This document shows, piece after piece, positions 1-64,000 of a DNA stretch of 64,000 nucleotides; the first letter of the stretch is position 1; each line of letters opens with the position of its first letter. The stretch lies in contig NC_089430.1 in NCBI RefSeq assembly GCF_026210795.1, positions 4,340,001 to 4,404,000 on the forward strand, given 5' to 3'. The notes under the pieces are model-generated. The model did not search any database, was not told the DNA's origin, and saw only the letters and a list, made by a program, of their open reading frames with translations. The stretch is from Rhizophagus irregularis (lineage: Eukaryota > Glomeromycota > Glomeromycetes > Glomerales > Glomeraceae). The translations under genes were made by a program, and so were the position numbers.

Positions 1-54
1 TAACTTAATGTTTCTTATTGTAATTTATTTATTTTTATTTATTTAATCTTTTAG

Positions 55-2710
55 GTTAAAAGGTATTCAGTAAGAAAAGTTCCTTATGAATTTCTTAAAA
101 TATATGGAATATCTCAGAATCCAGATACAAATGATTATATTTTAATTCAAAATAATTCCATAAACCTTGTAAACTGGATGAGTGGCAATGAACAAATTGA
201 TAATTTCATCCAAGAAATGCTATTGGAAACCAATTATTCCGATATATCATTTGAATGGATACCATATAATCAGCTCTATGCAATTAAAGAAACGGGAAAA
301 AATGATTTAATGACGCTATATTCAGCAATATGGAAAGATGGTCCATTGCATTATAATTCTAAAAATGAAAGAAATTCAAACAAAGAAGTTGTTTTAAAAT
401 GCTTGCATGACTCACATAATTTAATTGAATCTCTACTAATAAATGAGGTATGGTATTTCTATATATATATAACTTAGTGTTTCTTATTGTAATGTATTTA
501 TTTTATTATTTAATCTTCTAGGTTAAAAAGTATTTAGTGAAAAAATTTTGTTATAAGTCTCTTAAGTTATATGGGATATCTCAAAATTCGGATACAAATG
601 ATTATATTTTGATTTTTAACTGGACAAGTGGAAATGATAAAATTGATAATTTGATCCAAGAAATGCAATTGAAACCCAATCATTCTGATATAGTATTTGA
701 ATGGATACCATATAATCAGCTTTATGACATTAAAGAAACAGGAAAAGATAGCTTTATGACAGTATATTCAGCAATATGGAAAGATGGTCCATTATATTAT
801 AATTATAGAAATAAAGACCATTATATAAGAAATTCAAACATAAAAGTTGCCTTAAAATGTTTGCATAACTCATATAATCCAATTGATTCCCTAATAAATG
901 AGGTATAGTATTTTATTTGTATCCGAATGTTCCTTATCAAAATATTCATTTTATTAATGATTTAGGTTAAAACATATTCAGTAAAAATATTTGGTTATAA
1001 TAAGTTTATTGAAGTATATGGAATATCTCAAAATCCAAGCACAAATAATTATATTTTGGTTCAAAATAACTTCATAAATCTTGTAAATTGTATGAGTGGG
1101 AATGAAAAAATTGATGATTTAATTCAAACAATACAATTGAAATCAAATAATTCTGATATAATATTTGAATGGATACCATATGATCAGTTTTATGAAGTTA
1201 AAGAAAATGGCAAAAATGATTTAATGACAATAATTTCAGCAATATGGAAAGATGGTCCATTTCATTATGATTATAAAAATGATTATTATACAAGAAGTTC
1301 AAATGAAAAGGTTGCTTTAAAATGCATGCATAGCTTGCAAAGTCCAATTGAATGCCTAATAAATGAGGTATAATATTTCTATATATATTTTAATTTTCTT
1401 ATTGTAAAATTTATTTTATTTATTAATATTTTAGGTTAAAAAATACTCAGCAAAAATATTTGGTTATGAATTTATTAAAATATATGGAATATCCCAGAAT
1501 CCAGATACAAATGATTATGTTTTAGTTCAAAATAATTTCATAAACCTTGTAAATTGGATGAGTGGTAATGAAAAAATTGATAATTTCATTCAAGAATTGC
1601 AATTAGAAACCAATAATAACTTTGATATGATAGTATTTGAATGGATACCATATAATCGGATTTATAAAATTGAAGAAACAGGTAGAAATGATTTTATGAC
1701 AGTATATTCAGCAATATGGAAAGAGGGCCCACTATGTAGGAATTTGCGGAGCAGTAAATGTACAAGAAATTCAAATAAAAAAGTTGCTTTAAAATGCTTG
1801 CATAACTCACATAATTAAATTGAATCTCTAATAAATGAGGTATAGTATTTTGTATATATTTTAATGCTTCTTATTGTAATTTATTTATTTTTATTTATTT
1901 AATTTTTTAGGTTAAAAAGTATTCAGTAAAAAAATTTGGTTGTGAGTTTCTTAAGTTATATGGAATAACTCAGAATTCAGACACAAATGATTATATTTTG
2001 GTTTTTAACTGGACAAGTGGAAATGATAAAATTGATAGTTTCATCCAAGAAATGCAATCAAAATTCAATTATTCTGATGTATTTGAATGGATACCATATA
2101 ACCAGCTTTATGAAATTAAAGAAACGGGAAAAAATGATTTTATGACAGTATATTCAGCAATATGGAAAGATGGCCCATTACATTATAGTTTTAGAAATAA
2201 TGACTATTATATAAGAAATTCAAATGAAGAAGTCGCCTTAAAATGTTTACATAACTCACATAATCCGATTGAATCTCTAATAAATGAGGTATAGCATTTT
2301 ATATATAACTTAATGTAAGTTTCTTATTGTAATTTATTTTATTTTATTTATTAAACTTTTAGGTTAAAAGGTATTTATTAAAAAAAATTGGTTATGAATT
2401 TATTAAAATATATGGAATATCTCAGAATCCAGATACAAATGATTATATTTTAGTTCAAAATAATACAATAAACCTTATAGATTGGACAAGTGGAAATGAA
2501 AAAATTGATGATTTCATTAAAGAAATGCAATTTAAAACCAATAATCCTGACATAGTAATTAAATGGATATCATATAGTCAGTTTGATGAAATTAAGGAAA
2601 TAGGTAAAGGTGGTTTTGCTACAATATATTCTGCAATATTGAATGATTTCAAAGTTGCTTTAAAATGCTTGGACAACTCACAAAATCTCATTGATGAATT
2701 ACTAAATGAG
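55..2710 (+). repeat. Six tandem copies of a symmetrical N-lobe exon
   Basis: There are six direct repeats of about 450-480 bp. Each is one exon of 348-405 nt plus one short intron of 63-74 nt. Exon lengths are 393, 381, 402, 405, 378 and 348 nt, all multiples of three, and all are bounded in phase 0. Any number can therefore be included or skipped without changing frame. Copies 1-5 read GKND(L/F)M, GKDSFM or GRNDFM where the sixth reads GKGGFA, so they lack the nucleotide-binding glycines but keep the VALK/VVLK lysine. Copies 1-5 also share an insert after the SAIWKDGP motif that is absent from copy 6. The repeats probably continue upstream of the window. Confidence 0.9.
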
Positions 2711-3606
2711 GTAAGAATAATTACACAAATTTTCAATTATTTTTCAATATATTTTATTTATGTATGGATGTTTTATAGGTTAAGGCATATAAAGTAGTAC
2801 TTAACAATAGTAGATTAAGTAGAATTCTGAAAGTATACGGAATATCTCAGGATCCAGATACAAGAAATTATATTATTGTTCTTTATTATGCAGAGGGTGG
2901 AAATTTTAATAATTGGATAAATATAAATGAAAATTATAAATGCTTTAATTGGCAAAATAAAATACGAATATTATATAGTATTTCAAATGGTCTTAAAGAA
3001 ATTCATGAAAAACAGATGGTTCATCGCGATTTTCATACAGGAAATATATTATTTAATACTCCTTTTAGAGAAGAATATGCTAATAGGATTTATATTTCAG
3101 ACATGGGATTATGTGGAAATGTTAATGATATCAATCGAAATAATAAAAATAATATTTATGGAGTTATGCCTTATATTGCTCCTGAAGTATTAAGAGGAAA
3201 ACCTTATACTCAAGCAGCAGATATCTATAGTTTGGGTATGATAATGCATTTTGTAGCAACTGGAAGTCAACCTTTTGGCAATCGTGCACATGATCATAAT
3301 TTAGTATTAGATATTTATAATGAAATTAGGCCTGAAATAAACGAGCCAGAAGCACCAAAAAGTTACATTGACTTAATGAAAAAGTGCTGGGATTCAAATC
3401 CAGAAAATAGACCCAATATAACTGAATTTATAGAGTCACTTCGCTATATTAGTGTATCTGAAATTGAAGAAGCAGAAAATTATAGAAATTTACATCTCTC
3501 TACTTTAAAAGGAGATAGAAAGATAACTACTCATTCTCAAGCTGTTTATACATCTCGATTACTTAATCCTTTTACGGAATGTTTAGATTGTGCAATTACT
3601 GATTAA
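55..3606 (+). CDS. Kinase gene with tandem N-lobe exons, 5' partial
   Basis: Likely a protein kinase of the tyrosine-kinase-like type. The exons I can follow are 55-447, 522-902, 966-1367, 1435-1839, 1911-2288, 2363-2710 and 2779-3606, and every intron is phase 0 (GAG|gt...ag|GTT). The last two exons form a complete domain. It has the glycine loop GKGGFATIY, the lysine in VALK, HRDFHTGN as catalytic loop, DMG in place of DFG, the APEVLRG activation-segment end, and a conserved tail HSQAVYTSRLL. The five earlier exons repeat only the beta1-alphaC part plus the following beta4-beta5 strand. The gene starts outside the window because base 1 lies in an intron. Exon 4 carries an in-frame TAA at 1816-1818, so a transcript including it would be truncated. 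The kinase assignment is firm; whether the upstream exons are spliced in is inference. Confidence 0.8.
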
Positions 3607-6369
3607 TCAAATTAGATAAAAAAGAAAGAGGTAAAATTTACTTTGTTATTTTTGAACATTTATAGAATCTCATTTATAATGAAATATAATTTTCGTTCGA
3701 CTTTTTTAGATATTATAAGTAGTAAACGTAAATTTTTATTTTAAACGAGAGCTCACTAATTCTAAATCTCTATTTTGTTTTTTTATAAGTAAATAAATGC
3801 TTTTAAAACCCTGTATTGTATCCAAATTTTGTATTGTTACCTTTTTGTATATTGTTCGGGTAACGTAACTAATTAATATGCAAATTACAGAAATAAAATT
3901 ATTAATGAATAACATAGTAAAACTCTGAGAATATCATCTATAGTATATCTATAATCATCTTCGGGCCTTAATATTTTTACTACTTTTCATTACTTAAAAT
4001 TATTATTGCGGATTACAATTAATAATAACAAAAATTATTTTTGTTATTTTTCCTTTTTAGTTCAGTCACTGATTAAAATAATCAAAATAATCATAATAAA
4101 CTTATTTTTTAGTCAATTATAGAATTCATCAAATCCTATAATACCGCAATAAATAATATTTCCCTGTTAAAAAACAAATCAAATTAAAGAGATGATGCGA
4201 ATGAAATAATAAGTAATACTTTTTAGGATGCTATTTTGAACGAACGGCTTTTAGAATATACGACAATAATAATCATGCTATTTAAAAAATGGCCACTTCA
4301 TACAACTTATAATTATCTAATACTTTTAATTCAAAGTCTGTTAATAAATATATGTTTTATTAAAAAATTGATGTTAGAACGATTTAATGTGTAATATCAT
4401 AATAATATTTAATGGACATAATTTTATCACTTTTAGGAAGAATTAGAGAGAAGATGGCAATTGGGGAATATGGTTAACATTTTTATTTGTTAAATAAATG
4501 ATTTAATTGAAGATAATTTATTTTCGTTTGATTCATTTACCAAGTCATGAGAAAACAATGGATGCCCGATTAAATTCGTTACTTACTATATTTTATCGAC
4601 GTGCTAGTTAGGAACTCAGTTTATCTTTTTTTATTTTGTAATTTGTTTTATTGGCATAAATTGCTGCGTGTTTAAATTAATAAAATTGATGATTTGATGA
4701 TCAACCAAGCAGAATTAATACGTATAAGTCGTATAACATATAAACCAATCCAAGCTAAAAGAAAAAGATCAATATAAAAATGAACTTTTAGATTCTAGTA
4801 ACATTTAAAATCGAAAATGATACAACTTCAGTTGAAAAGTCAAGTTTCTTGTTTATAATAGTCACGTGATTATTATTATTATTTTTCGGAAAAAATTGTC
4901 TTTTAATCTTTTAATTAAAGTCTATTTAAAGATAACTTTTTATTCATGTATAAACAAAAGCATTCCACAACAAATAAACATCTGTTGGCTAAACTTTGCC
5001 ACGTCAGTGGTAAAATTTATAGCCGATCACCTATTACTTTATTAATCTATGTGACAATGTGACATGTGATATTGCCCACGTACTACTATAATATTTATAA
5101 TATTTGTAGCAAAGGACTATTTATTGTACGGAACTAGATAAATTTGTAGTACCGGTTTAACCCATTCATTTTTCCTTCCTTTCACCTACGTCACTATAAT
5201 TTAGCCCCTGCTTATTTCCTTTTATGTTTTGTAGTAACGCATTATTTTTAGCAACAAATTTTGTCACATTTTTGTACCATTTATATATATATACAGTATA
5301 TATAAATTATTGTTACTATTAAGCGTTTAAGCGACGGACTCTCCGTTTTCCTATTAAATAATAAATAATGTACAGTATATAGTTTATACATATACTGTAT
5401 CTGACGCTATATAGTATAAATAAATTTTATTAGAAAAAATTTAATTATTATTTTTTTTTAAATTTAATAATGTGACTGTAAACTCAGCTAATGACTTGGA
5501 ACATAGTTAAATAATATATATACATTTTTGTTATATATTGTCCAAATTTGTACAACAAAAAAAAAAATAGTATTTGAGATACTCATTTTTTTTCGTAGCA
5601 CACAATGCCACACATTTCTTTCGCATAATTTTTTTACTGATAAATTAATTTTCTTTACTATTTTTTCGGAGTACCTATATCAGTTTCAGATCAAATAGCT
5701 TATGAATCAATTGATTGACAAATATGACTCATAAGAATTTTCTATCTACTCAACCATTATTTTTTTTAATATAGCGTGACTATCAAAAAATGTTACAATC
5801 ATCCTCAACCTATTGAAACCATTAAATATTTACCATTACTTACCATGTTATTTTATCATTCTTCTCATATTCTCACAAACATAATTGTCCTAATTTTTAT
5901 TTCATTGAAATTCATAATTAATCAAGAGAAATTTAGCAAATTTTGCAGTAATATGTCAAAAAGGTTATTTGGTACAATTAAAAAAAATAATATTTTATTA
6001 GCTTTTTAATAAAAATGAATAATGAATTATTACAAATAGAGGATAAACGTTTTTAATTAATATATTTCACAAACTAGTATTGATTCTAGGAATATAGTAA
6101 AATTATTATAATTTAATTTACAATTTTTTTTTTTTAATAGTAAAAGTATAAATACTATAGCGAATAACTTTCGACAATTATTAAGGTGTTATTACGTCGT
6201 TCTAATGTACTGTTTGAAATTAATGACGAAAACACTTTCTCTAAATATTTCTATAATTTTTATTTGATTGGATAAGTAAATTTGAAAAGATAATCTTATT
6301 AAGATAGAGAACTGATTTACAGATAGATAATAGCATAAATAAAACTGATTTGTAAATTTCCATCCTCCA
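3607..6369. other. AT-rich intergenic stretch
   Basis: I see no supportable gene here. The sequence is low-complexity AT with scattered poly-A/T and alternating AT runs, for example around 5285-5310. A stretch near 5110-5180 resembles one at 44820-44880 (both begin with a GACTATTTA-TGTAC core), which suggests a dispersed repeat fragment. The short open frame at 5776-6009 starts without context and has no recognisable protein features. Confidence 0.5.
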
Positions 6370-7370
6370 TCTTCGCAATGAGCGAAGTATTTTCAGAGTG
6401 TGATCTGTTTAAATAAAGAACATTTACCTAAGTACGTCAAATTTAGAGATTACTTATGAATTTTAGGGATAAAAACATATAGTATCTTAGAATTGGATTA
6501 TGCTGAAATAAACGAATATACCGTATTCCCCAAAATTAAGCACTGCCTTTTTACACATAATTCCAAAAATATTTATAATCTTAATTTCGGAAGAATATGG
6601 AAATAATATAATATAATATAATATAATATTTATTTACCACGTTTCCTAGTTAAAATTTGTGATTTTTTTTCTTGATATTCTCACGGGTGGTGTTTATTTA
6701 AAAGATAGGTAAAAAGTCTGAATAAAGTTTATCATTATTAGGGCTTTATGGTATGAGATAAATCAGTTATTTCAGGAATAACGGCTGCGCCGTGAAAATC
6801 ATTGATATTCCACAGTTCCCCGTTATTACATATTGTTTATATCAAAAATTACTGTCATATATTAATAATGGTTTTATTTAATATACTGTATATGAAACAC
6901 TATCCATCTACAATAAAAGTTTCGATTTCCTCAATGTTATAAACTGAATCAGTATGTCAGCATTAAAATTTTTTTCATAATTTTTACTACGATTGTTAAT
7001 ATATAAACGATTACCGATCAAACACAATATATTGAACCAAATTTAAATCCAATATAATATGACATGAGTTTCTTTTATTACTCAGCTTATTTTCTTATTT
7101 TGAATATCTTCATTATGATCATATGAGAAAATAAAATTATCTGATGAATAATACTGTATAATCAAAACTCATATTCAAAGATATAATCACCCCCTAATGA
7201 ACGAAACCCGATAGAACTGTATCAACCAAAAAATTTTATGTGTATTTTCAACTTTAATCATGACTAAACTTGCGACCATTACACTTATTCCTAAATGATA
7301 AACTACTAATTTCATCACGACTATCACGATAAATAGGTTCAAACTTATATAATGGATTACGAGACAGCAA
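6370..7370 (-). pseudogene. Relic of a BTB-TLDc gene (TLDc end and 3' flank)
   Basis: About 6890-7370 aligns by eye to the C-terminal TLDc half of the neighbouring BTB-TLDc genes. It covers the PIYR(G/D)SRD strand, the RNKCNGR segment, the KVENT-KIF segment and the FIFSFE region, but is interrupted by stops and frame changes. The flank at 6370-6450, with the GCGAAGTA-TTTCAG core, matches the 3' flanks of the genes ending at 21974 (flank 21815-21870) and 24621 (flank 24430-24490). It is therefore the tail of an independent gene copy whose BTB and BACK parts have been deleted. It abuts the stop codon of the next gene. Confidence 0.75.
6600..6630. repeat. (ATAAT)n microsatellite
   Basis: A short run of about five perfect AATAT/ATAAT units lies in the 3' flank of the BTB-TLDc relic. 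Confidence 0.8.
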
Positions 7371-7380
7371 CAAATAAACA

Positions 7381-8912
7381 TCATAATATTAAATCCTCGC
7401 ATTTTCTATTTACGGTAAAGACTTCAATTTCCTCAATGGTATAAACTGTCGCAGTTTTTAACTTATTTTCATAACTTTGGCTACTATTATTAGCATATAA
7501 ACCATTACCGCTCATAACCAATGAACCCCAACCAAAACTAAATGCATTTTCTTTATGAACCATTATGGCTTGAGTTTCTTTTACTACCCGACTTATTTTC
7601 ATATTTTGAGTATCATCGCCATCTTCAAATGAGAAAATAAAATTATTTGATGAATTGTAAAATCGATAACCATACTCAACAATATAACCACATCCTAATG
7701 AACTGAATCCGATAGAACTGTATCCACCAAAAATCTTATTTGTATTTTTAACTTTGATTAAGACTAAACTTTCTACTCGTCCATTACATCTTATTCTAAA
7801 TGATCTATTATTAATTCCGTCACGACTACCACGATAAATAATATTAAGCTTATAAAATGGGCCATTTCTATTATTAATATACATGGCATCTTTATTATTA
7901 ATCCAATTAATTATTATTTTTGCAAGTTTTTGGTTGATAATATTTGATTTGAATATTAAACCAATTCTAGGAGGTAACATTGTAGTTATTGGTAAGGCGT
8001 CTTTATGAAATTCTTCAATTTCTTCATAAATATTATCAGTAATAATATTTCTATAAGGACGGACTTTATCAAAAAAATCGGCGTGAGAAATTCCTGCAAA
8101 TCGAATGAGAGGAATAAATTGATTTAAAGTATTTTTCAACGCTTCGTAATCTTCATAATTCCAGTTCTCTCTATCACAATTCTCATTTCCAAGACCTGGA
8201 GTTTGTTCAATACCCCATTTAATTAAATAATCCCAAATGATAATTTCTTCAATCTGTAAGTCGTCTCTTTTAAGTACGCCAAGAAGTATTTGTTTATTTA
8301 TTGAGGGAAAAGATTTTGAAGAAAAAAATGGTAGTAGATCTTCACGGATAGATTCAAGACAATAATCTTGTAATCTTTTGCAATTATCGAGTCTAAACAC
8401 GGTATTAAGAACAAATATGAAATTTTCCCGTACCCAATTTGTTTGTTTTTCAATTAAATAATCTTGAACATGTTCAAATAATTCTTCAAGTAGTAGTTCA
8501 TCGGATGCAACTAGTAGATCAAGAATATTCTCACCCGATTGTTCAGTTAAATCAAGTTCACCAGTATAAATGTATCTAATAAAAAGTTATATATATAATT
8601 TCGAATAAATTAATAATTTGAAATTTTGTAAAAAAAAAAAAAATTAAATGATTCTCACCTCAAAACCATATCAAAAATAGTTGGTGTTAAATTCGGTTTA
8701 CTAAATATAATCATATTATCTTTTTTTGTAATCCAATTAGAGGAAAGGGCACTTTTAAAATAAAGTGAACGAGCACGTAAGATAACTGAATGTGCACGAA
8801 ATTCTTTTATATTTTGATTTTCACCAACTTGAATAATAACATTATAATCATCTGCATCATCTAATATTAAGGAAAGGTCTTTTGAAAGACCATGATGAAA
8901 AGTTAAAGCCAT
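7381..8912 (-). CDS. BTB-BACK-TLDc protein 1 (482 aa)
   Basis: Two exons (8659-8912 and 7381-8575) joined by an 83-nt intron in phase 2 give 482 aa. Residues 1-~110 are a BTB/POZ domain with DYNVIIQVGE, the conserved F-(R/K)AHSVIL segment and SNWITKKDN. Residues ~115-230 form a BACK-like helical region with IYTGELDL, LLVASDELLLEEL and VWDYLIKWG-type helices. The C-terminal ~180 residues are a TLDc domain with IYRGSRDG, KIFGGYSSIGF and FIFSFEDGDD. BTB domains usually dimerise or bind cullin-3, and TLDc domains are linked to oxidative-stress protection and V-ATPase binding; the role here is inferred from family only. I chose the ATG at 8912 because the paralogs begin MA(L/S)-F at the same place; the open frame upstream is poly-A-derived. 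The C-terminus is a few residues longer than in the paralogs. Confidence 0.85.
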
Positions 8913-10499
8913 ATATATTTTTTTTTTAAAAAAAAAAAAATTAAAAAAAAATTCTTCACACATTTAGGTTCAATTAAATATGGAAATCATTATGCTTAAA
9001 AATTTTGTAACATTACACCAAATTATTTCATATTTCTATATTAAGTTAGTTTATAATGAACCAAAGTAATGCGATGATCCGTTCTGTATTACGTAATTCT
9101 GGCCCTAGAACTAATAGTAAATGAGTGCCCTTGTTATATTGCCGCAACCGGTGTAACATAGTGATATATAGTGTCACCCATACCACCTCGGAAAGGAGTA
9201 ATGTCTAACCGTCACCGTTCACGTGACTTCCACGTTCGCCGAGGTTGGTTTGGTAAATGATCCCTTACACTTATCAATTGATAATCCGCATAACGTCAAG
9301 AATTGAAGTTCCTTTAATTTTTCTTACTGTTTGTATTTTTTTTAACAATCCATTATTTTTTCTTGCCATCAAGCATTTCTTTATTAAATATTATGCCAAA
9401 TAACATGGCAAATACTGTACAACAAATAGTACAAATACGTATATTTGCTTTTATCAATACTACATATATGATATATTATTTAAATGTGTATAATACATTG
9501 AGATATATTTTTTTTTGCACGAAAATGTGATAATTTATAGATAAAATTCGATATTTGTGTGGCGAGCATATTTTTTATATAACATTCTCTGAATTAATAA
9601 TATTTATTGATAATAGTACTATTAATGAAATGTATACTTTACTCTACGAATAAAAAAATATATAAGTACTAATTAAAAACAATATTAATAAAGTAGTTGA
9701 ATTTTTCTAAAACATTTTACACCCACAAAATTTAATCTAAATTATTCAAAATTAATTACATTTTAATAACATTTAGGATTAAACCAACTATTCATTTCAG
9801 AAATTAAACTTTTTTATTTCTAGTAAAAAGCATTGCCACTTACGTATTTTCATACAATTACTAATTCCCTAAAAGTATAGTGAAAAAAATGTTTCATTAT
9901 TTACAACGTCTCCTCCTTTTAAACAAAATAGTCGCCCTTAGAAATAGAATAAATATACAGTATGTGAATAGTATTAAAAAATAGAAAAACCAAAACTTGT
10001 ATTAAATTTTCATATAAGTCTTACGTCATAATTACAACTGTCCAGTCCCTGTGGCCAAGGCACCATGAAAGTATTTTAGGTTGAGTCTTCCCATAAAAGA
10101 TAGTTCTGTTATCCTGAGAGAAAAACATTTTTACAAAAATCTCTATATAGACTAAATAGAGAACATACTGTAGATGAAGAAAAATGTATTCACAGCAACA
10201 GACTGGATGTCACAATCAGAAAAGTTAGAATTTGAAAGTTTACCAAGGATACATCCTCAGATGCTGAAGTCGAATCCCAGCGACTGTAATATGATTTACT
10301 ACAAAGAGTGCAAACGCTTGAATTAAACCAAAAACAAGTAGGAGATGGAATTATTTATAAAGTGGATGTAGTATAACGAGATGATAAAAATGTTTTCAAC
10401 CTATTTTTACGTCCAAACGACTATACTACGTCAGAAGATAACATAATACTAAAGACAATCCAACATGTACAACAAGTTCAAAAACCTTTATACTCCTTC
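8913..10499. other. Intergenic stretch
   Basis: No supportable gene. A patch at about 9060-9260 is clearly less AT-rich than its surroundings and may be an old insertion, but I recognise no coding, RNA or terminal-repeat signature. The open stretch beginning near 10174 is short and then broken. Confidence 0.4.
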
Positions 10500-11230
10500 A
10501 TCTCCAAATAACGAAAGGAAAAACAACGTCAGAAAAACCAATGGTATCATGAAAAATAAGTGTCTTAGAAAACTTTACGAACGCAATTACAATGAAATTA
10601 TTAATTCAACCAGTGATATGGACAGTTTCCAATGATGCTTGGCCTCCATACAACGTAGGAGGTCTTTGCGTGATTCAAAGTGAACTATCAACATTTTTTT
10701 CACTTTATCTAACAAGGTTTTAAAAGATTTTTCTTCAATGTCATACTCAAATAATCTTGAAAGGATTGGGTTTCATGATAACTAAACATAATCGGATTGT
10801 TATCATAATCATCCAGAATGGGAAATTTTACTTGAAACCGTTCACATATCTTACAATCTTTTAAGTCTTAACTTCCAATGTTCAGGGAACCAACGGACAA
10901 ATGTATCACCAAAGTGACCCAACATTTGTCATAACAAAGTTCGAGCCAATGATAGGTTTTAATACCATCTTGGTCCAAACGAACTGATATTGTGTTGCGT
11001 TTTAAACGACGTTATTGTTCATAGTTAATTTGGTGATCTTGCCCTTTTTAGTTTGTATCTCCATTGGTATTACGGCCTTTGGATCTGGAGTACCAATGGG
11101 CTGTGAAGTAGATTGCAAATTTTGATTAACATGGGAATTGCCTTCCTGATTTGGTTGAACTATGGTAATATCCAGATCATCAATGCTATCTATATTCATA
11201 GATTTGTCTCCGTAGAAACATGCACTTTTG
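10500..11230 (-). pseudogene. Degenerate coding remnant, family unknown
   Basis: On the minus strand, higher-GC, protein-like fragments occur in several frames. Examples are a 65-codon open piece at 11002-11199 containing IPMEIQTKKGKITKL, a piece containing TYHWLELCYDKCW near 10940, and a longer open run with FKTLLDKVKKMLIVHFE near 10670-10730. They are separated by stops and frame changes. The pattern is that of a decayed transposon or captured gene. I do not recognise the family. Confidence 0.3.
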
Positions 11231-11850
11231 AATTATTATACTTCTTCTGCTGTTTCTTCAGCTGCGTCTTAGCAGCCTTTTGGATGAGAGAAGGTAAAGC
11301 GTTCTGGTACTGAGAGCTCGGACTATCCAGATGCTGATGAGCTTTACAGCGAGCTGATCAATATAATTGGTATATACCGCCGTGTTATATACCGGTATAT
11401 GCCCTGCGATATATATAACATGTTATCTACCCATGTGGCATTTCTTACGCCACGCAGCCGTCTTCAAAGGTCAAAAATTACTCAGACTTTTTCATATGCC
11501 CACCTCCTTACTTCATAACAAAATTTGCAAAGAGTACTATTGTACTGGTGCTTGATACTCTCAAAAGAGATGTGAAAGTGAAAAAAAAAGACAAGTAAAT
11601 ATTAGTTTCAACTCTTTTATAGCTAATGATCGACAAGTTAAGTTGTTATTTTTATAATTTAGTGATGCCATCAAACTTTTCGGACGCTCTACCGGTTCTT
11701 TCTGCCTAATTAAATCTGGCTGAAAATTGGTATCTGCATTTTGCATAGATAATATTACACAAATATCTATATAGTATATATACTCGAATAAAGGCGTTTA
11801 ATTGTATTTACCCTATTTTTTAGGAAGAATTCCAATAAAATTATTTAGTA
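11231..11850. other. Upstream region of the micro-exon kinase gene
   Basis: No supportable gene. A dyad-rich patch at about 11370-11425 contains TATATACCG and CGGTATAT repeats. Overlapping short ORFs on both strands have no protein-like features. The last 100 bases would contain the promoter of the gene starting at 11851 or 11956. Confidence 0.4.
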
Positions 11851-14800
11851 ATGGCTCAAAGTAACGATGAAGGTAAAAGCATATAATATGAATATAGATA
11901 TCTAATACAAATTGAAATTGCTCTAAAATTTTTTTCAAACCAAATTTGCAACATAATGAAACTAGTTTCAAAAATTGATAAGGATAAAGGTAAGAAAATT
12001 ATGTAACAATTTGTATATTTCTATTATTTTATATAATTAAATAATTTATTTTATTATTATAGTTGGTGAGTTAATAGCTATTTTTTTTTATTGAATTTTA
12101 CATGATATTTTAAATAACTAAATTTTCTATTAATATAATTGTTTAATAATTACGGTACTAATATCATAGAAAGTAAGTATTTAATTTTATATTAATTTAT
12201 AAGTATTTATAAATAATTTAAACTAATAATAATGTTTATTTAAATAATTAGATTGTAAGTTACTGTATATACTTAATTTTTATATACAATTATAATATTT
12301 TATCTAATTGATTATAATTACTTTACTTTATAATTATTATTAATTAATAATGCTACAGGGTGTAAGTTATTTATTTAATTCTATTATATTTACATAATAT
12401 TTACATATAATTTAAACTAACTAAATTCCTTATTTAAAAAATTATTCAAATATTTTAGACTGTAAGTAATTCTATTATATTTGTATAATACTTAAATATA
12501 ATTTAAACTAACTAAATTCTTTATTTAAAAATTATTTTGTAAATTCTTTTAGTTGGTAAGCTATAAGTTATTTATTTAATCCTATTATATTTATAACATT
12601 TACATATAATTTAAACTAACTAAATTCTTTATTAGATCGTAAGTAATTCTATTATATTTATATAATATTTACATATAATTTAAACTAACTAAATTCTTTA
12701 TTTAAAAAATTATTTTGTAATTTCTTTTAGTTGGTAAGCTATAAGTTATTTATTTAATCCTATTATATATATAATGTTTACATATAATTTAAACTAACTA
12801 AATTCTTTATTTAAAAAATTATTCAAATATTTTAGAATGTAAGTAATTCTATTATATTTATAATATTTACATATTAATTTAAACTAACTAAATTCTTTAT
12901 TTAAAAAATTATTTTGTAATTTCTTTTAGTTGGTAAGCTATAAGTTATTTATTTAATTATATTTATATAATATTTACATATTAATTTAAACTAACTAAAT
13001 TCTTTATTTAAAAATTATTTTGTAATTTCTCTTAGTTTGTGAGTTATAAGTTATTTATTTAATTCTATAATATTTATATAATATTTACATATAATTTAAA
13101 CTAACTAAATTCTTTATTGAAAAAATTATTCAAATATTTCAGATCGTAAGTAATTCTATTATATTTATATAAATTTACATATAATTTAAACTAACTAAAT
13201 TCTTTATTTAAAAAATTATTTATTAGGGTGTATGTTATTTATTTAATTATATTGTATTTACATAATATTTACATATAATTTAAACTAACTAAATTCTTTA
13301 TTTAAAAAATTATTCAAATATTTTAGATTGTAAGTAATTATATTATATTTATATAATATTTACATATAATATAATTTAAACTAACTAAATTCTTTATTTA
13401 AAAAATTATTCAAATATTTTAGATCGTAAGTAATTCTATTATATTTATATAATATTTACATATAATTTAAACTAACTAAATTCTTTATTTAAAAAATTAT
13501 TTATTAGGGTGTATGTTATTTATTTAATTATATTGTATTTAAATAATATTTATATATAATTTAAGCTAACTAAATTCTTTATTTAAAAAATTATTTTGTA
13601 ATTTCTTTTAGTTGGTAAGTTATAAGTTATTTATTTAATTCTATTATATTTATATATATTTACATATAATTTAAGCTAACTAAATTCTTTATTTAAAAAA
13701 TTGTTCAAATATTTTAGAACGTAAGTAATTCTATTGTATTTATATAATATTTACATATAATTTAAATTAACTAAATTCTTTATTTAAAAAATTATTCAAA
13801 TATTTTAGATTGTAAGTAATTCTATTATATTTATATAATATTTACATATAATTTAAGCTAACTAAATTCTTTATTTAAAAAATTATTTTGTAATTTTTTT
13901 TAGTTGGTAAGTTATAAGTTATTTATTTAATTCTATTATATTTATATAATATTTACATATAATTTAAACTAACTAAATTCTTTATTTAAAAAATTATTTA
14001 TTTAATAATATAGGGAGTATGTTATTTATTTAGTAATTCTATTATATTTATATAATATTTACATATAATTTAAACTAACTAAATTATTTAAAAAATCATT
14101 TAAAATATTTTAGCCTGTAAGTATTGCATTTTTTTAATTATAAAAATCTTATATTTTTATATTTAATTTATTATAATTATATAATATTTTACTCATAATA
14201 ATTAAATTTTTTTAAAAAATTTTGATAATTTATTTAGTTGGTAAGCTATAAGTTATATACTACTTATTTAAAATTTAAATCAATTAAATTAATTAATTAT
14301 TTATTATATTAAAATCTTACAATTTTATTTAGAGTAAGTATAATTAATATTATTTAATATTTAAATTTTTAATTGTAAATTTTATTTTAAATTTTAATTT
14401 TTCATTTTTGTATTTAAAGACTTGGTACTAGTGGAAGTGAAGTTGTGAATCAATTTATTCATAAAAATAAATTAAAATGGTTTCCTTATGATAGATTTGA
14501 AAATATTGAATATCTTGATAAAGGAGGATTTGGTACTATATATAAAGCTAAATATAATAGTATTGAAGTAATTTTTAAATATTTTGATCATCTTAATCAT
14601 TCAGATGAAAGTTTAAATGAATTTTTAAATGAAGTATGATTAAACATTATTATTTTTTTTTGATATTATAATTTATTTATATTAATTAATTAAATATTAT
14701 TTTTTTTATAGTGGAAAATTATTAATTCACATGGAATTATTAAAATATATGGATTCACAAAAGATCCAGATACATTGAATTATGTATTAGTGATGGAGTA

Positions 14801-16965
14801 TACAAATAAGTATAGTTTAAAAAGATGTTTAACAGAAATAACAAAAAATTGGAAACAAAAATTATTATATTTATATCAAATTATTAGAGGTCTTAATGAT
14901 ATTCATGAAAAAGATCTAATTCATTATAACTTTCATAATGGTAATATTTTATGTAACAAATATAAAGAAGAACTATATGGAATTTTTATTAGTGATTATT
15001 TAGGATTATATCAACTTGCAAAATCTTTTTTAAAAGAAAATGATATCTATGGAGTTTTACCATTTATAGCACCTGAAATTTTAAAAGGTCAACCCTATAC
15101 TCAAGCTAGTAATATATATAGTTTTTCTATAATTATGTGGGAATTTACATCTAAAATTCTACCATTTAATGATAAAGCACATGATCTTCAGCTTGCTTTA
15201 AGTATTTGTAAAGGTGAACGTCCTGAAATTATTGAAAATACTCCACAATGTTATATAGATTTAATGAAAAAATGCTGGGATGAAGATCCATTAAAAAGGC
15301 CATCTTCTAAAGAAGTTTTAAATATTATTGAAAATTGGATTTTTCTTTCACAGAATAAGGAGATTGAAGATATTAGTGAAGAATTAAAAAGCGATATTAT
15401 GGAATTTATAAATGCACCAATTGAGCATAATAAACTTATTGTAAAATCTCATCCAAAAGCATGCTATACAAGTCATTTACTTGATCTTACCAGTGAAGAA
15501 TTAAATGAAATTCTAGAAGATTCTCAAGGATTTCTTAAATCTTTGAAACAAAAATATCAAAGTTCTCAAAATGAGTTTGATTATCACTCTACAAAACCGA
15601 AAATAAAATGGATTTCATATTCACAAATTAAAAGTTTAAAAAAAATAGCAGAAGGAGGGTTTGGTATTATTTATAAAGCTTTAATTAATGGAGACGTTGT
15701 TGCTATAAAAAAAGTTTTAAATTCTCAAGAACCAAATAAATATTTTTTAAATGAGGTAATTAATTTTCAAAATTTTTTTTTTAAAGATATTTAATATACT
15801 AATTTGAACTATAAAATTTTAGTTAAAATCACTTTATCAATGTTATGATAGTAAATTTGAATATATTATTAAATGTCATGGTATCACAAAAGATCCTATA
15901 ACAAAAGAATATATGTTTATAATGAAATATGCAAATGGAGGAGATTTACATAATTATTTACAAGAGAATTTTGCAGAGATTACATGGAAGAAAAAATTGC
16001 ACATTTTGTGGCGAATTTCAGATGGGTATCTATAACTTAACGTTAATTAATAATGATTTTAAAATTATTTAAACAAAATTTTATTAATAACCAATTTTTT
16101 ATTTTAGACTTCAAACTATTCATAAAAAAAATTTCGTACATCGAGATTTTCATAGTGGAAATATATTGGTTGAAATAATTGAAAATGATTCATGTAAAAT
16201 AGATCAATATCTAATTGGAGATTTAGGATTATCACAGCCCGCAAATGACATACATGATAGCAGTATATATGGAGTAATACCTTATATTGCACCAGAAATA
16301 TTTAAAGGCGGCAAATTTTCCAAATCATCTGATATTTATTGTATGGGCATGATTATGTGGGAATTAACATCTGGTCGTAAACCTTTTGCTAATGTTGAAC
16401 ATGATGTTGATTTAATTTATAAAATTATTGATGGAAAACGGCCTAATATTACTGACGATACTCCCGAAGATTTTGCTAATTTAATGAAAAAATGTTGGAA
16501 TCCTGATCCTAAAAAAAGACCTTCAGCAACGCATGTTTGTGAAATTTTTAATTCTTGGTCAAATATGGAAATGGTTGCCGAATATTTTAATCAAGCTGAA
16601 GAAATAAGATTAGAATTAATAAAATCAAAAATGATTGGACCAGATTTCAATGAGAAATCTCATTCAAAAGCAATTTATACTAGTAGATCATTAAGCTCTT
16701 TAACTGGTTCACCTTCAATTATAACGTTTAATACGAAACCAAGTATGTAAACATTATTTTTTATATAAATTTGGACAATATTTACAACATTTTAACATTT
16801 AATAAATATTATCATCTTAGATAATAAACTTATTGAAGAATCAATCAACAATAAAGGTATTAAGTTATCTTTTAATCAGTACGTAAAGGAATTTATTAAT
16901 TACTTGATTTTTTTTCTTTAGAATATATTACAAAAGAATACGAGCATGATATAAATAAAATTTAA
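11851..16965 (+). CDS. Micro-exon gene encoding a pseudokinase-kinase tandem
   Basis: Proposed exons are 11851-11872, 11966-11989, then 24 micro-exons (12063-14333), then 14420-14633, 14712-15755, 15823-16025, 16108-16742, 16821-16856 and 16922-16965. An alternative start is the ATG at 11956, in the same frame as 11966-11989. Domain 1 (14420-~15300) has KGGFGTIYKA and a lysine in VIFK. Its catalytic loop reads HYNFHNGN instead of HRD-FHxGN, and DFG reads DYLG with one extra residue, so it is probably a pseudokinase. Domain 2 (~15600-16550) has EGGFGIIYKA, VAIKKV, HRDFHSGN, DLG and APEIFKG and looks active. Each domain is followed by an H(S/P)KAxYTS motif. The 16742 donor (GTATGT) overlaps an in-frame TAA at 16748-16750; if it is not used, the protein ends there. 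Kinase parts are firm; micro-exon usage is inferred from splice motifs and frame closure. Confidence 0.7.
11990..14419 (+). repeat. Tandem array of 25 introns separated by 3-nt exons
   Basis: The array has 25 intron-like units of 73-121 nt. Each begins GTAAG, GTGAG or GTATG and ends (T)TAG or CAG (AAG in the last unit), and most carry a CTAAC branch-like box before an AT-rich tract. They are separated by exactly 3 nt, starting at 12063, 12170, 12252, 12359, 12459, 12553, 12636, 12731, 12836, 12930, 13036, 13143, 13227, 13327, 13423, 13508, 13612, 13718, 13809, 13904, 14014, 14114 and 14238, plus a single A at 14333. The triplets are TTG (7), ATT (3), ATC (3), GGT (3) and one each of AAA, ACT, AAT, TTT, AAC, GGA and CCT. 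Entered in phase 1 from 11989, the chain has no stop and leaves in phase 2 only because of the 1-nt exon, matching the frame of exon 14420. Confidence 0.75.
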
Positions 16966-17355
16966 AGGTACAATTAAAAGTTTTCTATTATTGCATTTAA
17001 TAATTGTTTTGGCCAATTCAGTATCTAATAAGATTTCAGAAGTAATCCAATAAATCCAAGAAAACAAGATGCAACTGAAGATTTTACTAAATAAATTTAT
17101 TATTTTATTTTATTTTATATTTTTTCTTTTAAAAAAAAGAAATGCATATTAAGTTAGTAACAATGTTAACACAGAATCTTATGAATAGAAACTTTTGTAA
17201 TCATGTTCTGCTTTTATTAAGTTATTTATTTATTATTACAATTACTATTTGTTGAAATAAAGATTATAATTACGTCTAAATTGTAAATCACTACTAGTTG
17301 CTATAATTATAACATCATATTATTTATTTACATTTACTACATAAAAAATGCATAT
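16966..17355. other. 3' flank of the micro-exon kinase gene
   Basis: No further coding sequence is evident. A GT at 16968 followed by a possible acceptor near 17039 could be a 3' UTR intron. The rest is AT-rich sequence up to the LTR. Confidence 0.35.
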
Positions 17356-18165
17356 TGTTACGCGAAATCTTGCTCACATGATTTCCGACGTCATATGATG
17401 ATCCGATATGAATACAGTACATTTGTGTATCTGTCGATTTTTGACGATATGTGTCGGTTTATATCGATATACAACTGCGGATTTGTGTACATTAGATTAA
17501 CTTAATAGAAGATATTGATTTTAATTTATTATATTTATAATTATCTGTTATAGTATTATTATGTTTATTCATTTTATTATTGTTTATATTATTTATTTTC
17601 TTTATTTGTATTGTTTATATGTATAAGATTTTATTAGAAGTTAAATTAGTTCAATAGTAATTAACCGTCCAAAATTGTCATTTGTATTTTATTAAAAAGT
17701 GGCTTACAAATGTATTGATATATTACGATGAAACCTAGACAATAAGATATCAATAGAATATCAATAGATATTTATCGATTAGATTTCGCCTTGATGACAG
17801 AAAAAGAGATGATAGATAGATAAAATAGTCAGATATAAATACCTTCTGCCAACTCTTTGATAGCAGTAGTTACGAGATAGTTATCTTCATAGTTACCTTA
17901 ATATATATATATTCTCTTAGTTAATTGTCTTTAAGATATATTCCCTATCACTTTTTATCACTTTCTATCACTTTGTTGTAAAGACCCGAAATTATATATA
18001 TTAATAAAATCGTTATACTTGTTGTTTACCTTGACGATTCTTAACGAACAATACCGGAATACCAGGATAGGTAGTATTGAGTAAGAATCTTGTTGGTAAT
18101 CGAGTAATTATACGAAATAATACTGCTAGTTATACGACTCTTAATTACCGATATAACCGGTAACA
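17356..18165. mobile_element. Probable solo LTR (810 bp)
   Basis: The segment starts TGTTACGCG and ends CCGGTAACA, giving the 5-6 bp terminal inverted repeat TGTTAC/GTAACA typical of LTRs. It is flanked by a 4-bp direct repeat ATAT (17352-17355 and 18166-18169). A TATA-like GATATAAATACC lies at about 17835. No internal retrotransposon sequence or second copy is in the window, so it is read as a solo LTR left by recombination. The orientation is undetermined. Confidence 0.6.
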
Positions 18166-18169
18166 ATAT

Positions 18170-19537
18170 GTAGCTATAGAAATAATGCTAAGTAACTTTT
18201 CGGATAAAGCTATTTATATACCAAACCTGTACACGTTAATGTACATAGTTTTTCTCTAATGTGAACTGCCAATTTTTTTTCTGACTATATTAGAATAAAT
18301 ATTATGATTTTATAAGACTTTGAAACTAATTAGTTACGAAACAATAGCAATTTGAGACGGTTTCGCTAATATAACATGCAGTTACGAATTTATGGCCAAT
18401 TTATGACGACCACTTAACAATCATAGGAATAATTATAGGAACAAAAAAAGATGAATTCAAGGTATTTGTATAGTATGATATTTAAGTTCGGCAATGTGAA
18501 AGTTATTGAATACAGTTGAGAATATCACATCTGATCTCGCGTGATATCATATTGTGGAATTTTCAGGTGTCCTAGTCAGGTCTCAAAAGGTTGCCACCTC
18601 GAGGAAGAAAAACAAGATTTACATGCCAACAATCGATACTCGCGTAAAACAAGTAGCGACACACTCCTCCGGCACCACATCCCAATTATTATTAACTCAA
18701 ATAATCAAAATTTTATACAAATACGAAAGTTTTCTTATGGTTATATCATTTCAGACCTGACAGTATTAATGTATGACACTTTAGTAAAAGAAAAATACAG
18801 AATTTAGTAGATTATCCCTTTCTTAGTTTGTGTTTATATCCTTACCCACTTTTTTGTCCTGACAAATGGGTTAGTATTGCACTAAGCGGTATTGATGCTC
18901 AATTTCTATAATGCACATTATTCACACAGTTTAGTTTGCTTGTTTACTTATGTATATTACCAAATTGGCTGCTCTCCATTCAATAAAGTAAAATGAAATA
19001 AAATATCTAGATATAAATTTATTATATCCATTAAGCTAGCAAAATTTGCACAATATGTTGAAGTTATTTAATACAATTAAATAAATTATTCACAATGTAT
19101 CCAATATTTTTGTGTCTAGATAAAAAAATTATCATCATACTTTTTTGAAACGAAGAATTGATTCCATTTTCAATCTATCAAAATCTTTCCTTAATAATAA
19201 ATGATGATCAAAAAATTCATATTCAGTTTATTTGGCGAAAACTATTTCAAAGGTTCTTATACTGCTAATTTGATTACGAAAAAAAATCATATTATAAATT
19301 TACTGCCACAATTTAATAAACTATTATACAATAATGAAGATAATAAAGTATACAATACTCGATATAATCATCTCATTTAATCGAAATTCTTTTTATTATT
19401 CATATTTTAAGTACCTTCATTTGTTTATTACAGTATCATCAAATGACAAAGAATATAGAAGGAGTTTCGAAATTTGGATTTCAATAATATGATTTTCGGA
19501 ATCTTGTCACTTTTGGTTCAAATTAGAAAGTATCGAA
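18170..19537. other. Intergenic stretch
   Basis: No supportable gene. A less AT-rich patch at about 18540-18680 is open in two overlapping frames (18541-18807 and 18554-18760), but neither shows domain features or splice context. It may be a remnant of a mobile element. Confidence 0.35.
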
Positions 19538-20648
19538 TCCCATCAACTAAGCTTTTTTTTTTTTTCATGTAACGCATTTCTTTATTCAGGATAGATATCC
19601 AACATCAAAAAATCTAGAACAATACGTGCAACACGATATGGCTATATAACGAAATTTAATCTATCCTAATACAAACAAAACAACAAAATAAAAAAAAAAA
19701 CCTATCAAAACATACACTTTCTACACACTGAACAAAAACCTCTATTTCTAACTAAACTACACAAAGACTAACGTTTACAGGAAACACTGACTAATCTAGA
19801 GAAAAATAATTACAATCCTCCCGGCCTTTTCCCCCGTCCCTGTAAAAAATCTGATCCGTGTTTTATCTTTCCATGTTTTTTCCATGAATGTTATCATTTT
19901 CATGGAATTTATGGCCTTAAATCATGGAAATTTTCATCTCGCTAACACGGATATCCATGAATGTATCATTTTCACGGAATTTTTACGGAAGACACGGAAA
20001 TATTCGGATAAAAATTTTTTTTTCAAACATTTTATTGATGCAAAGCATGAGACTTGAGAACAAGGTTCCTTTCACTTTCCCTCTTTGACCAAAATCCTAA
20101 AAACCAAAAAATATTTTTGCCTGGCGGTCAGTCCCTCAAAGAAAACCTTGTATTTGTTTCTCAAAAATTTTGTTCATGTAACCACATGACAGTTTCTTTC
20201 GCTACTTGCTTTCCAAAATGTGTCGAAACCTACAAAAAAAAGTTAATACGTCCCTCCAAGAAATTAGACTAGTCGGTTTTAGCTCCTAAAGATAATTCTA
20301 GAATCGACAGTCGCGATTGGTTCGCCAGTCCATATTCCTGAAAATCCGTATCAAAATCCAAATCGTCATCGTCTTCTCTCACGTGATTACCGCGGTCTTG
20401 GCTGATCCCTCCTCGGATAAAATTGTAATTTGCCTCACACCTCATTTCTCTTTAATCCTCAGCGAGTTTTCCATTACTTCTTTTGTATTCCGTCCGCGTG
20501 CTAAATTTTGCTGCGCCGTTCAGAAAATTTTTGCGACGAAAATTCCCAAGAAACACTGAAGTCCAAAGAAGCCCACATATGCCCGGAGTCGTCAAAAAGC
20601 ATGCTTCTTTTATTTTTCCCCGCATCTTTGTATAACGTCCCATCAACT
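19538..20648 (-). mobile_element. Possible minus-strand retroposon with poly(A) tail
   Basis: A poly(T) tract near 19553-19565, followed by ATTTCTTTATTC, reads on the minus strand as a poly(A) tail preceded by a polyadenylation-like AATAAAG. The 11-bp string TCCCATCAACT occurs at 19538-19548 and again at 20638-20648 and is compatible with a target duplication. Four bases separate the left copy from the poly(T), which is untidy. The interior is less AT-rich than its flanks, contains CATGGA-rich motifs at 19870-19960, and has no recognisable ORF. Confidence 0.4.
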
Positions 20649-21284
20649 TTATAGGAGCAAATACTTCGCCCTACTTGGTCTCTTTTGGGGGTCGCTACCG
20701 ATGGCTGACAGAAGGAAATAGCATTTTTGAGCGAGAAAATTAGAAAACACTAAGTGAACCCCAGCACAACTCATATCAAAATGTTCCTTAAGGAGTGAAT
20801 AAGCAGTTGGTCATGGTGGAATGCGTCTAAAGTAAGCTAGTAAGCTTTTCCTAAGCAATTTTTGAACTCTTCCGCCTTTTGTTCCGTCCTGAAATTTGTG
20901 TACATGATGATCGGTGGGAAGAGTTCCTGAGAGAATTTTTTCTCAAATAAGCGTTTCACAAACCGATCAAAATCAATATTTTTATTTTTCGATACACTTT
21001 CAATTAACATAATTTAATTTATTATGTTTTGCATGATGTGTAGACTGTAGACATTATCATTTAGTTCTTTTATGATAGTCCTTTAACAATATTACAGGAA
21101 TTCATACTATTGACTATTCTATTTACTTTAAATTTGTTTTCCAAATTGTCTGTTATGAAAATATTACTCATTTAAAAGGTTAAATTTAAGAGATGAATAA
21201 TAATTAATTATTTGTACTGTATACTACTAAATACTTTTTCATTTTACTCAATTATTTATTATTAAATTAACTTTAACGATTTTA
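20649..21284. other. Intergenic stretch
   Basis: No gene seen. It is moderately GC-balanced up to about 20950, then AT-rich. Confidence 0.35.
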
Positions 21285-21287
21285 TTA

Positions 21288-21651
21288 TCGCTTTTTTCGA
21301 ATTACTGTGAACAGTATAAACAAGAAAAATAAATAAAATAAAAAAAGTGAATTTTATTAAAAGCTCACGAAAGCAGTAAATTTTTATTGCATTTTTGGAT
21401 GTAGAAGGTGCGATTATAACATGAAAACCTTGATTTTAGGACAGAAAATCCAAGTTTACTTACAGAGAACTTTTGGGTCACATGAAATCTCAAAAAAGTC
21501 GCTTATATGCAAACTTGACAAAGAATTAAGTTTTCTGCTTTGAAATTAACGTTTTCGGGTTACAATCATGCACTTTCTCTATCCAAAAATGCAAATAAAA
21601 TTTACTGTTTTCGCGGGTTTTAAACTGTTTACAGTAATTCAAAAATGGTGA
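21288..21651. mobile_element. MITE with TA target duplication
   Basis: Inverted ends share GAATTACTGT on the left (about 21299-21308) and ACAGTAATTC on the right (about 21631-21640), and a second inner pair shares ATTGCATTTTTGGAT / ATCCAAAAATGCAAA. The element is flanked by TA on both sides, as expected for Tc1/mariner-type non-autonomous elements. It has no coding capacity and lies about 320 bp downstream of the following BTB-TLDc gene. Confidence 0.5.
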
Positions 21652-21973
21652 TAATTTATAACAATAAATTTTATACATTATCTTACTTCTTAATAATTCA
21701 AAATAAATTTTTATAAAAAAAAATTTACTAAATTTTCCTATGATTTATATTTAATTTTTAATTAAATTTGAGAAGATAACTTCTTAGATATTTGATTACA
21801 ATGATAATAACTGCGAAGTGATTTCAGAATGTGATCCGTTTAACTTAAGAACATTTGCTTATGTACTAATCCACTAATCGCACCAAATATAAATCTTAAA
21901 ATTAGATTATGCAGCTATAATAAATAAATGTAATGATAATAATAAATTTTCTTTATAGCATTAAAGCCTCGTG

Positions 21974-23470
21974 TTATCTATCTTCAATAAAGGTTTCAAT
22001 TTCCTTAATAGTATAAGTTGCCGCCTCAATATTTAAATTATTTTCATAATTTTGGCAAGCATTATAATTAACAAATAATTTTTCATTGTCCATGACCAAT
22101 GAACCTTGACCAAAATTAAATCCACTATAACAATCTAATATGGCACGAGATTTATTTACTACCCGACTTATTTTCATATTTTGAGTATCTTCACTATCTT
22201 CAAACGAGAAAATAAAATTATCTGATGAATCATAAAATTTAAGACTATGAACATTATTAAAATTATATCCTAATGAACTAAATCCGATAGAACTGTATCC
22301 ACCAAAAATTTTACTTGTATTTTCAACTTTAACCAAAACTAAACTTGCTACTCGACCATTACATTTATTTCTAAATGAATAATCACTAATTCCGTCACGA
22401 ATACTACGATAAATAGGTTTAAACCTATATAATAGATCATTACCAGTACGAGGATTTTTAGAATTTTTTTTAACAATCCAATTTTCTATAATTGGATTTA
22501 CAAGTTCTAAGTTAATAATATTTGATTTAATTTTTCTTATTCTAATTGGTAAAGATGGTGAAATACTATTATAATAAAATTCTTCAATTTCTTTAAAAAT
22601 GTGACTAGGGATAATGGCCTTATATGGATAGACTTTATTAAATAAGTCTTTATGAGAAATTCCCACAAATCGAATAAGAGGAATAAATTGATTTAAAATT
22701 TGTTTCAATGAATCATAATTATCATTATCCCAATTTGTTCTATCACTATTACTACTACTTCCTAAACCAGCAGAAGTTTGTTCAATACCCCATTTAATTA
22801 AATAATCCCAAACTTTAACTTCTTCAATTTGTAAGTTATCACTTTCAAGCAAATTAAAAAGAGAGTCTTTATCCAATGAAAGAAAAGATTTTGAAGTAAT
22901 AAATGGCAAAGGATCTTCACAGATAGATTCAAAACAATAGTCTTGCAAGTTCTTACAACTGACAAGTCTAAAAACTGTATTAAGAACGAGAACAAAATTT
23001 TGACGAACCCATATGTTTTGTTTCTTAATTAAATAATCTTGAACATGTTCAAATAACTCTTCAAGTAGTAATTCATCAGATGCAACTAATAGACCAAGAA
23101 TATTTTCACCCGATTGTTTAGTTAAATCAAGTTCACCAGTGTAAATATATCTAATAATATTTATTCCGGATAAGTTTAGAATTTAAAAAATTGTAAAAAA
23201 ATTAAATGATTCTCACCTCAAAATCATATCAAAAATAGTTGGTGTTAAATTCGGTTTACTAAATATAATCATATTATCTTTCTTTGTAACCCAATTAGAA
23301 GAAAGAGCTCCTTTGAAATAAGAAGAACGAGCACGTAAAATAACTGAATGTGCACGAAATTCTTTCATATTTTGATTTTCACCAACTTGTATAATAACAT
23401 TGTAATCATCTGCATCATCTAATATTAAGGAGAAGTCTTTTGAAAGACCAAGATGAAAAATTGAAGCCAT
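21974..23470 (-). CDS. BTB-BACK-TLDc protein 2 (476 aa)
   Basis: Two exons (23217-23470 and 21974-23150) with a 66-nt phase-2 intron give 476 aa. The order is BTB (residues 1-~110: DYNVIIQVGENQNMKEF, AHSVIL, SNWVTKKDN), BACK-like helices (VRQNFVLVLNTVFRL, IEEVKVWDYLIKWGIEQT) and TLDc (IYRSIRDGI, RVASLVLVKVENTSKIF, GGYSSIGF, FIFSFEDSED). It groups with the plus-strand gene at 31036 by the SSSNSD and NDNYDSLKQILNQFIPLIRF segments and the ISPSLP(I/L)RIR linker. Exon 1 is exactly 254 nt, as in all four paralogs. Its exact cellular role is unknown. Confidence 0.87.
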
Positions 23471-23604
23471 TTTTTTTAAAATATTTTTTTAAAAAAAAAC
23501 ACCTTATTTTTATAAAAATAATCACATGCATTTGGTGACTAAAAATATGTAACGATGACACGATGTACAATAAACTAATGCATTTTTAGTGAGATTTGCA
23601 TAAA

Positions 23605-24050
23605 GTTGCGTCGTTTCGGCTATAGCAGATGCCGAAACGCTTTGCTGAAATCCCAAACTAAATTCAATGGGTTGAGATTTTGACAATAGTTAGGAACCAA
23701 ATTGCTGAAACATCAAACTATTATCAAATCCCGGATGGTTGCCAAAATCCCAAACTGTTTCCAAAATCGGACCATTGCTGAAATTTCAAACCATGATTGT
23801 TGAAACTTAAAATTGGGTGTCAAAATCCCAAACCTATCAACTGTATAACAAAAATATTTCAGTTCTTGGAATATAATAATTGTTGAAATCCCAAATCCCA
23901 AACTTGCCAAAAGCCCAAACTGTTGCTGAAAATCCAAAACTGATGTCAAAATTCCAAATTATTACCGAAATTCAACTCTAAAATTTGATTTGGGATTTCA
24001 GTAAAGATTTTCGGCATTTGCTATAGCCGAAACGTTTCGGCGCCCAACTC
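23605..24050. mobile_element. MITE-like element with GGCTATAGC inverted ends
   Basis: The left end holds TTTCGGCTATAGCAGATGCC and the right end holds the reverse-complementary GGCATTTGCTATAGCCGAAA. The interior consists of many imperfect copies of an AATCCCAAACT-GTTGCTGAA motif about 20-22 bp long. I could not fix the target duplication with confidence. It lies in the shared 5' region between BTB-TLDc genes 2 and 3. No coding capacity. Confidence 0.55.
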
Positions 24051-24620
24051 TAACATAAAGCCATATTGGTGTTAATTTACTTTCAAAAACGGATGACAAA
24101 AATGAAAAAAGTCAAATATGTCAAAAATGGTATTCGAAACCCCATGCTGTGCACTAAGTAAACTTGCACAGCAGGTTAAAATACACATATCATGTGTAAC
24201 TTGAAAGTTTTATATGTTGGTGAGGGCAATTTATTTCACAAAAAATGAAGTTACACAAGTTTCAAAAAAAGAGAAGTGACCAGATGATCACTAAATCCGA
24301 AAAAAAATTGTGATTTATATTTATTTGTAATCAAATTTGAGAAGATAACTTCTTAAATATTTGCTTAAATAACAATAAATTCTAGTTATAAATTCTCTGC
24401 AAATTGCCTTTTGCAATGATAATAACAGCGAAGTAATTTCAGAATGTGATCTGTTTAATATAAACTTGAGAACATTTGCTTGTGTATTAATCTACTAATA
24501 GATTTATTAATCGCACCAAATTTAAATATATTTTGACATGGAGGGAAAAACATAAATCTTAAAATAGCTATAAATAAATGTAATAAAATAATAAATTTTC
24601 TTAATGGTATTAACCCCGTA
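24051..24620. other. 3' flank of BTB-TLDc gene 3
   Basis: The stretch 24340-24560 is homologous to 21760-21930, the 3' flank of gene 2, so the duplication that produced these genes included flanking sequence. No gene seen. Confidence 0.5.
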
Positions 24621-26133
24621 TTACCTATTTACAGTAAAGGTTTCAATTTCTTCAATAGTATAAACTGTTAAAGTATTTAAATTATTTTCATAATTTGAGC
24701 AAGTATTATTAACATGTAATCCTTCATAGCTCATGCTCAATGAACCTTGACCAAAATTGAATCCATTATGGTAATAATCCAATATGGCATGAGAACTGTT
24801 TATTACCCGACTTATTTTCATATTTTGAGTATCATCGCCATCTTCAAATGAGAAAATAAAATTATCTGATGAATTATAAAATTTAAAACCATTATCATTA
24901 ATAAAATCATCTCCTGATGAATTAAATCCTATAGAACTATATCCACCGAAAATCTTACTTATATTTTTAACTTTGATTAAGACTAAACTTGCTACTCGTC
25001 CATTACACTTTTTTTTAAATGATTTGCTACCAATTCCGTCACGACTACTACGATAAATAAGATTAAACTTATAAAATGGATCATTTCTATTATTACGAAT
25101 ATACATAGTATCTTTATTGTCAATCCAATTAATTATTATTTTTGCAAGTTTTGGTTTGATAATATTTGATTTGAATATTAAACCAGCTCTGGTCGGTAAA
25201 ATGGTAGTTTTTGGTAAGGAGTCTTTATAATGAAATTCTTCAATTTCTTTGTAAATATGAGTAGGAATAATGGTTCTATAAGGATGAACCTTATCAAAAA
25301 AATCTGCACGAGAAATTCCTGCCAATTGAATGAGAGGAATAAATTGATTTAAAGTTATATTCAATGTTTCGTAATCCTTATAATTCCATTTCGCTCTATC
25401 ACTATTCTCATACCCAAGACCAGGAGTTTGTTCAATACCCCATTTAATTAAATAATCCCAAATGACAACTTCTTCAATTTGTAAGTCGTCTCTTTTAAGC
25501 AAGCCAAGAAGTATTTCCTTATTTATTGAGAGGAAAGATTTTGAAGAAAAAAATTGTAGTGGATCTTCGCAGATAGATTCAAGACAATAATCTTGTAATC
25601 TCTTGCAATTATCAAGTCTAAACACGGTATTAAGAACAAATACAAAATTTTCTCGAACCCAATTTGTTTGTTTTATAATTAAATAATTTTGAACATGTAT
25701 AAATAATTCTTCAAGTAATAATTCATCGGACGCAACTAATAGATTAAGAATATTTTCACCCGATTGTTCAGTTAAATCAAGTTCACCAGTATAAATGTAT
25801 CTAATAAAAAGTTATATATATAATTTGAATAAAATCAATAATTTGAAATTTTGTAAAAAAAAAATTAAATAATTCTCACCTCAAAACCATATCAAAGATA
25901 ATTGGTGTTAAATTCGGTTTACTAAATATAATCATATTATCCTTTTTTGTAACCCAATTAGAAGAAAGGGCACTTTTAAAATAAAGAGAACGAGCACGTA
26001 AAATAACTGAATGTGCACGAAATTCTTTTATATTTTGATTTTCACCAACTTGAATAATAACATTATAATCATCTGCATCATCTAATATTAAGGTAAAGTC
26101 TTTTAAAAGACCATGATGAAAAATTAAAGCCAT
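24621..26133 (-). CDS. BTB-BACK-TLDc protein 3 (477 aa)
   Basis: Exons 25880-26133 and 24621-25800 with a 79-nt phase-2 intron give 477 aa. BTB (residues 1-~110), BACK-like helices and TLDc (C-terminal ~180 residues, with IYRSSRDGIGSKSF, KIFGGYSSIGF, FIFSFEDGDDTQN) occur in the family order. It is closest to gene 1 at 7381, sharing the MAL(I/T)FHHGL start, EIEEFH-KD and (L/I)GLIFKSNII segments. The ATG at 26133 is preceded by an A/T homopolymer-rich stretch, as in all paralogs. Function beyond the domain families is not known. Confidence 0.87.
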
Positions 26134-26306
26134 TTTTTAGAATTTTTTTTTTTATTTTTAAAAAAAAATAAATGAATAATTTTATTTTTATAGAAAATAA
26201 TCACATGCATTGCGGCTAAAAATATGTAACGATGTACAATAACACTGCATTTTTAGCAAATGATAAATAAAAATATTGCATTTTTAGCGAGATCTGCATG
26301 AAGCTA

Positions 26307-26990
26307 TGTTGCTTTTTTTTTTGTTAGTAACATGTCTTTCTTTATTCGTATGATATTTATCAGTGGATAAATATATACATTAGAAAAGCTCAGGATTAAA
26401 ACATATACATGTCTTATATCAACACCGACCGTATTTAAAATATATGGTTATAGTTATCAAATAAAAAACTACTATTATATGCTTGGGATTTCTATGCTAA
26501 AATCTATCTAACTATCTAAATTTATCCACCTATTTAATTATCTATTGTGTTGAAATTTCTCTATCTTCTTTATCTAACGAATCATTAACGCATTTTTTAT
26601 CATTCTTATCCATGTCTAGGGATGGGGACGACTCTATCGGTTCGGTTCCACACCGAATTTGTGGAACAAACCACTCCAAAAACCAGCTCGGAATAGAGTT
26701 CCGACAGAATTGGTTCTGATATTCATAATTCCGGCTAGAATTGTATGATTTGCACAAAATTTATACTTTATGGAAATCTCGTGTGTCCAAATTCCGGGAG
26801 ACAAAATTTCCTTTTTGGAATTTTGTGTAATTTCACGTGATCCAGTTTAGACTTTCAGACTTTCGGAGTCGACTCTCATGAAACCGTTCGTTTCACTTGA
26901 TGAGCTGCTCAGTTCGGCTCGAAAATGGAACTTTTTTCATCCTTACCCATGTCGTGTAGCGGAACTTAAGAGATCAACAATATTTTACAA
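26307..26990 (-). mobile_element. Possible poly(A)-tailed retroposon fragment
   Basis: A poly(T) run at about 26311-26320, followed by TCTTTCTTTATTC, resembles the 3' end of the element at 19538 read on the minus strand. The right limit is uncertain and no target duplication was found. A hAT-type MITE is inserted in its right half. The short minus-strand ORF at 26542-26757 crosses the MITE boundary and is not supported. Confidence 0.3.
26617..26945. mobile_element. hAT-type MITE (329 bp)
   Basis: The element starts TAGGGATGGGGACGA and ends GGAACTTTTTTCATCCTTA. Its TAGGGATG/CATCC(C/T)TA ends match those of the element at 41111-44340. It is flanked by an 8-bp target duplication with one mismatch (TCCATGTC at 26609-26616, CCCATGTC at 26946-26953), the length typical of the hAT superfamily. 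Subterminal CGGTTCGGTTCC motifs are also shared with that element. No coding capacity. Confidence 0.75.
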
Positions 26991-27463
26991 TTCCATTTAT
27001 CCTAGATTGATTAAATTAAATTAAATTACTTTTATATTTTTTTTTCCCACTTGACAGAGAATAAATAGTACCACTAACTTATACGATCAGCAACAACCTG
27101 GTAAATAATCCACAAAATCTTTGATTCGCTGTATCAAAATAAAATTTTTATATCATACAAAATATAATAAATTAGAATAGAAAATTTTATAATATTTGAT
27201 TCAAAAATATAAGATGGAAAGTCGCTTTATTAACAAATTTATTTGGTATTAATGAGTGACACAGAATATTTATTAACAATAAAATTTCATAAGGATATAC
27301 AGTATTTTGATAAATATCAAATATGAATTTTATAAATAAAAAATGTATAATTTTTAATAAATTCTATACAATATTTAAAAAAAAAAGCAATAACAATAAT
27401 ATAAATAGATATAAAATAATTAATAAAAAAGGTGAAAATCCATTTTAAATTAATCCAATCGAT
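26991..27463. other. 3' flank of the minus-strand kinase gene
   Basis: AT-rich sequence without a gene. It would contain the 3' UTR and terminator of the kinase gene that ends at 27464. Confidence 0.4.
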
Positions 27464-29098
27464 TCAAATCTTCTCTTCTGTAATATAAAAATAATAAGTA
27501 AATTCACTTTAATTATAATAAAACAAATTCAACAATATAAAAAAATGATTCATAATACCTGAATAATCACTAATATTTAATTGTGGAACATCAATCTGCA
27601 GAGATTCTATAAAAGATTCATTATTAATTATTATATTATATATATTTTTTTTAAAAAATAACAAAATTTAATTTAAATTTTTTACCTGAAAATTCCTCAC
27701 TTATTATATTATCATGTTGTTTATAATAATCATCAGAATTTATTGGTTCAGGAAGGTTATTAAAACTTAGTAATCTACTTGTATAAATAGCTTCAGAATG
27801 AGTTTTATAAGATAAACCTAAATTAGTTGGAGGTATACGACAATTTGAAGGTATAAGACCAGTTGAAAAATTATAATTAAATTCTTCAGCTTCTTTAATT
27901 TGATTTTCTAAATCAGATTCTGGTTGATTAACCCATTTATCTAAAATTCTTCTAATTTCTTCCGCATTTGGACGATTTAATGGATTTGCATCCAAACATC
28001 TTTTAATTAAATGTACAATTAATTTAGGAACTTTAATATTAAATCTTGGTCTAAGACCATGACAAATTTTGATTGCTAAATCTTTATCATGACTTATATC
28101 ATGATAAGGAGGTAAACCAGAAATCACTTCATACATAATTATACCAAAACTATAAATATCAGCAGCTTTAGTATAATTTTGACCTCTTAAAACTTCAGGA
28201 GCAATATAAGGTAAAACACCATATATACTATTTTTTATAGATTGAGATTCATCAAAATCAGCAGGTTTACATAAACCCATATCAGTTATACTTGAATGAA
28301 AAGGGAATCTTATAACGTTACCAATATGTAAATCACGATGAACCAATTCTTTTATATGAATTTTTTCAATACCAAAAGCAACAAAATATAAATCATTAAG
28401 CTTAATATACCAGCTTAATTTATTATAATTTTTATCCAAATAATTACGTAAACTTCCATAATCTGCATAATCCAAAACCATCATAAAATTTTTTGATATT
28501 GGATCTTGAGTTATTCCATAAATTCTAACGATAAAAGAAAAAAAATTATTATCAACAATTTTATGATGTAAAGTAATCTAAATAGAGAAAAAAAAAAATG
28601 TTAAAATAATATTAAATAAATAATTAAAATACAATAATAAAATTTCATACCTACCTCATTTATAAATTCTGATGTAATATTTTTTGAATTATTTAAACTT
28701 TTTATAGCTACACACATATTAGATCTAACACGTTTCCAATTTTTATTTTTACAATCCCAACTTTGAATATAACCATCAACCCATTTTGCTTTATATACTT
28801 TTCCGAAACCTCCTTTCGCAATATATTCAATATCTTGAAGTTTATCATAAGGTATCCACTCTAATATTTTATGATAACCTTTTGCTAATAATTGAATATT
28901 TTGAATACATTTATCAATATCAATATTACCACTGGTCCAATTTTCAAAATCTTGTTGAAAATGTTTTGCGTTACACGTATTACACCATTCATATCCAGTA
29001 TTCATCTGTTTACATTCTTTACAATAAGTAATATGAGTAAGTACTAACTCAGTGATACGTTTTATATAGAAATATACGAAAAATAAATAATAAAACAT
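27464..29098 (-). CDS. TKL-like protein kinase with N-terminal Cys-pair motif
   Basis: Exons (minus) are 28655-29098, 27686-28577, 27559-27606 and 27464-27477. The phases agree throughout and the stop is TGA at 27464-27466. The N-terminus carries CKECKQ and WCNTCNAKHF, a C-x2-C...C-x2-C zinc-ribbon-like pair, followed by NWTSGNIDIDKCIQ. The kinase domain has AKGGFGKVYKA, VAIKSL, HRDLHIGN, DMG instead of DFG, APEVLRG, and the RP(N)-type helix I region. All catalytic residues are present, so it is probably active. The tail includes KTHSEAIYTSRLLSF. The first 29 residues before CKEC are hydrophobic and of uncertain reality; a further upstream exon is possible. The nearest relative in the window is the kinase at 55-3606. 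Confidence 0.82.
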
Positions 29099-31035
29099 AA
29101 TTAAGAAATTTCTAATTCAATATCAGAAAGAAAAGAAATATTATTGTTTATTATAAAGCGTGGGTAATTGAACAGTTTCATCGCAAAGTTTTAACGTCCC
29201 TAAATAATACAACAATAAATATAACGTGAAAATATTTGTCGTACAAATATAATATAAAAGTAGTTAATTTTTCTCAATTCGAATTTGGAAGCAAAACTGC
29301 ATCGGACCTTTTTTACCGATTTATACAATAAGTTATGTGAAATTAAAAATTTACTCTAAACTTATATTAGCTAATCCAAGTACAGTTAGTCGATGATCGG
29401 TAGCACATCATGACAAAAATGTATCACAAGATCAAAATATCATTGATTCAATGAAGATCTACATTTGAAACTTGATATTTTTGTTGAATCAGCATAAAAC
29501 CTCAATTAGTTGGTAAAGTATCCTAATCTAGTTAATCTTTTGGTTATATTCCGATTAGTGAAAAATTCTTGATTTCCGTATTTAAACTACAATTACTGGA
29601 ATAATAATATTTTTTAGATGATATCAATTAAACGGAATCATTGATTAGAATATTTAATCATATTAATCATATTTAATCATACGTACATTAAAATAATTTA
29701 ACTTTGCTGTTACAAAATAAACTTTTAATAAAATAAATATAATATTTAAATAAATAACCGTAGACCGAAATTAGTTAATATAGTTAATGTACAGTATATT
29801 ATTCCATATAATTTTACTACATTTAGTCTTCGTAAAAGAAAATGACGTAAATCTCTAGAATGTAAGTACCGTATTATAAGAGTCGATAAAATTATTGACG
29901 TAATCTTTATCGAAAACAAATAAAAATAGTGCGATAATTATTATACGATACTTTTTCGTTTTTTCTCATAAAGTTAATTCTTGATCTCTAATTGAAAAAT
30001 CTTATTAAGTAATAGTCATTTAATCCCAACTTTATGTAACAAATTTACCACATTTACTATATTTATACTTCTTGAAATTAAAAAGTATATTTCGTTATTA
30101 CACAAAAGTATTAAAATAATGTAACTTTCCAAAAACTACAAGAAAAGTACCGAATTCTTTTATATTATGAAAACAATTCATAAATAAAAATCTTTTTTGG
30201 AGAGAATATAAAGTGAATGGTTATATCGATATAAGTTTTCTTCCATAAAAGTGAAAATTTCATTTAAAAAATTTAAAAAAGTACGTCTTTCTTTTTCAAA
30301 TAATTTAATTGCCGATCCACATGTGATTGATAGCTAATTTAAAATCTGCGTTCCCCCACCATAGATAAGTCGATCAATTTTTTAACCAAATTACTTAAAA
30401 AAAACCTTGAGATTATTTCTTTTTTATTCAAGTATTTAATATTAACACTATAAAACAAAAATTTTACAAAAAATTCTCAAACATTGCCAATTAGTCAAAA
30501 TATAAATTTGCCCACTTTTTTTTTGCCTTATAAAAGTACCGGCTAGAAGCCTCAAATTTTATATTTACATACTTTTACAAATGTATTAATATATCCTTTA
30601 AAAAAATTAATTGAAAAAATACGATTTTTTTTTATATTTGATTTAATAATTTTAAGCAATTATTGATTTTTTGCGATTTTTTCAAATTTTTCAGAAATTT
30701 GATACTTTAAAGTTTAAAATGATCTGCGCCGCCCGCAGTGTTTATTTTTAGATTTATTAAGTAAAAATCAGGTTTTCAATTAGTCTATCGTTCACATGCG
30801 GACTACCAATTAATTATTACACAATATGCTTTATCCGGGCTAGTGTATTTTGGCCGCAGGAGCAAACGCAGCAATATTTGTGGCTAATCTGTACCCGTGG
30901 TCAATTTTACGTCTAAATTAATATCGCCATTTAGTAAGCAATACAAACAATGATACTCCCCAAATTTAGCTTGTGCAACCTTATTTAACTTAAAATATAA
31001 CCCAAAAAAAAATACTTGTAACTTATTTAAATAAA
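29099..31035. other. Divergent intergenic region
   Basis: About 1.9 kb separate a minus-strand kinase from a plus-strand BTB-TLDc gene, so both promoters lie here. The sequence is AT-rich, with short GC patches near 30345-30360 and 30720-30740. I see no gene, and the ORF at 30884-31081 overlaps the start of the BTB gene and is not supported. Confidence 0.45.
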
Positions 31036-32518
31036 ATGACTTCAATTTTTTATTCCAATCTTTCAAAGGACTTTTCCTCAATATTAGATAATGCAGATGA
31101 TTATAATGTTCTTATTAAAGTTGGTGAAAACCAAAATATAAAAGAATTTCGTGCACATTCAGTTATTTTACGTGCTCGTTCTTCTTATTTCAAAGGAGCT
31201 CTTTCTTCTAATTGGATTACGAAGCAAAATAATATGATTATGTTTAATAAACCAAATGTTACTCCAACTGTATTTGAAATGATTTTGAAGTAAGAATAAT
31301 TTTATTTTATTAATTATATCATACAGTATTACTGTTATTTATTTGTTTTAAAATATTATTAGATATATTTATTCTGGTGAGCTCGATTTGACTAATCAAA
31401 CAAGCGAAGACATTCTCGGATTGTTAATTGCATCTGATGAATTACTTCTTGAAGAATTATTTACGTATGTTCAAAATTATTTAATTAAGAATCAATTTAG
31501 TTGGGTTCGTCAAAATTTTGTTCTCGTTCTTCATACAGTTTTTAGACTTGTCAGTTGTAAGAAATTACAAGATTATTGTTTTGAATCTATCTGTGAAGAT
31601 CCTTTGCCATTTATTACTTCAAAATCTTTTCTTTCATTAGATAAAGACATTCTTTTTAATTTGCTTGAAAGTGATAACTTACAAATTGAAGAAGTTACAG
31701 TTTGGGATTATTTAATTAAATGGGGTATTGAACAAACTTCTGCTGGTTTAGGAAGTAGTAGTAATAGTGATATAACAAATTGGGATAATGATAATTATGA
31801 TTCATTGAAACAAATTTTAAATCAATTTATTCCTCTTATTCGATTTGTGGGAATTTCTCATAAAGACTTATTTAATAAAGTCTATCCATATAAGGTTATT
31901 ATCCCTAGTCATATTTTTAAAGAAATTGAAGAATTTTATTATGATGGTATTTCACCATCTTTACCACTTAGAATAAGACAAATTGAATCAAATATTATTA
32001 ACTTAGAGCTTATAAATCCAATTATAGTTAATTGGATTGATAAAAAAAATCCTAAAATTCCTCGTACTGGTAATGATCCATTATATAAATTTAAACTTAT
32101 TTATCGTGGTAGTAGGAATGGAATTAATAGTGAATCATTTAAAAATAAATGTAATGGTAAATTAGCAAGTTTAGTTTTAATTAAAATTAAAGGATCAAAT
32201 AAAATTTTTGGTGGTTATAGTTCTATAGGTTTTAATTCATTAGGAGGTATTAAAAGTGAATTATTATATTATAATTCATCAAATAACTTTATTTTTTCTT
32301 TTGAAAATAATAAAGATATTAAAAATATGAAATTAGGTCGTGTAAAAAATTATTCTAAAGCTATAATAGATTATAATGATCATGGTTTTAATTTTGGTTG
32401 GGCTATGTGTATGGTTAATCAAAATTTATGTCTTAATGATTATGGTTATTATGAAAAGATTTTACCTACAGATGAAATTTTTAATATTGAAGAAATTGAA
32501 ACTTTTATTGTAACTTAA
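31036..32518 (+). CDS. BTB-BACK-TLDc protein 4 (469 aa)
   Basis: Exons 31036-31289 (254 nt) and 31363-32518 with a 73-nt phase-2 intron give 469 aa. BTB (residues 1-~110: DYNVLIKVGE, AHSVIL, SNWITKQNN), BACK-like region (IYSGELDL, LLIASDELLLEEL, VTVWDYLIKWG) and TLDc (IYRGSRNGINSESF, KIFGGYSSIGF, FIFSFENNKD) occur in order. It is the only plus-strand member and is closest to gene 2 (21974-23470), sharing the SSSNSD insert. Its TLDc end is the most diverged of the four (GWAMCMVNQN where others have GQGSLVM). The gene is intact. Confidence 0.87.
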
Positions 32519-33574
32519 TAAAAATTTAATCATTTATTTTAGAATATCAAAAAATAGTCTTAAACATAAAATATCTTGTATAGTTACTATATAATAGATT
32601 AAATATTTAAAACATTTATTAAATGAAAATAATTTTATTATGTGAATATATGATTTTATTAAGTTTTTTGTAACTCGTCCGCATGATTTATACGGGAAAT
32701 TCTTATTTATAACTGTTATAAATTGTTTCATATCAAATTATTTTATGATAATTCCATAACAATCTTAAATAATCAGCAATAATAAGTAATGAGAATGATC
32801 ATATGATATTTGGGCTCTTTTATAAAAAAATCGTTGATAGGGATTATAACCGAAAAAAATTTAACTTTAGATGCTCATAATTTTCTTCGCCTTACTCATT
32901 GAGCGGCAAGACGCGCACGAACTATAAAAAATTTTATAGTAACTTTAACACAGCAGCAAGATATGAGAATTATCAACAAACATTTTAAATTAATTAAGGA
33001 AATAAAGTGTTATTTTCCATCAAGCAGAGATTAGTGATAATGAAATAAGATTTTATTTATTAAAATAACATATCTTTTATATTAAATAAAGTATCAACTT
33101 CGTTGCGTTAATATCGTTAATATCGTTATTCAATTTAGGTCATTGTATTCGTGGATATATTGATGTCTCAAGCGTTATTCAAATGCAACAAACTATGACT
33201 CTACTTTAGAAAAGTTCGCCACAAGAATTCCTATAAATTTATTCAGAAAATTGATTGCACGTCATATTAAAAACCATCGTTTATTCAAAAATTTTTATAG
33301 GGAATATTCGATAGAATTTTAAATTTTCTATCAGGATATAGGATAATAAATTTTAAATTTCGTCTATATAGTAAATGGCTTGAATATCATATTTCAATTA
33401 CTAAATTTCAACATACAGCGTGATATGCATTATATACATACATATTTAAATTTTAGTTGATTAATTCATAATGCATAAAAAATTCCAAATAAATTTTTAT
33501 TAAATTTTAAAGATCATAAAATTTAAACTATTTTTATTGGTTAATAAAATTCACATGACCGGAATTGTGTAACA
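32519..33574. other. Intergenic stretch
   Basis: No supportable gene. It is AT-rich sequence up to the outer edge of the inverted repeat. Confidence 0.4.
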
Positions 33575-33604
33575 AATTTATACAGTATCAACAATTGTAT
33601 TCCT

Positions 33605-35468
33605 CTAAAACCTTCCGAACCAGGAAGAACATTTTCTGTTGACATTACGCGTATTGCTAATAAGTTGATTGAAACTTGATGTAGATAAGGTCTCACATTT
33701 AAATGATAATTTTTTTGCTTGTTCTTTTGGGCTGCGTAATTTATTAAAAAAATTATCAAATGATTCTTGTAAAAGACTACGTACTGTCAGAAAAATATCT
33801 ATTTCATCAACAAAATGTGACATTGTCTTTACCGAAGTGGGAATCGATGCTTGACCAATATGATGCATAATATATAGCCCTGGAGCATTAAGTTCCATTG
33901 CATAAAAATCAATTGTATATTCTAGAAAGCAATGATGAAATTTTAGGATTACATGAAGGAGCAAAGCAACAATTATTTAATTTATCTTACCTATACATTG
34001 AAAACCTAGAACTTTAATATCTGCACCTTTGTCTAAGGCCGAATCAATGCATTCTTTCATAAAAACTCCAATTCGGATTAAATCATTACAGTTCTTATGC
34101 ACGTTTTCTTTCTCTGCAGGCGAGGTTACTTCACCTACAAATAATGATCCCCTCTTTTCTAATTGGTGGATTGCTGATACTAAGAAATCAGGCTGCCTCA
34201 CTCTGCCTTCTACTTTACTAGCTTTAGTTTCCTGGCCCGTGTTAGGCCATTCAATTATATACTTATCAGGGTGATGAAATAGTCCTTTCATGATGTAATC
34301 TAGATAATTAGTAATGAGTGTAATCTCACTTGGTTTACATTTTAATTTATGACTGGGCAAAGACTTTAATCCATCTAAAATAACAAATCCCAGGTTTTCT
34401 TTAAGATTAATACTTTCAGGTTTTGCTGAGTTTCCTAGTAATGAATTAATAGCATTATCTCGTGAGATATTGATTGACTGTTTTATGATACTTTTAAATT
34501 TAGCTTCATATTCCACATTAAATTCTTGTTTATTTGGTTTGAGCTTGTCACTTATTTTGTCTAATAAGTCTAAACCAAAGATATTTATCATCATTTCAGA
34601 ATGGGAATTTGGTGAAAGCATGAAAATTGAAGTCAAAGATAAAATTTCGTGGACATCTGCCTCCACATATAAACCACCAGAATTAGCGAGATTAAATGAT
34701 TCATCTCGATACTGTCGAAATAATTTTGATATATTAAATCTATCTATAATAAGTTCATTTTCATTATTACTATTATCTAAAAATGATCGAGGAACATCTC
34801 TTATAATTGTAATTTCATCATGTTCATTATTGTCATCTGAATCAATTGTTAGCGAAGGTAATTTTTTCATTTCAGATGAGGGTGGAGAGTACATTGATTC
34901 ATAATCTGTCCTGGACTGAATTAAAAAAGTGATATATGTAAGTTTTTTTCAACCAATGTAAGTGTAGAAAACACTGCTAAAGTTATACCATTACCTTTTT
35001 TGTTGGTGTTATGTCATCCTCATCTCTTCGCTTTTTCTGTGTGAAAACCTCCAATAATTCTTCGTCTTGTTGCACTCTAGTGACATCAGAACCATCAATT
35101 GAGACATTGCTTTGAACTTGTTGTTTCTCAGAGGTGGAACATTTTTCATATTCTGCTATTGAATCCCAAAATGCAGCAACTTCCTTGGACTGACATGACA
35201 TATTGAGTTAATTTACATTTTGCAAAAGGGACACTAAATAAATTAGAAAATTATTACTTACAGATATCTCTTCCATCAACCCTTTTGCATGATTCTGAAC
35301 GAATTGTGGTAGTTCTTGGTCTTCACTCAATGAATACAGGAGTTTTATGTACTTTTCATCGATTGATTTCTGTTCAGTACTCTTTAGTTTCTGTTTTGAA
35401 CCAAGCTGGTGCAGAAACTCGATAAAAGTGCAAGTTATGAAAGGAGCTGATGAAAAGTATTTATGCAT
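33605..35468 (-). CDS. Four-exon gene of unknown function (547 aa), intact copy
   Basis: Exons (minus) are 35262-35468, 34995-35189, 33991-34915 and 33605-33921, lengths 207, 195, 925 and 317 nt, giving 547 codons in a continuous frame. I recognise no named family. A basic stretch (QKKRRDEDD) in exon 2 may be a nuclear localisation signal. The middle holds RQPDFLVSAIHQ followed by GSLFVGEVTSPAEKE, where a PD and a G-E-V lie on two predicted strands as in PD-(D/E)XK nucleases, but the lysine of the ExK motif is replaced by Thr. A nuclease-fold assignment is therefore only a suggestion. The gene has an inverted second copy at 60990-62816 and sits at the outer edge of a mobile-element-rich inverted repeat, so it may belong to the element. 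Confidence 0.7.
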
Positions 35469-35929
35469 AGTTTCTCTATGAGGGATTACGAACTAGAAAG
35501 CAGCAAGTATAGGGTTAACTTCCTCCAGAAAATAGAGTTAATCATAACAATATTAAATACTTACGGTTTCAGGATCAATAGTAGTATTACTAACACCCAT
35601 ATTAATTTGTTATTGCTGAAGTGTTTACCGGTTGACCTTACTTTAAATTTGGTATTATAGAAATAAAGAAAATTCAAAGAATATTTTCGCGTATTGATAA
35701 AAAGTGTGTATCAAATTCAAAAAATTATGTTTTATTGAACGGGTAGAAAAAGTCTTACTGATTAAAATCAAAAAAATAAGAGCAGGACTTAAATATGTAA
35801 AAAATCAACTAAATTTCGTAGGGATGGCACGTGATTTACAACAAGATATTTTAAAATTTATTGTTTTACTAGAACTTATGATTATGATTATTATTATTAT
35901 TATTATTATTATTATTTGAGCTAAAATTG
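35469..35929. other. 5' flank of the unknown gene, shared with the right arm
   Basis: This stretch matches 60590-60985 in inverse orientation with moderate divergence. Open frames in it (35463-35660 and 35704-35919) have a counterpart in the other arm with indels, and I do not support them as genes. Confidence 0.45.
35877..35918. repeat. (ATT)n microsatellite
   Basis: About twelve ATT units. The corresponding place in the right arm (about 60590-60600) has only a few AAT units, so the tract differs in length between arms. Confidence 0.9.
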
Positions 35930-38520
35930 TAAATTAATTTACTAAAATATAGAAGTAAACAATATCAAAACCATTGATAAAAAAATACAACTTAAAAAGA
36001 ACTATTGGCTCCCTATCTACTATAATAAACTACCCAGACAGACGAGCCCAACCTTTCCATATTGCATAATTATATTTTTGACACATTAAGATATTAATTC
36101 TATAATATATTTGGAAGAAAATTTTGATTGTTTGAGAGTTGGATCTACTTACACTATTGTATGCAACTAATGTCGTATTGTTGTTATTTCGGTCAGAGAA
36201 ATTCCTTACCATGTGCCCTGGCTGCTAAAATTATAAGTCAATTTATTAAATTATAAAGTTAAACAGTATAAAAACTATTGATACAATACAACTTAAAAAA
36301 AACTATTGGCTCCCTATATACTATAGTAAACTACCCAGACAGACAAACCCAACTTTTCTATATTATGTAATTATATTTTTTGACACATTAAGATATTAAT
36401 TCCATAATATATTTGGAAGAAAATTTTGATTGTTTGAGGGTTATTCGGTCAGAGAAATTCCTTACCATGTGCCCTGGCTGCTAAAATTGTAAGTCAATTT
36501 ATTAAATTATAAAAGTAAAAAGTATTAAAACCATTGATACAAAAAATAATACTTAAAAAGAACTACTGGCTCCCCTATCTATTGTTGTAAACTACCCAGA
36601 CAGACGAACCCAACCTTTCCATATTGCGTAATTATATTTTTTGACACATTAAGATATTAATTCCATAATATATTTGGAAGAAAATTTTGATTATTTAAGA
36701 GTTGGATCTACCTTCACTATTGTATGTAACTGATATCGTATTGTTGTTATTTTGGTCAGAACAATTCCTTACTATGTGCCCTGGCTGCTAAAATTATAAG
36801 TCAATTTATTAAAATATAAAAGTAAACAGTATAAAAACCATTGATACAAAAAATACAACTTAAAAAAAAACTATTGGCTCCCTATATACTATAGTAAACT
36901 ACCCAGACAGACGAACCCAACTTTTCTATATTGCGTAATTATATTTTTTGACACTAAGATATTAATTCTATAATATATTTGGAAGAAAATTTTGATTATT
37001 TAAGAGTTGGATCTACCTTCGCTATTGTATGTAACTGATATCATATTGTTGTTATTTTGGTCAGAACAATTCCTTACTATGTGCCCTGGCTGCTAAAATT
37101 ATAAGTCAATTTATTAAAATATAAAGTTAAACAGTATAAAAACCATTGATACAAAAAATACAACTTAAAAAAAACTATTGTCTCCCTATATACTATAGTA
37201 AACTACCCAGACAGACGAACCCAACTTTTCTATATTGCGTAATTATATTTTTTGACACATTAAGATATTAATTCCATAATATATTTGGAAGAAAATTTTG
37301 ATTGTTTGAGGGTTATTCGGTCAGAGAAATTCCTTACCATGTGCCCTGGCTGCTAAAATTGTAAGTCAATTTATTAAATTATAAAAGTAAAAAGTATTAA
37401 AACCATTGATACAAAAAATAATACTTAAAAAGAACTACTGGCTCCCCTATCTATTGTTGTAAACTACCCAGACAGACGAACCCAACCTTTCCATATTGCG
37501 TAATTATATTTTTTGACACATTAAGATATTAATTCCATAATATATTTGGAAGAAAATTTTGATTATTTAAGAGTTGGATCTACCTTCACTATTGTATGTA
37601 ACTGATATCGTATTGTTGTTATTTTGGTCAGAACAATTCCTTACTATGTGCCCTGGCTGCTAAAATTATAAGTCAATTTATTAAAATATAAAAGTAAACA
37701 GTATAAAAACCATTGATACAAAAAATACAACTTAAAAAAAAACTATTGGCTCCCTATATACTATAGTAAACTACCCAGACAGACGAACCCAACTTTTCTA
37801 TATTGCGTAATTATATTTTTTGACACTAAGATATTAATTCCATAATATATTTGGAAGAAAATTTTGATTATTTAAGAGTTGGATCTACCTTCGCTATTGT
37901 ATGTAAGTAATGTAACTGATATCATATTGTTGTTATTTTAGTCAGAACAATTCCTTACTATGTGCCCTGGCTGCTAAATTATTAGTCAATTTATTAAAAT
38001 ATAAAAGTAAACAGTATAAAAACCATTGATACAAAAAATACAACTTAAAAAAAACTATTGGCTCCCTATATACTATAGTAAACTACCCAGACAGACGAAC
38101 CCAACTTTTCTATATTGCGTAATTATATTTTTTGACACATTAAGATATTAATTCCATAATAGTATATTTGGAAGAAAATTTTGATTATTTAAGAGTTGGA
38201 TCTACCTTCGCTATTGTATGTAAGTAATGTAACTGATATCGTATTGTTGTTATTTTAGTCAGAACAATTCCTTACTATGTGCCCTGGCTGCTAAAATTAT
38301 AAGTCAATTTATTAAAATATGAAAGTAAACAGTATAAAAACCATTGATACAAAAAATACAACTTAAAAAAAACTATTGGCTCCCTATATACTATAGTAAA
38401 CTACCCGGACAGACAAACCCAACTTTTCTATATTGCGCAATTATATTTTTTGACACATTAAGATATTAATTCCATAATATATTTGGAAGAAAATTTTGAT
38501 TGTTTGAGAGTTGAATAAAA
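35930..38520 (-). repeat. Tandem array of zinc-knuckle-exon units
   Basis: About eight copies of a 253-319 bp unit, each marked by GTGCCCTGGCTGCTAAAAT at roughly 36215, 36470, 36775, 37080, 37335, 37650, 37960 and 38280. On the minus strand each reads as an acceptor (ATTTTAG) followed by an exon beginning QPGHMVRN(C/F)SDRNNNNT, the second half of a CCHC zinc knuckle. Short units (about 254 bp) lack a stretch present in the long ones (about 305-319 bp), and short-long-long sets repeat with a period of about 865-880 bp, a higher-order repeat. Some units have Phe in place of the last knuckle Cys. Confidence 0.75.
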
Positions 38521-39276
38521 AGATCGGCAGAGGTTACCCTCTCATTATCCAATTTTGGGTATATATATTAATAATAATAAAATAAAAATAAAATATATTA
38601 AAAAAATAAAAAATTATATATTTTTATGGGTTTTGTTTTTCACTCGCGAAATATCGCATCCCAATATAAAAGTCAAAAACAGTATTCTAAACCCTTTGAT
38701 ATACTAAATAAAATTGAAATGCAGGCAAAAATACGCATACTTATGGTTCAGTTTTTAAAAGTGTTACAATAGGTACATAAAGGTTCGCGCCAAAAATGTA
38801 AAAAAATGAGAATTAGAAATTTGGCAAAGATCGGCAAGTAAATTGGGGTCATTTGCGAAAAAATATTAAATCCTATTTTTATATATAGAGGGTTAACAGT
38901 ATATCTATATCCTATCCAGCCATATCATATCCATACTACATATCCATATATATATTGTAAAAAAAAAATATCCGATGGATTTATTTGTATCATTAGAGTA
39001 AAATTTTGAAAAAAATTTCCTGTGCCACTTATAATGCACTTTAAATTAGAGCATCAGGATTAAAATTTTGAAAAAATTTAACGAAATCCGTGATTGTCAT
39101 ATCGTACCTGGTACCAAATTCTTTAACAAAAAAAAAACTCTCATGAATTTTTTGATACATTACCATCCTGCTATTTTGAGATTTAATCATAAGAAACTAA
39201 ATAAACTTTTTAAAATGATAAAATATAATAAAATAAAATTTGCATATCTTCATATGTCAAACTACATTTTGGTTTA
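38521..39276. other. Inner blocks of the left arm
   Basis: Noncoding, AT-rich sequence matching the right arm. The block at 38870-38960 corresponds to the right-arm sequence on either side of 54330-58652 without the Tc1 element or the retroposon, so it is the unoccupied counterpart of those insertion sites. Confidence 0.6.
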
Positions 39277-39542
39277 CCCTATAAAAAAAGAATGTCCGGA
39301 AATTGTAGCTGAAAACGTCCGGAAAATGTTTATTTGTCTGGAATATGTCCGGAATATTGCAATATTCCGGACGTTGGAAAATTTCCATTTTCCGGAAAAT
39401 GTCCAGAAAATGTCTAGGAGGGTTCAGACCCAGAGTCCAGAAAGTGTCCAGAATATTGCAATTTTCTGGACGTTTTCCGGACACACGGACATTTTCCGGA
39501 TGTTTTTAGCTACAATTTCCGGACATTTTTTTTTTTACAGGG
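39277..39542. mobile_element. MITE, CCCTATAAAAAAAG family (266 bp)
   Basis: It begins CCCTATAAAAAAAGAATGTC and ends ACATTTTTTTTTTTACAGGG, with internal inverted TCCGGA-rich motifs. It is flanked by TTA on both sides (39274-39276 and 39543-39545). The sequence at about 40021-40045 shows the same flanks joined without the insert and with a single TTA, so it is an empty site. The overlapping open frames on both strands are by-products of the GAAAATGTCCGG repeats. Confidence 0.85.
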
Positions 39543-39545
39543 TTA

Positions 39546-41110
39546 GTTATAAAAATATTACAAATAAAATCTGTGCAACTTCACATGTTAAAATTATGGT
39601 TTAATTTTTATTATTTATGAATAAATAATAATAATAAATAATAATATATACTGTAAAAAAATATTTCCATAATAAATAAATTACCTTTATATATATATAT
39701 TACATTCTTAAAAAAATTTTGATATTTTTGAAATAAAATGACCACCTCTATAACAGTAGTTTGTTTAATTAAAATTAAGCAAGACACATCGGAATATTTT
39801 TTTTTTTATTTACATTGAAAATTTTAACGAAATCTGTGATCGTCATGTCGTACCAAATTCTTAAACATTAATTAAAATTATTTTTATTGATACATTACCC
39901 ATCCTGCTAATATTTTGAGATTTAATCATAAGAAACTAAGATAAAAAAAAAATGTAAAGCTTTTAAAATGATGAAATGCAATAAAATAAAATTTGCATAA
40001 CTTTATATGTCAAACTACGTTTTGGTTTAGTTATAAAATATAACAAATAAAATCTGTGCAATGTATTTTCTGTTTGCGCCTAATCTATTCCATGTTAGCG
40101 TAAGTTTTTTTTGCTTTATTTTCTAGATTATTAAGGTTAATATCAGTAAGTTCAATTATCCCGAAAGGTCCAATTTTTTTACGTAATTTTTTTATATTTT
40201 TTCCCATTATAACTATTTTTTTATTTAATTTTTTTGTTTTTTTTTTGAATTATTTTTTATTTAATTTTTTGTTATACCACTTTTTTGACTTTTTTTGATT
40301 ATAACGGTTTTTTTGATAACCGTGATTATTTTTTTAAAAAAATCAATATAACATACTATAGGAAAATTGACCGACATTGATAGAAAGATGATTAAAAATT
40401 TTACAATTAAATTGAACGCTGGATAAATAGTTTGATTTTGATTTTCAAATTCATAAAAATCAAAAAAAAATTAAAGAAATTGTTGATTTAATAATAGATA
40501 ATTATAACTGAATCTATATCCGAAATTCTCTAAATAATCACCAGACTTTTGAATAAAGATTTTAATTCAAATGGTTTAGTTAAATTAATAATTATCAAGT
40601 AAAATGAGTATCAAAAGAATAATAATAAATGAAATGAACAATTTGATTATTCAAATATTTTTCCGAAGTTGGTTATAAAGTTTAAGATTGATGTAAAATG
40701 AAATAAGAAACAACTAATTTCAGAGAAGAACCAAAAGACCTAAAAAACAAAATAAAGTTAGTAGGATACAAAATGCAAGAAGCAAAAAAGAAAACGTACA
40801 TTGAGTGCTGTGCAAAAGAGTGAAAGGACCTAAAGAAAAAAAGATTATCTGAGTACGCATGTACAAATTTAATAATGAGGTGATATCACCGGGTAAATTA
40901 TATAAGTTAAATCATCCTAGGTGAAAAATTGTTAAATCGCCTGGAGTGAAAATTAGTTATAATCTTCCTTAATTAATCCAAATTTCATTCTACACTCAAA
41001 CGTCAAATCATTAATATAAGCTACATTATTCTAAATATAATTTATATCATTATAATATTATAATAGGCCAGTTCATAATTGTTCAATCAGCTTTTTTGGT
41101 TGGGTTACAC
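39546..41110. other. Dispersed-repeat region
   Basis: Two copies (39546-39800 and 39830-40080) of a repeat containing AAGACACATC and AAATCTGTGCAA, related to 49000-49450 (direct) and 53000-53800 (inverted). From about 40085 to 41100 I see AT-rich sequence with no gene. Confidence 0.5.
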
Positions 41111-41464
41111 TAGGGATGATCACGGTTCACTAACCGATGACTCGAACCTGAGCCGGTTCATAGGCGGTTCAGTTCAGTTCAGTTCGCGAGTGAACCGGGT
41201 GAACCATCGACTCAATTGATTTTTTATAGTATTTAGATCATCTAATTAATGATAGTCAAAATCTAATATTGCTTACCAAAGCTAATTTTAGATTTCCAAA
41301 ACTAAAACACTTGGCTGAAACTCTGGTCGAAACTTTCTAAACTGGCCGAAATTACCAAAACTTAGCCGAAACTTCCAAAATTTGGCAAAAGCTACCAAAA
41401 TTATCTGTAAATCACGTGGCATACCATTTTTGGAATGTTTGTGTAACACATTTTCGGTTTTTAT

Positions 41465-44148
41465 TTTTTTATTTTTATTTTTATTTTTATGATATAGACT
41501 CGACTGGGGTCGAACGCTAAATAGGAATAGACATGGTCTAAAAGATCAATAAATTCAAAGCTAGTGTTTTACCCAACCTCTCAGGAGGAGCCTGAAGGGG
41601 TCGTCTTGCCTATTATTCAATAGAACAATCAAGCATAACCTGGAGTCTAAAACGGACTATCAAATGAAACAACCAAAACATAAAAAGTAACGGCCCGTAT
41701 TTTTCTTTTCACCCACATGGGTGACCACCTGTAAATACTGTCAGAGGTGGAATGATTCACACTATTCTAAATTGTTCTAAATTCATTAAACTTCAATTCA
41801 CGCTAATAAGGGGTAAGGTTGATCAGAGTGAAACTGAAGGAACGGAGCTGTTAAAATTTTGAACTCATTACAAATGTAAATATAAAGTAAATTAAAATTA
41901 ACAAAATCTAAGATTTGTTCAAACTAGAAACAGGGGAGTCAATAGGGTAACCCGTATCCAGTCGTATATGTTTAATTCGGTCTCTGTGGAGATAACGATC
42001 ACAGAGGTTAGTAAGAGTGTCCCGTTTCTTGGGACGAACTTCGAGGCATTTAGTATCGTCGGAGGTGTCATTATAGGCGATATCCTCGAGGTGCGGGAGC
42101 ATGTAATTTTTTGGAGGGGCATCCAGATAATATTGGAAACGTTTAAGTTCATGTTGATAGATGCGTTCTGAGCAATCGCTGGTCGCATAGGACATGTACC
42201 GGTGATATGTTGTCTGTAATGTGGTAAGATGGGTCGTAGTAGCAAGAAGACGTTTAACGTGTTTGGCACTAGTGCCGTGATAAATGTGTAGAGTTGATTG
42301 GCGTATGGCCTCATCTAGCCGACATTGATATTCTTTAGGCTTGAGCCGATTTTTCTTTTTTTTACTTGCTTGCCATTGTTGCAGCTCGACCACCGGGTCG
42401 GGTTTGTTTCTTGATGCGTAGGATTTCTTAACAACTTGTAACCATCCGTCAGATTCAGGCGGTAAATAATGACCGAAATGATCATAAATGGGAGATCTAG
42501 GGACGAAGGGTTTAAATCGGTCACCTAAGGACTTGCGAAACGGATTGTAGTTTTCTACTGTAGGGACCATGGTATGTGCAGGATGTGGTGAAAAAGTGAA
42601 AATATCCTTAGACGTCAAATTGTCTATAGAATTGTTAAAGTTGAAATTGTTCATCGAGGTTCCTGATGAATTTAAGTTCAGTGAAGGTGTATTGGCAGGT
42701 AAATCAACTTTGAATACCCCGGAGAACACCAAAGCGGGTTCATCTAGGAGGAGGTCTTCTTTAGGGGCCGAAGGTCCAATTATCAGTTCGTAAAAAGGAA
42801 TGTTAAATGGGTAACTATTAGCATCGGAAATTGCCGATTTCTTCGAATAGGTGAGGTGCGAGAGATTTTTGTGAATAGTTTGATGTTTGTGAAAAATAAA
42901 ATGATTTGCTTGAGCAGCTTTAAGTTTCTCTTCAAAACTAATACACGAGGAATCGTAACGGGTATTAAAAACTCTATTGCAAGATCGATTGAAACGCTTC
43001 TGTTGTTTCTTTTTTATGTTCGGATTAGGTGAGTGTATAAATTTGAAATTAAACAACCGTTTCATATACATATAACGGTGATTGTAGCGTATGATGTTTT
43101 TATTACTGGCGGCCAAGTATTTCATAGAGAATTCAATGCCAAGGCGTCGCGAAAAAATTTCCTTTTCTGTGCCTTCTTTCCATCTATTGTAGAGCTGTGT
43201 AGCGTGAGAAGTCTTGTTATTAGACAAGACTTGATCTCGTGGACTATCGTGTTTGATAAAATGAAAGAGTCGATTTCGAAAGAATTCTTTCTGATGATCG
43301 ACACAAGCGTGACGATCATTAGTCATTACAAAAGGACTGGGGACATGGCAAAAAGATATATCTTTGGACTTATTTAAAGTCATCAAGCATCGGCAAGGTA
43401 TGTAACAGCCGAAGCGAAAACGATATCTCTTGTACGAGAAGTTGAAGAAAGTTTTGGAAGATTTGTTATGTTGACTTCCGAGGTGAGGGTGATCTTCATT
43501 ATCAGGTAAGAGAGTACTGCCTACGCGGGATCGGATAATATTAAACCGATCCAATAGCTTGTGGCGGATAAGGTTAAAATATCTTTGTTGTATTCTTCGT
43601 GGTATGACTCGTTGTAAGGAAAAGAAGTGCGTGAGCATTTTACTAATTTGGAATTTCTTGTTGGGAAATGGACTCGTTGAAATATACTGGGTCGGTTTAG
43701 TCTGCATGTTGTAATCATTTGTATGTATGATAAGGTGAATATCATTGGTGCCTGAAAATTGATTGGCAAGCTCAAAAAAGTAACTTTTTGAGCGTCTAAA
43801 TTCGTAAATCTTGTTATAACCGGTACGAGTGTTGTTATTCACGTGAAATTTTTTCACCGAAATAAGAAAACTATATTCGTTATGAAAAGTGGATTTTGTA
43901 GAAATTTTTTGTAAAGAAGGGAAAGAAATAGCCTCTAGTGGCATATTATCTATAGAGATAGTGTTATTTCCCATCTCAGACTCTTTCAAAGAACAGATGA
44001 AATAAGAGGAAGCCTTTCTGTGGAGGCCACCCCGTGGTCCTCTCCTCTTGAAAAAAATTTATTCGTGAGAAAAAATAGGTTACTGCGGAATATTAACAAA
44101 AAAAACAGAAAGGGGAAAGAGTTTTTTTTTTTTGTAGCTTCCGTTTTT
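41465..44148 (-). mobile_element. Retroposon with 16-bp target duplication and (TAAAAA)n tail
   Basis: The perfect 16-bp repeat CATTTTCGGTTTTTAT flanks it (41449-41464 and 44149-44164). Read on the minus strand it starts after AAAAACGGAAGC, has a 5' leader, one long ORF, a 3' leader of about 390 nt and a tail of ATAAAAATAAAAA repeats. These are the features of target-primed reverse transcription by a non-LTR element. It carries no reverse transcriptase and so needs one in trans. The LINE fragment ending near 52425 has a similar ATAAAAATAAAAA end, so that LINE is a candidate partner. Confidence 0.8.
41908..43974 (-). CDS. 688-aa ORF of the retroposon, function unknown
   Basis: A single uninterrupted 2,067-nt frame, much richer in GC than its surroundings. 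I start it at the ATG at 43974 (MGNNTISID); the in-frame TTG further upstream is not needed. The protein is basic, with several Arg/Lys-rich stretches (KKKQQKRFNR, SKKKKNRLK) and a C-terminal half containing DGWLQVVKKSYASRNKP and a His/Tyr-rich helical region. I recognise no catalytic domain. By position and charge it could be an ORF1-type nucleic-acid-binding protein of a non-LTR element, but that is inference. Short ORFs opposite and inside it are shadows. Confidence 0.6.
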   Translation of the reverse strand: MGNNTISIDNMPLEAISFPSLQKISTKSTFHNEYSFLISVKKFHVNNNTRTGYNKIYEFRRSKSYFFELANQFSGTNDIHLIIHTNDYNMQTKPTQYISTSPFPNKKFQISKMLTHFFSLQRVIPRRIQQRYFNLIRHKLLDRFNIIRSRVGSTLLPDNEDHPHLGSQHNKSSKTFFNFSYKRYRFRFGCYIPCRCLMTLNKSKDISFCHVPSPFVMTNDRHACVDHQKEFFRNRLFHFIKHDSPRDQVLSNNKTSHATQLYNRWKEGTEKEIFSRRLGIEFSMKYLAASNKNIIRYNHRYMYMKRLFNFKFIHSPNPNIKKKQQKRFNRSCNRVFNTRYDSSCISFEEKLKAAQANHFIFHKHQTIHKNLSHLTYSKKSAISDANSYPFNIPFYELIIGPSAPKEDLLLDEPALVFSGVFKVDLPANTPSLNLNSSGTSMNNFNFNNSIDNLTSKDIFTFSPHPAHTMVPTVENYNPFRKSLGDRFKPFVPRSPIYDHFGHYLPPESDGWLQVVKKSYASRNKPDPVVELQQWQASKKKKNRLKPKEYQCRLDEAIRQSTLHIYHGTSAKHVKRLLATTTHLTTLQTTYHRYMSYATSDCSERIYQHELKRFQYYLDAPPKNYMLPHLEDIAYNDTSDDTKCLEVRPKKRDTLTNLCDRYLHRDRIKHIRLDTGYPIDSPVSSLNKS

Positions 44149-44356
44149 CATTTTCGGTTTTTATAAGAAACAAGATTTTCTTTTTGGAAATCAGTGTAAT
44201 ATCACATGACATTAGTTAACTCCGGCCAGAATTACAGAATTTAGCCGTGAGTCGATGGTTTACCTGGTTCACTCACGAACTGAACCAAGCCGAACCGCCT
44301 ATGAACCGAACTGGCTCGGTTCGAACCATGAGCATCCCTAGGTTACACTGATCTCA

Positions 44357-44771
44357 CTTTACAGAAACTTACCATTTTTAATCAATATAGAATCGATATC
44401 GTTAAGTTTATCTTAACGATATCATTTCAATATCATTTCAATATCATTTCAATATCGATTTAATATCGATACGATATCAAAATAAAGTATTATCACTTCG
44501 ATATTATTTCGATATTAAAACGATATCGAAATGATATCAAAATGATAATTAAAATGATATCGAAATGATATCTTTAAATTAAACTTAAAGATGTTATTTC
44601 GATATTATTTCTATTATCATTTTGATATCATTTCGATATCGATTTAATATCGAAATGATATCGAAGTGATAATACTTTATTTCGATATCGTATTGATATT
44701 AAATCGATATTGAAATGATATTGAAATGATATCGAAATGATATCATTTGAAAACTTAAAGTTTCTGTAAAG
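44357..44771. mobile_element. Foldback element built of GATATC/ATTTCGATATC repeats
   Basis: The ends are CTTTACAGAAACTT and AAGTTTCTGTAAAG, a 14-bp perfect terminal inverted repeat. Nearly the whole interior consists of CGATATC- and AATGATATCG-type motifs, self-complementary at many scales, so either strand can fold into a long hairpin. No clear target duplication and no ORF. It lies next to the hAT-type element. Confidence 0.6.
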
Positions 44772-45194
44772 GCATGATCAAATTTCAATTTTGAGTTGAT
44801 TGATTGTCCGTAGCATTAGCGAAGGACTATTTACTGTACTGAATTAACAAAATTTGTTTTAACCCCCATTTTTGTCCCTGTCACAATCGTCAAATTTTTT
44901 TCTTTTTTTATAATTTGTATCACGATTCACGATTTTATGTAACTATACTTACTATATGCCCCTGTAGTATACCAAATAAATATATAATCATGTAACACTT
45001 GCATATATTATACCATTTGTATGATTGTAACAATTATAATACTATTACGCGTACAAAAAAAAACTTTTTTTTTTTGTTACTAACGCACATTTTCCTAAAA
45101 TCTGAACAAAAAAAAAACTTTTATTTTATCAACTTTTATTTTTGCACCGTGGCTTCCATTTCAGCTAGCCTTTTTTCTTCCGCTATACGTTCTT
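44772..45194. other. Intergenic stretch
   Basis: No supportable gene. The GAAGGACTATTTACTGTACT stretch near 44820 resembles 5110-5130. The ORF at 44999-45232 is poly-T-derived and overlaps the helicase relic on the other strand. Confidence 0.35.
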
Positions 45195-46235
45195 TTAGCC
45201 TTTTACAGTTTTTATACGCTCAAGTCTGTTAAAACCAAATTGCTTGAAAATAATATCATTGAGAGAACGAATGTGGGAGATTGTTACAAATGGTAAACCA
45301 GTGGCAAATTCCTTCTTGCCAAGATCTATGCAAGAGAAAGTGGAAATTGTAGGTGGGAGAAAACACCAGACTTGCTTTCCAACATACGTCGTATAAGAAC
45401 AATAGGTACAACCGCACTTCCATCCAAGTTTGTAAGAGTTGGGCCACAATACTGGTCAAAGGAAACTAGAATGGCATTAGGTAATGATGTGTGCTCAGGT
45501 TTTTCTTATATAATATATCTGTTATTATTCCCATGATACCATTTACAATTCCAGTGGCAACCCAAAGATTTGCAGTGAGCATAATACGTGCGTTTCTTGC
45601 TAATAATATTCCAGAATCAAGATTTTTTGCTGTATTTGAATCAGCCTTCGAAGCTTCAAAGCCACCCGTATGAACTGCTCCAATCTTAGCGACAGGTTGG
45701 TTTAGTGACCGAAGTTTATCAGCATTAATTCTATCAACTTCTTCCCGTGTTGTGAGAATACTGATGAAATTTGAAAATTTGTTTCTCTAATTCTGGCAAT
45801 TTTTCTGGGATTCGCATCATTAATAATTCCCAATCAGCTAATGTAGATTCTTCATTATGTAAGCGATACAGAAGGTTCCTAAATTGGCATTGTTTATCTG
45901 AGTTACCAAGTTGTCGTTGTACAGCTTCAAGTTTATAAACTTCTTGAAATTGCTGATAGATATTACGTCCATCCTCAAATAAGGAATCTGATGGTCGATG
46001 ATCTTGAGAATACATGGGAATATCACACACTGGAGGTAGCTGTCCAAAGTCACTGACAAGGATTATAGACCGCCCACTAAAATTATGATTGGAATGTTTT
46101 GGAAATGCTTTACGCAATCTCATATCAACTATAGCAAGAAAGTGACGACCTACCATGCTCATTTCATCAATGATAAGATATTTAATATCCTTCATTCTAT
46201 TTTGTAATTTTTTCAGAGATTCGCCTTCAAGCTTA

Positions 46236-46598
46236 CTTTACTAAAAATGACCAATTTTTTGAAATATTTTTATAGACCTAGATACAATGGCTTTCAAAAC
46301 AATTGTGCAATTATTTTGTAAAATTTTTAAAATATATCAAGATATATTTAAGGTATTTTTGAGATTAAAATATTAAAATAATATCAAAGTTAATTATATT
46401 ATAATAATAAAATAATAACAAAAACATTAAAAAATTATTGTGATATTATTTTGAGTTATTTTTATAGACCTAGATACAATATAATTACAAAATAATAGCA
46501 AACATATAATAAAAACATTTTGATGTATTAAATGTATTTTTGTAGTATTTTAAAATTATTCCAAAATCATTTCAAAAAATTGGCCATTTTTAGTAAAG
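46236..46598. mobile_element. MITE with TA target duplication inside the helicase relic
   Basis: It begins CTTTACTAAAAATGACCAAT and ends ATTGGCCATTTTTAGTAAAG, inverted repeats of about 30 bp with one mismatch near the end. It is flanked by TA on both sides. The interior holds direct repeats of TTTTATAGACCTAGATACAAT. It interrupts the helicase just upstream of the Walker B motif. Confidence 0.75.
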
Positions 46599-47009
46599 TA
46601 TAATCTGTGCTGCATATTATAGGAATCCCTATAAAAAAATTGGATACGTTTTTTATAAAGTTTTATACGATTTTTACTCCTTAGAAATAACGTATCATAA
46701 TAGGATACGGAAAAATGCACAATTCCATATCACTAAAAATATGGTTTGGATACAGAATTTGCATGGGATTTATATGGAATTTACATGATTTGATCACTGA
46801 TTTTATCACAAAATTTATACGATTTGGTCACTGAATTTACTATTTGTATTACAGTTTACTATAATTGTATTTACATAAATCTAATTTCACTTTATTAAAT
46901 TAAATAAAAAATAAAAAATAAACAAAGTACAAATACATTATGAAAATTCCCTCCTTATTAAAACCACCTATTGCAACCAAAATTATCTATAAGTTCAGGT
47001 TCATTTGGA

Positions 47010-47410
47010 GTCAAACAACCTAAAAGAACAAAAAAAAAGATTGAAATAAAAACCCCCCTCATATAGTATCTGCAATTGTCCAAGTCACCAAAGGTCAGCA
47101 TTCCTACAAAAAAAGAAAGAGAACTCCAGAATGTCTGACCTACATAAAAGAAAAAAATTATGAGGCGTCTAATGAAAAAGAAACCAAAACAACAAAATAA
47201 ATCCAAAACTGACCTACAAAAAAAGAAGACTCTGAAGCAACAAAACTGAAACAACCTACAAAAGGAAAAGAATCTGAACCCAACTTACAAAAAAACAAGA
47301 AAATTTGAACTGACCTAAAAAAAGAAAAAAATTCTGAATCATCCTACAAAAAGAAAAGGACTCCCAAACTGATCTACAAAAAAGAAGAAAGAAACTGAAT
47401 ATTCTCACAA
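47010..47410 (-). repeat. Ladder of polypyrimidine-AG units
   Basis: On the minus strand there are about eight units of roughly 40-60 nt, each a pyrimidine-rich tract (TTCTTTTTTTGTAG type) ending in AG and mostly followed at once by GTCAG or GTTG. Each junction therefore looks like a 3' splice site abutting a 5' splice site. The last acceptor precedes the exon encoding NEPELIDNFGCNRWF. The open frame at 46958-47254 runs through these tracts and is Phe-rich for that reason. Confidence 0.45.
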
Positions 47411-47439
47411 AAAAAATCTGCTGGCCTATGAAATTAAAT

Positions 47440-47740
47440 ATAAATAAAGAAGAAAGGGGAATAAAGAATAAACCAAAAAAAATATTTTTTTAAAAAGAGG
47501 GGTAACAAAGTTAGGAAAGTTAAAAAAAATTTTTTTTTAAAGGGAGGACGTCAAAGTTAGAAAAATAAAATTTTTTTTATAAAGAGGAAATAGAAATAGA
47601 AAGAAGAAATTTTTTTTTAAAGGAGTGACGAAAAAAAATTTTTTTTCAAAGGAAAGTGATGAAAAAAAAATTTTTTTAAAGTGAGATACGAAAAAAAAAA
47701 ATATTTTTAAAAGGGGGTGACGAAGAAAGAAGAAAATTTT
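47440..47740. repeat. Purine-rich low-complexity repeats
   Basis: Degenerate units made of A-run/T-run blocks (AAAAAATTTTTTTT) separated by AAGGGAGGA-CG or AAAGAGGA spacers. No gene. Confidence 0.6.
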
Positions 47741-48960
47741 AGAAAAAATAACAAAAATAAGACAAGAGAAAGAGAAAGGAAAGGAAAGACAGAAAGGAAG
47801 ATTGGAGGTTTATATAAAAAACAAAAAACGTATCATAACAAAACAATAAACAATCATGTGATCTCGTGTTATGATACGGAATTTTTGTAAGATTATCTTC
47901 TAAAAATATTAAGTTTAAAAATTCCGTATACATTCCGCATGATTAATTTTTTCCGTATACATTTCTTATACATTAGTTTTTTTAAAAAATGTTCAAAAAT
48001 GAATTGCTTATTAAATATATGGAATTTGTATACAGAATCTATAGAAACGTACATAAAATGTATACAAAATGTATCCTTTCCGTATACATATAATGGAAAG
48101 CGCTGAATGTATAGTACTACCCTGAATATTAAAGGCTGCAACGCCTGTTGAAGCAAGTACAATGCTACTTTCTTGCAACCTTTCCCGAATGATATTTATT
48201 AGGTAAGATTTGCTGGTTCCAGCAGTACCCATAATAATAATTCGCAAAGGTTCTACATTTTCATTTGAAGTTGAAGCAATGTAATGTTTTTCGATTCTTT
48301 CAAATATTATCCTTTGTTTATCATTTAGAGTTTTACTGCTAAATTATTCCTGACTTGAATTGCATCACTGTCACCAATTACCACTGAATGAAACTTTCTG
48401 CTTCTTCAAATTCAGGAAATCGTGACCAACTTTCACCAACCCAGTCATGATTTATGTCAATATCACGGTTACCTAAAGAATCGGTAAAATTGTTGTTTCG
48501 TCTCTTTGGCATCATTTCGGACAGTACCATCCAATCAGCTTGAGGTTCATTCTCTTCTTGTGCAATGTTATCGGTATCATCATCTAAATCATTACTATCC
48601 ATTTCCTCAAGATTATCCACTGCAGATCCAATTTAGTCACTAGGATCACTGTTGATTTTTGAAAGATGCCGGTTATATAAGTCTATTCACGAAAGTGTAT
48701 CATTCTCTGTAAGGCTAAGGATACCTCTATAGCGAACATATAAGAGAACTTTTATACGACAAAAGTCTTCCAACTGAGGACCATTTTTGATTGGAGATTG
48801 TCACGGCCAGACACGTATTACGTTTTCTTTACTGCATTTTACCTATTTTCCTTTCACTACCTTGTATTCCAGGTATAACCTAAACAATGACAAGTCACTT
48901 AGTTCAGTAGGTTGACTACAATATCTTTGCAGAGGTGAGGGATCTGTTTTTTTAGTTTCA

Positions 48961-49779
48961 TTGTTCTCATTATTTATATTACATTCGTAACTGCTAGTAT
49001 ATACTGTAAAAAAATCTTCTCATATAAATAAATTACCTTTTTATACTGTATATTAATTAAAGAGACAGTATTCTTTTTATTCTTTATTACTAGTTTTTAC
49101 ATCTTAAAAAAATCAAGTTTGATATTTTTGAAATAAAATACTTATAACATGGCCACCTCTATGACAGTAGTCTGTTTAATTAAGCAAGACACATCAGGAT
49201 ATGTTTTTTTTTGATTTACATAAAATTAAAAACTTTTGCGAAATCTGTGATCGTTATATTGTACCAAATTCTTGGATAAACTAGTAGTATTTTTACATTA
49301 CCATCCTGCTATTTTAAGATTTAACCATAAAAAACTAAAATAAAATTTTTAAAATGATAAAATACAATAAAATTACATATCTTCATATGTCAAATAAAAT
49401 ATAATATGAAAATACAAATAATTAAATCTGTGTAACTTAGTTCACATGATGTTAAACTAATAAATAATAATACATACTGCAAAAAAATTTTTCCCATATA
49501 CTGTAAATAAACAAGTAAATATTAAATATAGCAGTGAGCTTGGTTTTTTGCAATTTTTCTTAAAAATAATACATTTAATCTATATAGGAATATGGGAAAA
49601 TGCACAATTCCATATCACAAAATGCATTATTTTCATGATTTGACCATAATTTACACTGAATTTATATTGATTTGATCATAGAACTTGCATAATTTGAGCA
49701 TAAAATTGGTCAATGAATTTACTACTTAAATTACAATCATTAATATTAGTTAATAGCCAATAATAAATTAATTTTTATC
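48961..49779. other. Dispersed-repeat region
   Basis: 49000-49450 is another copy of the repeat seen at 39546-40080. 49560-49700 is related to the GATACGG-type sequence at 46690-46830. No gene. Confidence 0.45.
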
Positions 49780-52425
49780 ATCTAAAATAACCAATAAGTA
49801 CAACATGCGTTATCGCCATTCGAACTCAACGTTTACTTATTAAAATTTATCAAAAATCTTCACATTCTTATAAATCTTTGGTTAATTTTTATAATAATAC
49901 TCCTTTTTATGTAGTTACTAAACCTTTGCATTCTCTTAGGCATATAGCTTATGAATATTTTTTAAATTTAGAAAAAATACCTTTAAATATTATTACCCCT
50001 GATTCTATTGATTCGTCATCTTTTATTAAAGAAAAAGGAAAAAATTTTTTATCACAAATTTACGCACACATTGATTCAGCTTTACTCTGTCATAAGAATA
50101 TCAAAAAAGAGTTAAAGTCCATCGCTTTAAAATTAGATAATGAAACATTATTGACTTTTTATACAGATGGTTCAGTCAAACATATAGGAACCTCCAGATG
50201 CTCCAGTGGATATGGCTGGATTCAGTGTCAACCTAATACACCAAAACTTTCTTTCCATGGCTCTACGATTTTTTTCCCATCGTCTACAAAAAGTGAAGCG
50301 ATGGCCATACTTGCGGCTATAATTGTCGTACCTTTCAATAGTCATTTGAACATTTATACCGATTCCGCTAATTGTATTACAACTTTCAACAAATTTTTAT
50401 TATCTCCTATTTTAAATTCACGACAAAAATTGAAACAAAAGAATTTTTTGATCTGGGATTTAATTTTTTATTTAATTAATATCAAAAATTTATTGGTCAC
50501 TCTACATAAACTGAAGTCAAAGGACATAGTGACAACTTGTTGAATAACAAAGCTAACGAACTAGCAAATGCTGGCGCTCATATCAAAGATCCCATTATTG
50601 TTAATCACAAATTTTTTCATCAAAATAGTCTAGGTCTGATTACCTGGAATAATATATTTGTAATAGATAGAAATGTACAAAAATGGTCAGATACGGTTAT
50701 CCAACCTACAATTTTTAATTCAATGATTAACAATTCCAAACTCAAACTAATTGAACAATCGTTAACAGATGATGATATAGATTGGAACTTCACCCATGAA
50801 TGGATCAACAGTAACCCTCTAGGCACACCTTGTAGTGCTAAATTATCAAAAATACAAGGTAATAAAATGAAAAAATGCAATTTTACACACCCTACCAATG
50901 ACATACAACAAAGAAATTACCTTCGCTTATATCCCCGAGTTATAATCCCTTGTGTGAAATGCAACGCTGTAAAAGACAATAATGAACATATAGGCCTTTG
51001 TACAGCTCATACTACAACTATACAACAAATTATTTCTAATGCATCTGACACATTATATGAACTATTGATGAATGACGATGCTGAACGCAATTTGACTTTA
51101 AAAATCACTATTAATAACTCAAAAATTTTCAACACAAATTTGGATCCTTTTTTATTAAAGAGTCACCCTTTTTATTTACTTATTCAGAGACCTCACTGAT
51201 ATATTTCATAATTATATATCAAAAAAGAAAATTCGTTTTGATTTATTCATTAAATTTATGAATATCATTATGGAGAATATTGATACAAATATTTGGAATC
51301 ACCGTAACGCTGCGGGATCGCAGCCTCACACAGGTCGAAAAGTGAAAAATCAGGCATCAATCAGGCACCAATCGGTCACCAATCAGATACCTGATTGGTG
51401 ACCGATTGGTGCCTGATTGGCATTTTTGCCAAATACCGTCACCAATCAGGCAGTTTGCTAACTTTTGATCTAGTAATCAGAAAAAAATGAAATATAGCTC
51501 ATTGGAATCGTCTCAACAAGACGAATCTAATGGTAGTAAAATCGCATCTCTAGGATTAATAGTTAATAAAAAATTAAATAAAATATAAATGATACATTTT
51601 TATTTTATATTTTACTAAATTTCTCATCAAGTATTAATCCTAGAAATGCGATTTTATTACCATTAGATTCGTCTTGCTGAGGCGATTCCAATGAGCTATA
51701 TTTCATTCTTTTCTGATCACTGGATCAAAAGTTAGCAAACTGCCTGATTGGTGACGGTATTTGGCGAAAATGCCAATCAGGCACCAATCGGTCACCAATC
51801 AGTCACCAATCAGCTACCTGATTGGTGACCGATTGGTGCCTGATTTTTCACTTTTTGACCTGTGTCAATATTAACAAACAAAAAAAGAAATATTACAGAC
51901 AACATCACAATCTACATTATAACCGTCTGAATTTGAATAAGGACGATAATTGACATAGGAACATTCATTGTGTTTATTTTAATCAAAATCACTCCACCCC
52001 TTATAGCCATAGCGGTGGGTTCTCTGATAATGACGCACACATTATTAGGTGGACGTCGAGTAATTTTTTACATTCAGGTTCTTGGGAATCTCATAGAGAT
52101 CGAATTTGGTTTGATAAAATAGATTTATTTGAAAATTTTTATTATAATGTTATAAAATATAATATAGATATATACTAGATAGTATTTTTATGTTTTTCTT
52201 AGTTTTTTTATTTCTTTCCATGTTGGCGGGGGAGTTCTGGGGTTGATCTTGGATCAGGTCCGTTTCTCTCCTCTTCAAGGTCAGGAGTCATCATCTGTCT
52301 GGTTTACTAGCTTGCGGTTTGGTTCGTAGTGTTCGAATTATTTTCACGGCAGTATTATTTGTATATTTATTGTTGTTCTGATAATTTGTACTACGACTTA
52401 GCATATTCTGAAACATAAAAATAAA
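49780..52425 (+). pseudogene. 5'-truncated LINE: RNase H and zinc-finger end of ORF2
   Basis: The open part starts inside a protein (IAIRTQRLLIKIYQKSS) at about 49800. An RNase H domain follows, with FYTDGSVKH, the SEAMAIL glutamate and YTDSANC, and then, after a frameshift near 50460-50510, VKGHSDNLLNNKANELANAG. Further on is CVKCNAVKDNNEHIGLC, a C-x2-C...H-x4-C zinc finger typical of LINE ORF2 C-termini. The frame is broken at 51199 but protein-like sequence continues (KKKIRFDLFIKFMNII; after the MITE, KKKYYRQHHNLHYNRLN and SGSWESHRDRIWFDK). The 3' end near 52425 is ATAAAAATAAAAAAA. No reverse transcriptase domain remains. Confidence 0.85.
51329..51864. mobile_element. CACTA-like MITE inserted in the LINE (536 bp)
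   Basis: It starts CACAGGTCGAAAAGTGAAAA and ends TTTTCACTTTTTGACCTGTG, and it is almost fully palindromic, with arms of about 230 bp around an AT-rich centre near 51590. TCA flanks both ends (51326-51328 and 51865-51867). CAC-starting ends with a 3-bp target duplication fit the CACTA (CMC) superfamily. The arms contain tandem ACCAATC(A/G)G motifs. Confidence 0.8.
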
Positions 52426-52559
52426 AAAATTACCACATAAGTAATACCAAAGTTAATTTTCATAAGATTTTGTTTTTTTGTAGCTGTCTTAATAGAAACT
52501 TCATTTATATGTTATTTACATGTTCCAATTAAATTAACATTCTTATATTTCTTTTTTTT

Positions 52560-52970
52560 GTTTTTTTAGGTCGTTTGACTCTGAATGAACCTGGACTTAT
52601 AGATATATTTGGTTGTAATAGGTGGTTTTGATAAGGAAGGGAATTTTCATCATATATTTGTATTTTGTTTATTTTTTATTTAATTTAATAAGTAATTTAT
52701 GTAAATACAACTATAATAAACTTTAGTATAAATAGTAAATTCAGTTGCCAAATCGTATAAATTTCATGATAAAATAAGTGATTAAATCATGTAAATTCCA
52801 TACGAATCCCATGCAAATTCCGTATCCAAACCATATTTTTAGTGATACAGAATTGTGCATTTTTCCGTATCCTTTCAACGGACTATCATGATTCGTTATT
52901 TCTAAGGAAAAAAATCGTATAAGAACTTTATAAAAAACGTATCCAATTTATACCGGTCAGTGTCTTGCTT
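52560..52970 (+). repeat. Inverted copy of the 46625-47010 block
   Basis: After a TTTTTTTAG acceptor it encodes LNEPGLIDIFGCNRWF and a stop, matching the minus-strand exon at about 46958-47010, followed by the homologous AT-rich 3' stretch. It is probably the terminal exon and 3' UTR of a gene carried by the repeat. Confidence 0.6.
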
Positions 52971-54467
52971 AATTAGAAAACTACTTTCATAGAGGTGGTC
53001 ATGTTATTAAGTATTTTATTTCAAAAATAGTATCAAACTTGATTTTTTTTAAGAATGTCAAACTAGTGATAAAGAATAAAAAGAATACTTCCCATATAAA
53101 TAAATTACCTTTATATGTATATATTAAATAAAGAGGAAGATTTTTTACAGTATATATATTATTTATTATTATTTTTATAACTAACCAAAACGTAGTTTAA
53201 CATATGAAGTTATGCAAATTTTATTTTATTGTATTTTATCATTTTAAAAATTTTACATTTTTTTTTATCTTAGTTTCTTATGATTAGTAAATCTCAAAAT
53301 AGTAGGATCATGGTAATAATGTATCAATAAAAATAATTTTAATTAATGATAGTATTTTTATAAAATAAAAACTCAATTTTAAAAAAAAAATAACAATTAA
53401 ATAAAAATTTGGTACAACGATCACAGATTTCAAAAATTTTATGTAAAATCAAAAAAAATATCCCGATGTGTCTTGCTTAATGTTAATAAAACAAACTACT
53501 GTCAAAGAGGTGGTCATGTTATAAGTATTTTATTTGAAAAATATCAAACTTAATTTTTTTAAGAATGTAAAAACTAGCGATAAAGAATAAAAAGAACACT
53601 TCTTTATTTAATATATATATAAAGGTAATTTATTTATATGAGAAGATTTTTTATAGTATATATTATTATTCATTATCAGTTATTATTATATATTTGTAAA
53701 TAATAAAAATTAAACCATAATTTTGACATGTGAAGTTGCACAGATTTTATTTGTAATTTCATATTATATTTTTATAACTAAACCAAAATGCAGTTTGGCA
53801 TATGAAGTTATGCAACTTTTATTTTATTATATTTATCATTTTAAAAAGTTTATTTAGTTTTTTATGATTAAATCTCAAAATAGCAGGATGGTAATGTATC
53901 AAAAAATTTATGAGTTTTTTTTTGTTAAATAAAAAAATTATTAATTCGAGATCTGATTATAAATCAGTAAAAATTACTATCAAAAAATGGGGCGAGGTTT
54001 TGTATGAAATTATTTAATTGGCATTTTTATGGGTAAGGTAGTATCATTTCCCTTCCGATAAAAATTAAAAAATGACTTGTCTTTTGTGTTCTTATTATTT
54101 ACGAATTTTTACATCCGGATCACGAATTAATTTAAAAAAAAAAATATCCAAAATTTGGTATGATATCACGGATTTCGTATGTAAATAAAGAAAAAAACAT
54201 ATCCTGATGCTCTAATTTAAAGTGCATTATAAGTGGCACAGGTCAAAATTTTACTCTTGTTGATAAAGGCACATGATTCCCTATAATGATACAAATAAAA
54301 TCCATTGGATATTTTTTTTTTTACAATATATCATCAGGAAATTTTTTTATATGTAAAAAATATGCAATATTTTGTACATGAAAAACTTGATTTGCATACC
54401 CTGAAAATGCACATTAATTGCAAATTTAATATATATAATGTATTTTTCATACAATATATTGTAAAAA

Positions 54468-57176
54468 GAAGGGGATGATGAGGGGGAACTCTTTCTGACG
54501 ATCATTCTGCCCAAAATTTTTAGCAGAAGGAAAAACGTCTTTTACGAGTCTTTTTATTAATAAAACCCAAATAAAAAACCTCAAAAATGGAGTCAGCATA
54601 CAAATTTACAGAATATAGATATAGGTTTCTAAAAGAAACAAAAAATTTTTCTAGTGCGAACTCACGAACTACGGTAAAAGGCCAAGAAAGAGCACGAAGA
54701 GATTTTAGTTTCAGTAAAACAGAACAAAACCTCCTGGAGTCAATACAGAACGACGCTGTACGCAGAAAAGAGACTATACAAGAAATAGTTTTAAAGTGTT
54801 CAGCAACTTCTTTCGATATCTATACAGATGAAATAAAAAGACTCTCATGGGAAAATTCAAAGTTGTGAGAAGAACTGCGGAGGAAAGATCACATGATGGA
54901 CAAGAAAGAGAAGTTGGAGAAAACACAAGAATGAATAATATCGCAGAAAAATGAACAAATAAGGAAATTTTCGCAAAAAGTAGAGAAAACGAGATCAGAA
55001 CTAAAAAAGGTTAAAACTGGCGTCAACAAAGAATTTGATCAGCCGAACAAATCTAAAAAAGGAAGATCGACATCAAACAGGAGAAAACGGGAAGAAATTT
55101 TAGAGATACCAGTTTTACCTGAAAATACCAGTAATGATCAGCAGGCAAAGGAGGCACGTGACATATTTTTCTACGATATACCAAAATATTGGAACGAAGA
55201 TGACGTAAGAACAAATCTAATGAAGATAGGAATGGTTTATAGACTGCAAATCCGAGGATAATACAAATACAAAACCATTAAGGCAAAAATCGCGCTGAAT
55301 AAAAATTTTGAAAAAACGTTCGTGGATGGACATTTCGGTATTTGTATTAGCAAAAACTTTATCAGATGGTACGACGCAAAATTAGATTTGAAAGGACGAC
55401 AAGAGCGGGATCAATGGCAGACTGTGAGAGACCTAACTAATGAGGAAATGGAATCCATAAAAAAGGGAAATACATACGACTTCACGAAAAAACTGCAACA
55501 AACTTCCAAAATGGCGTTCATTAAAATTATCAAAATCACACAAAACTGGAAAGTGATTGGGTATTTCAAGAACCTCAAAGAAATGGAAGAAGCAGTGGAG
55601 GATTCGTGTACACAAGGAGATATCAATAGAGTTTGGCTTGTGAGAAACAAGAAGACGATATATAAAGACGGTGATGCAAAGACAAAGGCGACGACGAAAG
55701 CACAAGAGAAGAAGTTCAAAGAAAAGGTTACTGCTACGGAAAATAGGATGAGTTCTCCTATACGGCTGGCAAGTGAACCGAAGACACCTATTACACCACC
55801 GGAGAGAATTTATAGAGAATTAGGGAACTTTGCCTCATGAAAAGAAAGCTTACAACATCCATCAAAAGCGGAACAGCCCTCAAGGACTAGTAAGACGCCA
55901 GACGAAAATGAAGTTGTCGAGATGATCAAAAACTGGAGAGTAGGAGAAGAGAACACTCTAGATCAAAAGGACACTTCAGAAAATAAGGGGCAACAACTGA
56001 AGAAAGATAACGTAGTGCCTGAAGAAGTGGTTGAAATCATAAAAGATTACAGAACAACCAATAAAATCAAATATGTTCAGTATCAAGAATCAACCCACGA
56101 TGGAAGCTTGGTGGATAAGCTGAAGGAAGTGAAGGAAATCTTCAATCAAACGTCCAATAAAATGGAATGGGAAAAAATTAATGTTGAGGCCGTAGACGAA
56201 TTACGCAAGGAGCACGGGATAAGGAATTGGAACGAAGCAAAGAATTGGGCCTTGGAAAAAAACAATTTTTTCCGTTTAGGACAAAAGATTATAAGTTTAG
56301 CAAAAAAATCAAAAATATTCGAAGAATATACCACCCTAAACGATAATTTCAAACAAAGATTGGAGAACAAAAATCGCTACTGAGATGAAAAGAAGATTGG
56401 CGAAAAAAGTCCAATATTAGAATCGCTGAGTAAATGGAGTGACATAGAGGATGAAGAGGAGAGGAATAAGGCTTTCAAGGCATTTTATTTAGAAAAAAGG
56501 CAAAGAGAGCTGATCCAATCCCCTTCCGTGAAAGAAGACAATGAAGAAAATGAAGAAGCAGAAGAAGAAGAAGAAGAATTAGAACCCGAGACATCACCAT
56601 CAAAGAAGAACGGTGGAAAGAAAAAGAAGAAGAAGAAGAACAACAAGAAGTGAAGAGTGAAGAGCGAAGGAAGAACTTTTTTAATCGAAGTCACGTGATA
56701 CATGTCGAAAATTTTCCAATAACAAAAATAACAAAAGTTCTTTCCTTTTTACTTTAGTTTTAGTTTAGTCTTAGTTTAGAATACTAACTTTTATTTTTTG
56801 TAGGTATAAGGGGGATTTGGTGGAATAAAATGTTTGGGTGTGAGACCGTTGGGGATCATCTTTTTGAAGCTGCACAAGGCAGACCTGGACACTATTACGC
56901 ATTTCACTTTTAATCCTACACTTTAAAAATTAGAATTCAAATAGTTAGGTTTCAAAAATTAAATAGTCTGTTTAGTTTTTAGTATATTTTATTATGACAG
57001 GTATTGTATTTATTTTATTATTTTTCTGTAATGTATTTTGTAATTTGTTCTGAACACTCTGTTATAGGGTTGACATGATGTATAAGCATGTTGGCTCTAC
57101 GTGTCTTGTAATTTAGGGTAGTTAATAGACCTTAATAAAGATGCATTACAGTTTAAAAAAAAAAAAAAAAAAAAAA
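54468..57176 (+). mobile_element. Poly(A)-tailed ORF1-only retroposon with 17-bp target duplication
   Basis: A 17-bp direct repeat ACAATATATTGTAAAAA flanks it (54451-54467 and 57177-57193). It ends with AATAAAG, about 20 nt and then a poly(A) tract of about 22. A single long frame (54587-56653) occupies most of it. Reverse transcriptase is absent, so it resembles half-LINE elements mobilised in trans. Confidence 0.8.
54587..56653 (+). pseudogene. Retroposon ORF1-like gene with five nonsense codons
   Basis: One 689-codon frame, with no indel, is interrupted by TGA at 54866, TGA at 54932, TAA at 55259, TGA at 55838 and TGA at 56381. It ends at TGA 56651-56653. The protein is charged: an N-terminal coiled-coil-like region, a basic linker (KKGRSTSNRRKREE), an RRM-like segment (IFFYDIPKYWNEDDVRTNL, then FIKIIKITQNWKVIGYFKN), a central Lys/Glu-rich part, and an acidic tail (EEAEEEEEELEPE) followed by a Lys run. 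The RRM-like fold is inferred from strand pattern and resembles ORF1 proteins of LINEs. The pieces are not translated as one protein unless the stops are bypassed. Confidence 0.7.
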
Positions 57177-57331
57177 ACAATATATTGTAAAAAAATGGGT
57201 TAATTTTTATATAAATTTGTACAAAGAATTATACGTATAATATTGTTAATTATATTGTATAAATTTTGAGAAATTTAACTATTTGTGCAATATTGAATAC
57301 CCTGAAAATTTTGGGATGATATATATATATA

Positions 57332-58651
57332 CAGTCCCCTCCCAAAAGTATCCGCCCAATAAAAAAAATGTATTTTTATTTATTATTTATTTAATATTTA
57401 ATACTTTGTAGGCCATCCTTGGCTTTCGATACATGCATTAATTCGTTTAGGCATACTTTCAATTAAATTAATATAAACTTCAGATGGAATTCTCCTCCAC
57501 TCTTCTTGTAAAGCCATTTCAAGTTCTCTAAGATTTTTTGGCCGTGTATGGCGTTTTCGTATTTTTTGTTCAAGTTCATTCCATAAATGTTCTATCGGAT
57601 TGAGATCTGGAGATTGAGAAGGCCAATTCGATAGAACTTTAATATTTTTTTCAGCAATCCAATTCTCTACATCTTTAGCACGATGCATGGGTGCATTATC
57701 GTCTTGAAATGCATACGGCCTTCTGTGAAATTGAGAATGAACCAATGGCAGCAAATGGTCATTTAAAATTTGAATATAATCAAAACGGTTCATTTTTCCA
57801 TCCACCTTAACCAATGGTCCTAGCCCTCTTCCTGAAAAACAGCCCCATACCATTATTCCACCACCCCCATGTTTAATTGAAGGAAACAAATTTTCAATAT
57901 TGAAACGTGCACCAGCTTCTCTCCAAACTCGGCAAGGTCCGTTACTTTGATAAAGAGTAAATCTTGATTCATCACTCCATATGACCGTTTTCCATTTTTG
58001 AACTGACCAATCTTGATGATTAATACACCATTGTAATCGTTTCACACGTTGTGATTCGTTTAAAAAAGGTTTGGATGCTGCAATGCGTGAATGAAGTCCC
58101 AATTGATGAAGGTTTTTTCTAATAGTTTTTTCAGAAACAATTTTATTTTGAGAATCTTGAAATTTTTGTTGAGTCTCGGCAAGAGTAAGACGATTATTCT
58201 CCTTTAAAATATTTCGTAATTGTTGCTGATCATTATCATTAAGTGCACGTGGGCGACCACTCCGCTTTTCACTAGTCCCATTTTGAGAAATTGCATAATG
58301 GTTTATCATATCGCGAACTGTAGATTTCGGAATTTTAAGAACATTACTAATTGTCAAACGATTTTTTCCAGCTTTACACATTCCAATAACTTGACCACGC
58401 TCAAAAGGTGTGAGTTCTCTTTCTCTTGGCATGAGTAAACTGTGTGAAAAAAAGCATGTGAAAATCGTTAAAAAGGGTAAATATTTATGTTTTATAGTTT
58501 CATCGCATGTTTATATAATAAATGATCTGCAATCACATGCAACGTAGCTATAATCAAATACTTTCGTTTAAAAAAAAATTGGATAAATTTATTATGCACA
58601 ATTTTGGAAAAATTACAAAAATCGAGGGCGAATACTTTTGAGAGGGGACTG
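57332..58651 (-). mobile_element. Intact Tc1/mariner transposon (1,320 bp)
   Basis: The terminal inverted repeats are CAGTCCCCTCCCAAAAGTAT on the left and, on the right, ATACTTTTGAGAGGGGACTG, with TA on both sides (57330-57331, 58652-58653). It contains one transposase gene that fills the element. The left arm of the large inverted repeat carries the same flank without the element, so the insertion followed the duplication. Confidence 0.95.
57398..58432 (-). CDS. Tc1-family transposase (344 aa)
   Basis: A DNA transposase that would cut and paste its own element at TA sites. The N-terminal region has two helix-turn-helix parts (TPFERGQVIGMCKAGKNRL, then LTLAETQQKF) with a GRPRAL hook between them. 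The catalytic DDE triad is visible: WSDESRF, FQDDNAPMH and DLNPIEHLW, with about 35 residues between the second Asp and the Glu. The GGGGIMVWGCFS segment typical of the family is present. The length of 344 aa is normal for Tc1 and no stop or frameshift interrupts it, so it may be active. The start ATG at 58432 gives MPRERELTPFERG, a usual Tc1 beginning. Confidence 0.95.
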   Translation of the reverse strand: MPRERELTPFERGQVIGMCKAGKNRLTISNVLKIPKSTVRDMINHYAISQNGTSEKRSGRPRALNDNDQQQLRNILKENNRLTLAETQQKFQDSQNKIVSEKTIRKNLHQLGLHSRIAASKPFLNESQRVKRLQWCINHQDWSVQKWKTVIWSDESRFTLYQSNGPCRVWREAGARFNIENLFPSIKHGGGGIMVWGCFSGRGLGPLVKVDGKMNRFDYIQILNDHLLPLVHSQFHRRPYAFQDDNAPMHRAKDVENWIAEKNIKVLSNWPSQSPDLNPIEHLWNELEQKIRKRHTRPKNLRELEMALQEEWRRIPSEVYINLIESMPKRINACIESQGWPTKY

Positions 58652-59006
58652 TATATGGATATGTATGGGTATGATATGGATAGGATATAGATATACTGTT
58701 AACCCTCTATATATAAAAATAGGATTTAATATTATTTTTTCGCATATGCCCTCAATTTTTATATAATAACTTGCCGATCTTTGCCAAATTTTCTAATTCT
58801 CGATTTGTGTACCTATTGTAACACTTTTAAAAACCATATAGCATGCCGTATTTTTGCCTGCTTTTCAATTTTATTTAGTATACCAAAAGGGTTTAGAATA
58901 TTGTTTTTGACTTTATATGGGGATGCGATATTTCGCAAGTGAAAAACAAACCCCATAAAAATATATAATTTTTTGTTTTTTTTTAATATATTTTATTTTA
59001 TTATTA

Positions 59007-59305
59007 TAGGACCCCGGATATCTCCAAAACAGGTTATAAGTCACACTTTCGGCAGATTGGCCAATTTTTCAGGGGCTCAAAAAATCGTTTTTTGTAAATA
59101 TCTCGGCATCCAGTGGTCCAATTTTGATGTACATTTTTTTAAATTGTAGAGCTAAATGAGGGCTACAAAATAAAAAAAAGTTCATTAAAATTGAATTACT
59201 AGATGCTGAGATATTTACAAAAAACGATTTTTTGAGTTTCAGCAAAAAGGGGTGTTTTTGGCCAAAAGTCCATTATGACCTTTATATTAGATATCCGGGG
59301 TCCTA
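59007..59305. mobile_element. MITE with TTA target duplication (299 bp)
   Basis: It starts TAGGACCCCGGATATCT and ends AGATATCCGGGGTCCTA, and both flanks are TTA (59004-59006, 59306-59308). Inner inverted repeats around AAAAAACGATTTTTTG extend the palindrome. The TWA target and size fit PIF/Harbinger-type MITEs. It is absent from the corresponding place in the left arm (about 38575). Confidence 0.8.
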
Positions 59306-59439
59306 TTATTATTATATATACCCAAAATTGAGGGTAACCTCTGCTGATCTTTTTATATGAAAAATTAAGAAACCCGCTCAAAAATTCAGGGCAAAATTTG
59401 ATAATCAGAAAATAATTAGATCAGCAAGCGACATTGCAG

Positions 59440-60580
59440 CAGTAATAATCGTTTTATTTATGCGGACAGCCAGGGCAAATAGTAAGGAATTGCGCTGACC
59501 AAAATAACAACAATACGACATCAGTTGCGTACAATAACGACCCTATAAAAAAAGAAAATTCAGAATTTGTCCTAAAAAGTATGAAAAATGTCTGGAAAAT
59601 TTCCGTGCATCCAGAAAACATTCGGAAACGGTCACGTTTTGGAATATTTTCCGGATGCTCGATTCTGGACAAATTCTGGACAAATTCTGGAGTGTCAAGA
59701 AAATGTCTGGAATTTGTGTGTCCGGAAAGTGTTCCAAAACGTGATCGTTTCCGAATGTTTTCTGGACGCACGGAAATTTTCTGGACATTTTTCCATACTT
59801 TTCAGGACAGATTCCGAATTTTCTTTTTTTATAGGGCGAAGGTAGATCAAACCCTCAAAAAATCAAAATTTTCTTCAAAATATATTATGAATTAATATCT
59901 TAATGTGTCAAAAAATATAATTGCGTAATATGGAAAGGTTGGGTTCGTCTGTAAGGTAGTAGATAGGGGAGCCAGTAGTTCTTTTTAAATATTAATTTTT
60001 GTATCAATGGTTTTTACACTATTTACTTTTATATTTTAATAAATTGAAATAACAAGCGAAGGTAGATCCAACCCTTAAACAATCAAAATTTTCTTTCAAA
60101 TATATTATAGAATTAATATCTTAATGTATCAAAAAATATATTGCGCAATATGGAAAGGTTGGGTTCGTCTGTCTGGACCAGTAGTTCTTAAGTTCTATTT
60201 TTGTATCAGTGGTTTTTTAACTGTTTACATTTATATTTTAATAATTGACTTACAATTTTAGCAGCCAGGACACATAGTAAGGAATTGCTCTGACCGAAAT
60301 AACAACAATACGACATCAGTTACATACAGTATAATAGCGAAGGTAGATCCAACCCTCAAACAATCAAAATTTTCTTCCAAATATAATGTGGAATTAATAT
60401 CTTAATGTGTCAAAAAATATAATTCCGCAATATGGAAAGGTTGGGTTTGTCTGTCTGGGTACTAGTTTACTATAGTAGATAGGGAGCCAGTAGTTCTTTT
60501 TAAGTATTATTTTTAGTATTATTGGTTTTATACTGTTTACTTTTATATTTTAGTAAATTGACTTACAATTTTAGCTCAAA
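59440..60580 (+). repeat. Zinc-knuckle-exon array, right arm
   Basis: About three units, partly deleted, homologous to 35930-38520 in reverse. Plus-strand exons read QPGQIVRNCADQNNNNTT near 59465 and QPGHIVRNCSDRNNNNTTS near 60260; a third (near 60050) has lost the knuckle part. The first is interrupted by a MITE at 59541. Confidence 0.65.
59541..59836. mobile_element. MITE, CCCTATAAAAAAAG family (296 bp)
   Basis: It begins CCCTATAAAAAAAGAAAATT and ends AATTTTCTTTTTTTATAGGG, with CGA on both sides (59538-59540, 59837-59839). Homologous units at about 60340 have a single GCGAAGG at this place, an empty site. It is the same family as 39277-39542. The ORFs on both strands inside it are products of its palindromic GGAAA/TTTCC repeats. 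Confidence 0.85.
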
Positions 60581-60989
60581 AAAAAAAAATAATAATAATT
60601 ATACAATAATCATGTTTTGAAATGAAAAAAAAAATGTTCTAGTAAAACAATAAATTTTAAAATATCTTGTTTTAAATCACATGCCATCCCTACGAAATTT
60701 AGTTGATTTTTTACATATTTAAGTGCTCTTATTTTTTTGATTTTAATCAGTAAAACTTTTTCTACCCATTCAATAAAACATAATTTTTTGAATTTGATAC
60801 ACACTTTTTATCAATACACAAAAATATTCTCTGAATTTTTTTTGACACCAGTAATAACAAAGTAATATGTATGAAAACGATCAAAACGAAGTAAGTATTT
60901 AGTACTATTGTTGTGATCAACTCTATTTTCTGGAGGAAGTTAACCCTATACTTGCTGCTTTCTAGTTCGTAATCCCTCATAAAGAACCT
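60581..60989. other. 5' flank of the second copy of the unknown gene
   Basis: Inverse counterpart of 35470-35900, with several small indels. No supported gene. Confidence 0.45.
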
Positions 60990-62816
60990 ATGCATAAATA
61001 CTTTTCATCAGCTCCTTTCATGACCTGCACGTACATTGAGTTTCTGCACCAGCTCAATTTAGAACAGAAACTAAAGAGTATTCAACAGAGATCAATCGAT
61101 AGGTTTTACATGAAACTCCTGAATCCAATGAGTGAAGACCAAGAACTACCACAATTCGCTCAAGATCATGCAAAAAAGTTGTTGAAGGAAATGACTGTAA
61201 GTTATAATTTTCTCATTTATTTAGTATCCCTTTTGCGAAATGTAAATTAACTCAATATATCATGTCAGTCCAATGAAGTCATTGCATTTTGGGATTCAAT
61301 GGCAGAACATGAAAAATGTTCCACCTCTAAGGAACAACAAGTTCGAAGTAATGTCTCATTTGATGGTTCTGATGTCACTAGAGTGCAATGAGATGAAGAA
61401 TTATTGGATGTAACACCAACAAATAAGGTAATTGCACAACTTTAGCAGTGTTTTCCGCGCTTATTTGGTTAAAAAAAACTGACATATATTGCTTTTTTAA
61501 TTCAGTCCAGGTTAGATCATGAATCATCATACTCGCCACCTTTATCTGAAATGAAAAAATTACTTTCGCTAACAATTGATTTGGATGACAACAATGAAGA
61601 TGATGAAATTACAATTATAAGAAATGTTCCTCAATTATCTTTAAATAATAGTAATGACGGAAATGAGTTTGTTATAGAAGATTATAATGTATCAAAATTA
61701 TTTCAACAGTATCAAAATGAATCATATAAACTTGCTAATTCTGATGGTTTATATGTGGAGACAAATGTCCACAAAATTTTATCTTTGACTTCAATTCTTA
61801 TGCTTTCGCCAAATTCTCATTCTGAAATGATGATGAATATCTTTGGTTTAGACTTATTAGACAAAATAAGTGAAAATCTCAAACCAAATAAACAAGAATT
61901 TAATGCGGAATATGAAGCTAAATTTAGAAACATCATAAGACAGTCAAGTAATATCTCACGAGATAATGCTATTAACTCATTGCTAGGTCACTTAGCAGAA
62001 TCTGAAAGTAGACTTAAAGAAAACCTAGGATTTGTTATTTTAGATGGCTTAAAGTCTTTACCTAATCACAAATTAAAAAGTAAACCAAGTGAGATTACTC
62101 TCATTACTAATTATCTAGATTACATCATGAAAGGACTATTTCACCTTCCTGATAAGTATATAGTGGAATGGCCTAACACAGGTCTTAAGGAAACTAAAGC
62201 TAGAAAAATAGAAGGCAGAGCGAGGCAGCCTGATTTCTTAGTATCAGCAATCCACCAATTAGAAACGAGTGGAACGTTATTTATAGGTGAAGTAACCTCT
62301 CCTGCAGAGAAAGAAAACGTGCATAAGAACTGTAATGATTTAATCCGAATTGGAGTTTTTATGAAAGAATGCATTGATTCGGCCTTAGACAAAGGTGCAG
62401 ATATTAAAGTTCTAGGTTTTCAATGTATAGGTAAGATAAATTAAATAATTGTTGCTTTGCTCCTTCATGTAATCCTAAAATTTCATCATTGCTTTCTAGA
62501 ATATACAATTGATTTTTATGCAATAAAACTTAATGCTCCAGGGCTATATATTATGCATCATATTGGTCAAGCATCGATTCCTACTTCAGTAAAGACATTG
62601 TCACATTTTGTTGATGAAATAGATACTTTTCTGACAGTACGTAGTCTTTTACAAGAATCATTTGGTAATTTTAATAATAGATTACGCAACCCAAAAGAAC
62701 AAGCAAAAAAATTATCTTTTAAATGCGAGACCTTATCTACACCAAGTTTCAATCAACTTGTTAGTAAAACGCGTAATGTCAAAAGAAAATGTTCCTTCTG
62801 GTTCGGAAGGTTTTAG
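60990..62816 (+). pseudogene. Second copy of the four-exon unknown gene, probably broken
   Basis: Exons at 60990-61196, 61269-61427, 61506-62430 and 62500-62816 match the copy at 33605-35468 in all splice sites, and exons 1, 3 and 4 have identical lengths (207, 925, 317 nt). Exon 2 is 36 nt shorter, losing the basic QKKRRDEDD stretch, and contains an in-frame TGA at 61389-61391 where the other copy reads CAA-GAC. Exon 3 keeps RARQPDFLVSAIHQ and GTLFIGEVTSPAEKE. Translation could only restart in exon 3, so it is probably a pseudogene or encodes a truncated protein. Confidence 0.75.
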
Positions 62817-62845
62817 GAAATTACAATTGCTGTCACTGTATGTAT

Positions 62846-64000
62846 CTTCATTTTATTTTTATATTTTTGGGAGGTGAATATGTGAATTTCATGAATTTTT
62901 ATTAAAGAAATAATTTTTGAAAGTGGGTTTTTGGTGAATTTGGTGAATTTTCATTGGAAATAATTTTATTTTATGAAATCGGAAGAGGAAATTATTGTAT
63001 TTTGATAAAATATTTTCAAATATAATAAAAAAATCAGTATATTTCTTAAAACTTAAAAGATTTTATACATTTACGAAGTTGTAAAATGCTATTAAATAGG
63101 TGGTGAATAAGTGGTGAATAGGTGGTGAATAGGTGGTATTGTCATCAAAATTTAGCCGAAAAAATCAAATTAAGATATTTTTTTATGCATTAAATAATTA
63201 TTTGACGATGAATCTCAATTTTAATTTAATTTTATTTCTTTTTTTAAATCAATTTAACCTTAGTAAAAACTAATTACTAATTAAAAATATCATTTTGTAA
63301 AAATTAATAAGAAAACTAGATTTTACCCTATAAAAATCTGTATATGGAAATGTTATGTTTTATTCACATGTGACATACATTTTTATAAATTCCGTAACAA
63401 GTACAAATAAAATCTGTGCAACTTCACATGTCAAAACTATGTTTTAACTTGCGATACTGTGAAATTTTTGATTTATTTATATATTTACAAATTCATTACA
63501 AAATTAATTTGTATAAGTAGTTTATTGTTACATAGTCACAAAAAAAATCATCTTTTTTTATCTTAAAAGTTTTAAAAAAATTACATCCTCTGTTGAAAAA
63601 ATACATATATTGTTACCATATCTCAAAGAACTGAAATTCATTATAACAATCTATAGAAATAGAAAAAAAATATATTACTATAAATTAATATGAAAAAAAA
63701 ATTACCCAGAAAAATTAATTATAACGATCTATTGTTACAATAAATAAATAAGTAAATTATGTCAGTCTATTATTGAGCTTGATACAACCTAAAAAATATT
63801 ATTATTATTAATAGGAAAAAAGGCAGCATCGCAGCATCGATCCGATCACCGATTTAAACCTAAATGGTGAAAGAATGTATTTGGGAAAAAAAATTTGGTT
63901 TGAAAAAAAAGAAAAAAAAGCCAACCGGAAAAAAACCGAAAACAAAAAATAAAAATAAAAAAATTCAAAAAATAAAAACGAAAAAAAAAATTTGGGGGAG
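62846..64000. other. AT-rich flank with short repeats
   Basis: No gene. 63098-63137 holds about four units of (A)GGTGGTGAATA. 63380-63450 resembles the AAATCTGTGCAACTTCACATG repeat of 39546-40080. The last 120 bases are an A-rich low-complexity tract. Confidence 0.5.

Follow-up and report, generated by a model that had tools for sequence, protein, structure and literature searches.

Introners and tandem intron duplication yield large numbers of similar introns. Known microexons are either isolated or, in the MEGs of Schistosoma, mostly several codons long. The relevant passages of PMC10526429 describe Schistosoma MEG exons of 6-81 bp (3-81 in the abstract), mostly of 15 bp and numbering 10-20 per gene; the introns are about 0.1-5 kb long, the products are secreted, and the central exons are alternatively spliced. 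As described in the parts of the sources that concern them, an isolated 3-nt microexon is a single alternative exon in one gene, Drosophila homothorax (PMC7392893), and in the plant genes APC11 and VPS55 a 1-nt exon is required for the downstream frame, again as isolated cases (PMC4674806, PMC8831610). Among fungi, NLR genes with hypervariable tandem repeats are known, e.g. het-d/het-e of Podospora (PMC12222747). Tyrosine-kinase-like genes are expanded in Rhizophagus irregularis (PMC4219462, citing Tisserant 2013); this is probably the same kinase expansion as the family described below, and the exon ladder goes unmentioned in the relevant passages of that account. Our literature search, which covered published papers including a minority of those under subscription, returned no description of an array of single-codon exons.

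Here, we analyzed a stretch of 64,000 nucleotides of R. irregularis (called the window) and the related loci of the same genome. Judged from the DNA, members of a large kinase family of this fungus appear to carry a highly variable protein stretch that would be built residue by residue from runs of dozens of 3-nt exons.

Structure of the window gene

Positions 11841-14440 of the window were scanned for junctions of the form YAG-(n)-GTRNG with n = 0 to 40. A preliminary description had proposed 25 introns in 11990-14419, parted by 24 exons of which 23 measure exactly 3 nt and one measures 1 nt, and the scan returned this structure: 23 junctions with n=3, one with n=1 (the exon at 14333), one with n=24 (the ordinary exon 11966-11989) and no junction of any other length in the scanned range. 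The introns of this forward-strand ladder measure 73-121 nt, i.e. 73 nt for the first (11990-12062), 121 nt for the longest (14117-14237) and 86 nt for the final one (14334-14419). Tandem Repeats Finder reported periods including 91, 178, 386 and 482 bp over the ladder, corresponding to about one unit and its multiples. Zero n=3 junctions were present on the opposite strand of 11001-15600, and the remaining 61.4 kb of the window held three on the forward and two on the reverse strand, no more than at other lengths.

The gene model begins with an ATG in exon 1 (11851-11872, forward strand as for all features below), which is 22 nt long and reads directly as MAQSNDE plus one nucleotide; the same exon length was obtained in 8 of the 11 modelled loci, the window among them. 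Exon 2 (11966-11989, 24 nt) completes a V, adds SKIDKDK plus one nucleotide and ends in phase 1. It is delimited by a 24-nt YAG-GT junction that is likewise found in loci L012, L015, L020, L021, L023 and L024. The first 3-nt exon is TTG at 12063-12065, and the following ones start at 12170, 12252, 12359, 12459, 12553, 12636, 12731, 12836, 12930, 13036, 13143, 13227, 13327, 13423, 13508, 13612, 13718, 13809, 13904, 14014, 14114 and 14238. The opening series TTG AAA ATT GGT (12063-12361), read as E-N-W-Y, recurs across loci, and the last 3-nt exon, TTG at 14238-14240, is nearly fixed among them. Also kept in nearly all the other loci is the 1-nt exon, an A at 14333, which sets the frame: the preceding G, this A and the following A form GAA (Glu).

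When exon 1 (22 nt), exon 2 (24 nt), the 23 triplets, the single nucleotide and the kinase exon at 14420 are joined, the frame is open and the translation reads MAQSNDEVSKIDKDKV-ENWYFDLEFVYRYYRFEHFGTF-E-LGTSGSEVVNQ..., in agreement with the earlier proposal of a stop-free frame leading from the exon ending at 11989 through the triplets into the kinase exon. Joining 11989 straight to 14420 in silico shifts the frame into stops. The product starts with MAQSNDEVSK and runs on into the kinase domains; inspection of this start by eye gave no evident signal peptide. The reported richness of the ladder peptide in Phe, Tyr, Trp and His holds for the window as a count (11 of 22 ladder residues, by eye) but is mostly an effect of triplet composition, since these residues amount to 29% across 31 loci versus ~26% expected from the shuffled triplet pool.

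The kinase adjoining the ladder resembles TKL kinases, its nearest solved relatives being CTR1, RIPK4 and TAK1. Its first exon (14420-14633; LGTSGSEVVNQ...GGFGTIYKA..., read directly and recurrent in the genome) includes the glycine-rich loop. The segment 14712-15794 (Pfam PF00069, 6.3e-31) continues the domain, with HYNFHNGN in place of HRD and with SDYLG, and then enters the second kinase domain, which extends over 16091-16750 (Pfam PF07714, 5.3e-27) with HRDFHSGN ... GDLG and has its catalytic residues present. Whereas this second domain has both HRD and DLG, the first is without the HRD aspartate (HYN), and its sequence marks it as a probable pseudokinase. In a set of ten loci, this aspartate of the ladder-adjoining kinase was lost (HYN/HYS/HHN) in the window, L009, L011, L012, L013 and L015, and present in the form HCD in L010, L014, L016 and L017.

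Recurrence and spacing across the genome

The window locus is one member of a gene family, of which 31 loci with together 1001 three-nucleotide exons were compared. The R. irregularis genome (146,748,485 bases, 32 contigs) was searched with a two-junction ladder pattern, which gave 901 + 986 matches, while the reversed pattern gave 0. The 100 ladder-pattern matches listed fall into 11 clusters, and by visual comparison 11 of 11 lay on the same strand and upstream (within ~8 kb) of a sequence matching the first kinase exon; ten of these clusters were fetched for comparison. The first kinase exon itself had at least 150 matches in the genome, four of those listed with an internal stop. From ranks 1-150 of these, 20 kinase exons on other contigs were picked irrespective of ladders, each with ~5.5 kb of upstream DNA. 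All 20 were preceded by a ladder, with 9 to 51 triplets within the fetched stretch. The weakest was L025, with nine triplets and, as the only locus of the 31, no 1-nt exon seen at the ladder end. The longest ladder seen (L018 plus L040) had 75 detected triplets. A third sample of eight places, chosen by another pattern, gave seven with a listed kinase exon (one in an already counted cluster); the eighth, L039, had nine triplets, and a simple pattern recognized no kinase within its 7 kb of fetched DNA. Three loci (L011, L025 and L039) have a damaged appearance. In the 31 loci, 421 sites matched the strict n=3 pattern as against 1001 junctions, which suggests, very roughly and by extrapolation from loci that were not sampled at random, ~6,000 three-nucleotide exons genome-wide.

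To compare spacings over the whole genome, one single-junction pattern was used and its spacing alone was varied. At n=3 it had 2739 matches versus 110 in the reversed control, at n=4-30 (pooled) 1661 versus 3243 and at n=0-2 179 versus 599, so that a spacing of 3 is the only one in excess. Zero-nucleotide recursive splice sites, which were also considered, are rejected by the deficit of n=0-2 junctions against this control, and chance spacing is ruled out by the window scan, the genome-wide n=3 excess and the background in the rest of the window. Within the 31 loci, the 1001 3-nt junctions are followed in frequency by junctions of 1 nt (11 + 20 = 31, of which 29 close a ladder) and of 6 nt (4 + 12 = 16), and the antisense strand of the sampled loci had no n=3 excess (0 and 3 in the two samples). 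Counted between consecutive branch-like boxes, 264 of 293 intervals of 60-140 nt contained a 3-nt junction, 14 a 1-nt junction, two a 6-nt junction only and 13 no junction. The 892 ladder introns shorter than 150 nt had a median length of 94 nt, and their lengths modulo 3 were 0, 1 and 2 in 270, 341 and 281 cases, respectively. As they are not multiples of 3, only the exons keep the frame.

Reading frame, stop avoidance and exon skipping

In 22 of 22 loci with a recognised kinase start, the kinase exon is open at offset 1 alone (the start went unrecognised in nine of the 31, i.e. L011, L012, L018, L022, L025, L027, L034, L035 and L036), and therefore upstream sequence must supply two bases. 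One of them is the 1-nt exon at the ladder end, which is present in 30 of 31 loci as A (29) or C (L018/L040), and the other is the third base of the last triplet. It follows that a ladder residue is encoded by base 3 of one triplet and bases 1-2 of the next. With every ladder exon in phase 1, each residue would be encoded at the junction of two cassettes, and the cassette, i.e. the 3' half of one intron, the triplet and the 5' half of the next intron, would be the evolutionary unit.

In this junction frame the contiguous runs (976 of the 1001 triplets) contained no stop in 866 codons, compared with 37.4 ± 4.7 when the order of triplets was shuffled (minimum 22 in 5000 shuffles). Such shuffles overstate the significance because the triplets are related by duplication, which is answered in part by counting distinct adjacent pairs, 0 of 394 of which formed a stop (shuffles: mean 27, minimum 16 in 2000). 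In the two samples, the other straddling frame contained 68 and 81 stops, respectively. Triplets that are stop codons as such are scarce, too: the first sample had 0 in 389, where position-wise shuffles predicted 11.5, and the second had 3 in 612. This depletion is not predicted by the junction frame and may be explained by a small set of common triplets. Plain concatenation across detection gaps produced three in-frame stops (L013, L025, L037), all outside the contiguous runs, indicating that some junctions were missed or are irregular. Automatic models from ATG to kinase were built for 11 of the 31 loci. The summed length of exons 1 and 2 modulo 3 was 1 in ten of them and 2 in L010, perhaps from a wrongly chosen acceptor. 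Four of the 11 models (L015, L017, L021, L024) were complete and stop-free; the kinase-start pattern was unmatched in the window (separately checked and open), L011, L012 and L018, and stops occurred in L010, L011, L013 and L020. The incomplete models are at least in part due to missed junctions or kinase starts.

The absence of stops in 866 codons, the 1-nt exon in 30 of 31 loci and the n=3 excess strongly support, at the level of sequence, the original proposal that single-codon exons lie in tandem and lead in frame into a kinase, and a pseudogene or non-coding tract is disfavoured by the frame-dependent stop avoidance and the 1-nt exon. The array might nevertheless be excised as one 2.4-kb intron or recursively, or lie upstream of the true start, with triplets that never enter the mRNA. 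The arrays are repetitive and some are apparently interrupted (L011, L039), and exons of 3 nt are hard for the spliceosome, all of which would fit such an arrangement. We regard it as highly improbable: joining exon 2 directly to the kinase exon of the window gene breaks the frame and meets stops, the 1-nt exon is both conserved and required for the frame, the spacing of exactly 3 nt is kept while intron lengths vary freely, and the order-dependent avoidance of stops is without evident cause unless the joined triplets are translated.

The order of the triplets also bears on exon skipping, from which the preliminary description had expected a very large set of peptide variants in front of one kinase. 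Internal exons of 3 nt do preserve the frame when skipped, and ~95% of single skips are stop-free. Yet the codons formed across one skipped exon contained 34 stops in 756, those across two to seven skipped exons 4.8-5.6%, and the distinct pairs formed by skipping 24 in 381. Stops are thus avoided between adjacent triplets only, and lags 2-8 give 4.5-5.6%, about the shuffle rate of 4.3% (37.4/866). This difference indicates that selection preserves full inclusion, and combinatorial splicing, in which triplets are skipped in many patterns to derive a large peptide repertoire from one locus, is unlikely. Read from the genome, the diversity of the arrays is one of germline differences between cassettes and genes; that in-frame skips are mostly stop-free may help to tolerate splicing errors.

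Triplet diversification, proposed mechanism and known systems

Cassettes were paired with their nearest relative by the outer flanks (-40..-15 and +17..+50), and the triplets were compared with the held-out nearer flanks. At a flank identity of at least 97% (139 pairs), the first, second and third triplet base differed in 20%, 19% and 40% of pairs, respectively, and the held-out flanks by 3.3 and 2.4%; at 80% identity the values were 35, 27 and 49% versus 8.2 and 8.2%. The ratio of triplet to flank divergence was accordingly ~11 at strict and ~4.5 (about 4) at looser pairing. When the held-out block was rotated, nine blocks diverged by 2-6% at 95% identity and the two outermost by 10-13%, the ungapped comparison being shifted there by small indels, and at 90% identity the triplet/flank ratios ranged from 1.7 to 7.7 by block. 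In 71 disjoint pairs the triplet had changed in 35% at a flank difference of 1.1%, with a mixed substitution spectrum. Among 41 groups with identical 72-nt flanks the triplets differed in seven, three-base replacements included, e.g. in L030 (AGA vs TTC and CTC vs AGA at 0/72 flank changes). Gene conversion homogenising the introns on each side separately could mimic the triplet excess.

Single changes within a triplet altered the third base, i.e. codon position 1, in 59 of 83 pairs and the residue in 68 of 83, with the other two triplet bases near the flank rate. This third-base dominance is not simply predicted by selection on residues. It would be expected if mutation were targeted at the exon triplet, chiefly at its donor-adjacent last base, and the replacement of whole codons at unchanged flanks in L030 points the same way. 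The donor-adjacent position is, however, not variable everywhere, because the ladder end is nearly fixed and the start recurrent. The last triplet was TTG in 22 of the 25 loci in which it lies within 130 nt of the 1-nt exon, with G as third base in 24 of 25 (and A as the 1-nt exon in 29 of 30); at the start, 20 of 31 loci had ATT and then GGT among their first eight triplets, CTC came first in 15 of 31 and the exact series CTC TTG AAA ATT GGT was present in four. Against targeting stands also the mixed spectrum of the disjoint pairs, and the 15 paired triplets that remained unchanged in the duplication described below indicate that triplet change is not instant. These points do not separate mutation from later selection. 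Taken together, we consider targeted mutation rather doubtful and prefer the reading that diversifying selection most likely drives the change of residues in the middle of the arrays. Swapping triplets between close cassette pairs made a stop in 27 of 220 contexts, compared with 9.9% for swaps from a random pool; the outcome of a swap depends on its context.

Arrays also differ by whole blocks. Shifted by 1683-1684 bases, about 2 kb of L018/L040 match themselves near-perfectly, and the locus thus carries a recent tandem duplication of ~1.7 kb in which 15 paired triplets recur unchanged and in order and one pair at the upstream edge differs (GGA, AAA). Provided that this part of the genome is correctly assembled, the duplication is direct evidence of array change in blocks made up of whole codons. 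Of the 139 close cassette pairs, 74 lie within one ladder, and this together with the block duplication indicates tandem exchange and argues against repeated insertion of introner-type mobile introns with the 3 nt as target-site duplication or leftover. Mobile introns would explain why one genome holds similar short introns by the thousand, and a few single n=3 matches do occur away from the ladders (e.g. C1:1937404); but among the matches listed, all 11 clusters and seven of the eight places of the third sample are upstream of one kinase family, which makes such an origin of the arrays very unlikely; the first unit may still have an ancient introner origin.

R, F, D, L, Y, W and N are the leading ladder residues in the 31 loci. 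Relative to shuffled order, W (66 vs 39) and E (45 vs 27) are most over-represented and V, G and H under-represented. The hydrophobic autocorrelation of the ladder peptides is near zero at lags 1-8 (largest value -0.105, at lag 7), with no clear helix or strand periodicity.

The best explanation, which we hold with high confidence although it is derived from DNA, is a protein-coding ladder whose introns would be removed one by one, whose full series of exons would be joined and whose cassettes would diversify in front of the kinase. The introns, which are short (median 94 nt) and each have a donor, a branch-like box and an acceptor of their own, would be recognised by intron definition and excised individually, probably in order, because splicing factors could hardly occupy both sides of a 3-nt exon together. 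Joining of all 3-nt exons and the terminal 1-nt exon would then place ~ten to more than seventy residues between a short N-terminus and the TKL-like kinase. The repetitive introns would provide homology for exchange, through which arrays could gain and lose whole codons with the frame kept, and residues in the middle of the array would diversify rapidly while its end stays nearly fixed and its start recurrent. That such splicing occurs and in this order, that unequal exchange is the general cause of array change and that selection drives it is what we infer. Speaking against this explanation, the 25 to more than 70 tiny introns per transcript demand very high splicing fidelity. The variable peptide would most likely be a recognition or regulatory surface for its kinase.

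More tentatively, the ladders may constitute a system of germline diversification that assembles a hypervariable recognition segment on a kinase/pseudokinase family from single-codon exons, one per intron cassette. If so, length would change by whole codons, diversification would be confined to 3 nt in every ~97, driven by selection and perhaps also by mutation directed at the exon triplet, and the family (at least 150 exon matches) could serve this arbuscular mycorrhizal fungus in reading signals of self/nonself or of partners. The ladders probably escape standard annotation and RNA-seq aligners, and the N-termini of many predicted R. irregularis kinases may consequently be wrong.

As far as the compared accounts go, none of the known systems is a single-codon exon ladder in which spacing is fixed, full inclusion is selected and diversification acts codon by codon. 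Taken as they are described in the passages cited above, the Schistosoma MEGs are alike in having many consecutive, mostly frame-preserving tiny exons, in being hard to annotate and in encoding variable proteins, and a series of small frame-preserving internal exons is found in the gene models here (23 in the window, 1001 in 31 loci). Unlike the MEGs, with exons of 6-81 bp and introns of 0.1-5 kb, the ladders have exons of 3 nt, up to 75 of them per gene, and introns of ~94 nt (the median), they belong to a kinase gene and their skipping is without sign of selection. The homothorax microexon, as its account presents it, shares the size of 3 nt but is not a ladder, and the 1-nt exons described for plants are isolated, whereas here a 1-nt exon closes the ladder in 30 of 31 loci. 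From introners the ladders differ in being confined, as far as seen, to one gene family, with a fixed 3-nt spacing and a coding frame. Faithful splicing of such ladders throughout a gene family would be an extreme natural test of the spliceosome on exons too short for binding on both sides. With het-d/het-e, the ladders share internal tandem units, sequence exchange, hypervariable residues and an intracellular signalling protein. In het-d/het-e the repeated unit codes for protein (WD40 units), whereas in the ladders the repeat is the intron, with one codon per copy; this suggests an unrecognised route to a hypervariable peptide, in which the homology for exchange resides in the introns and one codon per unit is free.

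Kinase domains and exon 2 of the ladder genes

The catalytic HRD motif was compared across ten kinase domains adjoining ladders, that of the window gene (14712-15794) and those of the fetched ladder-locus segments L009-L017. The aspartate is gone in six of the ten (HYN, HYS or HHN), and HCD is retained in the other four. Judged from its sequence, the window gene is a predicted pseudokinase-kinase tandem. Exon 2, the short exon directly before the ladder, is longer than usual in L014, L017 (123 nt) and L018 (105 nt), where it is made up of EFEGS-like repeats, which gives these genes a second part that bears repeats. Elsewhere in the window, the gene at 7381-8963 (-) carries BACK and TLDc domains (Pfam), and the gene at 21974-23182 (-) resembles it in translation.

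Irregular and possibly damaged ladders

Sporadic junctions of 6 nt, e.g. GGAGTT and AGAGTA, were found within or close to ladders: seven in L037, three in L016 and one each in L015, L025, L032, L033, L034 and L035. Some of them contain GTA or GTT and may conceal a weaker donor. Inside the single ladder of L018 (4700-6700) and L040, a nearly perfect tandem duplication of ~1.7 kb would reflect either recent growth of the array or an assembly error. At ~4400-5000 of L011, a kinase-exon-like start after the 1-nt exon stops short and the kinase match picks up ~0.4 kb downstream; this would be a possible insertion, so that the copy may be inactive. L039 (C4:3410800-3417800) holds a ladder of nine triplets, no kinase exon was recognised within the 7 kb fetched around it, and we read it as a putative interrupted or truncated copy.

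A second series of short exons

Among the Rhizophagus irregularis matches listed, a second kind of short-exon series, distinct from the 3-nt ladders, consists of exons of ~20-30 nt with CTAACGTTTCTTT...TTTGTAG-like intron ends. It was found on contig C1 at 2680667-2681381 (-), 5107238-5108035 (+), 1450216-1451289 (-) and 432795-432949 (+), and possibly represents a further microexon-rich gene family.
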